Shown here: positions 1 through 64,000 of the stretch, piece by piece | Layout: each line of letters opens with the position of its first letter | Numbering within the stretch: position 1 is the first letter of the stretch | Source of the DNA: Crocosphaera watsonii WH 8501 | GTDB taxonomy: Bacteria > Cyanobacteriota > Cyanobacteriia > Cyanobacteriales > Microcystaceae | Assembly: GCF_000167195.1 (NCBI RefSeq) | Contig: NZ_AADV02000002.1 | Coordinates: forward strand, 400,269 to 464,268 | Direction: 5' to 3' | Length of the DNA: 64,000 bases | Program-made: the position numbers and the translations under genes | Notes under the pieces: model-generated | The model's input: only the letters and a program-made list of their open reading frames with translations | Database searches by the model: none | Told to the model about the DNA's origin: nothing

Positions 1-378
1 TTTCATCAATCTTAATCGTTCTCTGGATATGTTCAGAAAAATCTTGTTCTGTTCTTGTCGGTCCAATAGAGGGACTAACAATTTTTCCTCTTGCCACATC
101 CCAGTTCGCAATCAAGCTTAAAGTTCCGTGTCTTTCATATTCAAATTCGATTTTTTCTACTTGTTTAGGCTTGATTCTTTTGTTCGGAAATAATCTCTCA
201 AGAGCTTGAATCCCTGTCATTTCATCTGTACTAATTAAATGAATTCCTTGTTCTAACAAAGTTTTAGCTTCTTGATGAAGTTCACAGATATATTTGACTT
301 GCTTTTTAAATTTTAAGGGATCATCAATTTTGGCATTTAACCAGTAACGAACGAGATGTGGTTGTAATGTCGCTTCTT
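1..378 (-). CDS. IS630 transposase, ORF B (DDE catalytic part), partial
   Basis: This is the -1 frame continuation of ORF A. It carries the start of the DDE domain, with ISTDEMTG containing the first catalytic Asp. It runs off the window before the second Asp and the Glu. It has no start of its own and would be made by frameshifting at about 378-384. At the position where copy 2 has a stop codon (5361), this copy keeps the Gln codon. Confidence 0.8.
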
Positions 379-905
379 TTTAAAAAACGCCCCACACTAC
401 GGGGGGAAATCTTTTCGACAATTCCTCTTTTTATGGCTTCATCCGCCAACTCTGAAGGTGTCCAATGGCTCACTGGTCTGTCTGATTTTTCACATTCTTC
501 ACAAGCGATCGCTACAATCTGGACTACTTGTTCGACCGTAAAGGATTTTGTTGTTCCAGGTCTTGGGCGATCGCTTAAAATTCCTTTGATCAAGACCATT
601 AATGCTTTCTCCGTTACCTGTTGTTCTTCGGCGGCACTCAGTTTTTCTCTCTCCTCAAACCATCGCGATCGCCACTGACGCACTTGTACCCGGTCTAATT
701 CTAATCTTCGACTAATCGAACTATTGCTCTCTCCTGATGCTGCGGCTAAGATTAGCTTGGCTCGTCTAACAAGGCGATAGGGGTTTGTTGTCCCTCTCAC
801 TATTTGTTGGAGTACTGTTTTCTGTAGGTTGGAGAGGTTAATTGGCAATGCTTTTATCATGGACATCAACTTCGAGATTCTTCCGTTAGTTTCATTGAAA
901 CACAT
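324..905 (-). CDS. IS630 transposase, ORF A (helix-turn-helix part)
   Basis: This 193-residue product is the DNA-binding half of the transposase. It has a helix-turn-helix segment around residues 50-85 (RRLELDRVQVRQWRSRW) and a second winged-helix-like part near residues 135-170. It ends just after the heptamer T TTA AAA (plus-strand positions about 378-384). A -1 slip there joins it to ORF B, which carries the catalytic DDE domain, so the active enzyme is probably a frameshift fusion. The same arrangement is seen at 4481-5768. Confidence 0.88.
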   Translation of the reverse strand: MCFNETNGRISKLMSMIKALPINLSNLQKTVLQQIVRGTTNPYRLVRRAKLILAAASGESNSSISRRLELDRVQVRQWRSRWFEEREKLSAAEEQQVTEKALMVLIKGILSDRPRPGTTKSFTVEQVVQIVAIACEECEKSDRPVSHWTPSELADEAIKRGIVEKISPRSVGRFLKRSDITTTSRSLLVKCQN

Positions 906-967
906 TGTCGTGGCTAGTCACGAAAGTTTCTGTAAAAATCTGGTGGATTACTTTCGCCAAGCTGCAC

Positions 968-1700
968 TAGTAATACCTTGACGAATCCACCAATAAGCAT
1001 AAGTGGAGAAACGATAGCCTTTAACGGGATCAAATTTTTCCACAGCTTTTTCTAATCCCAGGGTTCCTTCTTGGATTAAATCAAGTAATTCTAACCCTCG
1101 ATGTTGATATTTTTTAGCTACAGAAACCACCAGACGTAAATTCGCTTTGATTATTTCGTCTTTGGCCTTAATTCCTGACTTTTGAATTTCCTCTAGTTCA
1201 GCAACATCCATATTGGCTAAAACAGCCCATTGACTCTTGCCTTGTACTAAAATTTCCTTTAATTCAAACACTGAAACTTCACTAGCTTTTGCCCATTTTT
1301 CCCAGGAAGGACGATGACCTAAATAAGCCATTAACTGGTCATGAATACCATGAACCTGAACAAATTGTTTCATGATCTCGTCGTCGTTTTCTGCTGCTTG
1401 GTTTCTGATTTCTAACAATTCAACGTAACGTTGAACCTGCCTCGACTTACTCACCTCTTCTTCTTTTGTTAGTAAGGGAACGCGGCCAATATCTTGGAGA
1501 TATAAGCGAACTAAATCTGTGGTGACTCGATTAGTTGAAGGATCTGTTTCTGTAAAGTTTATGTTCTGTAATTCTAATTCAATCAAACTATCCCCTAATT
1601 CAGAAGCGATCTCGTTAACCTCTTGATCTGACTCTGTGATCGGTCTAATTTCAGGAGAATCAAGCTTATCAATATTGTTATAGGAAGATGTGGCTAACAT
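968..1700 (-). pseudogene. Group 2 sigma-70 factor, truncated by IS630
   Basis: This is the N-terminal part of a primary-like sigma factor. It contains region 1.2 ([18 protein letters not shown]), a spacer of about 80 residues, then region 2 with the core-binding helix ([27 protein letters not shown]) and the -10 recognition helix ([14 protein letters not shown]). The frame then runs into the IS630 end and stops after six foreign residues (SAAWRK). Regions 3 and 4 are lost or lie beyond the window. The long spacer between regions 1.2 and 2.1 resembles SigC-type cyanobacterial factors, but that assignment is tentative. The truncated protein could bind core polymerase weakly but has no -35 recognition domain. 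Confidence 0.92.
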
Positions 1701-1939
1701 AGGAATTTATTAGTAATGATTACGAGATCAAATGAGGACTTTCGACTTCCTCTGATTAACCATAGGATTCCCCAAATCAATCAAAAAACCTCATGCTCTT
1801 AATATTTGTTTAGATTTAATCAATCAATATTCAGTAGTTACACGGTTAGCGGTATTCTTTTTATTAAAAAATAACTGTAAATCCCACAGGTAAAATACAT
1901 TTCTTGTTATCATAAAAGAAACTGTTAATATTTATTATT

Positions 1940-2845
1940 ATGCCAAGGGGCTTGATCGTCGTTTGTGGAGCAACAGCAACGGGTAAAACAGCCTTAGCTT
2001 TAGAAATTGCTCAATCCATTAATTCTATTATAATTAGTGCGGATTCTCGTCAAGTTTATCGAGAATTTGATATTGGAACAGCCAAAGTAACTGGATCTGA
2101 AAGAGAGTTAATTCCTCATTATTTAATCGATATTTGTGAGCCAACAGAAACATTAACTTTAGCAGAATATCAAGAACAAGCACAAAATTTAGTTAAGAGT
2201 AATATAACAGAATTTCCGCTTTTAGTAGGAGGAACGGGACTATATATTAAATCTATTGTTAAAGGCTTAAAAATCCCTAGAGTTAGCCCACAACCTCAAT
2301 TAAGACTACAGTTACAAGACTTAGGACAACAACAATGTTATCAAATTTTCAAACAAGTTGATCCTGTAGGAAGTGAAAAAATTCACGTCAATGATCAGGT
2401 GAGAACCCTGCGCGCTTTAGAAGTCTTTTATGCCACAGGAATTCCCATTTCCCAACAACAAGGAGAAAATCCACCCTCTTATCCCATTATACAAATTGGG
2501 TTAGATTGTTCTTCCGAAGAATTAAAGAAAAGAATTGTAGAAAGAACAAAAAAAATGATCGAGATGGGGTTGATTGAAGAAGTAGAAAAATTAGTGAAAA
2601 AATATGGTTGGGATTTACCTTTATTGAAGACATTAGGGTATGCAGAAATTATCAATTATCTGCGAGGAAAATTATCGTTACCTGAAGCAGAAAAAGAGAT
2701 CATTTCTCATACCCGTCAGTTTGCTAAACGTCAGAGGACTTGGTTTCGTGCTTACCCAGAAATTGAGTGGTTTGACACCACATCATCTAATCTGGTTGAG
2801 GAAGTTTTGTCAAAACTAGAGAAGAGTTTGACGAGACTAAACTAA
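1940..2845 (+). CDS. miaA: tRNA dimethylallyltransferase MiaA
   Basis: MiaA transfers a dimethylallyl group to N6 of A37 in tRNAs that read UNN codons. The 301-residue protein has the P-loop GATATGKT at residues 10-17, the conserved DSRQVY segment that contacts substrate, and the family motif VGGTGLYI. Length is normal. The ATG follows an AT-rich leader without a strong Shine-Dalgarno, as is common in cyanobacteria. Its 3' end overlaps the convergent exosortase-partner gene by 4 bp, and no terminator is visible between them. Confidence 0.97.
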   Translation: MPRGLIVVCGATATGKTALALEIAQSINSIIISADSRQVYREFDIGTAKVTGSERELIPHYLIDICEPTETLTLAEYQEQAQNLVKSNITEFPLLVGGTGLYIKSIVKGLKIPRVSPQPQLRLQLQDLGQQQCYQIFKQVDPVGSEKIHVNDQVRTLRALEVFYATGIPISQQQGENPPSYPIIQIGLDCSSEELKKRIVERTKKMIEMGLIEEVEKLVKKYGWDLPLLKTLGYAEIINYLRGKLSLPEAEKEIISHTRQFAKRQRTWFRAYPEIEWFDTTSSNLVEEVLSKLEKSLTRLN

Positions 2846-3570
2846 TAATCAGGAAAGTTATTTTTCCACCAAGCATACCAGTCTAACCAAGCTTCTTCTA
2901 GCTTTTTCTCCGTTTCATTGAGTTCTTTATCATTAGTATCAATGTTGATAGTAAAATCTAATTCCTCTGATGAATTTGGGATAGACATAATAGTCCATAA
3001 ACAACGGTATTCAACTAAATCTTGCTGTCCAATTAACCAGAGAAAAGTCCTTGTTAGTCCCCAACCGTGTAAATAGCGATTTTGATTATACTGACTTAGG
3101 GTAACAGTGGCCTCACCTTTAGCATTAATACAAGACCCCAAATAAGTTGTATTTTCGTGTTCAAAAAAAGCATAGTGACCGATACCTTTTTGATAGCGGA
3201 TATAAGGGAAAATACTAGCTGCTGGCATCTTCATATCTTTGATCAAAAATTGGTTAAAACTACCGAAATACTTGTGATAGCGTATCTCTGCTTTTAATCT
3301 TTCTTGATCGTTAGTATATTCATATTTTCGAGCAAAATAATTTTCTGGTTCTGATGGTTCAGTTTTAGGTTGGTCTAGTAGTTTACTTTCAAGCAATTTC
3401 CATTGGGATAAAGGGACATTATCAGGAATAATAACTTCTTCAGTCTTACTAATTTTTTCAGTTTGTTCTGGAGAAATAAATGTATATATCAGCACTCCAG
3501 AAAGACCTAAAAAAACAAGTCCTAAAAGTCCAACTCTAGTTTGTTTCCACTCTATTGGTAAAGAATTCAT
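2842..3570 (-). CDS. Cyanoexosortase A system-associated protein
   Basis: The 242-residue protein has one N-terminal membrane anchor (residues 12-32, GLLGLVFLGLSGVLIYTFI) and an extracytoplasmic domain. It lies 37 bp downstream of the exosortase gene on the same strand, the usual place for the partner that accompanies cyanobacterial exosortases (EpsI-like role in PEP-CTERM protein sorting). The domain is recognised by family resemblance and context; I see no catalytic motif. Because the upstream exosortase is broken, this gene may be without function or under IS-derived transcription. Confidence 0.75.
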   Translation of the reverse strand: MNSLPIEWKQTRVGLLGLVFLGLSGVLIYTFISPEQTEKISKTEEVIIPDNVPLSQWKLLESKLLDQPKTEPSEPENYFARKYEYTNDQERLKAEIRYHKYFGSFNQFLIKDMKMPAASIFPYIRYQKGIGHYAFFEHENTTYLGSCINAKGEATVTLSQYNQNRYLHGWGLTRTFLWLIGQQDLVEYRCLWTIMSIPNSSEELDFTINIDTNDKELNETEKKLEEAWLDWYAWWKNNFPDY

Positions 3571-3607
3571 ATTTCTCAGGAAAAATGTAAAGGTATTTTT
3601 AATTAAT

Positions 3608-4418
3608 TTAATCTTGTATTTCTAAGCTTAGAGGACGAATATAAGAAAACCAGCAAAATAAACCAAAGACAACCACAGATATCATAGCGAAAGCTAAGCT
3701 TCCGTCCTCTCCGTGCCAATAGTCAAAGGCTTCATCGGCAGATTGAGAAACAAAGTAAGTTAATAAACAAACTCGAATGCTATTAATAAAAAAACCAATA
3801 AACGGAGCTAAAAAAAGACAGATAATTTTCTGGGTATTTGTCAAAGGAACGATAAAAAACAGGAGAATAGCACAGATAAACATTAAGGTAACAATATCAA
3901 GTCCTGCACAAGCTGGTAGCACTTCTACTCTTCCTGTAGGTAAAATAATAGAAACTCCTTCCCGTAATGGTTGAAATCCCATTATGTACAAAAGAAAAGT
4001 AGAAAAAATAGCTGTTAGCTTTTCCATCTGAATCATTCTCAGGAAACGCATGACTATGGGGTACAGTAAAAAAAGGCTAAAAACTGATATTTCTTTCCAA
4101 TAAAAACGAAACCCGTTAAACCCATCTGCTAGTAAAACTAAACCGATGGTAAAGATCACAGGAGACAAAAAGAAATGATAACCAGCCGGAGAGATACTTC
4201 TCAGCAAAGCAATAACCATTAACATGATTCCTAATAAGGTTGATGGTAAATTACTTTTTGATTCAAGTCCTAGTTCTTGGTATTTATCCCATAACAAAGA
4301 AGCGGCGGTTAACCAAATCAAAAGACTGACACTCATAACATTTTGATTACCGTCTTGTTCTAAAAGAGTAAAATGTATAGCTGTAATAGCAGCAGCTATT
4401 GCTAAAAGTAAATAGCTA
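3608..4418 (-). pseudogene. Cyanoexosortase (PEP-CTERM processing transpeptidase), 5' end lost to IS630
   Basis: Exosortases are polytopic membrane cysteine enzymes that cleave and transfer PEP-CTERM proteins. The three expected catalytic residues are present: Cys in LPACAGLD, Arg in INSIRV and His in YWHGEDGS. The first ATG in frame is at 4336, but the frame is open upstream to the IS630 junction at 4418 and encodes a further membrane helix (YLLLAIAAAITAIHFTLL) typical of the exosortase N-terminus. The gene therefore originally began farther upstream. Across the IS the frame stays open for about 24 codons without ATG, GTG or TTG, so the true start is not recovered. Any product from 4336 would lack the first helix. 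Confidence 0.85.
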
Positions 4419-5796
4419 GTGCAGCTTGGCGAAAGTAATCCACCAGATTTTTACAGAAACTTTCGTGACTAGCCACGACAATGTGTTTCAATGAAACTAA
4501 CGGAAGAATCTCGAAGTTGATGTCCATGATAAAAGCATTGCCAATTAACCTCTCCAACCTACAGAAAACAGTACTCCAACAAATAGTGAGAGGGACAACA
4601 AACCCCTATCGCCTTGTTAGACGAGCCAAGCTAATCTTAGCCGCAGCATCAGGAGAGAGCAATAGTTCGATTAGTCGAAGATTAGAATTAGACCGAGTAC
4701 AAGTGCGTCAGTGGCGATCGCGATGGTTTGAGGAGAGAGAAAAACTGAGTGCCGCCGAAGAACAACAGGTAACGGAGAAAGCATTAATGGTCTTGATCAA
4801 AGGAATTTTAAGCGATCGCCCAAGACCTGGAACAACAAAATCCTTTACGGTCGAACAAGTAGTCCAGATTGTAGCGATCGCTTGTGAAGAATGTGAAAAA
4901 TCAGACAGACCAGTGAGCCATTGGACACCTTCAGAGTTGGCGGATGAAGCCATAAAAAGAGGAATTGTCGAAAAGATTTCCCCCCGTAGTGTGGGGCGTT
5001 TTTTAAAAAGAAGCGACATTACAACCACATCTCGTTCGTTACTGGTTAAATGCCAAAATTGATGATCCCTTAAAATTTAAAAAGCAAGTCAAATATATCT
5101 GTGAACTTCATCAAGAAGCTAAAACTTTGTTAGAACAAGGAATTCATTTAATTAGTACAGATGAAATGACAGGGATTCAAGCTCTTGAGAGATTATTTCC
5201 GAACAAAAGAATCAAGCCTAAACAAGTAGAAAAAATCGAATTTGAATATGAAAGACACGGAACTTTAAGCTTGATTGCGAACTGGGATGTGGCAAGAGGA
5301 AAAGTTGTTAGTCCCTCTATTGGACCGACAAGAACAGAACAAGATTTTTCTGAACATATCTAGAGAACGATTAAGATTGATGAAAAAGCAGAATGGATTT
5401 TTATTGTAGATCAACTCAACACTCATAAATCGGAAAGCTTAGTCAAATTAGTAGCAGAAAGCTGTGGAATTACTATTGATTTGGGGAGAAAAGGAAAGGA
5501 GGGGATTTTGCAATCTATGGACAGCAGAGCAGATTTTTTATCAGATGAATCTCATCGAATTCGCTTTGTTTATATTCCCAAACATACATCGTGGCTTAAT
5601 CAAATTGAGTGTTGGTTTTCGATCTTAGTCAGGCGTTTACTCAAAAGAATTACTGTCCGTTCAACTGAAGAACTATCCCAAAAAATTCTCAATTTTATTG
5701 ATTACTTTGATCAACATTTTGCTAAGCCGTTCGTTTTGAAATTTAAGGGCTTTAAAGATCATAAGTGACTGGTGGATTATTTTTGCTAAGCTGCAC
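4419..5796 (+). mobile_element. IS630-family element, copy 2 (complete ends)
   Basis: This 1378-bp element has terminal inverted repeats beginning GTGCAGCTT(G/A)GC at both ends and is flanked by TA at 4417-4418 and 5797-5798. It sits in inverted orientation to copy 1, so recombination between the two could invert the 970-4416 interval. It has removed the 5' end of the exosortase gene. Confidence 0.95.
4481..5768 (+). pseudogene. IS630 transposase, frameshift fusion with a nonsense mutation
   Basis: ORF A (4481-5062) is followed by ORF B in the -1 frame through the slippery heptamer T TTA AAA at 5002-5008. ORF B carries the DDE domain (ISTDEMTG, then WIFIVDQLN, then HTSWLNQIECWFS with the catalytic Glu). 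In this copy a TAG at about 5361-5363 replaces the Gln codon present in copies 1 and 3, cutting ORF B after DFSEHI. The copy is therefore probably unable to make its own transposase but has intact ends and could be moved by a related enzyme. Confidence 0.9.
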
Positions 5797-5860
5797 TAGT
5801 GTTCTCAGGTGAATGCTTTTTTTGGTGACTGATGATCGGGTAAGAAGGTTTCTTTTGGGT

Positions 5861-6490
5861 TTATTTATTATTATTCAACCATTGACGAAACTCCCTAATT
5901 AGTGCATTTTCTCCTATTTTTCCCCGTTTTTTTAAGAAGGTTAATATTACTGATTTTGATAAAATAGGTAAAACTTGGGAATAACTTTCTTCTTGATAAC
6001 CGCCATCTTTTAGACAATAAATGAAGACATCTTGACCATTGAAACGCCATATTTCTCTCACTTTCAAGGACTCATAAATAGTAAAACGATTTAAAGAACT
6101 GCTGGTAATATCAATTTCTATAGCTAAATCTGGCGGCGGATCAATAGTAAAATCAAAATCAATTTTATCTCTAATTAAAGCTTCATTACTGATGTAATAA
6201 CATTCATCGGGTTCAATTCCTTTTTGTAAATCTTCCCGACTTAAAGTTGTTGAACCAAGACTTAATATTTCTAATTCTAATACTTCTGTTGTTGTTTGTA
6301 CCAGTCTTCCTAAAAAACCTTTATTGATTTCATGTTCTGGTAAAGGAGTCATAATTTCTAAATTTCCTTGATCATAACTTAATTTTTTACTAGGATTTTC
6401 TGCTAAATCTATAGCTAGTCTTTGATAGGTTTCCCATTTTATTCCTGTTAATACAGTTACATTTTTTGGCTTTAGTAATGTTTTGCTCAT
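5861..6490 (-). CDS. Uma2-family PD-(D/E)XK nuclease-like protein
   Basis: This is a 209-residue member of the Uma2 (DUF820) family, which is greatly expanded in cyanobacteria and has a restriction-endonuclease fold. The visible nuclease signature is PPDLAIEID near residues 127-135, with an upstream Asp in EPDECYYI. The start is placed at MSKTLL (6490) because the 11 residues before it have no family character. Cellular role is unknown; members are often found near mobile DNA. It stands alone, with an MITE-like repeat directly upstream. Confidence 0.85.
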   Translation of the reverse strand: MSKTLLKPKNVTVLTGIKWETYQRLAIDLAENPSKKLSYDQGNLEIMTPLPEHEINKGFLGRLVQTTTEVLELEILSLGSTTLSREDLQKGIEPDECYYISNEALIRDKIDFDFTIDPPPDLAIEIDITSSSLNRFTIYESLKVREIWRFNGQDVFIYCLKDGGYQEESYSQVLPILSKSVILTFLKKRGKIGENALIREFRQWLNNNK

Positions 6491-6539
6491 AGGGTTTGGT
6501 TCATGTTGTTGTATAAAAATCAATTAGAACATTTTTGTA

Positions 6540-6658
6540 TATAGGGTTTCTCGGACTTATGAGGTACACCTAATATCGCGCCTCCGAACTCCTAACTCCT
6601 AACTCCTAACTCCTAACACTAGAAAACTCTGTACCTCAAAAGTATGAGAAGTGCTATA
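6540..6658. repeat. TATAG-ended MITE-like repeat with heptamer array, copy 1
   Basis: A 119-bp unit with imperfect terminal inverted repeats of about 27 bp (TATAGGGTTTCTCGG at one end; the other end reads TATAGCACTTCTCAT on the opposite strand). The loop holds five tandem heptamers, CTCCGAA followed by four CTCCTAA. A second copy lies at 61561-61686 with six heptamers. It carries no coding capacity, so it is probably a non-autonomous element. Confidence 0.85.
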
Positions 6659-6659
6659 T

Positions 6660-7952
6660 TTAACTCCTACCTCCTTCAATAGCTAATTCTCCTTGGAGAA
6701 AATTAATAAATTGTCTGGCAGTTCTTCCGGATCTGCCATTATGTTTAGTTGCCCATTGTTTTGCTCTAAATTCTAATTCATTTTTATCTATTTTTAATTT
6801 AATTTGTGAGGCTAAATGATGCACAATTTGTAAATAAGTATCTTGGTTTGCTGGTTGAAACGTTAAGGTTAAACCAAAGCGATCACTAAAGGATAATTTT
6901 TCTTGTACTGTATCCCAATGGTGTATTTCATCAGCATCTTTTGGACGAGGGCGATCGTCAAAATATTCCCTAATTAAATGTCGTCTATTAGAAGTTGCAT
7001 AAACCACTACATTTTTCGCTTTTGCTGTGACATTTCCCTCCAAAACAACCTTTAAAGCTTTAAAAGCATCGTTATCTTCTTCAAAGGATAAATCATCCAC
7101 AAAAATAATAAATTTTTGTGCTATCTTCCTCAATCTATCAACAATCATCGGTAAATTAGATAACTGAGACTTATTAACTTCTATTAATCTTAATCCCTGA
7201 CAAGAATATTCATTCAATAAACTTTTAACCAGAGAAGATTTACCCGATCCTCGACTACCATATAATAAAATATTTAGAGCAGAATAACCCGATAACAAAA
7301 TTTTTGTATTCTTAATCAATGTTTCCTTTTGACTCTCATAACCGACAATCTCCTTTAAAGTTATAGCATCGGGTTCACTGATACCAATTAATTGATTATC
7401 CTGCCATTTTAAAGCTTTATACTGGGCAAAAATTCCCGTTCCCTGTTGACGATAATGAGCAGCTAATTCTGGTAAACAATTTTCCCAATTATCTGTTTGA
7501 TGAAGAAAAGTCTGCTCCTTATTTTCAAACTGTGCAATAAAAGGAGAAAAAGAAACATTAGCTGCTTCTTTAACCCATTGACTGATAGCTTCTAAGGGGA
7601 GATTATATAAAGTGTTGAGAATGCTTAAATCGTGTTCAGCAGCTTCGATTAAAGGTTGAGGTAAATTTTCTAAAGAATTATGTTGAACCTCTTGACTAAA
7701 AGGATTATCATCAATAAGAATTTTTCTAATAATATAATCCTGCCAACTAACACATCGAGACGCTAAACTTTTCACCCAAAGACCATAAACTTGAAGGCAA
7801 TTGATATCAATTGGTTTCTGATTTCTAAAATAAATTAAGTCTAATATTTCTAAAAAAGCTTGTCCAACTTCATCCTCTAAAACAGATTGGTATAACAACA
7901 AAGAAGCAATTTTTTGGTGAATAAGATGATAATAGTTTAAGTCTTGATCCAT
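6660..7952 (-). CDS. AAA+ ATPase, DUF815-type
   Basis: A 430-residue P-loop ATPase. Walker A is LLYGSRGSGKSS at about residues 228-239, Walker B is FIIFVDDLSFEED about 70 residues later, and the C-terminal part contains SFSDRFGLTLTF and a helical lid. The pattern matches the DUF815 family of AAA+ proteins. The start is placed at MDQDLN (7952), since the frame upstream overlaps the divergent trpS leader and is not family-like. Function is uncharacterised. Confidence 0.8.
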   Translation of the reverse strand: MDQDLNYYHLIHQKIASLLLYQSVLEDEVGQAFLEILDLIYFRNQKPIDINCLQVYGLWVKSLASRCVSWQDYIIRKILIDDNPFSQEVQHNSLENLPQPLIEAAEHDLSILNTLYNLPLEAISQWVKEAANVSFSPFIAQFENKEQTFLHQTDNWENCLPELAAHYRQQGTGIFAQYKALKWQDNQLIGISEPDAITLKEIVGYESQKETLIKNTKILLSGYSALNILLYGSRGSGKSSLVKSLLNEYSCQGLRLIEVNKSQLSNLPMIVDRLRKIAQKFIIFVDDLSFEEDNDAFKALKVVLEGNVTAKAKNVVVYATSNRRHLIREYFDDRPRPKDADEIHHWDTVQEKLSFSDRFGLTLTFQPANQDTYLQIVHHLASQIKLKIDKNELEFRAKQWATKHNGRSGRTARQFINFLQGELAIEGGRS

Positions 7953-8100
7953 GTTTCTAGACAGAAATAATATGATATTAGGGACATAATATATTATGCC
8001 CCTAGGCAACCGATCTGATAAATCTTTTTACAGAAGTTCCATAATCAGGCATAATCGAAAAGAAATAATAACATTAAACAAAAATTACCATAAAAGCAGA

Positions 8101-9123
8101 ATGGGCAAACAAAGGGTATTATCAGGAGTACAACCCACAGGAAATCTCCACTTAGGGAACTATTTAGGGGCAATTCGTACCTGGGTAGATATGCAGGACA
8201 ATTATGACAACTTTTTCTGCGTGGTTGATCTCCACGCCATTACCGTCCCTCACAACCCAAAAACCCTAGCCCAGGATACCTATACCATAGCAGCGCTTTA
8301 TCTAGCCTGTGGCATCGATTTAGACCATGCTACCATCTTTGTTCAATCCCATGTTACAGCACATAGTGAATTGGCTTGGTTGCTCAATTGTATCACCCCT
8401 CTTAACTGGTTAGAAAGGATGATTCAGTTTAAAGAAAAAGCCCTTAAACAAGGGGAAAATGTTAGCGTTGGACTGTTAGATTATCCCGTCTTAATGGCTG
8501 CTGATATCCTACTCTATGATGCAGATCAAGTACCTGTAGGAGAGGATCAAAAGCAACATTTAGAATTAACCAGAGACATCGCTATCAGATTCAATGATCA
8601 GTTTGCCACTGATAAAGAAAATCCCGTTTTAAAACTTCCTGAACCCTTAATTCGTAAACAAGGGGCCAGAGTAATGAGTTTAACCGATGGAACCCGTAAA
8701 ATGTCAAAATCAGACCCCTCCGATCTCAGTCGTATTAACCTTTTAGATCCCCCTGATCTCATCAAAAAGAAGATTAAAAAGTGTAAAACAGATCCCGTCA
8801 AAGGTTTAGAATTTGATAATCAAGAACGGCCCGAATGTAACAATTTATTGGGATTGTATACCCTATTATCAGGAAAAAGTAAAGAAGAAGTTGCCAAAGA
8901 ATGTCAAAATATGGGATGGGGACAATTTAAACCCCTATTGACTGAGACAACCATAGAAGCATTGAAACCAATTCAAGAGAAATATCAGTCTATTATGAAT
9001 GATAAGGATTATTTAGACTCAGTATTGCGAGAAGGAAAAGAAAAAGCCGAAACTGTGGCTCATGAAACCCTAACTAGAGTCAAAGACGCTTTAGGGTATC
9101 TACCCTTACCAAATAATAACTAA
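8101..9123 (+). CDS. trpS: Tryptophanyl-tRNA synthetase
   Basis: Class I aminoacyl-tRNA synthetase that charges tRNA-Trp. The 340-residue protein shows the HIGH-type signature PTGNLHLGNYLGA near residue 13, the tryptophan-pocket segment LLDYPVLMAADILLYDAD, and the KMSKS loop (GTRKMSKSDPSD). An in-frame upstream extension to 7996 exists but has no homologous character; the ATG at 8101 gives the standard start MGKQRVLSG. The gene is complete. Confidence 0.97.
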   Translation: MGKQRVLSGVQPTGNLHLGNYLGAIRTWVDMQDNYDNFFCVVDLHAITVPHNPKTLAQDTYTIAALYLACGIDLDHATIFVQSHVTAHSELAWLLNCITPLNWLERMIQFKEKALKQGENVSVGLLDYPVLMAADILLYDADQVPVGEDQKQHLELTRDIAIRFNDQFATDKENPVLKLPEPLIRKQGARVMSLTDGTRKMSKSDPSDLSRINLLDPPDLIKKKIKKCKTDPVKGLEFDNQERPECNNLLGLYTLLSGKSKEEVAKECQNMGWGQFKPLLTETTIEALKPIQEKYQSIMNDKDYLDSVLREGKEKAETVAHETLTRVKDALGYLPLPNNN

Positions 9124-9181
9124 TAACTGGTAACTGCTCACTGATAACTGATAACTTACCTATTACAACCTACCTAAATTT

Positions 9182-10078
9182 ATGATTAACCATTTTCGTC
9201 AAGCCGTCCAAAACAAAGAATTTTTGATTACCGCAGAAGTTGCTCCCCCCAAGGGAGGCAACCCAACCAGAATGTTAGAGATGGCCAAACAGCTTAAGGG
9301 TAGGGTTCATGGGGTTAATATTACCGATGGTAGTCGTGCTGTGCTGCGAATGTCCTCTATGGCTGCCTCTGCCCTATTATTACAGTATGGCATCGAACCC
9401 ATCTGTCAAATGACCTGCCGCGATCGCAATGCCATCGCTTTGCAAGCGGACTTGATGGGAGCTTATGCTTTAGGGTTACGGAATGTTTTAGCCTTGACAG
9501 GAGACCCCATTAAAGCAGGGGATCATAAACGTTCAAAACCCGTATTTGAGGTAGAATCAGTTAGATTACTAAAAATGATTGATAAACTCAACGAAGGTAT
9601 AGATTTTAACGATAAAACCCTGGCTGATGAACCATTAGACCTCTTTCCTGGGGCGGCCGTTGACCCTCAATCTCGTAGTTGGTCAGGGTTACAAAAAAGA
9701 TTCGAGCGCAAAGTAGCAGCAGGAGCGCAATTTTTCCAGAGTCAACTGATCACTGATTTTGAGAAGTTAGATAAATTCATGCACCAAATTGCGGCCAATA
9801 GTGATAAACCGATTTTAGCAGGAATCTTTCTCTTCAAATCCGCTAAAAATGCCCAATTTATTAACAATAATGTACCAGGGGTAGAAATACCCGAAAGCAT
9901 TATTAAAAGATTAGGGGAAGCAGAAGAACCTTTAAAAGAAGGAATTAAGATTGCTGCCGAACAAGTAAAACAGGCTCAACAACTGTGTCAAGGGGTACAT
10001 CTGATGGCAGTTAAACGGGAAGATTTAATCCCTGAAATTTTAGATCAGGCCGGTATTCCCCCTATGGTTTCTCAATGA
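9182..10078 (+). CDS. Methylenetetrahydrofolate reductase family protein
   Basis: A 298-residue flavoprotein of the MetF/MTHFR family, which reduces 5,10-methylene-THF to 5-methyl-THF for methionine synthesis. The TIM-barrel motifs visible are the N-terminal ITAEVAPPKGG with a catalytic-type Glu, HGVNITDGSRAV, and RNVLALTGDPIKAGDH, which forms the flavin/folate pocket. It follows trpS by 58 bp in the same orientation; the short spacer contains degenerate TAACTGATAAC repeats. Whether it uses NADH or NADPH cannot be told from the sequence. Confidence 0.88.
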   Translation: MINHFRQAVQNKEFLITAEVAPPKGGNPTRMLEMAKQLKGRVHGVNITDGSRAVLRMSSMAASALLLQYGIEPICQMTCRDRNAIALQADLMGAYALGLRNVLALTGDPIKAGDHKRSKPVFEVESVRLLKMIDKLNEGIDFNDKTLADEPLDLFPGAAVDPQSRSWSGLQKRFERKVAAGAQFFQSQLITDFEKLDKFMHQIAANSDKPILAGIFLFKSAKNAQFINNNVPGVEIPESIIKRLGEAEEPLKEGIKIAAEQVKQAQQLCQGVHLMAVKREDLIPEILDQAGIPPMVSQ

Positions 10079-10148
10079 AAAATCTATGTATGTATTGTGG
10101 AAAACATTGATAGCATAGAAAAAGACTAAAACCCTTACTTTTGATAAG

Positions 10149-10691
10149 ATGTCTGTTGAGCAGCCCCCCCTCCCCGTGATTTTTCGAGAAAAGAAAGCCC
10201 CTCATCGTCCTCCGTATAAACGTAGTCGTTCTCAAATCAAGCGATCGTGGCGTTATTTTTATTTACGGTTTTTGCGATTACGGGGAACCCCTCACTATAT
10301 TTCACGGGGGTTAGCATTCGGGGTGTTTGCAGGCTGCTTCCCTTTGTTTGGACTGCAAACCATCATTGGTGTCCTACTGGCCATTATATTTCGGGGGCAT
10401 AAGTTAACGGCAGCAGCAGGTACTTGGGTGAGTAATCCTTTGACCTATGTGCCAATTTTGGCCTTTAATTATAAAATTGGCCAGTTTTTATTACGATTTA
10501 GTATTGGCAAAACCCAGGTTAGTCTTCCTGATAATTGGCAATCTTGGATAGAGTTAAAAGAATCAGGTTTAGTCTTTTTGATAACTTTATTTTTTGGTTG
10601 TTTAGTGGTCGGTTTAATCTCAGCTATTCTAACTTATATAGTTAGTGTACGGTTTTTGTCTCGTTGGCGTAAAAGACGTTACGGACTTTGA
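10149..10691 (+). CDS. DUF2062-domain membrane protein
   Basis: A 180-residue protein with a basic N-terminal tail rich in Arg and Lys and two or three hydrophobic segments (about residues 58-85 and 135-165). The motif RGLAFGVFAGCFPLFGLQTIIG is the hallmark of DUF2062, followed by TWVSNPLTYVPI. The biochemical role is unknown. It lies 70 bp downstream of the MTHFR gene in the same direction. Confidence 0.85.
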   Translation: MSVEQPPLPVIFREKKAPHRPPYKRSRSQIKRSWRYFYLRFLRLRGTPHYISRGLAFGVFAGCFPLFGLQTIIGVLLAIIFRGHKLTAAAGTWVSNPLTYVPILAFNYKIGQFLLRFSIGKTQVSLPDNWQSWIELKESGLVFLITLFFGCLVVGLISAILTYIVSVRFLSRWRKRRYGL

Positions 10692-10720
10692 ACAAGTTGA
10701 GAATTAAGCAACAAGAACCC

Positions 10721-11797
10721 CTACTGACGGCGTAAAAACGAAGGTAGATCCACTTTGTCCCTAACTGCATCTTCCTTACGATCAGGGGCTATACTAAAAC
10801 TGAAAGGGGCTTTACTACTAAGCACTATCCCCTGTGGGTTAATCGCTATTTCTTCTTTCTGGCTCTCATTTTCCCCCTCATTGGTAGCGGTTTCCTCCTC
10901 AATATTATGCCGAGTTTTACTTAGAGATGGGGTTGGTGTCCCCTTGGAGTTGGCATCAGGGTTAAGGGAAAATAACTCTTCTAAGGTTTGATCAATGGGG
11001 TCTAAGGAATGATCAGAGGAATCAAGTTTGGTCGAAGAAGGGCTAATTTTCTCTTCTCGTGAACTAGACCAAGGTTGAATAGAGACAACATTAGGAGCAG
11101 TTTTCTCATCAACTGTGGTTTTTTCTGTGGGCTGAGGATTTTCAGTTTTTTTGCTATGACGACTGAGACATTGATCCAATGCCGATTTATACTGTAGGCT
11201 ATAACGTTGCTGTCGTTGAAGACGTTGCTGCAACTCCTTAATTTGTTCTTCCTTAAAAACTAACTGGTGCTTATTTTGTAGGGTTTCTTCTTTGAGCAAG
11301 GCAGATTGCCGTTCTAAGCGAGCAAATGCTTCTTGATCCCCTTGCAATTGTTCTTTCAGGGATTCTACATGACTTTGTTGCTGTTGTAGCTCAGTTTGAG
11401 CGGTTTGGAGTTGTTCTCGCAGATGGCTGTTTTCAGCCTGGGTACTTTGAAGTTGGGCCGTTTGTTGGGAAAGCAAAGAGTTACGATGACGCGATCGCTC
11501 TTGATAATCCTGAAGTTCTTGCCGAGAGGCAGATAAATCTCGTTCCAAGGTGACAATGGTATCAAGAAGTTGCCTGTTTTGTCCCCGTAATTTACGGGCC
11601 AGGTTGAACCAGTCTTGAGTTAAAGGAATATCATGATCCTCAACAATGGAAACTTCTGTAATTTCTGATGATTCTTCGGTTTTCTTATTGCCTAAGTCCA
11701 TAATAAAATCAGTATTAAGTGTTTGGTTAGGATCAGTCTCCCCTAAGTATGGCTCAAACTCAGGTTTAATCGGTTGATCGGAGTAATAGTTACCCAT
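10721..11797 (-). CDS. Coiled-coil protein of unknown function
   Basis: A 358-residue soluble protein. After a short acidic N-terminus comes a conserved stretch (DWFNLARKLRGQNRQLLDTIV, about residues 61-81), then a long Gln/Glu-rich coiled coil (about 82-205). A low-complexity Ser/Thr/Glu-rich tail ends in VDLPSFLRRQ. No enzyme motif is visible. The conserved head and the C-terminal SFLRR-type end suggest a cyanobacterial scaffold or division-associated protein, but that is only a guess. It is convergent with the DUF2062 gene. Confidence 0.6.
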   Translation of the reverse strand: MGNYYSDQPIKPEFEPYLGETDPNQTLNTDFIMDLGNKKTEESSEITEVSIVEDHDIPLTQDWFNLARKLRGQNRQLLDTIVTLERDLSASRQELQDYQERSRHRNSLLSQQTAQLQSTQAENSHLREQLQTAQTELQQQQSHVESLKEQLQGDQEAFARLERQSALLKEETLQNKHQLVFKEEQIKELQQRLQRQQRYSLQYKSALDQCLSRHSKKTENPQPTEKTTVDEKTAPNVVSIQPWSSSREEKISPSSTKLDSSDHSLDPIDQTLEELFSLNPDANSKGTPTPSLSKTRHNIEEETATNEGENESQKEEIAINPQGIVLSSKAPFSFSIAPDRKEDAVRDKVDLPSFLRRQ

Positions 11798-12031
11798 AGG
11801 AATATAACTTAATTTTAGCTATAGTAGTAAAGATGTTATTCCTCGAGATTTAGTTTCTTTGGGAGCATAACACCACTCAAGCACTGAAAACGTTAAACCT
11901 ATGGACTCAGAAGTTAAGGATAGCCGATATTATGGATAACGAGGTGTGAAGCATTACTGTTTGAGATAAAGAAAAACCTTAATATATATTTATGAGTTAA
12001 CATTAGTATTTTTTCTATTTAAGGGGTAATT

Positions 12032-13177
12032 ATGCAATTATCATCTGATTCGTTTTATCAGGCTGTTCAATATCTAGAAGATCATCCTGAGTCAATCAGA
12101 GTCAAAAAATTAATCTTTTGTATTTGCCAAAAAAGTTGGGAAAATGATCTCAACATCCTCAATAGCTTCTCCATGGAAAGTTTGGTTAAAGACCTAATTA
12201 CAGAACAAGAAAACCTGGAATTACTAACCCTTTCCTTATATAAATTAGTTAAAACCCTCAACCGTCCTAAAGTTTATGCTGGAGTGGCTAAAGCGATCAT
12301 TGAACAACTTGGACCTATTTACCGTGAACTAGAGCAAGACAAAGAAGTAGTAGAGGTTTCCGCCGACCCTCAAGAAACTAATGTTTCTGATGAGAAGATT
12401 CTTTTAGAACAAGCAGTTAGCAATTTAACCAATCATCCCGAAACCGCTAGAATTCATAAGTTAGTTTATGCCATTAGCAAAAATAGTTGGGAAAACGATT
12501 TAGACCGCATTCAACATTATGGACTAAAAAACTTAATCACGGAAATGTTAGAAGTTTATCCTGATTATACTGTTCTCAAACAAGCTTTTGTCCGCTTGGT
12601 TAATAATATTAATAAAAAGAATTTATATATAGCCATTTCTAAAGTAATTCTCAATCAAATTTACGGATTATACGATATCTTAAAGCAAGAAAAAGTATTG
12701 CCTCAAGCCAATAGTAATAACTACAGCACTCAAATTATTGCCATTAATAATAGTGATAATTATCAAAGTATGGAGCCGTCTTCTAGAGGTGCATTTGAAA
12801 CCTCTGTGATTGATGTGGCCTCAGAACAGATGATAACCGAGTTACAACAGGTACAACCCCCACCACCACCCTCTCCCCCCAAACCTACCTACGATATTTT
12901 TGAGATCCGTATGGAAATTATGCAATATACCAATCCCCTACGGGCTAAAATATTGTTGTTCTCTCTATTGTTTCATCCTTGGGATAGAAGTGGGCAAGAT
13001 TGGTCAACTTTGAGGAGTTATACACTAGATGACCTATTAGAGCAAATTCTTCAGAGTGGTCGTTCAATTAGCGAAATTGAAGGAAAACTCTACAACATGG
13101 CCAGAGCCCTCCATGATCCCGATTCCCATTTACAAACGGCTAGTACCGTTGTTGAATCAGTCAAACCCTTTTTGTAA
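12032..13177 (+). CDS. Three-repeat helical protein of unknown function
   Basis: A 381-residue protein built from three copies of a roughly 90-residue helical module: residues 5-105, 128-222 and 292-380. Shared signatures are NHPE/DHPE, KLxFxICxxSWENDL in the first two, and a hydrophobic C-terminal helix. The third copy is diverged (PLRAKILLFSLLFHPWDRSG). A proline-rich linker (about 272-288) precedes repeat 3. I recognise no named domain. It lies 16 bp upstream of a pentapeptide-repeat gene in the same direction, so the two are probably co-transcribed. Confidence 0.65.
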   Translation: MQLSSDSFYQAVQYLEDHPESIRVKKLIFCICQKSWENDLNILNSFSMESLVKDLITEQENLELLTLSLYKLVKTLNRPKVYAGVAKAIIEQLGPIYRELEQDKEVVEVSADPQETNVSDEKILLEQAVSNLTNHPETARIHKLVYAISKNSWENDLDRIQHYGLKNLITEMLEVYPDYTVLKQAFVRLVNNINKKNLYIAISKVILNQIYGLYDILKQEKVLPQANSNNYSTQIIAINNSDNYQSMEPSSRGAFETSVIDVASEQMITELQQVQPPPPPSPPKPTYDIFEIRMEIMQYTNPLRAKILLFSLLFHPWDRSGQDWSTLRSYTLDDLLEQILQSGRSISEIEGKLYNMARALHDPDSHLQTASTVVESVKPFL

Positions 13178-13193
13178 TTTTGATTCCGTATCT

Positions 13194-13802
13194 ATGAAAC
13201 CCAGTGAACTAATCGAACGATATTCCGCCGGAGAAACCTTATTCAATGGCTTAAAACTGCCAGGAATTAACCTCGTTGGGGCAGATTTGATCGGCATTAT
13301 CCTCAATGAAGCGGATTTACACGGGGCTAATCTCTTATTTTCTTATTTTAACCGCGCCAATTTAACCCAAGCTAATCTTGTGGGAGCCAACTTAAGTGGA
13401 GCAAATCTATCTCAGGCGGATCTCAGTGGGGCAGACTTACGGAATGCGACTCTTCACGGAACCCTACTACAAGGGGCAAATTTAAGGGATACGGATATTA
13501 CTTTAGCTACTTTTCTCGATGCTAACTTAATTGCTGCCGATTTACGGGGGGCAGACTTAAGTGGGGCAACTCTTACTGGTGCTTGTCTCAGGGGGGCAAA
13601 TATGCGTCAGGAAAAAAAGAGCTACTACACTAACCTCCAAGCTGCCAACTTAGCTAGGACCGATTTTCAAGGGGCAAACATGAAAGGGGTTGATTTGAGT
13701 CGGGCTAATTTGATGGGGGCTAACCTCAAAGAAGCTAAGGTGATTTCCAAGAAAAAGTTTCCCACCCATTCTCAGAATCTGTTTGTAGAACATCTCAAAT
13801 AA
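13194..13802 (+). CDS. Pentapeptide-repeat protein
   Basis: A 202-residue protein. After about 25 residues it consists of A(D/N)LxG-type pentapeptide repeats that would fold as a right-handed quadrilateral beta-helix, interrupted near residue 140 by MRQEKKSYYTNLQAANL. The start is set at MKPSELIERYSAGE (13194), a common cyanobacterial opening for this family; the longer frame to 13056 overlaps the upstream gene. Function is unknown. Confidence 0.85.
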   Translation: MKPSELIERYSAGETLFNGLKLPGINLVGADLIGIILNEADLHGANLLFSYFNRANLTQANLVGANLSGANLSQADLSGADLRNATLHGTLLQGANLRDTDITLATFLDANLIAADLRGADLSGATLTGACLRGANMRQEKKSYYTNLQAANLARTDFQGANMKGVDLSRANLMGANLKEAKVISKKKFPTHSQNLFVEHLK

Positions 13803-13825
13803 GCGAAAAGGGAAAAATAAAAAGT

Positions 13826-13852
13826 TGTTCGCGGATACTTTCCGCGAACAAA
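13826..13852 (-). terminator. Perfect 11-bp hairpin at the end of the ISAzo13-type element
   Basis: TTGTTCGCGGA and TCCGCGAACAA form a perfect stem around a 5-nt loop. On the minus strand the stem is followed by a T-rich tract, so it could terminate the leftward transposase transcript; it may also be part of the IS end. Confidence 0.6.
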
Positions 13853-13956
13853 AACCTCCCTATCTAAAAGAAAGAAATACGCTAACTTTTAAATTAGCTT
13901 TGACTATTTTTAAAAAGGAAATTCACTTAATTTTACACTCTTATTAACTTTTTAGA

Positions 13957-15167
13957 CTAACTGGGTCTAATCAAAATATCCCATTTAGGTAAGTGAGGAT
14001 TACGTTCTAAACGTTTCTCAATTTCCTTCATCTCTTTTTTCGTTAAAGAAATGCCTTTTTGATAAACTTTTTTACTTAACTTAACTATCGGATTTAAGCC
14101 TTTCCATGTCATAGTTTTTACCCAAGCTAACATCGTTTGAGCATTTCTCAGAAGTGTTCCGTTCCAATGCCTCTCTAAAATTCCCCAACATCTTTCTATG
14201 GAATTATATTTACTGTGATAAGGAGGAAAATATAGTAATTGAATAGATTTCTTAGTTTGGTCGGCAAACTCTACCATTCTCTTCAAAAATTGCCTTCTTA
14301 TTCCACTATTTTCTGGTCCATTATCAACTTTAATTTGGATGTTCTCTAGTTGCTGCTTTTCAGTTATACTCAGACTTGTCCACCATTGCTCCAAGTTATC
14401 TACCATGAAATCACTCGTTTTATAAGAACTTCCAAAAGTTACATAAAGTTGCCCTGTATCTTCATCTACAATCCCACAAGGAACGTATTTTTCTTTAGTT
14501 CCCATATCATGATCTTGAGCTTGATTATAACCTCTGGTTTGTCCGCCACGTGAATATTCTCCTATTTCCACAGTTGCTTTACAATCCATACTTAAACGTT
14601 TCACAGAAGGGTCTTTTTTTCTATCTTTTTTCTCTATATTCTCTAAGATAGCGTCCGTCTCCGAGATTTTTTTTTAGGTTTAGCTTTTACCACTTTTCTT
14701 AATCGATAGCCCAAACGATTTAAAATATCTGCCATTGTCGAAGCAGCAGGAACCTCCTCTCCATTATATCCTAGATTTCTTAATTGTTTAATGGCTTCAG
14801 CCGCCGTTAATCTTGTATAGGCAATGGGGTTATTAAATGTGGGGTTTTGTTGTGCGTGAGCTTCGGCTATTTCTTTCAATGATTGGGCAACTATTGGGTA
14901 TCTTTCCTCCCATTTTTTACATCCACTATTGACTGATTGTAATCCTAAACACACTATCCCAGTTCGTTTTTCATGTAATCCAAGTTGAACATTTTTTCTC
15001 CCCCAACCAAACACGATTTCGGTTTGTCTGGCACTTCCTCCACAATACTTGAGACACATTTCAGCTTGAAATGAACGACGCTCTGCTCCCGTCATTTTTG
15101 AGGCTGCTAAACGTAAATCATCGACCATCGACGGGGTTAAGGGATGATTTGTCTGTTTTAGCTTCAA
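13957..15167 (-). CDS. ISAzo13-family transposase, two frames joined at A9
   Basis: The N-terminal part (15167-14643; conserved MTGAERRSFQAEMCLKYC) ends soon after an A9 run at about 14667-14675 on the minus strand. A -1 slip on this run continues as ISETDAILENIEKKDRKKDP and then joins the second part (14604-13957), which starts MKRLSMDCKATVEIGEYSRG and contains the DDE core (VDNGPENSG, then YHSKYNSIERCWG). The joined product, about 400 residues, matches the family. The frame break is therefore more likely programmed slippage than decay, although a one-base error in A9 would look the same. Confidence 0.82.
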
Positions 15168-15318
15168 TTTACTCTCTCTAATCTTTTTACCTCTTCATTT
15201 TAATCTATTTCTTCTGTTTTTTCAGACAAGCCAATTATGAAATTTTAAAGTTGTGTACCAAGATCTGCTAACTCTCTGTTCCTTTTATTTCTTGAAAGCC
15301 TTTAGTCCAAGCGATTAC

Positions 15319-15467
15319 CCCCTATGGGAAAAGCTTTCTCGGAAATCACCTAATTTAAGGGATGCTGACTTACGGAAAGCAGATTTAACCAATGCCAATC
15401 TCAAAGGGGCTTTACTGACGGATCCAAATTTAACGGGAGCAAAGTTGACTGGGGCTAATCTTACCAA
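15319..15467 (+). pseudogene. Pentapeptide-repeat protein fragment, cut by IS1634
   Basis: About ten pentapeptides (LRDADLRKADLTNANLKGAL and following) run directly into the IS1634 end at 15468. The frame extends upstream to 15253 without family character. After the IS the remaining frame (17474 onward) closes after a few codons, so little is missing downstream, or the 3' part was deleted. It may once have been continuous with the pentapeptide gene at 13194-13802, split by the ISAzo13-type element. Confidence 0.65.
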
Positions 15468-17473
15468 CCCAGATTCCGCACTTCAAAAAGTAGCATTAAA
15501 TACTACAAGCCTGGGGTTAATAATTAAGTATAATTGCTTAAGCTCTTGAAGACAAAAAAGTGGGATAATTGCTTAAGTTGTTTCCTCTGTAAAAAAAGAG
15601 CGAAAAATGTCTTATTTAGAAGAAATACAAGTTAAAAATTTAGACCATTTAGGGATAGTAGCTGGTTTAATTGATGAAATAGGAATAGTCAAAATAATTA
15701 ATAATAAATTAGGAATAGATGTTAGAGAAAAAATCTCAGCAGGTACAGTAGTTAAGTCTATTTTAATCAATGGACTAGGATTTGTTTCAAGACCTCTATA
15801 TTTATTCAGTCAGTTTTTTCAAGATAAAGCCATTGAGAAATTGTTAGGAGAAAGAATTAAACCTGATTACCTTAATGATGATAAAATTGGGAGAGTAATG
15901 GATGAATTATATAAATATGGACTAAATGATATTTTTATTGAAGTAGTTTTAGAAGTAATTAAAAAATTTAAAATAGACCTTAAATACTCCCATTTAGATT
16001 CCACATCATTTCATTTAGATGGAGAATATAAAAGGGAAGAAGATAAAGAGAAACAGGAAGAAGAAAAAATTATTAAAGAAAGACCAATTTTTATTAAGAA
16101 AGGATATTCTCGGGATCATAGACCAGACTTAAAACAATGTGTCTTGGATTTAATAACAAGCCAAGATGGAGATATTCCATTATTTGTGAGAGTAGGAGAT
16201 GGAAATGAATCTGATAAAGCTGTATTTGGAAAAGTTTTAGTAGAATTCAAAAAGCAAATAAAGTTTGATAGTATCATGGTTTGTGATAGTGCTTTATATG
16301 GTCAAGAAAATCTCCAACTAATCCAACATTTAAAATGGATAACGAGAGTTCCAATGACCATAAAAAAAGCAAAAGAATTAGTGCAAAATATAGAGGTGGA
16401 AGAAGTAAAAGATGAAGATAAAGAAAAAAGAAGTGACCTAAATTTAGAAAGTTATACCTGGAAAGAAGAAATTGTTACTTATGGTGGAATCAAGCAAACT
16501 TGGTTAATAGTCTTGAGTGAAAAAAGACAGAAAAGTGATTTGGAAAAACTAGAAAAACAACTTTTCCAAGAAGAGAAGAAATCCCAAAAATTTCTTAAAG
16601 AAATACAATCTGAAGAATTTGAACATCCTCAAGCTGCTCGATATAAATTAAAAGCTATTAATAAAAAATTAAGATTGTTGGAAATAAAAGAAGTTGAACT
16701 GATTGAAACTTACTCGAAAAAAAGGAAAAGATTTATAAAATGATTAGTCTGATCATCAAAAAAGATGAAGAGATAAGTAGAAAGACTAAAGAAGCAGGAA
16801 AATTTATTTTAGCAACTAACTTAGTAGAGGAAAATAAATTAGAAGCTAGTGAAATTCTGATAACTTATAAAAACCAGCAATCTACGGAAAGAGGATTTCG
16901 ATTTTTGAAAGATCCCTTATTTTTTACTGATAGTTTCTTCGTTGAAAAACCAGAAAGAATAGAAACAATGTTATTTTTAATGTCTTTGTGTTTGTTGATT
17001 TATAACTTGGGGCAAAGAGAATTAAGAAATTGTTTAAAAAGAGTCAAAAAAGGAATAAATAATCAAGTAGGGAAAGTAACATTGCGTCCGACTTTGAGGT
17101 GGATATTTCAATGTTTTCAAGGTATTCATTATGTGATTTTAAACGGAGTTAAACAAATTGTCAATTTAACAGAAGAAAGGCGTTTTATATTGAGTTTATT
17201 ACCTGCATCTTGTCAAAGATATTATCTATAAATTGAATTGAATAAAGCAAAAATAATAAAAGAATAAGAGTCTAATGATATCAAATGAGAAGAGGAAACT
17301 CTCCTTCGTTTGTGCTGAGTCTTGCTAAGTTTTCAATAAGTATAAATCTTCTTAATTTGATTATTTTTCCTAAAAATTTAATGAAAAGAGAAATATTCTT
17401 GCCCAGGTATGATTTTCGGACTTTTTAAAACTATGTATTTTTTTATACTACATTTTGAAGTGCGGAATCTGGG
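15468..17473 (+). mobile_element. IS1634-family element, copy 1
   Basis: A 2006-bp element bounded by inverted repeats CCCAGATTCCGCACTTCAAA. The copy at 53324-55329 has the same length and is almost identical. No clear target duplication is visible at the junctions (AACCAA / CTTCAA). Confidence 0.93.
15607..17231 (+). pseudogene. IS1634-family transposase, frameshifted near residue 375
   Basis: The N-terminal DUF4277-like region (residues 1-110) is followed by the DDE core (HLDSTSFHLDGE, MVCDSALYGQENL) and, in the second frame, the C-terminal ERGFRFLKDPLFFTDSFFVE containing the catalytic Glu. The frame breaks at an A7 run near 16720-16727 that is A8 in copy 2, where the protein reads through. 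The full product would be about 540 residues. Either a natural indel or a homopolymer sequencing error fits. Confidence 0.88.
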
Positions 17474-17571
17474 CTTCAATATAAACAGTTAGAATTAGAT
17501 TTAATATTTAGTAGAGGAACGAAAACCAACTCATAGGATCTTCGTTATCGTTTATTGATGCAATTAAAAAA

Positions 17572-17644
17572 TCCAGGGTGCAGGAGTTGAACCTGCCTAG
17601 CACGAATTATGAGTTCGTTGCCTAAACCGCTCGGCCAACCCTGG
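17572..17644 (-). tRNA. trnI: tRNA with CAT anticodon, probably tRNA-Ile2(CAU)
   Basis: The minus strand folds into a complete 73-nt cloverleaf. The acceptor stem is CCAGGGT/ACCCTGG with discriminator A, the D arm is GCCGAGCGGTTTAGGC, the anticodon stem is ACGAA/TTCGT around CTCATAA, and the T arm is GCAGG-TTCAACT-CCTGC. The anticodon is CAT. The loop context CTCATAA matches plastid and cyanobacterial trnI-CAU (C34 changed to lysidine by TilS) better than elongator Met, and the sequence lacks the initiator features. CCA is not encoded. Confidence 0.85.
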
Positions 17645-17727
17645 TTATCAGCATAATAGTTTTATGCGTTTCCCAATTATAGCGTTTTTGGGGCTTACCT
17701 TCTACTACCTAGTTCAGATTCGGCCAA

Positions 17728-17746
17728 CCCCCCTTACAAAGGGGGG
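17728..17746. repeat. CCCCCC-TTACAAA-GGGGGG palindrome
   Basis: A short dispersed palindrome between the tRNA and the fatty acyl-AMP ligase gene. The reverse-complement form occurs at 26244-26262 inside another repeat. It could act as a hairpin for transcription ending on either side. Confidence 0.8.
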
Positions 17747-17758
17747 CTAAAAAGGTGA

Positions 17759-19334
17759 TTAACCAGCAGCAAATTTGTCCATAACTTCAGCATTATCGCT
17801 CCAAACCGCAGCAATATTAATGCTTCCATTCAAGAAGTTTTGGCGACAAGCACGACGTTGAATTTTCCCACTGGCGGTTTTTAACACGGTTCCTGACTTG
17901 GCTAAAACGATCGCATAAGTTTGGATTTCGTGTTCTTCGGCAATTTCTTGGCGAATATCTCCCAATAATTGCTCAAAATCCAATTCCCCACTGCGTCTTT
18001 CTAACTCCTGGACAACCACTAATTGTTCTTCTCCATCCACCTCAACGGAAAAAGCCGCCCCATAGTCAGAACGAAAAACAGGGTTAAGATGTTGTACAGT
18101 CCACTCAAGATCCTGGGGATAATGGTTGGTTCCTCGGATAATAATTAAATCTTTCATCCGCCCGGTAATATAGAGTTCTCCGTCTTTGAAAAACCCTAAA
18201 TCCCCTGTTCTTAAAAAGGGACCTTCCTGAGTATCCTTGATATAAGCTTGAAAGGTTTCTTTTGTAGCATCTTCCCTTTGCCAATACCCTTGGGCCATAC
18301 TGGGGTCAGATACCCATATTTCTCCTACTTCATCCTCAGCGCAACGGGTTAAGGTATCGGGGTTGACGATCGCTAGATTTGTTTCACATACCAACCGTCC
18401 ACAACTGGCCATGACACGGGTTCCTTTTTCCTGTTGGGGATCGGCTTCAACAACTTTATCTTGTTCCATGGCCGAAGCATCGACACAGGTAAACACTGGA
18501 TGGGTTCCTTTGGGTTTACTGGATACCAGTAGGGTATATTCGGCTAACCCGTAAGCAGGGGCAAAGGTTTCCCAACGAAACCCACAAGGGGAAAAAGTTT
18601 CCACAAAATTCATCATCACCTTGGGGTTAATGGGTTCAGCAGCGTTTCCTGCCCCTTCCCAGCTACTCAAGTCTAGTTGTCCTACATCTTTACTTTTGAG
18701 GCGACGTAAACAGAGATCGTAGGCGAAGTTGGGGGCCTGGGAATGGGTGACTTTATATTTAGTGATGTTCTTTAACCATTGAATGGGACGCTTAATAAAG
18801 GAAAAAGGAGACATCAAATAACAAGGGGTTGCGTTGTACAAAGGAACCATCATCCCTTCTACTAACCCATAATCATGAAAATAGGGCATCCAAGTATGGG
18901 TAATACTATTTTCATCGTAGCCACAAGCTCGTTGTAAATAGCTGGCGTGGTGCATTAAGTTAAAGTGGGATAACATAACCCCTTTGGGGGTAGAAGTGGA
19001 CCCAGAGGTGTATTGTAAGTAGGCTAATTCGTCCTTATCCACCTGGGGATCTTGCCAACCCTCAGCCAAGGATAAATCCACTGTAGCGGTGTCTATCCAC
19101 TTCATTTGGTCAAATTCTGGAAATTCTCCTTTTACCCCTTCTACAAGGGATAAAATAGCCTCTGTAGTTAAGGCAAAAGTAGCGTTAGCATCCTTAACAA
19201 TAGCCCTGAGTCGGGGTAAGGTTCTTTTTAATCTTCCTGACTCTGGTGGGGGAACGGGAATAGCGATGACACCAGCATATAAACAACCACAGAAGGCTGC
19301 TATTACTTCTAACCCTTGGGGATATAAGAGTAAA
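17759..19334 (-). pseudogene. Fatty acyl-AMP ligase (FAAL), N-terminus replaced by IS1380
   Basis: FAALs activate fatty acids as acyl-adenylates and hand them to acyl carrier proteins. The body is intact: LLLYPQGLEVIAAFCGCLYAG, the ATP loop YTSGSTSTPKGVMLSH, WMPYFHDYGLVEGM, YGLAEYTLL, LRTGDLGFF, and a C-terminal Lys in TASGKIQRR. The usual 60-80 N-terminal residues are missing. The frame instead enters the IS1380 end at 19335 and could start at a TTG within it (19366), giving an 11-residue foreign head. Activity of such a protein is doubtful. The missing 5' end is not found beyond the IS. Confidence 0.9.
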
Positions 19335-21331
19335 CCCGAATTTCTCACAAAATCTGCGATCGCCAAACACAGAAGCCTTACAGGAAGTGGGTTTGAACAG
19401 AGCGATCGCAGATTTCCCCAACCAACAGTCTGTTGTCAGATTTTAAGTTAAAATCAACCCGAATTAGACAAAGATGAAAAGATAAATCAATCACTCATTT
19501 TTCCAAAAAAATTATTAATAAAATCTCTAATAGTACTAGATTGTTAGAATAAAATATGCTATAATTTAATTATTAAAGCAATTTACCTTAAACTGATTTA
19601 ATGAGTCCCAGTCATCCCCGAACCCCTCGTCAAGTAATCAACTTTAGTAAACAGAAAGGAAAAGAAATAATCACTAATTTTGATGGGGGACTAATCACTT
19701 CAGATGCGGGGATTGTCTGGATAGCTGAGTTGGATAAAAAACTGGGAATTACCGAGAAGTTTGGTAACTGTTTTCAAGATCATCGTCATCAATCTTATGT
19801 AGATCATTCCGTTCATGAGTTATTAGCACAAAGGCTTTATGGAATTATTTTAGGCTATGAAGATGTCAATGACCATGATAAATTACGTCACGATCCTGCC
19901 CTTAAGATCGCTTTAGAAAAGCTTAATGAACTTGAAGATAAAAGGGGATGGTTAGCTGGAAAAAGTACAATTAATAGATTGGAATATTGTCCTGAGACTA
20001 TTCTCGACCAAAAAACGAGTCGTTATCATAAAATAGAACCCAACTTTGAAGCCATTGAAAAATCTTTTGTCGAATTTTGTTTAGAGTCTTATAAAAAACC
20101 TCCCTTAAGTATTATATTAGATATGGATGTCACGGATGACCAAGTACATGGTAATCAAGAAGGGGCATTTTTTAATAGTTATTATCACGGAGTATGTTAT
20201 GCTCCTTTATATATTTTCTGTGGGCATCATTTATTAGTTGCTAAACTTCGTTCATCTAATGTAGATCCAGCCGATGGAGCCTTAGACGAATTACAAAGAA
20301 TTATCGGACTAATTAGAGAAAAATGGTCAGAGACTCATATCCTAGTTAGGGGTGATAGTGCCTATGCCCGTGAAGAAATCTTCTATTTTTGTGAAAATCA
20401 GCCTTTAGTTGATTATGTTATAGCTATGGGAACAAATGGCGTTCTTAAGTTACGAGCGGATGATGTAATTGAAAAAGCCAAACATGAATATGAAAAAAAA
20501 ACTAGCTCCAATAACTGAATTAATGGATAGTTTATTTCAGAAAAAAGAAGATTTAGAAGAAGTTAAAAAATTAGTACCAATTTCTACTTGGTATCGCTCT
20601 ATTCGTTATAAAACAGAAAAGTCATGGAGTTGTCAAAGAAGAGTAGTGACAAAAGTTTGTTATGGAAGTGATGGCTTAAAAATGCGCCAGGTGGTGACAT
20701 CTTTGCCCGCTTCAAAAATTCCACCCTCAAAACTTTATACAAAAAAATACTGTCCGAGAGGCGAGATGGAAAATCGGATTAAAGAACAACAATTAGACTT
20801 GTTAGCTCATAGAACTTCAACTCAAACATTTCAAAGTAATCAACTAAGATTATGGATACATTCCTGGGCTTATGTTCTCATAAATGCTTTTCGTCAACAC
20901 TGTTTAAAAAAAACTTCATTGGCTAAAGCAACTGTGGGAAGAATACGTCTAAATCTTCTTAAGTTGGGAGCCAGAATAAAGATTAGTTGTAGAAGAATTA
21001 TTATCGCTATAGCTAGTGCTTGTCCTTATCAAGATATTTTGTCTATTGCTAACAAAAGAATTAAAACTATTCCTGATACTGGATAAGTAGAATAAGTTGT
21101 TTTTTAAAAAAGATATCTATCATAAGTTGTTGACTGACTGATACTTTCATTTAGTCTTATTTATAGTGGAGAAAATCAAAAGTTAATATAATTATTCCCT
21201 CTTAAACTCAATTTTTGGATAATCAAAGTCAATTTTTTTATTCATCTATATTCAAAATTTCTATTAGTCCTAAAAATTATCATTTTTCATCTCTGGATTG
21301 GGCTTTCAAATTAATTTGTGAGAAATCCGGG
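19335..21331 (+). mobile_element. IS1380-family element, copy 1
   Basis: A 1997-bp element with ends CCCGAATTTCTCACAAA and, inverted, CCCGGATTTCTCACAAA. The inverted copy at 57373-59369 has the same length. The left flank is the cut FAAL gene and the right flank is a cut glycosyltransferase. No matching target duplication is present, so the element marks a rearranged or deleted junction. Confidence 0.93.
19601..21086 (+). CDS. IS1380-family transposase, two frames across A9
   Basis: The first frame (19601-20518) begins MSPSHPRTPRQVINFSKQ and includes the family's DGGLITSDAG start, LDMDVTDDQVHG with catalytic Asp, and VRGDSAYAREE. It breaks at GAA followed by more A residues (A9 in all, about 20492-20500). 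The second frame (to 21086) carries the C-terminal ENRIKEQQLDLLAHRTSTQ with the catalytic Glu. Joining needs a +1 shift or loss of one A by transcriptional slippage. Both copies in the window have the same A9, which argues for a functional slippage site. Confidence 0.85.
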
Positions 21332-22573
21332 TTCATGGGGTGTCCATAATATATTAAATGCAGGAGTAAAGTCTTTTCCAATACCTGCATCACCCAGTAA
21401 AGGTTGTAACCAAGAGTCATAAGTGTTCTGCAAAGTATTAGATAGGGTTAAGCCCGAGATGCTCTCAAATAATATGTCACCTAATTTTAAAAAGTGTACA
21501 CTTTGAAAAACATATCTAACTAAATTGGCAACAGCACCTTTTAAACCGTCAGATTGTTTATGGATAGAAGTAAATGTTTCCGCCCCTGACCATCCCCCCA
21601 AAAAATAATGGTTATGTATAAATAACCATAACTGTGATAGTATTACTATGGGAATAATTAATAGAATAAAAGGTAAACTATTGTCTGCTATTAACTTTAT
21701 CAATACTCCCACTTTATACTTTTTCAAAAGTAATAGTCCGAAAAATAAACTGAAAGGAAGAATAAAACCAAGAAAACTTGTTTTAGCAAAAATGCCAAAA
21801 GCCAGACCCAATGTTAGTAGTATAACGTCAGTTAAAGTTAACTTTTCTAACAATCGATGAACCGTTAAAAAACAAAAAATTGCTGTAGCTGCTGTGATGA
21901 TATCATTTTTTGTTGAGGTACTTTGATATACAACTTCAGGTAAGCTGATGATTACAAGAGTTGCCATTAACGAAATTTGAGAACTTGTATATCTTCGGCA
22001 TAAAGCGTAGGTTCCTAACCCAATGGAAACATAAGCTAAAAAACTAAATATTCCAATTCCATAATCTGTGTAAAATCTCAAAAAAATATGGTGTAAAATA
22101 TCAGAACCAACAGGAAATACGGCTTATCGGTGAGTTGTAATCTCAGTTAGATAAAGTGATTTTTCTTGCTGAAAGAGCATCACTCTAGCTAAATTATAGG
22201 TCATACTATCCCAATTAGCAGGAGGAAGTAAAACGGCCTGTAAACCAAGGTAAGTCCAAGGGATTGATAACAATCCGACAATCAATTTATATTGACTACT
22301 AAAATTTTTAAATCTCTGATAAAAATATATAAGGTATTTACTACGCTTTTTGAGGATGAAAAGACTAATAATTATTAGAACTCCTTCTAAGGCAAATGCT
22401 AGGTTCGGTTGACCTAGTAAAAAAGCAGTTTGAAAAATCAATGAAAGAGTTATAAAAGTGATAATTATTCCTGATGATAAGGCTTCAGAAATTCTAAGTT
22501 GAGTTCGATATATGAGGACACTTGCTCCAAGACAAAGCAGAAGAATCTCTAAGATTGAAATAACAACTATCAT
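21332..22573 (-). pseudogene. Polytopic membrane glycosyltransferase (PMT/ArnT-like), nonsense mutation and truncated
   Basis: One reading frame spans 22573 to the IS1380 junction at 21331 and is broken by a single TAA at 22124-22126 (after TEITTHR). Downstream it continues in the same frame as AVFPVGSDILHH. The N-terminal part has several membrane helices and the motif PPANWDSMTYNLARV with an Asp typical of the first loop of these lipid-sugar-dependent transferases. The C-terminus is lost at the IS (FNILWTPHEP then IS sequence). A CAA to TAA change would explain the stop. It sits 28 bp downstream of a GT2 gene. Confidence 0.85.
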
Positions 22574-22601
22574 TAGTATTTTGTCTATGGTTTGTGATAA
22601 G

Positions 22602-23288
22602 TTAAGTTAAGTTATATTTAAGAATACAATAAATGGCTCTAAATCCATCTTTCCAACCGATTTTTTTGCCTTCTTTATAGGTTCTACCATAGTAAGAAAT
22701 ACCAACTTCATAAATACGACATCCCATTTTAGCGAGTTTTGCCGTTATTTCTGGTTCAAACCCAAAACGACTTTCTTTGATTTTAATAGATTGGATAACT
22801 TCTCGTTTAAATGCTTTATAACAGGTTTCCATGTCTGTTAAATTAATGTTAGTCAACATATTGGATAATGTCGTTAAAAATTTATTACCCACCATGTGCC
22901 AATAATAAACGACTCGATGGGGACGACTTCCCTGGAAACGAGACCCAAAAACCACATCCGCTTTACCTTTGATAATAGGTTCTATCATTAAAGGATACTC
23001 TTGGGGATCGTATTCTAAATCAGCATCTTGAACAATTACTATATCTCCAGTAACCACAGCAAACCCTGTTCTTAATGCAGCCCCTTTCCCCTTATTTTTA
23101 TGATGATAAATAACTTGATCGACTAATGGTTCTAGTTTAGATTCTAAAAGTCTTCTGGTCCCGTCTGTTGAGCAATCATCCACTATGACAATCTCACAAT
23201 TTTTCACAGGAGATGCTTTAACAGCTTCAATAACTTGACCAATAGTCCCAATTTCATTAAAACAGGGAATTACAACAGATAATTTCAT
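22602..23288 (-). CDS. Family 2 glycosyltransferase (polyprenyl-phosphate mannose synthase-like)
   Basis: A 228-residue GT-A enzyme: [19 protein letters not shown] at the N-terminus, [15 protein letters not shown], the metal-binding DAD in [13 protein letters not shown], and [14 protein letters not shown] near the end. The features match dolichyl/polyprenyl-phosphate sugar transferases without a membrane anchor. Its product is the kind of donor used by the membrane glycosyltransferase encoded just downstream, now broken, so the pair probably acted on one surface glycan or lipid. Confidence 0.87.
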
Positions 23289-23485
23289 GTTTTTAACTTC
23301 CTACACACCACAAATAAGCCATTTTTGACCTTCAAGAGCATAAACATCTAAGCCTTTGTCTGTCAATTCACGGAGAAAGACGATTATTAAGTATCAAAAG
23401 TTCCCAATTTTATCATTTTCCCTGTTTTCAGGAGAATTGTCTTTTCTAACACCTTCATTATCTTGGTTAAATCTCGTGCATAAGC

Positions 23486-23530
23486 CCCACGCCATAAATA
23501 CTATAAAAAACAACTATATTTTGGCGTGGG
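23486..23530. other. Inverted repeat in the 355-bp gap between the GT2 gene and rpaB
   Basis: CCCACGCCA (23486-23494) and TGGCGTGGG (23522-23530) enclose an AT-rich loop. It could be a terminator or regulatory hairpin. Otherwise the gap 23289-23643 shows no gene that I can support. Confidence 0.5.
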
Positions 23531-23643
23531 ACGGTTGCTCAAATGATTTGCCGTGCAACGACAAATCCGCAACCTCATGAATTTCGAGCAACAAATTAAC
23601 TGCGTAGCATCCACTTACCTAGATAATATGGGAGCATGAAAGC

Positions 23644-24375
23644 TTATGGTTCCTCACCAGGTTCTAAAATCCGTTGAAATAAATAACCTGTTCCTCTGGC
23701 CGTTAAAATCAGTTCAGGGTTACTGGGATCATCTTCTAATTTTGCCCGCAAACGAGAAATATGAACATCTACCACTCTTGTATCCACATGACGTTCAGGG
23801 GTATAACCCCAAACTTCCTGCAATATTTCTGAACGGGAAAAAGGTTCCCCGGAACGACTAACCAATAACTCCAATAAACTAAATTCCATCCCAGTCAAGC
23901 GAATACGCTCATCTCCCTTGTAAACCTGACGTTTATTGGTGTCAATTTTAATCGAAGCAATGGCAATGACTCCAGAACTAGGAATACCTGGTGCGCCATT
24001 TTTTTCCACCCGTCTCAACACAGAACGAATTCTCGCTTCTAACTCTTTCGGTGAAAAGGGTTTGACCACATAATCATCAGCACCTAGTTCTAACCCCGTG
24101 ATGCGATCGGCCACATCCCCTAAAGCGGTTAACATTATAATAGGGATATCTGACTCTTTGCGTAACTCCTGACAGACTCCATAACCATCTAATTTAGGCA
24201 TCATCACATCCAATACCACCAAGTCGGGAATAGCCTCATGAAAGATATCTAAAGCTTCCTCACCGTCAGCAGCCGTTACTACATCGTAGCCAATCATAGA
24301 AAGACGGGTTTCCAAAATACGACGGATACTAGCTTCGTCATCCACCACTAAAATTTTCTCTTTTTGTGTTTCCAA
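23644..24375 (-). CDS. rpaB: OmpR-family response regulator RpaB
   Basis: The 243-residue protein has a receiver domain (acidic pair in VVDDEAS, phospho-acceptor Asp in LVVLDVMMPKLDGYG, Thr in IIMLTALG, Lys in VVKPFSPKELEARI) and a winged-helix DNA-binding domain (FSRSEILQEVWGY, HISRLRAKLEDDP, TARGTGYLFQR). The sequence matches RpaB (Ycf27), the essential regulator of light and redox responses in cyanobacteria, usually partnered with NblS. The gene is intact and monocistronic here. Confidence 0.95.
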   Translation of the reverse strand: METQKEKILVVDDEASIRRILETRLSMIGYDVVTAADGEEALDIFHEAIPDLVVLDVMMPKLDGYGVCQELRKESDIPIIMLTALGDVADRITGLELGADDYVVKPFSPKELEARIRSVLRRVEKNGAPGIPSSGVIAIASIKIDTNKRQVYKGDERIRLTGMEFSLLELLVSRSGEPFSRSEILQEVWGYTPERHVDTRVVDVHISRLRAKLEDDPSNPELILTARGTGYLFQRILEPGEEP

Positions 24376-24622
24376 TGTTGCCCACGCTCCCTAATACTAA
24401 GTAAAATTGCTAATCTTTAAGTTGAATGGCTGACCGGGGATCTCTTTAAGATCGAGAATATCCCTTTTTTGCTATCCTTAAGCCTAAATTCTTGCTTTAG
24501 AATCTAAACATCATCTGAGTTTACAGAGAGTTACTCCCTTAATACTCCTTATCATTTTCTAGGGTTTTCCCCTCAATATCCAGTATTTTTTTAATTTTTT
24601 TAACGTTTCTTTAAATTTGATT

Positions 24623-26188
24623 ATGGCTAAAACAAAAATTGTTTATGTTTGTAGTGCTTGTGGTGCAGAGTCGCTTCAATGGTTCGGCAAGTGCGAAGCT
24701 TGTGGGGAATACGGAACCCTAGAAGAACAAACGGTCAATAGTTCATCCTCCCCTGTGGGGGCGGCCAGAAGTGGCTGGCAATCTAATAATCGCACAGATA
24801 ACAGGTCTGCTACTGCACCTAAACCACGGATTTCTGTCCCTTTTAATGATATTACAGAAGAGGAACAAGCACGCTTTCAATCCGGTTATAACGAGTTAGA
24901 TCGGGTGTTGGGGGGTGGGGTGGTGCCGGGATCTTTAGTTTTGATCGGGGGTGATCCGGGTATTGGCAAATCTACTTTATTATTACAAACTGCTAACCAA
25001 TTGTCCCAACGATTATCCCGTATTTTATACGTTTCTGCTGAAGAGTCAGGCCAACAAATTAAGTTACGGGCATCTCGTTTAGGAGTGGCAGAAGCTAGTA
25101 GTATAACCGCTGCTAAACAAGCAGAAAGTAATGGTAAAAATGGCAAGGTTAAAAGTAAAAAAAAGGAAGAAGAAAAACTAGATAAAGCTAATCTTTTTAT
25201 TCTTCCTGAAACAGACTTAGAAGAGATTTTGAGGGAGTTAGAATCCCTGCAACCTCAAGTGGCTATTATTGATAGTATTCAAACTCTCTATTTCGCTGCT
25301 TTGACTTCTGCACCGGGTTCGGTTGCTCAAGTTAGGGAGTGTACTTCGGCTTTAATGCAGGTAGCTAAACGGGATAATATTACTCTGTTTATTGTTGGTC
25401 ATGTCACCAAAGAAGGGGCGATCGCAGGGCCAAGGGTTTTAGAACATTTGGTAGACACGGTGTTATATTTTGAAGGCGATCGCTATGCCTCCCATCGTCT
25501 GCTGCGATCCGTAAAAAATCGTTTTGGGGCCACCCATGAAATCGGTATTTTTGAAATGGCAGAACATGGTTTAGTGGAAGTAGATAACCCCTCAGAATTG
25601 TTTTTGGGCAACCGAGATGAGTTTGTCCCCGGAACCGCTACTGTTGTCGCTTGTGAAGGCACTCGTCCCATCCTTGTAGAGTTACAAGCGTTAGTCAGTC
25701 CCACTAGCTATGCTTCCCCTCGTCGTTCCACTACAGGAGTGGAATATAGTCGCTTACAGCAGATTTTAGCTGTGTTAGAGAAAAGGGTGGGTATTCCCTT
25801 GTCAAAATTAGACGCTTATGTAGCTTCGGCCGGTGGTTTAGGGGTAGAGGAACCGGCCGCAGATTTAGGGGTGGCCATCTCCCTTGTGGCCAGTTTCCGC
25901 GATCGCGTGGTAGATCCGAGAACTGTGTTGATAGGAGAAGTGGGTTTAGGGGGACAAGTTCGTTTAGTCTCTCAGATGGAATTAAGATTAAAAGAGGCAG
26001 CTAAGTTAGGGTTTAAAAGGGCGATCGTTCCTAAAGGACAGAGTTTTGCTGAGGATATTGGTATCGAAATTATCCCTGTTGGAAAGGTGATTGATGCCAT
26101 TATTGCTGCCATTCCTCCTCAACAAAAGTTTGGTAAAGATTTAGATGATTTAGGAGAAGGAGAAGAAGATAATCCTGAAGACTTTTAA
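24623..26188 (+). CDS. radA: DNA repair protein RadA
   Basis: RadA is a RecA-like ATPase that promotes branch migration during recombination. The 521-residue protein has the N-terminal zinc finger (CSACGAESLQWFGKCEACG), Walker A GGDPGIGKST, the signature KNRFGATHEIGIF, and a C-terminal Lon-like domain (AGGLGVEEPAADL). An insert rich in Lys and Glu (about residues 165-195) is a local expansion. The ATG at 24623 is preferred over a TTG at 24617. Length is slightly above the usual 450-460 because of this insert and an acidic tail. Confidence 0.97.
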   Translation: MAKTKIVYVCSACGAESLQWFGKCEACGEYGTLEEQTVNSSSSPVGAARSGWQSNNRTDNRSATAPKPRISVPFNDITEEEQARFQSGYNELDRVLGGGVVPGSLVLIGGDPGIGKSTLLLQTANQLSQRLSRILYVSAEESGQQIKLRASRLGVAEASSITAAKQAESNGKNGKVKSKKKEEEKLDKANLFILPETDLEEILRELESLQPQVAIIDSIQTLYFAALTSAPGSVAQVRECTSALMQVAKRDNITLFIVGHVTKEGAIAGPRVLEHLVDTVLYFEGDRYASHRLLRSVKNRFGATHEIGIFEMAEHGLVEVDNPSELFLGNRDEFVPGTATVVACEGTRPILVELQALVSPTSYASPRRSTTGVEYSRLQQILAVLEKRVGIPLSKLDAYVASAGGLGVEEPAADLGVAISLVASFRDRVVDPRTVLIGEVGLGGQVRLVSQMELRLKEAAKLGFKRAIVPKGQSFAEDIGIEIIPVGKVIDAIIAAIPPQQKFGKDLDDLGEGEEDNPEDF

Positions 26189-26205
26189 AACTTAGAAATG
26201 TACAA

Positions 26206-26325
26206 TATAGCAATCACAATCATGATTTATGAGACCTTGAGTTCCCCCCTTTGTAAGGGGGGTTGGAGGATTAGCGTTCCCTAATACTCAAACTTAATTC
26301 TCACAACTGAAACCTGATTGCTATA
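26206..26325. repeat. TATAGCAATCA-ended MITE-like repeat with a G/C palindrome core
   Basis: A 120-bp unit with 11-bp perfect inverted ends (TATAGCAATCA and TGATTGCTATA), extending imperfectly to about 28 bp. It contains CCCCCCTTTGTAAGGGGGG at 26244-26262. The TATAGC ends recall the repeats at 6540 and 61561, so these may be one superfamily. Confidence 0.82.
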
Positions 26326-26725
26326 CAATGATTATTGATTTAAGGAGAATCTAACATGATAGATGAAGATGAATTATTGACTATAGCAATCACAAATATC
26401 AGGAAAGTTTTAAACTTTGATCCTTATAAAAGCTATTCTGATATTAGTAATCGAGATGAATTCAAACAACTTATATCCAATGATCCAGCTTTTGGTCTTT
26501 TAGGTTTGGATGATGATAGATATATTATTGCTAGAGTAGGTGGTAATCTGATAACTTCTTTACATCGTAAACTAGGAGATATGTATGAGGGGTTATTTGT
26601 ATATCTTTTGACAAAAAGCTTTTCTTTAGATGAAAATGAGCTAAATTTCAGTGTAGAAGTTAAAATCGGAGAACGTAATCAAATTAGGTCTACTGATGGT
26701 TTGATTCCTAATAATAAGTTTAATG

Positions 26726-27032
26726 ATTGGACTTTGGACAAAAAAAATTGTTAGCGTATATTTTACGCTAAACTAAAATCCCAAAATATCGGCTCTGTAT
26801 CAGTCAATAAAATTGGCTGACAAATAGGGCTAATCTATAGATTCTGAGGAAAACTAAGGAGCTTTTAAGTTTTCAGTTGATTTTTTGCTCCCTTTCTTGA
26901 TAACATCATGACGAGTTCGTGGGGCTTTTTTGTAACCTTTAATACGTCCGGAAGAAAAACCTCGACGTTTGGGAAATTTGGCGAAAGTCCCCAAGGTCGT
27001 AATTATTCTTGAAAAGTCTCTTTGAACTAGAC
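26726..27032 (-). mobile_element. Fragment of an unassigned DDE insertion sequence
   Basis: The sequence begins ATTGGACTTTGGACAAA and includes the TTAGCG...CGCTAA palindrome and the 3' end of the transposase gene. It matches 42800-43107 of the full copy. It stops at a TA (27033) where a 26-bp remnant of another IS begins. The rest of this element has been deleted. Confidence 0.88.
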
Positions 27033-27034
27033 TA

Positions 27035-27060
27035 GGGTTTGCTGAATAAAAGCAAAACCC
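27035..27060. repeat. 26-bp IS1182-type end hairpin flanked by TA
   Basis: GGGTTTGCT-GAATAAA-AGCAAAACCC is identical to the outermost 26 bp of the IS at 32918-34608, including its internal pseudo-end AGCAAAACCC. It is flanked by TA on both sides (27033-27034 and 27061-27062), as are the full-length copies. Nothing else of that IS is present here. Confidence 0.85.
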
Positions 27061-27162
27061 TAGATAGTTTCAACTTAGTGACATCGATAACTGGATTTAA
27101 TTTATATGAATTTCTAGAAAAAAACTCCAACATATTGAAACAAGAAATTGACAGTATCTTAA

Positions 27163-27602
27163 CTAAGTTTTAATAAAAATTGCAGTTTCATATAGACGTT
27201 TTTTACCACCTCTTTTTCTAAAAGAGACAATTTTTTCGACATCAAAACCTTCTTGTCGAAATAGTTTTCCTAAGATACATTCAGTAAATATTTCGACTCC
27301 TGAAAGTCTGGAATTACCCACAACATATACACCTTTGAATTTATCTGCTTTAACAATTTTGAGGGATTTTATATGTTTCCACATATCAATAAAATATTTT
27401 GTAGCATAATTACACATTAAGATACTCTTATCTCTCAATTCTTCATAATAAGAAAGATAGGGAAGAATCTCATGGGGAACTTCAATTAATTGTTTTTGTA
27501 AGATTGAAGTAGCTTTTCCCCAAGTTCCTCCAATAGCTTGTAAATCAATTTCTGTTGCTTGTTTAATATTATCTAATACTTCCATAAAGTGTAATTGTGG
27601 TC
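27163..27602 (-). pseudogene. Probable DNA methyltransferase, C-terminal fragment
   Basis: About 145 residues remain, ending VYVVGNSRLSGVEIFTECIL then FRKRGGKKRLYETAIFIKT, which resembles the C-terminal target/substrate region of amino-methyltransferases of restriction-modification systems. The 5' part, with the SAM-binding and catalytic motifs, is cut off by IS630 copy 3 at 27602 and does not reappear on its far side. It converges on the endonuclease remnant, as expected for a tail-to-tail R-M pair. The methyltransferase call is inferred from resemblance and context. Confidence 0.6.
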
Positions 27603-27604
27603 TA

Positions 27605-28983
27605 GTGCAGCTTAGCAAAAATAATCTACCAGTCACTTATGATCTTTAAAGCCCTTAAATTTCCAAACGAACGGCTTAGCAAAATGTTGATTAAAGTAAT
27701 CAATAAAATTGAGAATTTTTTGGGATAGTTCTTCAGTTGAACGGATAGTAATTCTTTTGAGTAAACGCCTGACTAAGATCGAAAACCAACACTCAATTTG
27801 ATTAAGCCACGATGTATGTTTGGGAATATAAACAAAGCGAATTCGATGAGATTCATCTGATAAAAAATCTGCTCTGCTGTCCATAGATTGCAAAATCCCC
27901 TCCTTTCCTTTTCTCCCCAAATCAATAGTAATTCCACAGCTTTCTGCTACTAATTTGACTAAGCTTTCCGATTTATGAATGTTGAGTTGATCTACAATAA
28001 AAATCCATTCTGCTTTTTCATCAATCTTAATCGTTCTCTGGATATGTTCAGAAAAATCTTGTTCTGTTCTTGTCGGTCCAATAGAGGGACTAACAACTTT
28101 TCCTCTTGCCACATCCCAGTTCGCAATCAAGCTTAAAGTTCCGTGTCTTTCATATTCAAATTCGATTTTTTCTACTTGTTTAGGCTTGATTCTTTTGTTC
28201 GGAAATAATCTCTCAAGAGCTTGAATCCCTGTCATTTCATCTGTACTAATTAAATGAATTCCTTGTTCTAACAAAGTTTTAGCTTCTTGATGAAGTTCAC
28301 AGATATATTTGACTTGCTTTTTAAATTTTAAGGGATCATCAATTTTGGCATTTAACCAGTAACGAACGAGATGTGGTTGTAATGTCGCTTCTTTTTAAAA
28401 AACGCCCCAAACTACGGGGGGAAAATCTTTTCGACAATTCCTCTTTTTATGGCTTCATCCGCCAACTCTGAAGGTGTCCAATGGCTCACTGGCCTGTCTG
28501 ATTTTTCACATTCTTCACAAGCGATCGCTACAATCTGGACTACTTGTTCGACCGTAAAGGATTTTGTTGTTCCAGGTCTTGGGCGATCGCTAAAAATTCC
28601 TTTGATCAAGACCATTAATGCTTTCTCCGTTACCTGTTGTTCTTCGGCGGCACTCAGTTTTTCTCTCTCCTCAAACCATCGCGATCGCCACTGACGCACT
28701 TGTACTCGGTCTAATTCTAATCTTCGACTAATCGAACTATTGCTCTCTCCTGATGCTGCGGCTAAGATTAGCTTGGCTCGTCTAACAAGGCGATAGGGGT
28801 TTGTTGTCCCTCTCACTATTTGTTGGAGTACTGTTTTCTGTAGGTTGGAGAGGTTAATTGGCAATGCTTTTATCATGGACATCAACTTCGAGATTCTTCC
28901 GTTAGTTTCATTGAAACACATTGTCGTGGCTAGTCACGAAAGTTTCTGTAAAAATCTGGTGGATTACTTTCGCCAAGCTGCAC
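27605..28983 (-). mobile_element. IS630-family element, copy 3
   Basis: A 1379-bp element with the same inverted ends as copies 1 and 2, flanked by TA at 27603-27604 and 28984-28985. It is one base longer than copy 2 because of an extra A in ORF A. Confidence 0.94.
27633..28921 (-). pseudogene. IS630 transposase, ORF A frameshifted, ORF B intact
   Basis: ORF B (to 27633) is uninterrupted, with Gln at the position of the copy 2 stop and the DDE motifs STDEMTG, FIVDQLNIH and LNQIECW. ORF A (from 28921) carries one extra A near 28424 and ends early after VEKIFPP, upstream of the T TTA AAA slippery site, so the normal fusion cannot be made. Copies 2 and 3 are therefore inactivated by different mutations. 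Confidence 0.88.
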
Positions 28984-29030
28984 TAGTCACGGATAATAGG
29001 AAAGACGGAAAATTATGAGGAGTCTTGATT

Positions 29031-29282
29031 ATGCCTAGAAAACCGGATGAATACAGCGTATTCTTGTTTCTTTCCAGTGGCCACCGTGAAGAAGTCCGTT
29101 TTGCTCAAATTCAGGACTTCCAAAAATGGTATAGTGGCGAAATTGTCCCTAACTTTGACTCTGAGCAGTTTATTAACGTTCCCATCAAAAATATTCAGGG
29201 AGAATATATGGTGGTTCGTCCGTCTAGTATTATGGCTATTCGGGTTGAACCCGTATTTTTTGGTAGTGTCGAAAGAGTATGA
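29031..29282 (+). CDS. Small conserved protein coupled to mltA
   Basis: An 83-residue protein, start MPRKPDEYSVFLFLSSGHRE, with no membrane segment and mixed beta-like sequence (IPIKNIQGEYMVVRPSSIMAIRVEPVFF resembles a small barrel). The ATG at 29031 is chosen because GAGGAG lies 8-9 bases upstream. Its TGA overlaps the ATG of mltA (ATGA), so the two are translationally coupled. Function is unknown. IS630 copy 3 ends 45 bp upstream and may have displaced or supplied the promoter. Confidence 0.75.
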   Translation: MPRKPDEYSVFLFLSSGHREEVRFAQIQDFQKWYSGEIVPNFDSEQFINVPIKNIQGEYMVVRPSSIMAIRVEPVFFGSVERV

Positions 29283-30442
29283 GACAAGCGATCGCAACGG
29301 TATCTATGGGACTGGGATTGATGCTATTTCCTCCTCAAATTATTATGGCGCAACAATTGCCATTAAACCCCGTTAAACCCACAGAAATTAACTCAGTTTG
29401 GGGAGAAGATGCACAAATTTGGGGTACTTCTGGGGAAGCAGGGGATAAATGGTCATTAATTCGGGCTATTAGTTATAGTTTACGCTATTTAGATACTCCT
29501 AAAGCTGCGGAGGTTTATAATAATTATCCTGTTCGGGGTATTACTCGCGATCGCGTGCGTCGTTCTTTAATCCGTTTTCAGCAATTATTAAAAACAGCAA
29601 AAACCCCCCAAGAGTTTCAACAAGCGGTACAGAAAGAATTTATTGTTTATCAATCTGTGGGTCATGATAATCAGGGAAATGTTCATTTTACAGGTTATTT
29701 TGAACCAGTTTATACTGCCAGTCGTCAACGAAGTTCTGAGTATCGTTATCCCTTATATTTTGAACCCAAAAACTTTGTCAACTGGGAAAAACCGCACCCA
29801 ACAAGATTAGAATTAGAAGGAAGAGATGGGTTAGGCAACAATAGTATTATGAGGGGTAATGAATTAGTTTGGATGAGCGATCGCCTAGAAGCTTATTTAG
29901 TTCATGTTCAGGGTTCTGCTCGTCTAAAATTAACCAATGGAGAGACTATAACAGTCGGTTATGATAGCAGTACAGACTATCCTTATGTTAGTATTGGTAA
30001 AGAAGTAGTTAACGATGGAATTTTTGCTTTAGATGAGCTAACATTACCAAGACTAATGGATTATTTAAACGAAAATCCACAAGAATTAAGTAACTATTTA
30101 CCCCGTAATAATCGCTTTATTTTCTTCCGTGAAACCGATGGTCAGCCCCCTCATGGAAATTTAAGTGTTCCTGTTACCGCAGAACGTTCTATCGCTACAG
30201 ATAAATCTCTGATGCCCCCCGGTGCGTTAGCATTAATTAAAACCCCTATTCCCTATGTTACTAAAACAGGAGAAATGGAAACAAAATTAGTGAGTCGTTA
30301 TGTTTTAGATCAAGATACCGGTAGTGCTATAAAAGGAGCAGGAAGGGTCGATATTTTTATGGGAACGGGTAAAGAAGCAGGTGATAGAGCAGGTTTAATT
30401 AGTAATGAGGGACAACTTTATTATTTGTTGTTAAGGAATTGA
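29279..30442 (+). CDS. mltA: MltA-type lytic murein transglycosylase
   Basis: The enzyme cleaves peptidoglycan glycan strands with formation of 1,6-anhydromuramic ends. The 387-residue protein has a signal-like N-terminus (ATVSMGLGLMLFPPQIIMAQ), the MltA domain (FTGYFEPVYTASRQRS, VHVQGSARLKLTNGE) and the C-terminal 3D domain with Asp residues in LDQDTGSAIKGAGRVDIFMG, where the last Asp is in the catalytic position. It acts in the periplasm or at the envelope. No lipobox Cys is evident, unlike the E. coli enzyme. Confidence 0.93.
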   Translation: MRQAIATVSMGLGLMLFPPQIIMAQQLPLNPVKPTEINSVWGEDAQIWGTSGEAGDKWSLIRAISYSLRYLDTPKAAEVYNNYPVRGITRDRVRRSLIRFQQLLKTAKTPQEFQQAVQKEFIVYQSVGHDNQGNVHFTGYFEPVYTASRQRSSEYRYPLYFEPKNFVNWEKPHPTRLELEGRDGLGNNSIMRGNELVWMSDRLEAYLVHVQGSARLKLTNGETITVGYDSSTDYPYVSIGKEVVNDGIFALDELTLPRLMDYLNENPQELSNYLPRNNRFIFFRETDGQPPHGNLSVPVTAERSIATDKSLMPPGALALIKTPIPYVTKTGEMETKLVSRYVLDQDTGSAIKGAGRVDIFMGTGKEAGDRAGLISNEGQLYYLLLRN

Positions 30443-30498
30443 ACATTATCGATTAAAATAGTTAATTAGGAATGGGATCATACTTCGTTCCTCAACAC

Positions 30499-30580
30499 AA
30501 GCCTTGCTCGCTATAAACATATACTATACCTTCCCTGACAGTTAACTTTAAATATGTCCGACTACTTATAGCGAGCAAGA
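30499..30580. repeat. Inverted repeat upstream of uvrB
   Basis: CTTGCTCGCTATAA near 30503 and TTATAGCGAGCAAG near 30567 form a 14-bp inverted repeat around an AT-rich spacer. Similar GCGAGCAAGATGCTCGCAC strings are dispersed-repeat-like. It lies in the mltA-uvrB gap and could contribute a promoter or hairpin. Confidence 0.55.
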
Positions 30581-30612
30581 TGCTCGCACTACAAAACTGT
30601 TTATTATTTTTA

Positions 30613-32622
30613 ATGATGACTAATCCAATTTTTAACCTAAAAGCCCCATTTAAACCCACTGGTGATCAACCTTCTGCCATTAAACAGTTAACAAAATCTA
30701 TCGAAGCAGGAAACCGTTTTCAAACCCTATTAGGGGCAACCGGAACAGGGAAAACTTTTTCCGTTGCTGCGGTGATTGAAAACATAGGAAAACCCACTTT
30801 GGTTTTGGCACATAATAAAACCTTAGCGGCACAATTATGTAACGAGTTCAGACAATTTTTCCCTAATAACGCAGTTGAATATTTCATCAGTTATTACGAT
30901 TATTATCAACCTGAAGCTTATATTCCTGTCAGTGATACTTATATTGAAAAGACTGCCTCTATTAACGATGAAATAGATATGTTAAGGCATTCGGCAACAC
31001 GGTCATTATTTGAGAGAAAAGATGTGATTGTTGTTGCTTCTATTAGCTGTATTTATGGGTTAGGAATGCCCTCTGAATATTTAAAAGCTTCTGTTCCTTT
31101 GGTGGTAGGAAAAGAAGTAGATCAAAGACAACTATTAAGAGACTTAGTTACTATTCAATATTCTCGTAACGATCTGGAGTTACAACGAGGAAGATTTAGA
31201 GTAAAAGGAGATGTTTTAGAGATAGTTCCAGCTTATGAAGATAGAGTTATTAGAGTTGAATTTTTTGGGGATGAAATTGATGCTATTCGTTATTTAGATC
31301 CCGTGACAGGAGATATTTTAAATAGTTTGAAAAATATCAATATTTATCCCGCACGACATTTTGTAACCCCAGACGAACAATTAGAATTTGCTTGTGAAGC
31401 CATAGATATCGAATTAAAACAACAGGTACAATGCTTAGAAAAAGCAGGTAAACTATTAGAATTACAACGTATTAATCAACGTACTCGCTACGATTTAGAA
31501 CTCTTAAGAGAGGTTGGTTATTGTAATGGGGTAGAAAATTATTCCCGTCATTTAGCAGGGAGAAAAGCAGGATCACCTCCAGAATGTTTAGTTGATTATT
31601 TTCCCAGAGATTGGTTATTGATTGTAGATGAATCCCATGTTACTGTACCTCAAATTAGGGGAATGTATAACGGGGATCAAGCGAGGAAAAAAGTATTGAT
31701 TGATCACGGGTTTCGTTTGCCTAGTGCGGCGGATAATCGCCCATTAAAATCAGAAGAGTTTTGGGATAAAGTGAATCAATGTATATTTGTTTCTGCAACT
31801 CCTGGAAACTGGGAAATTGAACAATCAGAAGAGAGAGTTATTGAACAAATTATCCGTCCTACAGGAGTATTAGATCCCGAAATTTTTGTGCGTCCAACTG
31901 AAGGACAAGTTGACGACTTATTAGGGGAAATTAAACAAAGGGTTAAACGTCAAGAAAGGGTATTGATTACCACTTTAACAAAGCGGATGTCAGAAGACTT
32001 AACCGAGTATTTTCAAGAAAGAGATATCAAAGTAAGATATCTACATTCCGAAATTAAATCCATCGAACGTATAGAAATTTTACAAGCTTTGAGAAATGGT
32101 GAATTTGATGTGTTGATTGGTGTTAACTTATTACGGGAAGGTTTAGATTTACCAGAAGTCTCTTTAGTAGCTATTTTAGATGCAGATAAAGAAGGGTTTT
32201 TGAGGGCAGAAAAATCCTTAATTCAAACCATTGGTAGGGCTGCCCGTCATGTTAATGGTCAAGCTATATTATATGGGGATAATTTAACCGATAGTATGAT
32301 CAAAGCCATGGAAGAAACAGAAAGAAGAAGAAACATTCAAATGGCTCATAATAAACGGCATAATATCACACCAAAACCCATTATTAAACGCTCAAGCAAT
32401 GCTATTTTATCCTTCTTAGATATATCCCGTCGTTTAAATTCTCAAGAGTTAGAAGAAGTTTACACCCAAGCTGACGATTTACCCTTAGATAAAGTTCCCG
32501 AATTAATTCAACAATTAGAACAACAAATGCAAGAAGCTGCTAAAAATTTGGAGTTTGAAGAAGCTGCAAAATATAGAGATAAAATTAAACGTCTTCGGGA
32601 TAAAATATTAGGACATAAGTAA
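30613..32622 (+). CDS. uvrB: Excinuclease ABC subunit B
   Basis: UvrB verifies damage and loads UvrC in nucleotide excision repair. The sequence shows Walker A GATGTGKT, the beta-hairpin [15 protein letters not shown], helicase motifs DESHVTVPQ and [23 protein letters not shown], and a C-terminal UVR helix pair ([19 protein letters not shown]). The start is placed at [20 protein letters not shown] (30613); the in-frame ATG at 30580 lies within a dispersed repeat and adds unrelated residues. Length (669 residues) is standard. Confidence 0.97.
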
Positions 32623-32824
32623 ATCAACAACCAAACAACTTAATAAATCTATATTATTCTCAATACTTCTTAAAAAATCAGTAATAGTAAGTAAAAAGAA
32701 TTAATAGTAATTGATGATTAACATAGATGTAATTGATCTATGATCAAACAATAATAAAAACTGTTGGCTTAAGTTGAGCAAAAATTCTCATACTTAAGTC
32801 CTTAATTGATAGGAGAATTGAATA

Positions 32825-32917
32825 ATGACTACTCAAGTCGAAATCGTACAAGAGACTGTAAAAAATGATAATGAAATGATCAATCTTCAAATTAGTGATG
32901 ATAGAAAAGTTTACTTA
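32825..32917 (+). pseudogene. Short ORF with a strong Shine-Dalgarno, cut by an IS
   Basis: AGGAGAA precedes an ATG at 32825 that opens a 31-codon frame (starts MTTQVEIVQETVKND) running into the IS at 32918. Joining the flanks at the TA target restores five more codons' worth of sequence ending SNF and a TAA, a protein of 34 residues. The good ribosome site suggests a real small gene, but I recognise no family. Confidence 0.45.
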
Positions 32918-34608
32918 GGGTTTGCTGAATAAAAGCAAAACCCTATTCTTTAAAAGGTTACACCCATATTCGCGATCGCAAAAAAGATCAGCTTTGTCGG
33001 CTACAAACCGCTATAATTGGTAGAAACACCTCCCAGTTGTTGGTCAAGAACAAATGTATCGAAAAGAGGAGCAACCTTTACCGCCCCCAGAAAAATTTGA
33101 ATTACCTTTCGAGGGCAAATTGTCCCCCAATAATCGTTGGGTAATCATGGCAGAGTTGATACCTTGGGATGATTTTGAGGAAGAATATGCTAAACTTTTT
33201 TCAGCAGAAAAAGGTGCGCCAGCCAAACTATTTAGAATGGCATTAGGGACATTAATTATTAAGGAAAAATTAGGAACAAGTGATAGAGAAACTATAGAAC
33301 AGATTAGAGAAAATCCCTATCTACAATACTTTATAGGTTTAAATTGTTATCAACAAGAGCCACCACTGGAATCTTCAATGCTAGTTCATTTTAGGAAAAG
33401 AATTGATGGAGAATTGATAAACAAAATCAATAAAAAAATAGTAAAAAGAGAAATAGACAAGAGTGATAAAGAAGTAAAAAAAAAGGATTGTCTCCAAGAA
33501 AAAGGAGAAAAAATAAAAAATAAAGGTAAACTAATTTTAGATGCGACTTGTGCGCCAGCAGACATCAAATACCCAACGGATTTAGGCATATTAAATCAAG
33601 CCAGAATTGAGACAGAAAGAATAATAGATAATCTTTATAAACCATTAAGAGTAAAATTGAGAAAAAAGCCGAGAACTTCTAGAAAAATTGCTAGAAAGGA
33701 ATACTTAAAAGTAGCTAAAAAACGAAAAGTATCTTATCAAGAAAGAAGAAAAGCTATCGGGAAACAGTTAAAATACCTTAAGAAAAATTTAGGAAATATA
33801 GAAGACTTAATTCAAGCTGGGGCTTCCCTGGAAAATCTGAGTAAAAGACAGAAAAATTGTCTAGAGACTATCAAAAAAGTTTATGAACAACAACAGTCAA
33901 TGTGGGAGAATAAGACCCAGAGTGTTCCTCAAAGAATTGTAAGTTTAACTCAACGGCATATTCGTCCAATAGTGAGGGGAAAAGCAGGAAAACCAATAGA
34001 GTTTGGAGCTAAACTCTCAGTAAGCTGTGTAGATAACTATGTGTTTCTAGACAAAATAAGTTGGGAAAACTTCAATGAATCTTGTCATTTAAAAGAACAA
34101 GTAGAAAAGTATAAAGAAACGTTTGGCTATTATCCCGAATCCGTCCATGTAGATAAAATTTATCGAACTAGGGAAAACAGAAATTGGTGTAAGGAAAGAG
34201 GGATAAGAATCAGTGGTCCGAAGTTAGGAAGACCTCCGAAAAATGTCAGTGAAGAAGAAAAGAAACAAGCCCACTCCGATGAATGCTTCCGTAATGCTAT
34301 TGAGGGAAAGTTTGGACAAGCTAAACGAAGATTTAGCCTAAATCTCGTGATGACAAAACTCCCTGAAACCTCCATTACATCTATTGCTATTACATTTTTA
34401 GTTGTCAATCTTTCTAAACTTCTGAGGCAGTTTTTGTCGCTTTTTTTGTCCTTATTTACTAACAATAGAACAGGGGAACTCATCAAACCGCCTTTCATTG
34501 ATTTTGATTATATTTTAAACAATTTTTATGTACTAAAACTTATTGATTTGTCAGAAAATTCTTGGTCAAAAGTGGCATAAATTTTGGAGAAACTTTTTCA
34601 GCAAACCC
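32918..34608 (+). mobile_element. IS1182/IS5-superfamily element, copy A
   Basis: A 1691-bp element with ends GGGTTTGCTGAA and TTCAGCAAACCC, flanked by TA on both sides. The left end also contains an internal inverted pseudo-end (AGCAAAACCC) 26 bp in. An inverted, almost identical copy lies at 44915-46605. Removing it with one TA rejoins the flanks cleanly. Confidence 0.94.
33054..34580 (+). CDS. IS1182/IS5-type transposase, intact
   Basis: A 508-residue DDE transposase. The N-terminal FEGKLSPNNRWVIMAELIPW and IEQIRENPYLQYFIGL are the family's recognition region, LILDATCAPADIKYPTDLGI contains the first catalytic Asp, SVHVDKIYRTRENRNWCKER the second, and IEGKFGQAKRRFSLNLVM the Glu. A Lys-rich helical insert separates the first two. 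The frame is complete, so this copy may be active. It differs from the copy at 44943-46469 by only a few residues. Confidence 0.92.
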   Translation: MYRKEEQPLPPPEKFELPFEGKLSPNNRWVIMAELIPWDDFEEEYAKLFSAEKGAPAKLFRMALGTLIIKEKLGTSDRETIEQIRENPYLQYFIGLNCYQQEPPLESSMLVHFRKRIDGELINKINKKIVKREIDKSDKEVKKKDCLQEKGEKIKNKGKLILDATCAPADIKYPTDLGILNQARIETERIIDNLYKPLRVKLRKKPRTSRKIARKEYLKVAKKRKVSYQERRKAIGKQLKYLKKNLGNIEDLIQAGASLENLSKRQKNCLETIKKVYEQQQSMWENKTQSVPQRIVSLTQRHIRPIVRGKAGKPIEFGAKLSVSCVDNYVFLDKISWENFNESCHLKEQVEKYKETFGYYPESVHVDKIYRTRENRNWCKERGIRISGPKLGRPPKNVSEEEKKQAHSDECFRNAIEGKFGQAKRRFSLNLVMTKLPETSITSIAITFLVVNLSKLLRQFLSLFLSLFTNNRTGELIKPPFIDFDYILNNFYVLKLIDLSENSWSKVA

Positions 34609-34871
34609 TAAGTAATTTTTAAAGTTAAATCATTCAGTGCTGTTTCAGAATTATCGGTTATCAAAATCTGACAACCTTTCTACTATTAATGTGACAGATT
34701 AGACCTAGATTACGCTTGGTGACAAACACGGAATATTCTGCCAAAACCTACGGACACTCAGTGTTTTCTGGGATGTTTGCCGAAAATAACTTTTACTATT
34801 TTCTCTGGAAAAATATTGGGCGAAACAGTCTTTAACAATAGTAAATATACTTAGTTTGCTTTAATACTGGG

Positions 34872-35264
34872 TCAAAGAACGGATTTTGTATTACATTCAT
34901 GACATCGCCCAAAAAATTCTAGGGTATGGTAGTAGACCTGAAAGTTATAAGTCTTCTCTAATCGTTTTTCTAAATCATGAACAGGACACTCATTGATCAC
35001 GAAAGATTGACCACAACTAACACAAATTACGTGGTGTTGCTCATGAGAAATTACACTGTAAATTGCTTCTCCATTGCTTAAAGTTCGTGATTTCACAGTT
35101 CCTTGAGTTTTTAAACCTTCTAAGGCACGGTAAACTGTTGCTAGTCCTAAAGGCTGATCTCGATGTTTGAGTTCTGCATATAAGTCCTGGGCGGAAATAC
35201 CATACTTTAACGACTTGAGTACCCGAATAATTTTCTCTTGAGAACGAGTATATTTAGCTTTCAT
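34872..35264 (-). CDS. zur: Fur-family metalloregulator, probably Zur
   Basis: The 130-residue repressor has a winged-helix DNA-binding half (LKYGISAQDLYAELKHR, GLATVYRALEGLKTQG) and a metal-binding half with HEQHHVICVSCGQ, NECPVHDLE and a C-terminal CHEC. The two CxxC pairs form a structural zinc site. The CPVHDLE variant and the znuABC genes with Zur-type boxes in the same island favour Zur over Fur or PerR. It is transcribed leftward from a 5' region of about 220 bp that holds a perfect Zur-type palindrome at 35489, so autoregulation is likely. Confidence 0.85.
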   Translation of the reverse strand: MKAKYTRSQEKIIRVLKSLKYGISAQDLYAELKHRDQPLGLATVYRALEGLKTQGTVKSRTLSNGEAIYSVISHEQHHVICVSCGQSFVINECPVHDLEKRLEKTYNFQVYYHTLEFFGRCHECNTKSVL

Positions 35265-35329
35265 GATCTTTTCATTTTCAGTCCTAGATTAACACTCTCC
35301 TTTTATTTATTAGTGACCAATGTGATATA

Positions 35330-35480
35330 CTTCTCCTGTTAGGCGAGAATTTCCCCCTGCCGAAACGTGCAATCACTGGTCTTACTTATTCATGTCTCCC
35401 AAGACGTGAATTTCGGTATACCCTGCCTTACGGTTCTATCCGAGCATCGTTACGTCCTAAAGGAGTTGGTTTTAGACCCT
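35330..35480. other. Conserved-looking noncoding block in the zur leader
   Basis: Between the zur start and the palindrome at 35489 lies about 150 bp that is much less AT-rich than its surroundings. It contains the stretch GTCTCCCAAGACGTGAATTTC, and on the minus strand a short open tail reading LKPTPLGRNDARIEP then stop. This resembles the terminal codons plus right end of a tnpB-type element without the rest, but I cannot confirm it. If transcribed it forms most of the zur 5' leader. Confidence 0.35.
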
Positions 35481-35488
35481 TGATTTTT

Positions 35489-35503
35489 TGATAATAATTA
35501 TCA
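35489..35503. promoter_or_regulatory. Zur-type operator (perfect 7-1-7 palindrome)
   Basis: TGATAAT-A-ATTATCA exactly fits the TGAxAAT-N-ATTxTCA consensus of cyanobacterial Zur boxes. It lies 225 bp upstream of the zur start on zur's strand, with the noncoding block 35330-35480 between. Confidence 0.78.
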
Positions 35504-35576
35504 TTCTCATTATATCCCCTTTAAGTTTTAATTCAATGCTTGTCTAGCTTGAGTGAGAACTTTACCGAACAATTAG

Positions 35577-35973
35577 GGGTTTAAGGTTCCCCGCCGTTTA
35601 CGGCGCACAGTGAGGGAAATTTATGGTAGAATGTGTTTGGTTGAAATACCCGACCCCCTACTGCGTAGGCTAGGAAATTCTAGAGGCAAAGCGTTCCGAG
35701 AAGGTCGAAACTAAGAACCTGTGGTGGCGAAAGCACAGCAAAAACAGCTAGGGAAACGTGATTGAGTACCAAAGTTTGAATAAACCAACATTCTGAATAA
35801 ACAGTATGGTCGGGCATCCGAAAACTGAGGGCAACCACCTGAACGACTGGGGACAGCCCCGCCTATGGCTAGCTACTGCGAGAGTGGAGATAGTTAAGCG
35901 GTCTGGATGAGCCAGTAATCCAGACGAGTGATGTTTGGAGAATCCACTCACTTCAGGGAGTGGAGTATGTCAA
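35577..35973 (+). mobile_element. tnpB-less IS200/IS605-like derivative with a structured 3' region
   Basis: The left part has a GC-rich hairpin (CGCCG-TTTA-CGGCG, 35592-35605) after an AAGGTTCCC motif. The right part ends in a hairpin CCACTC...GAGTGG (35944-35963) followed by AGTATGTCAA, the arrangement of IS605-group right ends. Upstream of it is a highly structured stretch, including GTCTGGAT...ATCCAGAC at 35901-35925, that corresponds in position to the right-end omega RNA of tnpB elements. There is no transposase or tnpB ORF, so this would be a non-autonomous (PATE-like) element. The RNA assignment is inference. Confidence 0.55.
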
Positions 35974-35984
35974 CCCATCGCCAT

Positions 35985-36353
35985 TTAGATAAAGTTTGGC
36001 AAAGAGTAACTAAGAATATCGGTTACACGCTTATCTCTTAGAGAATAATAAGCCAATTTGCCGTCATTACGATATTTAAGTAGTTTCAAATCTCGCATTT
36101 TCCGTAAATGATGGGAAGCGGTGGCGATCTTGACATTTAACATGGCAGCAATATCGCAGACACAAAGCTCATCGCCGTTTCTAAGAGCATAAAGGATCTG
36201 AATACGCGAGCGATCGGCTAAAGCATTAAATATAACCGTCATTTCTTCTAAAGTATCTTCTGAGGGTAAAGTTTCCCGAATTTGCGTAACTAGCTCGGTG
36301 TTGAAACATCTTACTTGACAAATATCGTCTGCTTTGGTCTTACTCACGGGCAT
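35985..36353 (-). CDS. ArsR/SmtB-family metal-sensing repressor
   Basis: The 122-residue winged-helix protein has recognition helix VKIATASHHLRKMRDLKL and wing KYRNDGKLAYYSL. Metal ligands visible are CQVRC near the N-terminus and ELCVCD in helix 3, the alpha3N-type cysteine site known from CadC and AztR-like sensors. The alpha-5 region reads RDKRVTDIL without the His pair of SmtB, and the C-terminus ends shortly after, 12 bp from the IS605-like right end. No P-type ATPase or metallothionein target gene is adjacent. Confidence 0.85.
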   Translation of the reverse strand: MPVSKTKADDICQVRCFNTELVTQIRETLPSEDTLEEMTVIFNALADRSRIQILYALRNGDELCVCDIAAMLNVKIATASHHLRKMRDLKLLKYRNDGKLAYYSLRDKRVTDILSYSLPNFI

Positions 36354-36356
36354 TTA

Positions 36357-36680
36357 ATGGTAACGGTTAAGTCTATTTATTCAATGGTACAGGATACAAA
36401 TTACTTAAGTCATTGGTGCAATCTCGCTTTGCAAGGTAAGCTTAAAACGGAAAGCCGACATAGGAAGAAGTATTTTCCCAAGAAAATTAGAGAATTAAAA
36501 GCTATGCTATTGAAAGCAGATTGTATTTGCGAACAGGGTAAAGGAAGCCACACTAAATGCAGTCATCCTTTGTTAGATTACAAGATAACTATATCTGGTA
36601 AAGATGGGAATGATGCTAAACGCTATCAAGAAAAAGATGTAAAAGATTTGCTCAAAGATATTCAGGAGGCTCAAAAATGA
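36357..36680 (+). CDS. hicA: HicA-like toxin
   Basis: The core is KKIRELKAMLLKADCICEQG followed by GKGSHTKCSHP, where the GSH histidine is the catalytic residue of HicA mRNA interferases, and it ends ERD-like in KDVKDLLKDIQEAQK. HicA is normally 60-80 residues, so the first 35 residues of this 107-residue frame may not belong; no better ATG exists between 36384 and the core. It overlaps the antitoxin gene by 4 bp. The toxin-first order is typical of hicAB. Confidence 0.75.
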   Translation: MVTVKSIYSMVQDTNYLSHWCNLALQGKLKTESRHRKKYFPKKIRELKAMLLKADCICEQGKGSHTKCSHPLLDYKITISGKDGNDAKRYQEKDVKDLLKDIQEAQK

Positions 36681-36889
36681 AATCGCACTATAGTATCTTA
36701 ATTCAATGGTCAGATGAAGACGAATGTTACATTGTTTCTTTACCCGAATTTGGCAAATATGCTCGAACTCATGGCGATACTTATGAAGAAGCTGTAAAAA
36801 ACGCTCAAGAGGTTTTGGAGTTACTAATAGAAGATAATAAAAATCTTCCACAACCAAATATTTATGAGAGCGAGGTCATTGCTAATTGA
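36677..36889 (+). CDS. hicB: HicB-like antitoxin
   Basis: A 70-residue protein with the HicB degraded-RNase H fold signature: YSILIQWSDEDECYIVSLPEF, the THGDTYEEAVKNAQE helix and a short C-terminal tail. It would neutralise the HicA toxin encoded just upstream. No separate DNA-binding domain (HTH or RHH) is present, so any autoregulation would need the short form's own surface. Confidence 0.85.
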   Translation: MKSHYSILIQWSDEDECYIVSLPEFGKYARTHGDTYEEAVKNAQEVLELLIEDNKNLPQPNIYESEVIAN

Positions 36890-37038
36890 ATCTCCAGAGT
36901 TATTCTTAGAAATACATTATTGAGTCTATAAAGCGAAAGGCGATTAGGCTCCGTGTGGCCTTTGGATCGCGTTTATTTTCTGCAAGCTCGCTATCGCTAT
37001 CAAATAGAGGATTGAATATATTTATGCTGCTACCCTCC

Positions 37039-37068
37039 TGTAGATACGTTGCATACAACGTATCTACA
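37039..37068. repeat. 30-bp REP-like palindrome
   Basis: TGTAGATACGTTG-CATA-CAACGTATCTACA is a perfect 13-bp inverted repeat with a 4-nt loop. It belongs to the TGTAGAGACGTTGCATG-type palindromes that are scattered through cyanobacterial genomes. It is followed by A6. Confidence 0.85.
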
Positions 37069-37090
37069 AAAAACTATTTACCTCACGAGT

Positions 37091-37708
37091 ATGAGAGTAG
37101 AAAGTTGTGTCGAATCGCAAATATTTCAAGATTTAGGGCGTATCGATCCTGACTATTTAGACAACCAATATGAAGAAGTTTCCAAGCTAATAAGAAGTTT
37201 ATTTACACTGGGGAATTTTTTTTGTCGTGGTTGTATGTTCGATTTTTGTATCTCCGAACTCAAGTTACAGTACGATCGCCAGAAGTGGCAGGTAATACAA
37301 GAATTAATGCAGCAATGCGACTTTGTTGCGATGTTCGAGAATGTTTGTTTTGTATGCGATCGCCCTATAAAATTATCATTAGATAGCCAAAACCAACTTC
37401 ATGCTGAATGGGAATATGCGTTGCAATTTGCTGATGATTATGGAGTCTATGCCTATCATGGGGTGGGAGAGCGTCCTGAAGGGGAAAAATGTACTAACGA
37501 CCAATACATAAAACCAGGTACGAAAGTAAGACTTCCTTCCACTGGGGAGTATGGAATTGTAGCTCATTGCTGGTATAGCGAAGAGATTTATGACTATGAT
37601 TGCTATGTGGCATTTTACGGAACTTCTTTTCCTGATGAAAAAACCTATTGCAAGCCTTATATTTTTCGTTACACTGCTACTTCTTTAGAAATTTTAGAAA
37701 AAGAATAA
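37091..37708 (+). CDS. Cys-rich unknown protein with a DUF6745-like part
   Basis: A 205-residue protein. Cysteine clusters appear at NFFCRGCMFDFC and FVCDRP, and the middle reads LHAEWEYALQFADDYGVYAYHG, which resembles the DUF6745 core. A C-terminal segment (KPGTKVRLPSTGEYGIVAHCWYSEEIYDYD) looks like a small beta-barrel. The start at MRVESCVESQ (37091) overlaps a sequence like the end of the MITE at 61561 (ACCTCACGAGTATGAGA), so the original N-terminus may have been altered. Its place in the zinc island suggests, but does not show, a metal link. Confidence 0.6.
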   Translation: MRVESCVESQIFQDLGRIDPDYLDNQYEEVSKLIRSLFTLGNFFCRGCMFDFCISELKLQYDRQKWQVIQELMQQCDFVAMFENVCFVCDRPIKLSLDSQNQLHAEWEYALQFADDYGVYAYHGVGERPEGEKCTNDQYIKPGTKVRLPSTGEYGIVAHCWYSEEIYDYDCYVAFYGTSFPDEKTYCKPYIFRYTATSLEILEKE

Positions 37709-37716
37709 GCAAAAAA

Positions 37717-38928
37717 TCACCTAATCGCCAAACTAGGTTTAACAATTGCTGGTACGATACTTTTACAAGCCATTCTTGCCCCACCAATATTTCTGGCAAC
37801 AGGGCCAATGCGTAAAGCAGCTAAACCACCCATAATAAAAAAGTTAGACTTGGGCAGACGTAAATATTCATCTAGTACAGGTAAACCGTTAACTATTTCT
37901 GTGGGATAAGTCTCAAGTACCTCTTGCAACAAAGGATGTTCCATAGCACTAAATCTTGTACCAGTAGCCAACCAGATACGGTTAAATTGATCTTTACTTC
38001 CGTCTTCACAATCAACCTGCCAGAGATTATTTTGCCATTGTGCAGCCCTAACTTGACAGCATTCATTGATTATTATTGTGCCTTCGGATACTGCCTTTCT
38101 TAATTGCAGCATCATTTCAGGAATCATGGAACCACCATTACGAGCTTGCTGTATTTGTTGGTAACGGATATACCAATCAGTTTCGGCCTGAAAGTCTTTG
38201 AGATATTTGGGTCCTAACCAACCCGGATCAGCATCAAAGATTTTTTCTTGTAACTGTTTTCTGGTCATTAAAGTAACATTCGCCCCCAGGTTGATAGCAC
38301 CTTTGGCTAGATGTCCGCTAGTTAAACCACCACCAACAATTAAAACCCTTTCTCCTGTTATGTTAAGTTTGTTTAAATTTACCTGTTGAGAATGACATAA
38401 TCTCTCTGAGGGATAATCTGAGGTAATCTTCTGTACCCAATCAGGAAGTTGTATTTTGCCACTTCCCGTAGCTAAGACAACTCTACGGGCCATAATAGTT
38501 TCTCCCGTATCTAAAACCAATTGAAATCGGGAACGTGAAGCAGTTTTAATTGGTAAAATCTGGATAACTTTAGCTGGATAAACTTTATCACTTAACTTCC
38601 AACGACGAATAACTTCATCACAGAAATCGTTAAATAGTTGTGTCCCCGGTCTATCATAAGGAGAAAATAGTTCATGATGCCGATGTTCGGCAAAAGTTCT
38701 TAATTGATGGGGATCTGGATCAGGGTGATGAACCGCCGGCGATCGCAAAGCAGGAATTTGTTGTGCTGCAAATTGTTGCTGCCATCGACTCATCCACGTT
38801 TGACTGGGATCGAAAATTAAAATTTTGTGATCATACTTTGCGCTTTTTTGCAAGAGGTGTGTGGTTAACGTCAGAGCCTGAACCCCTGCCCCAATCATAG
38901 CTAGGTCTATATAACTAGGTAGTGCCAC
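37717..38928 (-). CDS. FAD/NAD(P)-dependent oxidoreductase in the Zur regulon
   Basis: A 403-residue flavoprotein with an N-terminal FAD-binding GxGxxG-type loop (LAMIGAGVQALTL), a second Rossmann loop for NAD(P)H (VLIVGGGLTSGHLAKGAINLG) and the ATG motif RRVVLATGSG. The arrangement resembles N-hydroxylating monooxygenases and other class B monooxygenases. It is divergent from znuA across an 84-bp region with two Zur-type boxes, so it is probably induced with zinc uptake under zinc limitation. The substrate is unknown. Confidence 0.82.
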   Translation of the reverse strand: MALPSYIDLAMIGAGVQALTLTTHLLQKSAKYDHKILIFDPSQTWMSRWQQQFAAQQIPALRSPAVHHPDPDPHQLRTFAEHRHHELFSPYDRPGTQLFNDFCDEVIRRWKLSDKVYPAKVIQILPIKTASRSRFQLVLDTGETIMARRVVLATGSGKIQLPDWVQKITSDYPSERLCHSQQVNLNKLNITGERVLIVGGGLTSGHLAKGAINLGANVTLMTRKQLQEKIFDADPGWLGPKYLKDFQAETDWYIRYQQIQQARNGGSMIPEMMLQLRKAVSEGTIIINECCQVRAAQWQNNLWQVDCEDGSKDQFNRIWLATGTRFSAMEHPLLQEVLETYPTEIVNGLPVLDEYLRLPKSNFFIMGGLAALRIGPVARNIGGARMACKSIVPAIVKPSLAIR

Positions 38929-38941
38929 TGTGGATTAATCA

Positions 38942-38956
38942 AGAAAATAATTATCA
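38942..38956. promoter_or_regulatory. Zur-type box 1 in the znuA/oxidoreductase promoter
   Basis: AGAAAAT-A-ATTATCA matches the 7-1-7 Zur consensus in the right half and four of seven positions in the left half. It is the box nearer the oxidoreductase gene. Confidence 0.6.
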
Positions 38957-38967
38957 TTATTATACAA

Positions 38968-38982
38968 TGAGAATGATTATCA
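38968..38982. promoter_or_regulatory. Zur-type box 2 in the znuA/oxidoreductase promoter
   Basis: TGAGAAT-G-ATTATCA fits the TGAxAAT-N-ATTxTCA consensus fully. It lies 31 bp upstream of the znuA start and close to an AT-rich -10-like stretch. Confidence 0.8.
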
Positions 38983-39012
38983 TTTTAATTAACCATTTAT
39001 CCACTAAATTAT

Positions 39013-40095
39013 ATGAGTTCTACCAATCAATATATCTCCCTACTCCATGGCCTTCGTTCCAAAGCATCTTTACAACGCATTTTCATTACTGCTTTCACTT
39101 GTTTAAGTGCGATCGCTTGTAGTCCAGAAACGACTCCCCCAACAAGTTCTGATTCCACACCCCAAACAAGTTCTGAACCCACAGCCGAAACAAGTTCTGG
39201 TCCCAAGATTGTAACTACTTTTTTACCGGTTCATTTGTTTACTAAAGCTGTAGTAGGAGATACGGGACAAGTAGATATTTTGATTTCCCCTGGAAAGGAA
39301 GTTCACGACTATCAAGCTACCCCAGAAGATGCTAAATTGTTAGCACAAGCAGATGTTTTAGTAGAAAACGGTTTGGGGATGGAAGAGTTTTTATCAGGTT
39401 TAGTTGCCAATGCAGGTAATTCTAAACTTCAGCAAATTGATGCTAGTGAAGGAATAGAAGCAATGGAAGGGGAAGATGGACATGATGAACATGGACATGA
39501 TGAAGATAAACATGATGAAGATAAACATGATGAAGATAAACATGATGAAGATAAACATGATGAACATGGACATGGACATCATCATCCAGAGGGAAATCCT
39601 CACGTTTGGTTAGACCCTGTTTTAGCGCAACAACAGGTAGCTAATATTAGAGATAGGTTAATTGAAATAGACCCCGACAATGCAGATAGCTATCGTAGCA
39701 ATGCTCAAGCTTATATTGAACAACTACAACAGCTAGATAATGAATTTAAAGAAAAATTAGCCCCGGTTCAAGGTTGTAACTTTATTACTTTTCACGATGC
39801 TTTTCCCTATCTAGCGCAACGTTATGGACTGGAACAAGAAGCAATAGTAGAAATTCCTGAAGAGAGCATTACTCCCCAAGATATCCAACGGATACAACAA
39901 ATAACTAAGGAACATTCTGTTAAAGCTTTATTGACTGAACCAGGAATTAAAGACAAGCGCGTTGAGCAAATATCCAGTGACTTAAATCTATCTCTTGAAG
40001 AGATCAACCCTCTTGAGGCAGGAGAAACAAATCCACAATATTATTTTCAAGTGATGCGGGGTAATCTCGAAGCATTATCAAGAGCGTGTCAATGA
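39013..40095 (+). CDS. znuA: Zinc ABC transporter substrate-binding lipoprotein ZnuA
   Basis: The 360-residue cluster 9 solute-binding protein has a lipoprotein signal (LSAIAC, residues about 31-36), then a Thr/Ser/Pro-rich linker and the two lobes with zinc ligands (KEVHDYQATPEDAKLL, NPHVWLDPVLAQQQ, FITFHDAFPYLAQRY, LLTEPGIKD). Between the lobes is a His/Asp-rich loop of more than 40 residues made largely of HDEDK units; four perfect 15-bp repeats occupy 39496-39555. The loop probably captures zinc. Confidence 0.95.
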   Translation: MSSTNQYISLLHGLRSKASLQRIFITAFTCLSAIACSPETTPPTSSDSTPQTSSEPTAETSSGPKIVTTFLPVHLFTKAVVGDTGQVDILISPGKEVHDYQATPEDAKLLAQADVLVENGLGMEEFLSGLVANAGNSKLQQIDASEGIEAMEGEDGHDEHGHDEDKHDEDKHDEDKHDEDKHDEHGHGHHHPEGNPHVWLDPVLAQQQVANIRDRLIEIDPDNADSYRSNAQAYIEQLQQLDNEFKEKLAPVQGCNFITFHDAFPYLAQRYGLEQEAIVEIPEESITPQDIQRIQQITKEHSVKALLTEPGIKDKRVEQISSDLNLSLEEINPLEAGETNPQYYFQVMRGNLEALSRACQ

Positions 40096-40147
40096 TCAGT
40101 GATCAGTTATCAGTTTTTTGTTCTTGCTATTTTCCTCTGTAAATTTA

Positions 40148-40939
40148 ATGGACCAAAACGTATCTATTCCCCAACCCATCCTCAAAGTAAAAGACTTATC
40201 GGTAATGCGTGGGGAATATCTAGCAGTAGATAATGTTTCTTTTGAATTATTGCCGGGGACTCATACGGCCATTATTGGTCCTAATGGTGCAGGGAAAACT
40301 ACCTTGATGAAATCCATTTTAGGGTTGCTTGAAGCGCAGTCAGGTGAAATTAGCTTGTTTGATGGTACTGGTAAACGGTTAAAGCGATTAAAACAGGAAA
40401 TTGGTTATATTCCCCAAAAGTTTCCCTTTGAACGCACTTTCCCCTTAATAGTATCGGAGTTAGTGGGTTTGGGGTTAAATAGTAAATATTGGTGGCGCGA
40501 TCACAAAGGTCAACGAGAGATTATCCACCAAGCTTTAGAACAAGTTAATTTAACCAAACAAGCTCAACAAAAAATCGGCACTCTAAGCGGAGGGGAGTTA
40601 AAGCGAGTTTTATTAGCTTACTGTTTAGTCGCTCCCCGTCGTCTTTTAGTTCTCGATGAAGTTTTAGCCGGGGTAGATGCTACGGGGAAAATGGAATTTG
40701 CTGCTTTACTTAATAGTCTCAAACAAGAACAAAATTGGACGATATTGGAAGTTTCCCACGATTTAGATTTAGTTAGTCGCTATTGTGACTCGGTAATTTG
40801 TTTAAACCGTCGCTTACTTTATCAAGGTTCCCCTCAAACCACTCTCACCCCGGAAAATCTCTTGCACATATACGGTGCTTTAGTTAGTCCAACTTGTAAT
40901 CATCATAATGAATCTAGTCAACTTCCTGAATCTTTTTAG
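40148..40939 (+). CDS. znuC: Zinc ABC transporter ATP-binding protein ZnuC
   Basis: A 263-residue ATPase with Walker A GPNGAGKTT, Q-loop YIPQKF, signature LSGGELKRVLLAYCL, Walker B RLLVLDEVLAG and switch His in EVSHDLDLVSRYCD. The start is taken as MDQNVSIP (40148), 52 bp after znuA. Its 3' end overlaps znuB by 32 bp, so the three genes form one operon. It powers uptake of zinc delivered by ZnuA. Confidence 0.94.
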   Translation: MDQNVSIPQPILKVKDLSVMRGEYLAVDNVSFELLPGTHTAIIGPNGAGKTTLMKSILGLLEAQSGEISLFDGTGKRLKRLKQEIGYIPQKFPFERTFPLIVSELVGLGLNSKYWWRDHKGQREIIHQALEQVNLTKQAQQKIGTLSGGELKRVLLAYCLVAPRRLLVLDEVLAGVDATGKMEFAALLNSLKQEQNWTILEVSHDLDLVSRYCDSVICLNRRLLYQGSPQTTLTPENLLHIYGALVSPTCNHHNESSQLPESF

Positions 40940-41723
40940 TTTACCCTTTATGCAACGGGCGGTACTGGGTGGTGTACTGCTTGGTATTTTAGGAGGCATT
41001 TTAGGCAGCTTTTTAATCTTGCGTCGTCTCTCCCTATTCGGGGATACAGTGGGACATTCAGCCATGCTAGGAGTGGTTTTAGCTGCTTTATTAGAACTTC
41101 CTACCACTTGGACTTTGATTGGTTTTACCGTTGCTTTTGGTTTAGGTGTAATTTATTTAATTGACAAAACTGATTTAGGTAGCGATACAGTATTGTGTAT
41201 TTCCCTATCGGGTTCTATCGCTTTAGGTACAATTGGTTTTAGTTATTTAAAGGGATATCGGGGGAATTTATTATCAATTTTATTTGGTGATATTTTAGCT
41301 ATTAGTAATACAGATCTAATTTTATTATTGTTACTTTTAGCTATAACTGTAGCCTGGATAATTATGAGTTTGCCAGAGCAAATATTACTTACTCTTAATA
41401 GGGATTTAGCTTTAGTAAAAGGCGTACCTGTTAGTAGCAATCGTTATTTTTTTATCGTGCTTTTAGCAATTACGATCGCTCTAACTATTCGTGCTGTTGG
41501 TATTTTATTGGTCAATGCTTTTTTAGTTATTCCTGCGGCAACTTCTAGATTAATTTGTCAGCAGTTTGTCCCTTTTTTAGTCACTGCTGCTGCCATAGGT
41601 GCTACCAGTGGAGTAATGGGAATGGTTATTTCTGGGGCGCTCGATCTTCCTAGTGGTCCCAGTATTGTTTTGGTTCAGTTATTTGGGTTTTTAATAGTAG
41701 CTTTATGGTGTCGGCAAGTTTGA
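40908..41723 (+). CDS. znuB: Zinc ABC transporter permease ZnuB
   Basis: A 271-residue membrane protein of the ABC-3 family with about eight hydrophobic helices, including GGVLLGILGGILGSFLIL at the start and VGILLVNAFLVIPAATSRLI, the conserved family segment, near residue 200. It forms the channel with ZnuC. The last 150 bp of the gene are repeated at 42306-42455 behind the toxin-antitoxin pair. Confidence 0.94.
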   Translation: MNLVNFLNLFSLPFMQRAVLGGVLLGILGGILGSFLILRRLSLFGDTVGHSAMLGVVLAALLELPTTWTLIGFTVAFGLGVIYLIDKTDLGSDTVLCISLSGSIALGTIGFSYLKGYRGNLLSILFGDILAISNTDLILLLLLLAITVAWIIMSLPEQILLTLNRDLALVKGVPVSSNRYFFIVLLAITIALTIRAVGILLVNAFLVIPAATSRLICQQFVPFLVTAAAIGATSGVMGMVISGALDLPSGPSIVLVQLFGFLIVALWCRQV

Positions 41724-41761
41724 TAGAATATGTTTAAAGTTTATCTTTTTATGGGGAAACT

Positions 41762-41992
41762 ATGCGGTCAATTGAGCAACTAACAGAGGAAATATTATCC
41801 TTGCCTAATGCTTCAAGGGCAATTCTTGCAGACAAATTGGTAGAAAGCTTAGAATTTGACACCGATTCAACAATTCAGTCAATTTGGATAACTGAAGCCA
41901 AAAAGCGACGGGATGAAGTTCGGGATGGTTCTGTGCAAGTCATTCCAGGAGATCAGGCGTTGGCTCAAGTTAGAGGTATGATTGAGCCGTGA
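41762..41992 (+). CDS. Addiction-module antitoxin (RelB/StbD-like, short helical type)
   Basis: A 76-residue protein with the N-terminal pattern IEQLTEEILSLPNASRAILADKLVESL typical of the cyanobacterial addiction-module component family, and a flexible C-terminus (WITEAKKRRDEVRDGSVQVI) that would wrap the toxin. Its TGA overlaps the GTG of the toxin gene. The pair lies 38 bp behind znuB in the same direction. Confidence 0.88.
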   Translation: MRSIEQLTEEILSLPNASRAILADKLVESLEFDTDSTIQSIWITEAKKRRDEVRDGSVQVIPGDQALAQVRGMIEP

Positions 41993-42279
41993 AGTATGTA
42001 TTTCATCCTGAAGCACTCAAAGAATATGCTGATGCTGTTCGGTATTACACTGAGCAACGAACTGAAGTCGCACAAGCATTTATTAATGCGATCGAAGATG
42101 CAGTATATCGGGTTAGAGAATCGTCCACTCGCTATAATGCAATTGATGATGATGTTCGGCGATGTATGACGCGGAGATTTCCTTACGGGATTCTTTACAC
42201 GATTGAGCAGGACTATATTCTTATTTTAGCGGTTATGCATTGTAGCCGAGAGCCTGGATACTGGAAAAGTCGTCGGTAG
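41989..42279 (+). CDS. ParE/RelE-family toxin
   Basis: A 96-residue toxin starting with GTG (coupled by GTGA overlap). The sequence shows HPEALKEYADAVRYYTEQR, RRFPYGILYTIEQDYILILAVMHCSREPGYW, a standard ParE/RelE profile with a conserved Arg and a final HxxRxPxYW-type motif. Whether it targets gyrase or mRNA cannot be told. Confidence 0.88.
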   Translation: MKYVFHPEALKEYADAVRYYTEQRTEVAQAFINAIEDAVYRVRESSTRYNAIDDDVRRCMTRRFPYGILYTIEQDYILILAVMHCSREPGYWKSRR

Positions 42280-42305
42280 ATGAATTCTAATACCAGTTTA
42301 TCTCA

Positions 42306-42455
42306 TTTTTAGTCACTGCTGCTGCCATAGGTGCCACCAGTGAAGTAATGGGAATGGTTATTTCTGGGGCGATCGATCTTCCTAGTGGTCCTAGTATTGT
42401 TTTGGTTCAGTTATTTGGGTTTTTAGTAGTAGCTTTATGGTGTCGGCAAAGTTGA
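42306..42455 (+). pseudogene. Duplicate of the znuB 3' end
   Basis: These 150 bp match 41574-41723 (the end of znuB including its stop region) with about seven substitutions, an identity near 95 percent. Together the two copies bracket the toxin-antitoxin pair. The duplicate has no start and is not expected to be translated. Confidence 0.9.
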
Positions 42456-42533
42456 AGCTGTTCAAACTATATAACTTGCTAAATTTAATAACACCATTTA
42501 TGTTTCCATTAGGATAATAATAATGATAATCAA

Positions 42534-42548
42534 TCTCATTATGGTAGA
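42534..42548. promoter_or_regulatory. Degenerate Zur-like box
   Basis: TGATAAT-C-AATCTCA keeps a perfect left half and five of seven right-half positions of the Zur consensus. It lies just after the duplicated znuB end and upstream of no intact gene. It may be a relic of a lost Zur-controlled gene. Confidence 0.4.
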
Positions 42549-42577
42549 AATGATTTGCTTTATAAACTTTTATAATT

Positions 42578-42799
42578 TTATTTTGCTAAAGGTAACGAAT
42601 AATTAGGATTAAATAAATCAAAATAATGCCAAAGTATTTCTTTTCTAGGATCGTATTTAAGATAACTACCTGTTTTATGTTCGTTCTTGCTTGAACTAAA
42701 TGTTTTAGGTGCATTCAGGCTGATAGCATACCATTTATCTTGAACTAGAAAAAGCTTAAGTTTTCCTCCGGAAATTTCATACCATGCTGTTGCTGAAGT
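42578..42799 (-). pseudogene. C-terminal fragment of an unknown gene, cut by an IS
   Basis: A minus-strand frame of about 73 codons ends in TAA at 42578 and is open into the IS at 42800. It reads SATAWYEISGGKLKLFLV, then WYAISLNAPKTFSSSKNEH, then WHYFDLFNPNYSLPLAK. Composition is protein-like (aromatic and charged residues, no repeats), but I do not recognise the family. The missing N-terminal part is not on the other side of the IS. Confidence 0.55.
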
Positions 42800-44412
42800 A
42801 TTGGACTTTGGACAAAAAAAGTTTGTTAGCGTATATTTTACGCTAAACTAAAATCCCAAAATATCGGCTCTGTATCAGTCAATAAAATTTGCTGACAAAT
42901 AGGGCTAATCTATAGATTCTGAGGAAAACTAAGGAGCTTTTAAGTTTTCAGTTGATTTTTTGCTCCCTTTCTTGATAACATCATGACGAGTTCGTGGGGC
43001 TTTTTTGTAACCTTTAATACGTCCGGAAGAAAAACCTCGACGTTTGGGAAATTTGGCGAAAGTCCCCAAGGTCGTAATTATTCTTGAAAAGTCTCTTTGA
43101 ACTAGACTAGGGGTGATTTTGATGGATTTATTAGTCTTCAAATACTGTTCCCAATCACGGGGTAAAACCACAGCTAATTTTCTGGCAGCCCACAAATTTA
43201 CATAAGAAAGAAGTGTTAGTTTAAACCAATTTTCTTCATGATGTACATCGGGAGTTAAATAAGATGTCATCAATAATCTTTGTTTACCAAATCGAAAAAG
43301 ATGTTCCATGTCATAACGTTGTCGATAACACTGATAACAATCAACTAAACTTAACTCATCGCGCCGAGAACCAATAACAATAAGCCACATAGGTTTCCAA
43401 ATACTATTTCTTTCTTGATCTCTGACAACAATCTGGAGTAAAGTAAAGGGGTGATTGTTCATTTTATAGTTTTTAGTTCCTCTCATTAACATCTGTTTCC
43501 ATCCCGAAATAGTCACTGTTAATTGACGACCTTTTTTCGTTGTAAAGGGAACATGATGAACTTCATCAGGTTCAGTCCAAGTTTGGTCATCTTTAAGGTC
43601 AAATTTATCCCCATACCAACGGGGATGTCCCGAAGTTTTGGCTTGATTTGGGTCCCGAATAAATTGACGATAAAAAACTCGGTCACTTCTAACTCTTGTA
43701 ATAGTAACTACGTCTTCATGCTTAACTTGTTCCCCAATAAAATCCTTTTGGCTGTAGTCACTATCAGCCACTAAGACAGATAATTTATCAGAAAATAAAG
43801 AACTTTGCCAGATTTTTTTTAGTTGTTGATTGCCTTGATTTACTCCTTTATGTTTAGAGGGGACTCGCTCTCCTGATAAGGGGACAGCCCAAGGGACTTT
43901 TCTGTGTCTATTTGGTCAGGTAAAGCGCAGACAACGGAATAACAATGTCCAATATTAATGGGTTTATTTCCCTTAATTGGATTGGGGTAATGAATAAAGG
44001 TTTTATCCGCTAACGTTTCGGCAAACCGTCGTGGACAGGGAGTTGTGTCAATACCAAATAAGTTATAATGTTTTGAAGTGGGAGGAATTGTTCTCGATAC
44101 CGCTGAAAATAAAGTCTCAATTCTCTGTTCATAATTAGGGTCAGTTTGAGTGGGTAAAACTCTTGAATTCCTCTATATAAACTGTTATAATCTCTTCTAA
44201 ATAAAGGATTGAGAGACAATTCAACGACTGAGTGAGCTTGTTGGTTACTGGAGAGGGCATCGAGTAATTCTATAATAGTTTCTTTTCTAGCTTTTAGTCC
44301 TTGGAAGAGGTTAGACCTCCACACCAGGAATTCCTCGACAGACGTAGCCGTTTCATTTTTGGTCATTTTTAAAATTTATTACCTTATAAATTAGCGGAAT
44401 ATATACGCTAAC
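42800..44412 (-). mobile_element. Unassigned DDE insertion sequence, fullest copy
   Basis: The left end is ATTGGACTTTGGACAAA followed by the palindrome TTAGCG...CGCTAA. The right end carries a matching TTAGCG...CGCTAA inverted repeat at 44392-44412. The left outer 25 bp recur at the fragments 26726 and 56807, so they are part of the element. The right boundary is less certain. The family was not assignable by eye; it is IS4-like in catalytic layout. Confidence 0.8.
42929..44366 (-). pseudogene. DDE transposase, frameshifted
   Basis: The N-terminal frame (44366-44010, start MTKNETATSVEEFLVWRSNLF) is followed in another frame by HYNLFGIDTTPCPRRFAETLADKTF, then VLVADSDYSQKDFIGEQ with an acidic catalytic segment, and YRQRYDMEHLFRFGKQRLL with the Glu. 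The break lies near 44090, within CAATTCCTCCC, one base short of the frame that would read FPPTSKHYNLFG. The copy at 55330 has the same break, so it was inherited before transposition or is a programmed shift. Confidence 0.8.
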
Positions 44413-44445
44413 ATCAAAAGAGGTTGTTTGTTACAGTTAAGGCTA

Positions 44446-44841
44446 ATGTCATCACATTCCGAACTTAAGACCAGTCAAGATGTCCACCTGAGAGCCAAAC
44501 AAATTAAGAGTCTAATTCGCTCTCTTAAACAGAAAATAAAGAAAATTGAACGGGAAGGGGAAGTAGCACCAGCTAATTGTCATATTATTCGTTATCAGGT
44601 TAATCGAAAGGGAACAATCTACTGGTATTATAAACTACAGTCTGCTGAATCAATTTTTCCTATGGCCACTAATAATGAGAAAAAAACCAAATATAAATAT
44701 TTAGGACGAGCCGGAAGTTCTGCTCATATTGATGCTGTAGAAAAACTCACTAGAAGAAATCTCATTGATGAATTAGAACGAGTCATTCAATCTCTAACTG
44801 AAAGCTACTTAGATATCTATATTGGAACCGAAACTGAATGA
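44446..44841 (+). CDS. Small unknown protein next to the IS
   Basis: A 131-residue basic protein. It begins with a coiled helix (HLRAKQIKSLIRSLKQKIKKIERE), then a strand-like region around YQVNRKGTIYWYYKLQSAESIF and KYKYLGRAGSSAHIDAVEKLTRR. No name comes to mind; the middle resembles modules found beside cyanobacterial transposons. It begins 33 bp beyond the IS end and converges on the pentapeptide gene. The in-frame TTG at 44428 would add six residues. Confidence 0.55.
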   Translation: MSSHSELKTSQDVHLRAKQIKSLIRSLKQKIKKIEREGEVAPANCHIIRYQVNRKGTIYWYYKLQSAESIFPMATNNEKKTKYKYLGRAGSSAHIDAVEKLTRRNLIDELERVIQSLTESYLDIYIGTETE

Positions 44842-44914
44842 AGCTATTTAATATTTAAAATCCCCTAAAAAGATGGAAAGAGAGTTTTTAAAATCACCTT
44901 AATTCTCTATTTTA

Positions 44915-46605
44915 GGGTTTGCTGAAAAAGTTTCTCCAAAATTTATGCCACTTTCGACCAAGAATTTTCTGACAAATCAATAAGTTTTAGTACATAAAAA
45001 TTGTTTAAAGTATAATCAAAATTAATGAAAGGCGGTTTGATGAGTTCCCCTGTTCTATTATTAGTAAATAAGGACAAAAAAAGCGACAAAAACTGCCTCA
45101 GAAGTTTAGAAAGATTGACAACTAAAAATGTAATAGCAATAGATGTAATGGAGGTTTCAGGGAGTTTTGTCATCACGAGATTTAGGCTAAATCTTCGTTT
45201 AGCTTGTCCAAACTTTCCCTCAATAGCATTACGGAAGCATTCATCGGAGTGGGCTTGTTTCTTTTCTTCTTCACTGACATTTTTCGGAGGTCTTCCTAAC
45301 TTCGGACCACTGATTCTTATCCCTCTTTCCTTACACCAATTTCTGTTTTCCCTAGTTCGATAAATTTTATCTACATGGACAGATTCGGGATAATAGCCAA
45401 ACGTTTCTTTATACTTTTCTACTTGTTCTTTTAAATGACAAGATTCATTGAAATTTTCCCAACTTATTTTTTCTAGAAACACATAGTTATCTACACAGCT
45501 TACTGAGAGTTTAGCTCCAAACTCTATTGGTTTTCCTGCTTTTCCCCTCACTATTGGACGAATATGCGGTTGAGTTAAACTTACAATTCTTTGAGGAACA
45601 CTCTGGGTCTTATTCTCCCACATTGACTGTTGTTGTTCATAAACTTTTTTGATAGTCTCTAGACAATTTTTCTGTCTTTTACTCAGATTTTCCAGGGAAG
45701 CCCCAGCTTGAATTAAGTCTTCTATATTTCCTAAATTTTTCTTAAGGTATTTTAACTGTTTCCCGATAGCTTTTCTTCTTTCTTGATAAGATACTTTTCG
45801 TTTTTTAGCTACTTTTAAGTATTCCTTTCTAGCAATTTTTCTAGAAGTTCTCGGCTTTTTTCTCAATTTTACTCTTAATGGTTTATAAAGATTATCTATT
45901 ATTCTTTCTGTCTCAATTCTGGCTTGATTTAATATGCCTAAATCCGTTGGGTATTTGATGTCTGCTGGCGCACAAGTCGCATCTAAAATTAGTTTACCTT
46001 TATTTTTTATTTTTTCTCCTTTTTCTTGGAGACAATCCTTTTTTTTTACTTCTTTATCACTCTTGTCTATTTCTCTTTTTACTATTTTTTTATTGATTTT
46101 GTTTATCAATTCTCCATCAATTCTTTTCCTAAAATGAACTAGCATTGAAGATTCCAGTGGTGGCTCTTGTTGATAACAATTTAAACCTATAAAGTATTGT
46201 AGATAGGGATTTTCTCTAATCTGTTCTATAGTTTCTCTATCACTTGTTCCTAATTTTTCCTTAATAATTAATGTCCCTAATGCCATTCTAAATAGTTTGG
46301 CTGGCGCACCTTTTTCTGCTGAAAAAAGTTTAGCATATTCTTCCTCAAAATCATCCCAAGGTATCAACTCTGCCATGATTACCCAACGATTATTGGGGGA
46401 CAATTTGCCCTCGAAAGGTAATTCAAATTTTTCTGGGGGCGGTAAAGGTTGCTCCTCTTTTCGATACATTTGTTCTTGACCAACAACTGGGAGGTGTTTC
46501 TACCAATTATAGCGGTTTGTAGCCGACAAAGCTGATCTTTTTTGCGATCGCGAATATGGGTGTAACCTTTTAAAGAATAGGGTTTTGCTTTTATTCAGCA
46601 AACCC
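44915..46605 (-). mobile_element. IS1182/IS5-superfamily element, copy B
   Basis: A 1691-bp element, the inverse of copy A, with ends GGGTTTGCTGAA and TTCAGCAAACCC and TA on both sides (44913-44914 and 46606-46607). The insertion lies in the last codons of the pentapeptide gene at 46591-47052. Confidence 0.94.
44943..46469 (-). CDS. IS1182/IS5-type transposase, intact copy B
   Basis: A complete 508-residue frame with the same motifs as copy A (LILDATCAPADIKYP, SVHVDKIYRTRENR, IEGKFGQAKRRF). Differences from copy A include Arg to Pro in SLTQ(R/P)HIRP, Asp to Glu in VFL(D/E)KI, and Asp to Asn plus Ile to Thr near the C-terminus. None touches a predicted catalytic residue, so either copy could supply transposase. 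Confidence 0.92.
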   Translation of the reverse strand: MYRKEEQPLPPPEKFELPFEGKLSPNNRWVIMAELIPWDDFEEEYAKLFSAEKGAPAKLFRMALGTLIIKEKLGTSDRETIEQIRENPYLQYFIGLNCYQQEPPLESSMLVHFRKRIDGELINKINKKIVKREIDKSDKEVKKKDCLQEKGEKIKNKGKLILDATCAPADIKYPTDLGILNQARIETERIIDNLYKPLRVKLRKKPRTSRKIARKEYLKVAKKRKVSYQERRKAIGKQLKYLKKNLGNIEDLIQAGASLENLSKRQKNCLETIKKVYEQQQSMWENKTQSVPQRIVSLTQPHIRPIVRGKAGKPIEFGAKLSVSCVDNYVFLEKISWENFNESCHLKEQVEKYKETFGYYPESVHVDKIYRTRENRNWCKERGIRISGPKLGRPPKNVSEEEKKQAHSDECFRNAIEGKFGQAKRRFSLNLVMTKLPETSITSIAITFLVVNLSKLLRQFLSLFLSLFTNNRTGELIKPPFINFDYTLNNFYVLKLIDLSENSWSKVA

Positions 46606-47052
46606 TAGTTTAGTTTTATTGAGACAACTTCTTTGGAGGATAGCATTATTCAAATTACAGTTACTCAAATTAGCGTAACTCAGGTTAGCCCAACTTAGAT
46701 CCGTATAACTGAGATTACAGCCACTTAAATTGGCTTTACTAAGATTAACACCACTGAGATTAGCACTGCTTAAATTAGTCCCCATGAGAACGGATTTTGT
46801 TAAGTCAGATCCCATTAAATTAGCTTCAATAATATCGGCTCCAACTAGAGACACCTGAATGAGATAAGTTTCATTTAGGTTAGATTTGTTGAGGTTAACA
46901 CCATTTAAATTAGCACCGGTAAGATTAGCTCCTTGTAAATCAATGTTACTAAGATTAGCCCAACTTAAATTAATTCCTTGTAAATTAGCCCCACTTAGAT
47001 CAACCCCAGTTAAATAATCCTTGATTAATCTATTTTTATCGATTTCTTCCAT
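46591..47052 (-). CDS. Pentapeptide-repeat protein with an IS at its stop codon
   Basis: About 150 residues, nearly all pentapeptide repeats (LSGANLQGINLSWANLSNID and on), preceded by MEEIDKNRLIKDYLTGVD. Copy B of the IS1182-type element replaces the natural end KTKLK-stop with KTKL followed by GFAE and an IS-borne stop at 46591. Rejoining the flanks restores a TAG after one Lys. The protein is essentially full length and could still fold. An IS701-like element ends 22 bp upstream of the ATG and may have removed its promoter. Confidence 0.8.
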   Translation of the reverse strand: MEEIDKNRLIKDYLTGVDLSGANLQGINLSWANLSNIDLQGANLTGANLNGVNLNKSNLNETYLIQVSLVGADIIEANLMGSDLTKSVLMGTNLSSANLSGVNLSKANLSGCNLSYTDLSWANLSYANLSNCNLNNAILQRSCLNKTKLGFAE

Positions 47053-47073
47053 TCTTAGTTTTTGAATTAACTT

Positions 47074-48335
47074 AGGAGTTACGCATTGACAAATTAACTT
47101 AAATATGAGTAGCTTTAAAGAGAGACAACGATCGCTAATTATTAGAGTCATTAAAATTGACGTAATAATAACAATAACTAATCTATAAATTAGGCTGATA
47201 ATTTCAAATTTATTTGCTCTAAAATAAAATTCCGATTAACTTCAATAGACAATTCTCTTTGGAGTTGATACCAATTATCAATTAACTCATTAGCTCTCAT
47301 TAATTCAAGTTTAATAAAAGCCCGTAAAGAACTAAAGAAATGGGTCAATATAGCTTCTGATTTTCTGACTATAAATTTATTGATACCACATAATTGTTTG
47401 AGCGCACGATGGTAACATTCAATAATCCAATGAGTTGTTTTCAACAAAGTAAATAGAGTTTTATCTGTTTCTCTTAAGTCTTTATTTTCTTTGTCAAATA
47501 AAATATAAAAACGAAGCATCCCGTTTTTGAAATGTTTCTTAAATACTTTAACTTCGCCAAACTCTTTTAAGTAAACAATTGTCCCATTTTCCTCTATTTC
47601 TAAGCTTTCAACGGATTGATATTGTCCTTTAACGATTGATACTTGTCGATTTTTAGCTATTCCTATCATGAAACCTAATTCTTGTTTTTTCAAAATTTTA
47701 AGGTTCTCTTTAGATGAATACCAACTATCACCAGTTACATAAATTGGCCTCAGTCCCCAAGCTAAAACTTCCGATAGCATCATCCGAAAATAATCATTTT
47801 TAGACAGATTATCTTCTTTATCATAAAGTCGATAATTTAGAGGGACTGAAATTCCATTAGGGTCAGTATATAATAAAGTAACTAAATTAATTCCTTTGAT
47901 AGTTTTATGTTTATTTCCTGACCAGAAATAACCAATAAATTTACTTAATTTAGGATTACTATAAAGTTTTTCAATGACTGTATCATCAATACTTAAGGTT
48001 CCCCCACTCAGTTCAATGTGCTGTTTAAATTCATTGAATAAATCAACAGGTTTATAGCTTTCTCTTAATAAAAAACGGTTAACACTATCATGAGATAAAT
48101 CCTCAAATATCTCGGATAAACGATTACGACCCGAATATTTGGATTCAGCAATTAAATAGTAAGTATAGAGTTCTAAATGACATTTAGCCGTTGATTTCTT
48201 CGTTATAGTTCGGATATCTACCTCCAGTTCTTATAATCCTCTCTATTTTATCAGTTTTTTGCTTTTTGTTAACAGCGATAGCTTTCTCTGTTTGGACTAT
48301 GCACATTGTAAACCATCTGTCAATGCGTAACTCCT
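47074..48335 (-). mobile_element. IS701-like element
   Basis: About 1.26 kb bounded by inverted repeats AGGAGTTACGCATTGACA, with a possible short TA or CTAG-like target at both edges. Only one copy is seen. It lies directly upstream of the pentapeptide gene. Confidence 0.85.
47190..48227 (-). CDS. IS701/IS4-superfamily transposase without an ATG start
   Basis: A frame open from a TAA at about 48231 down to 47190. It includes LSIDDTVIEKLYSNPKLSKF with the first Asp, YVTGDSWYSSKENLKIL with the second, and IIECYHRALKQLCGINKF with the Glu, so the catalytic core is complete. There is no ATG, GTG or TTG in frame before 47783, which lies inside the core. A CTG at 48225-48227 with a purine-rich GAGAGGA about 12 bases upstream is the likeliest start if the gene is active. 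Otherwise the start was lost. Confidence 0.7.
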   Translation of the reverse strand: MEVDIRTITKKSTAKCHLELYTYYLIAESKYSGRNRLSEIFEDLSHDSVNRFLLRESYKPVDLFNEFKQHIELSGGTLSIDDTVIEKLYSNPKLSKFIGYFWSGNKHKTIKGINLVTLLYTDPNGISVPLNYRLYDKEDNLSKNDYFRMMLSEVLAWGLRPIYVTGDSWYSSKENLKILKKQELGFMIGIAKNRQVSIVKGQYQSVESLEIEENGTIVYLKEFGEVKVFKKHFKNGMLRFYILFDKENKDLRETDKTLFTLLKTTHWIIECYHRALKQLCGINKFIVRKSEAILTHFFSSLRAFIKLELMRANELIDNWYQLQRELSIEVNRNFILEQINLKLSA

Positions 48336-48531
48336 AGGGAAAACCCGATCTCATTCCTTTATACGATCGAACGTTTAGGTATCTCAATGCCTTGGTCAAT
48401 GAATTCTAGTTTGACCTGTAAGGATTCCCAACAAGTCAAACAAACGATCCCTTAAACCTTGTCTCTATACAATGAAACCCTATAGGGTTTCCGTGACGAT
48501 CTAGCACTGCGAAAAGTAGGTTAAAAAGGTA

Positions 48532-49137
48532 ATGACCACATCAGCAAATTACACTTATAACCTTATGGGACAAAGATTCAGCGATTTAGAGGACGTTTAC
48601 AACACTTTAACTGCAATTGACTTTGATTTTAATCAATTACCTGCCACTAACAAGTATCGGAAGTATAAGGAATGGAAGCAAGATCCAAATGAGCGTAAAC
48701 CCCGAACTGCTCCCCCTGCTAGTGGGAAAAAACAGAATGTGGGAGTCATGGCTTTCGGTTTAGATGGTGCAGGAGATGCTAACCACACTTTGGTAAAAAT
48801 GGGGTCTCGTGCTAAGGCTCAATATGATGCGATATCAGGGAATGCTGTCTTTAACTTAAATGTTACCGATCCCGTTCCTGCCACCTATGTCCAACGTGCT
48901 GGGTTCATTCCGGCTAAAGCTATTCTAGGACGATCTAACGGCAGTGGAAGTCAAACCTCTAGAGCAACCGGACTTCAATACAAACAGGTTGTGACTGGTT
49001 CCTATACTATTCCCTTTGGGGCCGGCTCTGGGGCTGCTGCTTATGAGTTTGGGGCGCAAAATGCAATTTTAGCCACCGCAGGAATTACTAATGATTATGT
49101 TGTTAGTTTCACACCGGAAAAAATATCGAGGGGCTAA
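48532..49137 (+). CDS. Unknown protein, first gene of a five-gene cluster
   Basis: A 201-residue protein without a signal peptide. The N-terminus is polar and helical (YNLMGQRFSDLEDVYNTLTA), the middle has a Lys/Pro-rich linker (NERKPRTAPPASGKKQNVG), and the rest is Gly/Ala/Ser-rich and probably beta-structured (FNLNVTDPVPATYVQRAGF, YTIPFGAGSGAAAYEFGA). This composition suits a self-assembling or virion-like structural protein, but I recognise no family. AAAGGTA precedes the ATG. The stop shares one base with the next ATG (TAATG). Confidence 0.6.
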   Translation: MTTSANYTYNLMGQRFSDLEDVYNTLTAIDFDFNQLPATNKYRKYKEWKQDPNERKPRTAPPASGKKQNVGVMAFGLDGAGDANHTLVKMGSRAKAQYDAISGNAVFNLNVTDPVPATYVQRAGFIPAKAILGRSNGSGSQTSRATGLQYKQVVTGSYTIPFGAGSGAAAYEFGAQNAILATAGITNDYVVSFTPEKISRG

Positions 49138-49373
49138 TGAGTTTTAAAGGAGACCTTAGAAAATCACTAATTATCTGGGGAAATCCTTCCCCCAATAGAG
49201 ACATGACTGACCTTTGTTCGCAACTGGATAATTGCCGGAAATTAATGGACTCTTTCTTAGAGGGTAAGCTACCTTTCCAGGATTATCTTGACTTAATGGA
49301 AGCTCAAAATATTGATATGGATTCTTATGCCGAAACCGTATCAACTAACTTGAGAGACTTTAATTTAGTCTGA
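49137..49373 (+). CDS. Small acidic unknown protein, second gene of the cluster
   Basis: A 78-residue helical, acidic protein (DLCSQLDNCRKLMDSFLEGK, YLDLMEAQNIDMDSYAETVS). Its ATG overlaps the previous stop by one base, so it is translationally coupled. Two Cys lie six residues apart. No homologue is recognised. Confidence 0.6.
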   Translation: MSFKGDLRKSLIIWGNPSPNRDMTDLCSQLDNCRKLMDSFLEGKLPFQDYLDLMEAQNIDMDSYAETVSTNLRDFNLV

Positions 49374-49421
49374 TGATTTCCCACTCAAAAAGTCAATCAA
49401 AAACACTCTTTCTTCTTGCCT

Positions 49422-49877
49422 ATGGCTATAGAATATCAATTTAATAATCGACAAAATTGGTTTTCAGTTCATGACCAAACTTACAACGCTCCCGAAGTAA
49501 ATCCCGCTCTAGAGAGGTTTAACTCTATCCCTCCTATTAAACTAGGCTATACCATCGATTCTCCTATTATCGCTATTTATTGCGCTAACTCCGAGGCTCA
49601 AGATAACTGGAGATATGGTGCAAGGTACTTAGCTAAAATGCTAACTACTTTACTGGTTGGGCAAACCGAACCAGACACCGTTTTAAAAGTGGGGAAGCTT
49701 TACTTGAATCAAGTTGAGATCATCCAATTGCCACCTGTTTCTAGTAGTTACGCCCTAGAAGTACAAGTTCCTTTCTGGCATAGAGAATTTCAACTTAAAA
49801 TTTGGGAATACACGGGTAATAATCAGAACACCGTTCATAGAAAACTTGACGATTTAATAGGTAATCCCATGACTTAG
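49422..49877 (+). CDS. Unknown protein, third gene of the cluster
   Basis: A 151-residue protein starting MAIEYQFNNRQNWFSVHDQ, with a beta-rich look (IKLGYTIDSPIIAIYCANS, ALEVQVPFWHREFQLKIWEY). There is no signal or membrane segment. It begins 48 bp after the previous gene. The N-terminal TTG at 49416 adds only two residues, so the ATG is preferred. Function is unknown. Confidence 0.6.
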   Translation: MAIEYQFNNRQNWFSVHDQTYNAPEVNPALERFNSIPPIKLGYTIDSPIIAIYCANSEAQDNWRYGARYLAKMLTTLLVGQTEPDTVLKVGKLYLNQVEIIQLPPVSSSYALEVQVPFWHREFQLKIWEYTGNNQNTVHRKLDDLIGNPMT

Positions 49878-49891
49878 TTTAGGAGGCTTTT

Positions 49892-50101
49892 ATGTTTAAC
49901 CGAAAACAGGGCTACCCAAGCCCTAAACCAGATCCCCCTATCTCGATTCACCAGCTTTTAGTAATTCTAATCATTGTTTGTTCACTTGGCTTTAGTCTCT
50001 CAGTTTCCAAGTTAAATGCTATTAATGCCTATCTGAGACATGAAAAGACAAACCAAGGTTACAACGCCCCACAGTTCCCTAGTTCACAGACTTTACCTTA
50101 G
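49892..50101 (+). CDS. Small single-span membrane protein, fourth gene of the cluster
   Basis: A 69-residue protein with one hydrophobic segment (LLVILIIVCSLGFSLSVSKL, residues about 22-41) and a short polar tail. AGGAGG lies just upstream of the ATG, the strongest Shine-Dalgarno in the cluster. Its 3' third overlaps the start of the next gene by 62 bp in another frame. Confidence 0.6.
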   Translation: MFNRKQGYPSPKPDPPISIHQLLVILIIVCSLGFSLSVSKLNAINAYLRHEKTNQGYNAPQFPSSQTLP

Positions 50102-50575
50102 TTTCTTAAAATACTATCCTTGGCTGTTAGTCACTGCGATCGCGTCTTTATTTCTTTTTCCATCTACCCTACTCACTCCTGTTAGTTCAAGCCCAGATCC
50201 AAGGGTCGAAACTGCTTTTAGAGAGGTTAAAGTTCATTATTCTAAATATCCTAAAATCTTAGTTTTTATAGCGAACAAGGATGATCGGGGAAAAGGCAAG
50301 CTGATTGCAGTTAACACCAAGAGGTAAATGTAATTCCTTTAACCTTGTCTAATCCTGGTATTGCTGGGAAATTCTACAAGATTAATCCTCACATGGTTAA
50401 CATTGGGGGGAAAACTAGAGGCGACTTTGGTATCCATGCTGATCGCAATGTTCCTGGTACTGCTGGGTGTATCGGGATCGAGTCTGAAAAGGAATGGGTA
50501 GAATTTAAAGCTTTAATGCTTGACTACCAACGAGCCGGATTGAGACAGATTCCATTGCTTTTTTCGTACCGATAG
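50040..50575 (+). pseudogene. L,D-transpeptidase (YkuD)-like protein with one frameshift
   Basis: The first frame (50040-50327) has a basic head and a membrane anchor (WLLVTAIASLFLFPSTLL). The second frame (to 50575) carries GDFGIHADRNVPGTAGCIGI, which supplies the His and Cys of an L,D-transpeptidase-type active site. The frames meet at ACACCAAGAGGTAAATG near 50320; one extra A would give NTKEVNVIPLTLSNPG and a single protein of about 178 residues. This may be a true mutation or a base-call error. It would act on peptidoglycan outside the membrane. Confidence 0.65.
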
Positions 50576-50726
50576 CGGTTGCAAATTATCGGGCTATTAG
50601 TATAAGATTTTTCTTGTAGACTTAGGGGGAAGGCAGTCTAAAATTCTAGCGGTTATCCCATAATTTGAGAAGGCCATTCTAATAATCCTTGATGCAAAAA
50701 CATCTGACTTCTGACTTCGATTAATC

Positions 50727-51566
50727 ATGCCCTTCATTCAATGGTATCCTGGCCATATTGCCAAAGCGGAACGACAACTCAAAGAACAACTCAACCGTGT
50801 AGATGTGATCTTTGAAGTCTTAGACGCTCGCATCCCTCTAGCGTCCCATCATCCAGACGTTCCTGGATGGATAGGAGATAAGCCGAGACTGGTTGTACTT
50901 AACCGTACCGACATGATACCGGAATCGGTACGTCAAGGCTGGTTGAACTGGTTTGCTGCTCAGGGAGAGACACTTTATTGTACCAATGCTAAACAGGGTA
51001 AAGGAATTAAGGCTTTAAAAAAAGCAGCACAAGCTGCTGGCGTACAAATGAACGAAAGAAGACAGCAACGAGGAATGCGCCCTCGTGCGGTTCGAGCAGT
51101 GGTTATCGGCTTTCCTAATGTGGGAAAATCAGCGTTAATTAACCGTTTATTGGGGCGAAAAGTAGCAGCTAGTGCTAGACGTGCTGGAGTAACCCGTCAG
51201 TTGCAATGGATACGCATATCTGATGCTCTCGAACTTTTAGATGCACCTGGAATTATTCCAGCTAAGTTAGAAAATCAAGAGGATGCCGTAAAGTTAGCCA
51301 TCTGTGAAGATATTGGGGAAGCCGCCTATGATAATCAACAGATTGGAGCAGCGTTAATTGACTTATTAGTTGAGTTAAATTTTGATAATATTTTGTCATC
51401 TCGCTATCAACTTGATCCTCAAAATATAACAGGAGAAGAATATATTGAAAGTTTAGGTAACAGCAAATTTAAAGGGGATACAGAACGTGCAACTATGCAG
51501 TTATTAAATGATTTTAGAAAAGGAGTTATGGGAAAAATACCCTTAGAATTACCGCAATTGATATAA
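50727..51566 (+). CDS. ylqF: Ribosome biogenesis GTPase YlqF/RbgA
   Basis: A circularly permuted GTPase that acts in maturation of the 50S subunit. Motifs appear in permuted order: G4 LNRTDM, G5 TNAKQGKG, then G1 GFPNVGKS, G2-like GVTRQ and G3 DAPGI. The start MPFIQWYPGHIAKAERQL is the family standard. The length of 279 residues is normal. It is transcribed away from the unknown cluster's end, separated by about 150 bp. Confidence 0.95.
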   Translation: MPFIQWYPGHIAKAERQLKEQLNRVDVIFEVLDARIPLASHHPDVPGWIGDKPRLVVLNRTDMIPESVRQGWLNWFAAQGETLYCTNAKQGKGIKALKKAAQAAGVQMNERRQQRGMRPRAVRAVVIGFPNVGKSALINRLLGRKVAASARRAGVTRQLQWIRISDALELLDAPGIIPAKLENQEDAVKLAICEDIGEAAYDNQQIGAALIDLLVELNFDNILSSRYQLDPQNITGEEYIESLGNSKFKGDTERATMQLLNDFRKGVMGKIPLELPQLI

Positions 51567-51592
51567 TAAGAAGTTAATTATTATCAGTATCG

Positions 51593-52237
51593 CTAAACAA
51601 AACGTACTTGATTTTCGGTTTCACCTAAATGAGAGGTATCACCCCCTAATTCTATCTCCCATTTGTCATTAATTTTTACTAATTTAACTAAACAACACAA
51701 GGAAGCTTTAAAGGTAGCGGTTTCTTTGGTTAATCCTTCAGTTAATCCTATCACAGAAGCTCCATGACCAACTAATAAAATTTCTTGGGAATAATCCCTA
51801 ACTACTTTTTCAGCAACTTCCGCCATTCTTTTCATCATTGTAACTTCCATTTCTGGGTATTTAGGAACTAGATAAGAAGAATAACTCCAGTCAATATAAG
51901 GATAATCTTTTTCTAATAACTCTCTGGGGTGGATTTCGGGATTTTCACTCATCCAATGGGGATTATGCCATTCTCCAATTCCTGCTTCTAACTTTATGGG
52001 AAGATCAAGAATTTTGGCAACTTCAGAAGCGGTTTGTATAGTCCGTAAAAAAGGAGAAGCAAAAATATGTCCAATGTTTTCTTTTTGTAGGCGTTTTCCT
52101 AATTGTTTAGCCTGAACAAAACCATCTTCTGATAAAGGAGGATCATACCGTCTTTTTGCAGTATTAAACCAGTGGGGTTTAACAAAATCAAGACGGTTTC
52201 CATGACGTGCAATCCAGACAGTTGGAGAAGAGGACAT
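51593..52237 (-). CDS. Histidine phosphatase family protein
   Basis: A 214-residue phosphoglycerate-mutase-like phosphatase. The RHG motif is in IARHGNRLDFV, the second conserved Arg in FLRTIQTASEVA, and the catalytic His in LLVGHGASVIGLTEGL. The presence of GNRLDF after the His is common in broad-specificity or eukaryote-like UBASH3-type members. Substrate is not predictable. It converges on ylqF with a 26-bp gap. Confidence 0.88.
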   Translation of the reverse strand: MSSSPTVWIARHGNRLDFVKPHWFNTAKRRYDPPLSEDGFVQAKQLGKRLQKENIGHIFASPFLRTIQTASEVAKILDLPIKLEAGIGEWHNPHWMSENPEIHPRELLEKDYPYIDWSYSSYLVPKYPEMEVTMMKRMAEVAEKVVRDYSQEILLVGHGASVIGLTEGLTKETATFKASLCCLVKLVKINDKWEIELGGDTSHLGETENQVRFV

Positions 52238-52293
52238 AAGCGATTAAAATTAAAGATTTAGTCTCTGTTAATACTGTAACTTATGAACCTGTT

Positions 52294-53323
52294 TTATTCA
52301 AGGATAACATATTTAGCATTGGTAGGAAATTGTAAATAAGTTTGGGAACGATTTTTGTTTAGTTCTACTGTTTGTTTTGGTAATCCATTAGCATCTAATA
52401 TAATTGCTTTGGTTAATTTTGGATTATTAAGGGTTATCTGAATATCATTATTTTCTAGTCTCCAAGGTGCTTTCCCGTAGTTGATTATTTCAAAACCTTG
52501 TTGTAAATTACCTTTCTTATCTTTCCAGGTGCTTGCTTGTTTTTTCCAGTCTGTAGAGCGAGCAATTGTACCTACCTGAAGCAATATTTTTTCTGATTGT
52601 TTGATGGGTTTATTATCCATTGATACAACTATTATAGTTGCATAGTAGTTATTAGATTTTATAGTTATATCTTTTAATTTAATCTCTTCAAGCTTATTTA
52701 AAAATCCTGTGACACCTTGTGCTTTGGCTGTATTTAAAAAACAAATTCCTTCTCCATAATTCCAAGTTATCTCTCCAGTAACAGAACGAATAATCTTATT
52801 TTTTTCATCAATATACTGCTTAAGATCAACAATTTTATCTTTTTTATTATTACCATAAGTTACTTCTACTGAACCAACTAGAAAAGCTAAAGGATGAATT
52901 TTCCTTGTGGTTTGATTATTATCATCTTGATAGTTTTGATCACGATTGGGATCAAAACTTCTGGTCTCAGAAATGATTGGTATTTGACGATTCCATAAAT
53001 CTTTTAGTGTTCTATTTTGTTTAATAATGGCTTCTCCTTGTTTAATGTAACCTTGACGATACATCAAGGCAGCGGCAGGAAAGTTTCCTAATAATTCTGG
53101 TGTATTAATCACCCATTTACCCAAAGAAGGACGATAACCATTAGCAGAAGAAGGTTCTCTCCATTGCGGTTCTTTCATAGCAAACCAATAGAACCCATCA
53201 ATACCAGTTAATGATTGAAAAATGCTTACTAAAAAAGGAGCTTCTGATTGATAACCAAGGGGAGGAACCCAAGAACTTTCAGGAATAATCATCGGATAAT
53301 TAGCAACTTGTTTAAGGTTTAAT
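52294..53323 (-). pseudogene. Glycoside hydrolase-like protein, N-terminal part lost to IS1634
   Basis: About 340 residues remain. The start of the remnant, PMIIPESSWVPPLGYQSEAP then FQSLTGIDGFYWFAMKEPQW, looks like the end of a (beta/alpha)8 barrel with a Glu at a strand end, followed by a beta-rich C-terminal region (KLTKAIILDANGLPKQTVEL). The frame enters IS1634 copy 2 at 53324 and the rest does not reappear beyond it. The glycosidase call is moderate; the family cannot be named. Confidence 0.55.
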
Positions 53324-55329
53324 CCCAGATTCCGCACTTCAAAAAGTAGCATTAAATACTACAAACCTGGGGTTAACAATTAAGTATAATTGCTTAAGCT
53401 CTTGAAGACAAAAAAGTGGGATAATTGCTTAAGTTGTTTCCTCTGTAAAAAAAGAGCGAAAAATGTCTTATTTAGAAGAAATACAAGTTAAAAATTTAGA
53501 CCATTTAGGGATAGTAGCTGGTTTAATTGATGAAATAGGAATAGTCAAAATAATTAATAATAAATTAGGAATAGATGTTAGAGAAAAAATCTCAGTAGGT
53601 ACAGTAGTTAAGTCTATTTTAATCAATGGACTAGGATTTGTTTCAAGACCTCTATATTTATTCAGTCAGTTTTTCAAGATAAAGCCATTGAGAAATTGTT
53701 AGGAGAAAGAATTAAACCTGATTACCTTAATGATGATAAAATTGGGAGAGTAATGGATGAATTATATAAATATGGACTAAATGATATTTTTATTGAAGTA
53801 GTTTTAGAAGTAATTAAAAAATTTAAAATAGACCTTAAATACTCCCATTTAGATTCCACATCATTTCATTTAGATGGAGAATATAAAAGGGAAGAAGATA
53901 AAGAGAAACAGGAAGAAGAAAAAATTATTAAAGAAAGACCAATTTTTATTAAGAAAGGATATTCTCGGGATCATAGACCAGACTTAAAACAATGTGTCTT
54001 GGATTTAATAACAAGCCAAGATGGAGATATTCCATTATTTGTGAGAGTAGGAGATGGAAATGAATCTGATAAAGCTGTATTTGGAAAAGTTTTAGTAGAA
54101 TTCAAAAAGCAAATAAAGTTTGATAGTATCATGGTTTGTGATAGTGCTTTATATGGTCAAGAAAATCTCCAACTAATCCAACATTTAAAATGGATAACGA
54201 GAGTTCCAATGACCATAAAAAAAGCAAAAGAATTAGTGCAAAATATAGAGGTGGAAGAAGTAAAAGATGAAGGTAAAGAAAAAAGAAGTGACCTAAATTT
54301 AGAAAGTTATACCTGGAAAGAAGAAATTGTTACTTATGGTGGAATCAAGCAAACTTGGTTAATAGTCTTGAGTGAAAAAAGACAGAAAAGTGATTTGGAA
54401 AAACTAGAAAAACAACTTTCCCAAGAAGAGAAGAAATCCCAAAAATTTCTTAAAGAAATACAATCTGAAGAATTTGAACATCCTCAAGCTGCTCGATATA
54501 AATTAAAAGCTATTAATAAAAAATTGAGATTGTTGGAAATAAAAGAAGTTGAACTGATTGAAACTTACTCGAAAAAAAAGGAAAAGATTTATAAAATGAT
54601 TAGTCTGATCATCAAAAAAGATGAAGAGATAAGTAGAAAGACTAAAGAAGCAGGAAAATTTATTTTAGCAACTAACTTAGTAGAGGAAAATAAATTAGAA
54701 GCTAGTGAAATTCTGATAACTTATAAAAACCAGCAATCTACGGAAAGAGGATTTCGATTTTTGAAAGATCCCTTATTTTTTACTGATAGTTTCTTCGTTG
54801 AAAAACCAGAAAGAATAGAAACAATGTTATTTTTAATGTCTTTGTGTTTGTTGATTTATAACTTGGGGCAAAGAGAATTAAGAAATTGTTTAAAAAGAGT
54901 CAAAAAAGGAATAAATAATCAAGTAAGGAAAGTAACATTGCGTCCGACTTTGAGGTGGATATTTCAATGTTTTCAAGGTATTCATTATGTGATTTTAAAC
55001 GGAGTTAAACAAATTGTCAATTTAACAGAAGAAAGGCGTTTTATATTGAGTTTATTACCTGCATCTTGTCAAAGATATTATCTATAAATTGAATTGGATA
55101 AAGCAAAAATAATAAAAGAATAAGAGTCTAATGATATCAAATGAGAAGAGGAAACTCTCCTTCGTTTGTGCTGAGTCTTGCTAAGTTTTCAATGAGTATA
55201 AATCTTCTTAATTTGATTATTTTTCCTAAAAATTTAATGAAAAGAGAAATATTCTTGCCCAGGTATGATTTTCGGACTTTTTAAAACTATGTATTTTTTT
55301 ATACTACATTTTGAAGTGCGGAATCTGGG
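53324..55329 (+). mobile_element. IS1634-family element, copy 2
   Basis: A 2006-bp element with the same CCCAGATTCCGCACTTC inverted ends as copy 1. The left flank is the glycoside-hydrolase remnant and the right flank is the inside of another IS, so it lies at a deletion or rearrangement boundary. Confidence 0.93.
53463..55087 (+). pseudogene. IS1634-family transposase with an early frameshift
   Basis: The frame breaks near residue 74 (after LFSQFF), where copy 1 has T6 and this copy T5 (about 53671-53675). The rest (53696-55087) is uninterrupted through the A8 region that breaks copy 1. Other differences are few (for example Phe to Ser in QL(F/S)QEEKK). Combining the two copies gives one intact protein of about 540 residues. 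Confidence 0.88.
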
Positions 55330-56678
55330 TTATAGAATTACTCGATGCCCTCTCCAGTAACCAACAAGCTCACTCAGTCGTTGAATTGTCTCTCAATCCT
55401 TTATTTAGAAGAGATTACAACAGTTTATATAGAGGAATTCAATAGTTTTTACCCACTCAAACTGACCCTAATTATGAACAGAGAATTGAGACTTTATTTT
55501 CAGCGGTATCGAGAACAATTCCTCCCACTTCAAAACATTATAACTTATTTGGTATTGACACAACTCCCTGTCCACGACCGTTTGCCGAAACGTTAGCGGA
55601 TAAAACCTTTATTCATTACCCCAATCCAATTAAGGGAAATAAACCCATTAATATTGGACATTGTTATTCCGTTGTCTGCGCTTTACCTGACCAAATAGAC
55701 ACAGAAAAAGTCCCTTGGGCTGTCCCCTTATCAGGAGAGCGAGTCCCCTCTAAACATAAAGGAGTAAATAAAGGCAATCAACAACTAAAAAAAATCTGGC
55801 AAAGTTCTTTATTTTCTGATAAATTATCTGTCTTAGTGGCTGATAGTGACTACAGCCAAAAGGATTTTATTGGGGAACAAGTTAAGCATGAAGACGTAGT
55901 TACTATTACAAGAGTTAGAAGTGACCGAGTTTTTTATCGTCAATTTATTCGGGACCCAAATCAAGCCAAAACTTCGGGACATCCCCGTTGGTATGGGGAT
56001 AAATTTGACCTTAAAGATGACCAAACTTGGACTGAACCTGATGAAGTTCATCATGTTCCCTTTACAACGAAAAAAAGTCGTCAATTAACAGTGACTATTT
56101 CGGGATGGAAACAGATGTTAATGAGAGGAACTAAAAACTATAAGATGAACAATCACCCCTTTACTTTACTCCAGATTGTTGTCAGAGATCAAGAAAGAAA
56201 TAGTATTTGGAAACCTATGTGGCTTATTGTTATTGGTTCTCGGCGCGATGAGTTAAGTTTAGTTGATTGTTATCAGTGTTATCGACAACGTTATGACATG
56301 GAACATCTTTTTCGATTTGGTAAACAAAGATTATTGATGACATCTTATTTAACTCCCGATGTACATCATGAAGAAAATTGGTTTAAACTAACACTTCTTT
56401 CTTATGTAAATTTGTGGGCTGCCAGAAAATTAGCTGTGGTTTTACCCCGTGATTGGGAACAGTATTTGAAGACTAATAAATCCATCAAAATCACCCCTAG
56501 TCTAGTTCAAAGAGACTTTTCAAGAATAATTACGACCTTGGGGACTTTCGCCAAATTTCCCAAACGTCGAGGTTTTTCTTCCGGACGTATTAAAGGTTAC
56601 AAAAAAGCCCCACGAACTCGTCATGATGTTATCAAGAAAGGGAGCAAAAAATCAACTAAAAACTTAAAAGCTCCTTAG
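55330..56678 (+). pseudogene. DDE transposase remnant, truncated and frameshifted
   Basis: The first 45 or so residues are missing, small changes near 55443 add further damage, and the CAATTCCTCCC frame break seen in the other copy is also present. The catalytic C-terminal part is open to 56678 (VADSDYSQKDFIG, YRQRYDMEHLFRFG) and nearly identical to 42929-43774. The remnant cannot encode a full transposase. Confidence 0.85.
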
Positions 56679-56807
56679 TTTTCCTCAGAATCTATAGATT
56701 AGCCCTATTTGTCAGCCAATTTTATTGACTGATACAGAGCCGATATTTTGGGATTTTAGTTTAGCGTAAAATATACGCTAACAAACTTTTTTTGTCCAAA
56801 GTCCAAT
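55330..56807 (+). mobile_element. Truncated copy of the unassigned DDE insertion sequence
   Basis: The element lacks its transposase-start end, which is replaced by IS1634 at 55329. It retains the other end with TTAGCG...CGCTAA and CCAAAGTCCAAT at 56796-56807. It is inverted relative to the copy at 42800-44412. Confidence 0.88.
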
Positions 56808-56915
56808 AATATTATATAATAATAATAGCTTCCCCCACTTTGAGCAGGGAAAGCTAATCAAAAAATGAAGTTATTTAATGGCCGAGTGAGTCAATAAGAT
56901 TCAATTAACTTGGCT

Positions 56916-57372
56916 TTATTTGGTTGCTTTTTTAGCTAATTTACGTTTAAAGCTTGCACCAAAAGCGATCGCAACTCCTGCACCCATAATAGTCAAAGGT
57001 TCGGGAACAGGTTCACCATTAAAACCAACTTCTCTTACTTGATGAAAATTAGGTTGTCCTCCTGGTCCATAGAAAGTATTCATTGTTAAAACAACAGACT
57101 GGACACCTATATATGGGGAGTCAAAATTAAAAGTTTGTTCAGAGAAACTATCAGCTGCAACACCATCAAAATCATCGCCTATTTTTGTACCACTACCATC
57201 CTCTTCAGAATAGAAAGCAATAGAGAATTCTCTTAAACCATCCCCAAGAGCATTCTGACTACCACCACGATCATTCCAAAGAACAAAATCTTCAAGAATA
57301 TAGGATTGATCCAAGTTCAAAGTAAACTCTAAAGGTAAACTTTGACCGGCACGAACAGACATATAAGCGTTA
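56916..57372 (-). pseudogene. PEP-CTERM sorting-signal protein, N-terminus lost to IS1380
   Basis: The C-terminus is a classic PEP-CTERM tail: VPEPLTIMGAGVAIAFGASF followed by KRKLAKKATK, that is, a PEP motif, a membrane helix and a basic end. Before it is a secreted-looking beta-rich domain (LPLEFTLNLDQSYILEDFVL, FGVGPGGQ-like FYGPGGQPNFHQVREVGFNG) resembling carbohydrate-binding or F5/8-type modules. The signal peptide is missing because IS1380 copy 2 starts at 57373; the frame could start from a GTG in the IS end. It is a natural client class of the exosortase encoded at 3608-4418. Confidence 0.88.
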
Positions 57373-59369
57373 CCCGGATTTCTCACAAATTAATTTGAAA
57401 GCCCAATCCAGAGATGAAAAATGATAATTTTTAGGACTAATAGAAATTTTGAATATAGATGAATAAAAAAATTGACTTTGATTATCCAAAAATTGAGTTT
57501 AAGAGGGAATAATTATATTAACTTTTGATTTTCTCCACTATAAATAAGACTAAATGAAAGTATCAGTCAGTCAACAACTTATGATAGATATCTTTTTTAA
57601 AAAACAACTTATTCTACTTATCCAGTATTAGGAATAGTTTTAATTCTTTTGTTAGCAATAGACAAAATATCTTGATAAGGACAAGCACTAGCTATAGCGA
57701 TAATAATTCTTCTACAACTAATCTTTATTCTGGCTCCCAACTTAAGAAGATTTAGACGTATTCTTCCCACAGTTGCTTTAGCCAATGAAGTTTTTTTTAA
57801 ACAGTGTTGACGAAAAGCATTTATGAGAACATAAGCCCAGGAATGTATCCATAATCTTAGTTGATTACTTTGAAATGTTTGAGTTGAAGTTCTATCAGCT
57901 AACAAGTCTAATTGTTGTTCTTTAATCCGATTTTCCATCTCGCCTCTCGGACAGTATTTTTTTGTATAAAGTTTTGAGGGTGGAATTTTTGAAGCGGGCA
58001 AAGATGTCACCACATGGCGCATTTTTAAGCCATCACTTCCATAACAAACTTTTGTCACTACTTTTCTTTGACAACTCCATGACTTTTCTGTTTTATAACG
58101 AATAGAGCGATACCAAGTAGAAATTGGTACTAATTTTTTAACTTCTTCTAAATCTTCTTTTTTCTGAAATAAACTATCCATTAATTCAGTTATTGGAGCT
58201 AGTTTTTTTTTCATATTCATGTTTGGCTTTTTCAATTGCATCATCCGCTCGTAACTTAAGAACGCCATTTGTTCCCATAGCTATAACATAATCAACTAAA
58301 GGCTGATTTTCACAAAAATAGAAGATTTCTTCACGGGCATAGGCACTATCACCCCTAACTAGGATATGAGTCTCTGACCATTTTTCTCTAATTAGTCCGA
58401 TAATTCTTTGTAATTCGTCTAAGGCTCCATCGGCTGGATCTACATTAGATGAACGAAGTTTAGCCACTAATAAATGATGCCCACAGAAAATATATAAAGG
58501 AGCATAACATACTCCGTGATAATAACTATTAAAAAATGCCCCTTCTTGATTACCATGTACTTGGTCATCCGTGACATCCATATCTAATATAATACTTAAG
58601 GGAGGTTTTTTATAAGACTCTAAAAAAAATTCGACAAAAGATTTTTCAATGGCTTCAAAGTTGGGTTCTATTTTATGATAACGACTCGTTTTTTGGTCGA
58701 GAATAGTCTCAGGACAATATTCCAATCTATTAATTGTACTTTTTCCAGCTAACCATCCCTTTTTATCTTCAAGTTCATTAAGCTTTTCTAAAGCGATCTT
58801 AAGGGCAGGATCGTGACGTAATTTATCATGATCATTGACATCTTCATAGCCTAAAATAATTCCATAAAGCCTTTGTGCTAATAACTCATGAACGGAATGA
58901 TCTACATAAGATTGATGACGATGATCTTGAAAACAGTTACCAAACTTCTCCGTAATTCCCAGTTTTTTATCCAACTCAGCTATCCAGACAATCCCCGCAT
59001 CTGAAGTGATTAGTCCCCCATCAAAATTAGCGATTATTTCTTTTCCTTTCTGTTTACTAAAGTTGATTACTTGACGAGGGTTTCGGGGATGACTGGGACT
59101 CATTAAATCAGTTTAAGGTAAATTGCTTTAATAATTAAATTATAGCATATTTTATTCTAACAATCTAGTACTATTAGAGATCTTATTAATAATTTTTTTG
59201 GAAAAATGAGTGATTGATTTATCTTTTCATCTTTGTCTAATTCGGGTTGATTTTAACTTAAAATCTGACAACAGACTGTTGGTTGGGGAAATCTGCGATC
59301 GCTCTGTTCAAACCCACTTCCTGTAAGGCTTCTGTGTTTGGCGATCGCAGATTTTGTGAGAAATTCGGG
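57373..59369 (-). mobile_element. IS1380-family element, copy 2
   Basis: A 1997-bp element, inverse of copy 1, with ends CCCGGATTTCTCACAAA and CCCGAATTTCTCACAAA. Flanks (TTA/ACC) show no target duplication, and two different cut genes border it. Confidence 0.93.
57618..59103 (-). CDS. IS1380-family transposase copy 2, two frames across A9
   Basis: The frames are 59103-58186 and the overlapping 58268-57618, with the same A9 slippery run as copy 1 (about 58203-58211 on the plus strand). Catalytic segments LDMDVTDDQVHG, VRGDSAYAREE and MENRIKEQQLDLL are present. Minor differences from copy 1 include Cys to Phe in EF(C/F)LESY and Arg to Lys in ED(K)(R/K)GW. Confidence 0.85.
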
Positions 59370-59528
59370 ACCACATTCTACCACTTGACCAGGTAAATTT
59401 ATGATAGATTTATATAATTCGTAATGAGCCAGCATTTTCGGAATTCGGGTAAGATGACTGGTTAAATAAAAGCCATTTTCATAATCCCATTGTTGCTCAA
59501 TATCAAAACCAAATAATGTCTTACTCAT
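59370..59528 (-). pseudogene. N-terminal fragment of a probable SAM-dependent methyltransferase
   Basis: The fragment starts MSKTLFGFDIEQQWDYENGF and ends INLPGQVVECG at the IS1380 junction. The last residues are the beginning of the SAM-binding motif I (VECGxxxG) of TylF-like and similar class I methyltransferases. The rest of the gene is absent on the far side of the IS. The ATG is at 59528. Assignment is by motif only. Confidence 0.6.
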
Positions 59529-59620
59529 GATTATCCTCTAATGCTTAATTATTCTTATCCATTGTACCCCTAAACTGTCCGCTTTTCTCATGGTTTTTAT
59601 CGTTTTTTAGTTGGGGTAGT

Positions 59621-61435
59621 TCACGACAACTCTCCTGTTTCTTGTAAAGAATGTAAACGGTGATAAATACCTTGATGCTCTAAAAGTTGTTCATGATTTC
59701 CTATTTCAACAATTTTTCCCTCATCTAAGACAATAATTTTATCTGCTTCTCGGACGGTACTTAAACGATGGGCAATAATTATGGTTGTTCTTGTGCCTAA
59801 AATAGATGACATTGCTAACTGAATTAATCTTTCTGATTCGTAGTCTAAACTAGAGGTTGCTTCGTCAAAAATTAATACATCAGGTTCAACAATTAACGCT
59901 CTAGCAATACCAATTCTTTGCCGTTGTCCTCCCGATAAACGCACACCTCTTTCTCCAACAATGGTATAGTAACCTTGAGGAAATTGGGCAATAAATTCAT
60001 CGACCCTAGAAATTTTACAGGCTTTTTCTACGGCATCAAAACTAACACTTCTGTTACCATAAGTCAAGTTATCTAAGAGGGTTCCATTAAAAATTTCTAC
60101 CTCTTGGTGAACCATAGCTAACCTTTGCCGATATTGAACCATATCTAAGGTTTTAATATCCTGTCCATCCATTAATATTTTTCCTTGTGTGGGCTGAAAA
60201 TACCGTAATAATAGTTTAATTAAAGTTGATTTTCCTGACCCTGATTTCCCCACAATAGCAACAGTTTCATGGGGATGTATTAATAACTCTATATCCTTGA
60301 GGACACAGTGATTTTCGTGGTAAGCAAACGATAGATTATCAAAGTGAATTTTTCCTGTAAATTGATAGGGTTCATGGTTAATAGATTCTTGAGTTAAAAT
60401 AGCTGCATCTTTTCCTGACGGAGTATGTAAAAACTCATGAAAGCGAGACATAGAACTATAACGACGAGCAAAAACTTCTGCTAGTTGGGTGATAGGATCT
60501 AATTCTGCATAGGCCATACTAGAAACGGTAATTAAGGTAATAAAATGACCCAGAGAAATATGACCATGTACTGTCACAACTAAACTGTAAACAAGGATGA
60601 GGAACACCGAAGATTGAATGAATGTTTTTTGCCAAGTTTCTAGTTTTACATATCCCTTATGAATACGGAACAGTACATATTTTAGTTCCCTATCTAATCT
60701 TCTATCCTGTCGTTCTAACTCTCGTCTTTCCGTTGCAAAACTTTTAACTGTTTTTATATTAGTTATTAACTCTGAACTAAAACTTTGGGTATTTTCACTA
60801 TGTTTTTCCAGTAGTTCCTCATTTTCAAGAATTTTGTTTAAACTTCTGATACTAAATCCTAAAATAAGAGTAAAAGAAATTATGAAGATAACAGAAATTT
60901 TCCAATCTATTAACAATATTATTACAAAAATACCCAAAACTCTTATAAATTTAGGTATCAACTGTCCAGCGATTTCTGGATAAGTCCATAGCTGGTTTTC
61001 TACTCCTTTAGAAATACGATTAGTAATCCTTCCAGGATTATACTCATCATAAAAAGATAAAGGTAGAGTAAGTATTTTTCTTACTGTATTTTTTAACTGT
61101 TCCCGACGAACTTTTAAGGCAATTTCCCAGTGAAACCAATCGGTTAACCAGGGTTGAATGGGGGAACGCACTACCGTCACTAAACAGATAATTCCTAATA
61201 AAACCCCTAAAGAAAATACTCGATTATTAGGAATATTGGTAACATTAGCTAGAAAATTAACTAAATTTGCTAAGATATTATCGATAGGTTGATAGGAGAG
61301 AAGATTAATAATTTGTCCCGTAACATAAGGAACCATTAAATCAAGTATTTCCAATGCTCCAGACAGCAAGATTGTCAAAAGAGCAATTTTTCTATAATTA
61401 CGGTAGGATTTGAGCAAATCTTGCCAAAAATTCAT
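59621..61435 (-). CDS. ABC exporter (half-transporter, membrane plus ATPase)
   Basis: A 604-residue MsbA/McjD-like half transporter. About six membrane helices lie within residues 15-310. The ATPase follows with Walker A VGKSGSGKST, Q-loop MVHQEVEIFN, signature RLSGGQRQRIGIARAL, Walker B VLIFDEATSSLD and H-loop IIAHRLSTV. It would form a homodimer exporting lipids, glycans or peptides. No dedicated partner is adjacent, and the start MNFWQDLLKSYRNY follows no strong ribosome site. Confidence 0.92.
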   Translation of the reverse strand: MNFWQDLLKSYRNYRKIALLTILLSGALEILDLMVPYVTGQIINLLSYQPIDNILANLVNFLANVTNIPNNRVFSLGVLLGIICLVTVVRSPIQPWLTDWFHWEIALKVRREQLKNTVRKILTLPLSFYDEYNPGRITNRISKGVENQLWTYPEIAGQLIPKFIRVLGIFVIILLIDWKISVIFIISFTLILGFSIRSLNKILENEELLEKHSENTQSFSSELITNIKTVKSFATERRELERQDRRLDRELKYVLFRIHKGYVKLETWQKTFIQSSVFLILVYSLVVTVHGHISLGHFITLITVSSMAYAELDPITQLAEVFARRYSSMSRFHEFLHTPSGKDAAILTQESINHEPYQFTGKIHFDNLSFAYHENHCVLKDIELLIHPHETVAIVGKSGSGKSTLIKLLLRYFQPTQGKILMDGQDIKTLDMVQYRQRLAMVHQEVEIFNGTLLDNLTYGNRSVSFDAVEKACKISRVDEFIAQFPQGYYTIVGERGVRLSGGQRQRIGIARALIVEPDVLIFDEATSSLDYESERLIQLAMSSILGTRTTIIIAHRLSTVREADKIIVLDEGKIVEIGNHEQLLEHQGIYHRLHSLQETGELS

Positions 61436-61560
61436 TTTTTTACTATATTAGTTTATCTTGTAAAAGATATTATTAATGGGTTATTTTTTGTAGGTTAACA
61501 CAATTTAAGGTTAATTTACCAGGATGAATTATTGATATTTAGAGTTAATTGTAGTTAAAG

Positions 61561-61686
61561 TATAGCGTTTCTCGGACTCATGAGGTACACCTAATATCGC
61601 GCCTCCGAACTCCGAACTCCGAACTCCGAACTCCGAACTCCTAAAACTAGAAAACTCTCTACCTCACAAGTATGAGAAGTGCTATA
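61561..61686. repeat. TATAGC-ended MITE-like repeat with heptamer array, copy 2
   Basis: A 126-bp unit, the same as 6540-6658 but with six heptamers (five CTCCGAA, one CTCCTAA) instead of five. Ends read TATAGCGTTTCTCGG and, inverted, TATAGCACTTCTCATACTT. It ends one base before the stop codon of the next gene. Confidence 0.87.
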
Positions 61687-61687
61687 T

Positions 61688-62029
61688 CTACCTTTCTAAT
61701 TGATTCATCCGCTTTTCTAAGCCCATGACTCTTTCTTTTAATTCTATAACTAGGGTAGATAATCTTTCAAATAAGGGGTCGCTTCTGCCAATAATTTCAC
61801 CATCAACTATTTGAGGTGAAGAGTTCAATGGAGGACTATTATTGTTATTATTGGAGCCTTGTCTAAGGTTAGTAACTGCACTTTCTAAGCGACTGACTCT
61901 AGCTTGTAAGCGATTAATCTCTCCTCGTAAACGATTTTCAACACTAGCTGAAACTGGATTAATTTGTTGAATGAAAATAACAATTAGTAAGATTATTATA
62001 ACTAATAAAAGTTGAGTTGTTTTCAGCAT
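61688..62029 (-). CDS. Small membrane-anchored coiled-coil protein
   Basis: A 113-residue protein with an N-terminal membrane segment (QLLLVIIILLIVIFIQQI) and two heptad helices (ENRLRGEINRLQARVSRLES and LSTLVIELKERVMGLEKRM) around an Asn/Ser-rich linker. The stop at 61688 directly follows the MITE, which may have altered the 3' flank. Function is unknown; the design suggests an envelope spacer or complex subunit. Confidence 0.65.
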   Translation of the reverse strand: MLKTTQLLLVIIILLIVIFIQQINPVSASVENRLRGEINRLQARVSRLESAVTNLRQGSNNNNNSPPLNSSPQIVDGEIIGRSDPLFERLSTLVIELKERVMGLEKRMNQLER

Positions 62030-62201
62030 TTTTCCCCGTTTTCTACTTAAGAGATATCTCTCCTTTATTCTTTATTGACAATAATTAGGTCTAAAACTCC
62101 GCCTTTTAATAGAATCACACAACCTATTAAGGTGGGCGATGCCCACCCTACTTTTCTCCTCCTGGGAGGGGCGGGGGTGGTTAGGGCGAGGGTAGGTAAG
62201 G

Positions 62202-62720
62202 TTAAGGCATTACCCCAGAATTAGGACGATTTCCACCTCTTCCTTGACGACGTTGCTGTAAAAACTGAGCAAGTTTTTGACGTTGCTCTGCTGTTAAAAT
62301 CTTTCTCATTTCTAACATACTTTCAAAACGTATGTTTCCCATTTGTTGACGAAGATTAGCTATTTCTTGATGCTTACTTCTCAACTGATCTTCTGATGCG
62401 TTTCCTTGCATCATTCGATTTAATTCTTGAGCCTTTCCTTGCATTTGTTGTGCTAATGATTGCATTTGAGGGCGATATTTTTTGCGAATCTCACCTAGTT
62501 GCTGCATCTGCTGATCACTAAGATTTAATGCTCGTTGAAATTGTTCTGCTCTTGCTCTTCTTCCGGGTTTACCGTCTTCTTCTTCTTCTTGAGCCAAAAT
62601 TTTTGTTTCAGCAAGTAAGACAGATGAAGAAGGTTCGTGAGAAGAACTAGCTAAGGCCATAGTTCCCCCAACACCAAGGGTTAAAACAGTTACAATTAAG
62701 GCAAATTCTCTGTAAATCAT
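62202..62720 (-). CDS. Spy/CpxP-like periplasmic protein
   Basis: The 172-residue protein has a signal peptide (residues 1-25, FALIVTVLTLGVGGTMALAS), an acidic stretch (AQEEEEDG), then long amphipathic helices with LTXXQ-type motifs (LNLSDQQMQQLGEIRKKYRP and ILTAEQRQKLAQFLQQRR). Such proteins are chaperones or sensors in envelope stress. It lies 42 bp downstream of the anti-sigma gene in the same operon, as in the sigH locus of Synechocystis as I recall it. Confidence 0.82.
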   Translation of the reverse strand: MIYREFALIVTVLTLGVGGTMALASSSHEPSSSVLLAETKILAQEEEEDGKPGRRARAEQFQRALNLSDQQMQQLGEIRKKYRPQMQSLAQQMQGKAQELNRMMQGNASEDQLRSKHQEIANLRQQMGNIRFESMLEMRKILTAEQRQKLAQFLQQRRQGRGGNRPNSGVMP

Positions 62721-62761
62721 GGTTACTCTTACTGGTTACTAATAGATTAAATTGCAAAAAA

Positions 62762-63166
62762 TCAAGGCTGTGAGATTAAATATTGATTACCAATATTATC
62801 AGCAGAAATCCATTGATAATAAACGGACTGATTGGAATTTTCCCAAGGAGATGTATTAATAGTTTCTTCCCAGGTACTGATCATAAAAATTTCTGTTTCT
62901 GCTGTTTCGATAGTTTCAGATTGATGAACAAATTGTTCATATTCAGAGGGTTTGATAAGATTATAAGCTCCCCAGATACCTAAGATACTTGTTGTAATAA
63001 TACTGGGAACTAACCATCTTAATCGACTATACTTACGATGTTGAGATTCATGAGAAACCCTCAGATAAATTTGTTTTTCTAAGTCGGAGTCTGCTGGAGG
63101 AGGTAAGGGACGATATTGTTGCAGAAAGGAGATTAATTCTCGATCATCTTTAGGGAATTGAGACAT
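62762..63166 (-). CDS. Membrane anti-sigma factor-like protein
   Basis: A 134-residue single-span protein: a cytoplasmic N-terminal half (ELISFLQQYRPLPPPADSDL, then LEKQIYLRVSH), a membrane helix (WLVPSIITTSILGIWGAYNL) and a small external part. It lacks a zinc-type HxxxCxxC motif. The ATG overlaps the stop of the ECF sigma gene (TAATG), the usual sigma/anti-sigma coupling. The role is inferred from location and topology. Confidence 0.78.
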   Translation of the reverse strand: MSQFPKDDRELISFLQQYRPLPPPADSDLEKQIYLRVSHESQHRKYSRLRWLVPSIITTSILGIWGAYNLIKPSEYEQFVHQSETIETAETEIFMISTWEETINTSPWENSNQSVYYQWISADNIGNQYLISQP

Positions 63167-63738
63167 TATAAAGCTCCTTGTTCTTTCAAAAACTTACGCA
63201 TTTGTTTTCGGGCATAAAATAAACGAGATTTGACGGTACCAATGGATAATTCTAGGATCTTAGCAACTTCTTTTTGGGGAACATCTTCCAAGTCGTGTAA
63301 CACTAAAACAGCACGATGTTCTAAACTTAATGATTGTAAACCTTGTTGGACTAAATCTTGATAATGAAGTCGCATCAAATCTGGTGTATCTTGCGGACGA
63401 GATGGCATAATATTCAATATTGTACCATCATCGTTCACAGATAAGTTCTGGGCAAATTTTCGCCGTTTATCTGTGGCAACATTCCAAGTTATACGATACA
63501 CCCAAGTGGAAAAAGAAGAAGGTTCTTTTAGTTTTGGTAAACCTTTCCACACTCTAAGAAATACCTCTTGTACTAAGTCATCAAGCATTTCACTCCCACA
63601 TAATTGATAGAGAGTGGCTCTTATCCGTTGTTGATAGCGTCGGTACAATTCCTGGAAGGAAAGAGTATCCCCTTCTTGGCACCGAAGCACTAATTTTGTT
63701 TCTGTTGCATTGGCAGGGTTGTCTGCTAACACGCTCAT
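63166..63738 (-). CDS. ECF (group 3) sigma factor, SigH-like
   Basis: The 190-residue sigma factor has only regions 2 and 4. Region 2 is FQELYRRYQQRIRATLYQLC followed by DDLVQEVFLRVWKGL and FSTWVYRITWNVATDKRR; region 4 contains VPQKEVAKILELSIGTVKSR. The gene is followed by a membrane anti-sigma-like protein and a Spy-like protein, a plausible envelope-stress unit. Start MSVLADNPANATET is chosen by position; the next Met is well inside region 2. Confidence 0.9.
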   Translation of the reverse strand: MSVLADNPANATETKLVLRCQEGDTLSFQELYRRYQQRIRATLYQLCGSEMLDDLVQEVFLRVWKGLPKLKEPSSFSTWVYRITWNVATDKRRKFAQNLSVNDDGTILNIMPSRPQDTPDLMRLHYQDLVQQGLQSLSLEHRAVLVLHDLEDVPQKEVAKILELSIGTVKSRLFYARKQMRKFLKEQGAL

Positions 63739-63868
63739 GGTCGCTTTATGACTTAATTCGTGGGTTTAGACTGGAGGCGGTATCAAAAGGTTCAAATGAA
63801 TTCTTGATGGTATAATAATAACAATAATGGTCAAAATACTCTTAATTTTTCATTAAAAGTAGTTATTA

Positions 63869-64000
63869 ATGGATATAAATCGATACCAGTGGCAAGTTTT
63901 ACCGATTATTTCTTTACCTTCTTGGTTGGTTGATATTGTTAACAAATATTGTGCTAATTCTCAAGGTACTTATGCTGCTCAACTATTATGGCAGAGGGGT
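63869..64000 (+). CDS. recJ: Single-stranded-DNA exonuclease RecJ, N-terminus only
   Basis: The frame opens at ATG 63869 and runs off the window. It reads YQWQVLPIISLPSWLVDIV and then AQLLWQRG, the pattern at the N-terminus of cyanobacterial RecJ (helical lead before the DHH domain). Only 44 codons are seen, so the call is tentative. It is divergent from the ECF sigma gene across about 130 bp. Confidence 0.6.
   Translation, partial: MDINRYQWQVLPIISLPSWLVDIVNKYCANSQGTYAAQLLWQRG

Follow-up and report, generated by a model that had tools for sequence, protein, structure and literature searches.

A tnpB-less IS200/IS605-type element in Crocosphaera watsonii that keeps an omega-RNA-like core

When an IS605-type element carries no tnpB gene, does it still keep a guide RNA that a TnpB made elsewhere could use? 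We address this question at a locus of Crocosphaera watsonii WH 8501, where a short element lies between the genes for a Fur-family regulator (34872-35264, - strand) and an ArsR-family regulator (35985-36353, - strand). The window is the whole stretch of DNA analysed (64,000 nt), and the genome searched along with it comprises 6.24 Mb in 323 contigs. The anatomical half of our answer is supported by sequence comparison: the unit is a tnpB-less IS605-type element with a 3' region homologous to the 3' end of tnpB and the adjoining right end, and with helices that covary. The functional half, which comprises transcription, a guide copied from the flank and the use of the RNA by TnpB in trans, is a plausible prediction. 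As a whole, we consider it rather probable that the unit is a non-autonomous transposon resembling PATEs and has kept an omega-RNA for a TnpB (together with a TnpA) supplied in trans. Its features, from left to right, are as follows.

35561-35565, + strand: TTTAC, target of the insertion and predicted transposon-adjacent motif with a TTAC core, from the TTAC that precedes the copies
35566-35973, + strand: tnpB-less IS200/IS605-type element of family F1, 408 bp, ends set by copy comparison
35592-35605, + strand: left-end hairpin CGCCG-TTTA-CGGCG, recognised by eye and present also in L098, L099, L103 and L104
35624-35632, + strand: putative promoter-like extended -10 motif, TGGTAGAAT
35639-35756, + strand: conserved 5' domain of the presumed RNA; five copies differ at 14 of its 118 columns
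35757-35799, + strand: variable linker, 20 of 43 columns variable in the same five copies
35801-35973, + strand: omega-RNA-like core (scaffold) reaching the right end, from covariation and a covariance model, R1 (169.1 bits, the window core being one of the 30 rows used to build it)
35833-35945, + strand: homologue of the 3' portion of tnpB frames in other genomes, with the open frame lost here, from sequence matches
35943-35964, + strand: right-end hairpin TCCACTC...GAGTGGA, with GAAT before it (35940-35943) and GTATGTCAA after it
35974-35989, + strand: predicted guide, the first ~16 nt of the right flank, by the rule of PMC10278001

Extent, ends and copies of the element

The initial annotation began the unit at 35577. 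Its true start is 35566, 11 nt further out and directly after TTTAC, because copies L098, L099, L103 and L104 have TTAC followed by C.AA.AA..TAGGGGTTTAAAG in common. The right end, formerly placed at 35973, stays there: it is sharp, it closes with the terminal letters ...GTATGTCAA, and upon local re-alignment of a query extended to 36050 it is reached by 41 non-self loci, 40 of which stop within 4 nt of this position (a count made by hand, in which L005 and L076 are one place and the exception, L077, continues 19 nt further). A query of 35500-36050 against the organism's own genome found six non-self places, five of which end within 4 nt of 35973, while the sixth, C45, is an internal piece. 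TTAC stands immediately 5' of all 11 copies examined from F1 and from a second tnpB-less family, F2, that have a readable left end (the window copy, L098, L099, L103, L104, L009, L083, L091, L111, C299 and C318:12648). Copies of F3 and F4 are preceded by TTATC and one F5 copy by TCATC; L109 and L100 have broken left ends. There is no target duplication: in the window copy, L098, L099 and L104, no TTAC follows the right end.

The hairpins previously claimed for both ends were found at 35592-35605 and 35943-35964. These near-terminal palindromes are akin to those of IS605-type elements, and both the left-end type and the TTAC site recur in L065, an element with tnpB. The absence of protein likewise held up, with no TnpB-like open reading frame in the unit and the longest frame entering the core starting 18 nt upstream of the core; the element is also too short for a transposase gene. 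We rejected a classical MITE, as terminal inverted repeats are absent and no inverted pair links the two ends. The longest inverted pair joins 35639-35659 with 35955-35975, its left arm being 73 nt away from the left end. In this pair the presumed start of the RNA faces the RNA's 3' end plus the first two bases of the flank, with 81% complementarity over 21 nt.

F1 forms a family of repeats, with full-length members also present in other Crocosphaera genomes, at different sites with unrelated flanks. Three copies that cover all 397 query positions are 86-92% identical to the query, many others are truncated, and in G211 many fragments finish at contig ends, as expected of repeats that break assemblies. 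A 20-letter motif of the element recurs exactly in 12 stretches, which all belong to three Crocosphaera MAGs. Matches to the family extend to other genera (L009, L112), and a plasmid collection yielded one partial match, on a Rippkaea orientalis plasmid.

In four Crocosphaera relatives (G204, G205, G206 and G209), about 700 bp lie between the left flank and the arsR side; this DNA is absent from the window, where the element sits at the junction (35566 to 35984). We found no clean empty site for the window copy or for L098, nor any when the joined flanks of 15 elements were compared with the fetched loci. One comparison, G208 with ATTAC directly joined to TGTATTT and G209 with ATTAC, the element and TGCATTT, is short and consistent with clean insertion after TTAC. 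The window copy's left hairpin is flanked by AAGGTT where other copies have AAAG. The distal pairs of its helix 1 are broken, as they also are in L078 and L002 and partly in L098; by eye, a shifted 4-bp stem is possible in their place. As a side observation, L099 and L104 have an orthologous left flank and a nearly identical element, with unlike right flanks, of which that of L104 resembles element-free genomes; the right-end hairpin loop of L104 is inverted.

The window also holds a tnpB-less F3 element next to the F1 unit, in opposite orientation (35322-35494, - strand), with TTATC, the left end GGGTCTAAAACC, a short core and the right end GTATATCAC; it scores 13.0 bits with the core model (E = 0.054) and has relatives in its own genome at C287, C318:49663, C322:248726 and C323:623199. 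Another weak match to the core model (56758-56861, + strand; 13.9 bits, E = 0.032, GC 0.31) has a hairpin and then TCAA at its end.

Covariation in the core and conservation of the 5' domain

The unit had been described as holding a GC-balanced, structured stretch. The first part stands: the unit's GC content is 0.491 compared to 0.361 for the window, a value reached by 0.24% of 1273 windows of 397 nt. The second part stands by covariation and fails by folding energy, which is no better than that of shuffled sequences (z = 0.32 for the whole unit; z = -1.78 to +0.68 for four pieces).

The 173-nt core is homologous to the tnpB 3' end plus the right end in elements that carry tnpB. In nine other genomes (L016-L019, L023-L026 and L028), the stretch 35833-35945 matches the ends of TnpB-like frames (...NDWGESGLWVFNRDVEDLSRLVEP...), after which the right end follows. 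Cores were gathered by requiring a motif at either end, which by itself fixes a few columns; L082 was included though its motif is inexact. The resulting alignment A1 holds 30 cores, 12 from loci with tnpB or a tnpB relic and 18 without tnpB; among its rows, L002, L082, L093, L094 and L106 are left-truncated, L101 is cut by a contig end and L015 lacks a recognisable left end. RNAalifold places 31 pairs on the 30 cores, with double changes in 21. Across all rows, 96.7% of cells are paired, compared to a mean of 79.2% after shuffling and 29.2-47.6% when the structure is slid along the alignment; the covariation score is 0.479, while shuffling gives 0.167 and sliding at most 0.075, and slid structures have at most seven pairs with double changes. 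The structure was derived from the same sequences and is consequently favoured over the slid controls. The 18 rows without tnpB, taken separately, have 95.3% of cells paired (84.8% shuffled) and double changes in 14 of the 31 pairs (at most two slid).

Covariation between families may be older than the loss of tnpB, and we tested F1 alone for this reason. Its 13 rows give a weaker signal: double changes in seven of 45 pairs (shuffled mean 2.6; at most three slid), and 95.5% of cells paired compared to 93.4% shuffled, a slight excess. The pair types within F1 have no excess, as the observed 21 were reached by 105 of 500 shuffles. Judged by covariation, the core has a conserved secondary structure. 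Its model, R1, has matches in 45 of the 50 genomes searched within the family and in 84 of 292 in a sample of the phylum, counts that mix places with and without tnpB and, for the phylum, come from a scan with stricter filters and few candidates scored per genome.

Upstream of the core, the 5' domain is the element's most conserved segment: in the same set of five copies the core varies at 37 of 174 columns and the left end at 50 of 73, two of the five copies being broken at the left end. Searches with 35639-35756 matched only tnpB-less copies and fragments, and they turned up no element that combines tnpB with the F1 5' domain. One such match stands alone in another genus of the family, a 42-nt fragment with 88% identity (L022 1501-1542, - strand). 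Among 23 pairs predicted in the 5' domain there is a double change in one; covariation has no power here because the domain hardly varies. The promoter-like motif ahead of it has a similar counterpart in seven of 12 tnpB-less elements, a count made without a chance control. A sigma-70 scan left TGGTAGAAT at 35624-35632 unflagged, and no terminator was found in 35400-36100. The second family, F2 (L083, L086, L091, L111, L012 and L013), has a different conserved stretch before the core. The left part of two F2 members, L083 and L111, contains an antisense open reading frame of 45 codons that is weakly DUF6290-like (20.4 bits, cut-off 27).

A proposed guide RNA for TnpB in trans and its alternatives

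A guide RNA used in trans would need a TnpB, and related tnpB elements, for which a search had been suggested, do exist in cyanobacteria, some of them in the same genome. R1 matches 31 cores in this genome; 20 have a TnpB domain upstream and 11 have none, a split made by a distance rule that uses the TnpB Zn-ribbon PF07282 (86 matches) on the same strand, upstream. Among the 11, C227 retains a shred of the tnpB frame, C292:8806 is a left-truncated F1 copy and four (C292:21945, C178, C323:719738 and C323:288758) are F4 copies at four sites. At C314, an intact-looking TnpB of 424 aa with OrfB_IS605 and TNB domains adjoins the same kind of core, which scores 161.4 bits with R1 compared to the window's 169.1, both cores being rows of the model; by eye, the protein has what we take to be the acidic RuvC motifs. 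The genome also holds 11 matches to the Y1 transposase family.

The route from such an element to a tnpB-less one has an example in this genome. C321 (L065) combines the left-end type of F1 and F2 with a 416-aa TnpB frame, and C279 (L064) is the C321 element minus most of tnpB, with both ends and the core kept. By its sequence, C279 exemplifies the proposed path of internal deletion, though in a more distant family. We did not find the direct autonomous parent of F1, because the tnpB elements with the best-matching cores have another left-end type. Small palindromic insertions of the GCGGTCTTGGGG...CCCC type occur in tnpB 3' ends and guide-RNA elements (L056, L061, L062, L111 and L205); in L056 the TnpB frame remains open across the insertion.

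We propose the following mechanism. The element would have lost tnpB, probably through internal deletion, and retained both transposon ends, the promoter-like motif and the omega-RNA scaffold running to the right end. According to PMC10278001, the omega-RNA scaffold of known systems stops at the right end, and the guide sequence lies beyond it. By this rule, an RNA from near 35640 would read past 35973 and thereby take up about 16 nt of flank, CCCATCGCCATTTAGA, to serve as its guide. The initial annotation drew this guide from the 3' end of arsR; it begins at 35974, 11 nt ahead of the gene's last base at 35985, and therefore lies only partly within the gene. The target would be TTAC plus the guide sequence, which is the element-free allele. 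A TnpB from a related element may bind the scaffold in trans and cut chromosome copies without the insertion, and repair after the cut would then restore the element. A TnpA made elsewhere would move the element, again in trans.

The same anatomy could be that of a dead relic, a deletion derivative that once moved and merely inherited its omega-RNA region, with no present use. We consider this unlikely. The changes in the left end and helix 1 of the window copy, its missing right flank (about 700 bp), the many truncated copies and the fact that deletion derivatives do arise (C279) all agree with decay, whereas the double changes that F1 by itself has at 7 of 45 pairs, a 5' domain with 14 of 118 variable columns against 20 of 43 for the linker in the same copies, and multiple sharp-ended copies argue against it. 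Where the conserved parts lie bears on a second alternative, that of a miniature element used for transposition only, in which the structure serves the ssDNA transposase TnpA and not an RNA. TnpA is not known to require more than the terminal hairpins, yet covarying helices extend 30-170 nt inside the right end, beyond those hairpins, and a further conserved domain lies deeper in the element. Such an element is quite improbable, even though its terminal hairpins, TTAC and TCAA would presumably suit IS608-type TnpA substrates and short copies can be multi-copy, as with F4 at four sites.

Two other accounts have lower standing. The position between two regulator genes, fur-like and arsR-like, and a family old enough to be found in other genera (L009, L112) could suggest an RNA co-opted to regulate host genes, like TnpB-derived RNA-guided repressors, or one serving another nuclease; copies at unrelated sites with unrelated flanks, and a neighbourhood of the window copy that is not conserved, make this very improbable. 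A long non-coding stretch within IS605-type ends also recalls a self-splicing intron or IStron, a reading that we find scarcely credible: the unit is intergenic, and a comparison with Rfam, proposed earlier as a check for group II introns and other RNA families, returned no family at threshold, with no intron family at gathering score nor at E <= 1 over 35200-36400.

There is a wider and more tentative reading, which we think possible yet somewhat doubtful. Cyanobacteria would harbour several RNA-only selfish families that parasitise TnpA for movement and TnpB for retention, the latter through a stand-alone omega-RNA; one nuclease would serve many scattered guide loci, and the F1 5' domain would be peculiar to stand-alone guides, enabling them to capture TnpB or to compete for it. 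Cas12 is regarded as a descendant of TnpB, and a nuclease whose guides lie scattered in trans marks one step along that descent. A genome in which 11 of 31 cores lack an upstream TnpB domain is a natural test of omega-RNA function in trans, of the hijacking of TnpB by protein-less elements for their own retention, and of the evolution of guide RNAs once free of overlap with protein-coding sequence.

Relation to known systems

The members of RAGATH-18 (RF03064) are guide RNAs of IS607 TnpBs. The window copy has no match to this family. The F2 relative L083 aligns over the whole model at its core, below threshold (19.9 bits, E = 0.54, gathering score 44.9). HgcC was also rejected as an identity for the window core (14.8 bits, gathering score 50). 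According to PMC11061315, 64% of RAGATH-18 RNAs (10,258 of 16,029) adjoin IS607 TnpBs, and therefore the remainder do not.

Among the papers that the literature search listed, no title or abstract opening described tnpB-less guide-RNA elements in cyanobacteria. Two papers on cyanobacterial MITEs (PMC11448079, PMC3542288) describe other elements in the portions consulted, and PMC12558985 and PMC11870625 make no mention of terms for tnpB-less guide-RNA elements.

Like the omega-RNAs of IS608/ISDra2-type TnpBs, the presumed F1 RNA has a scaffold that overlaps the tnpB 3' end in tnpB-bearing relatives, stops at the right end and would take its guide from outside. Unlike them, it lies in an element with no tnpB and has an extra conserved 5' domain. 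Stand-alone omega-RNAs, guide-RNA loci without an adjacent nuclease gene, have reportedly been described for IscB; there the nuclease is IscB rather than TnpB.

PATEs of Haloquadratum and the PATE-like sequence of Halanaerobium are, in the passages of PMC3119063 and PMC7290912 that describe them, non-coding elements with near-terminal IS605-type palindromes, derived from IS605-type elements by deletion of the core; that of Halanaerobium retains 28 nt from the left end, the final 58 nt of tnpB and a right end of 160 nt. The F1 element resembles PATEs in its near-terminal IS605-type palindromes and its lack of coding capacity. The same passages make no claim of a guide RNA and contain no covariation, whereas the F1 element has a covarying scaffold of 173 nt together with a conserved 5' domain; moreover, several such tnpB-less families occur here within one genome. 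PATEs are the closest known kind, to which the present case adds a covarying guide-RNA scaffold in a protein-less element, a conserved 5' domain and several families in one genome.
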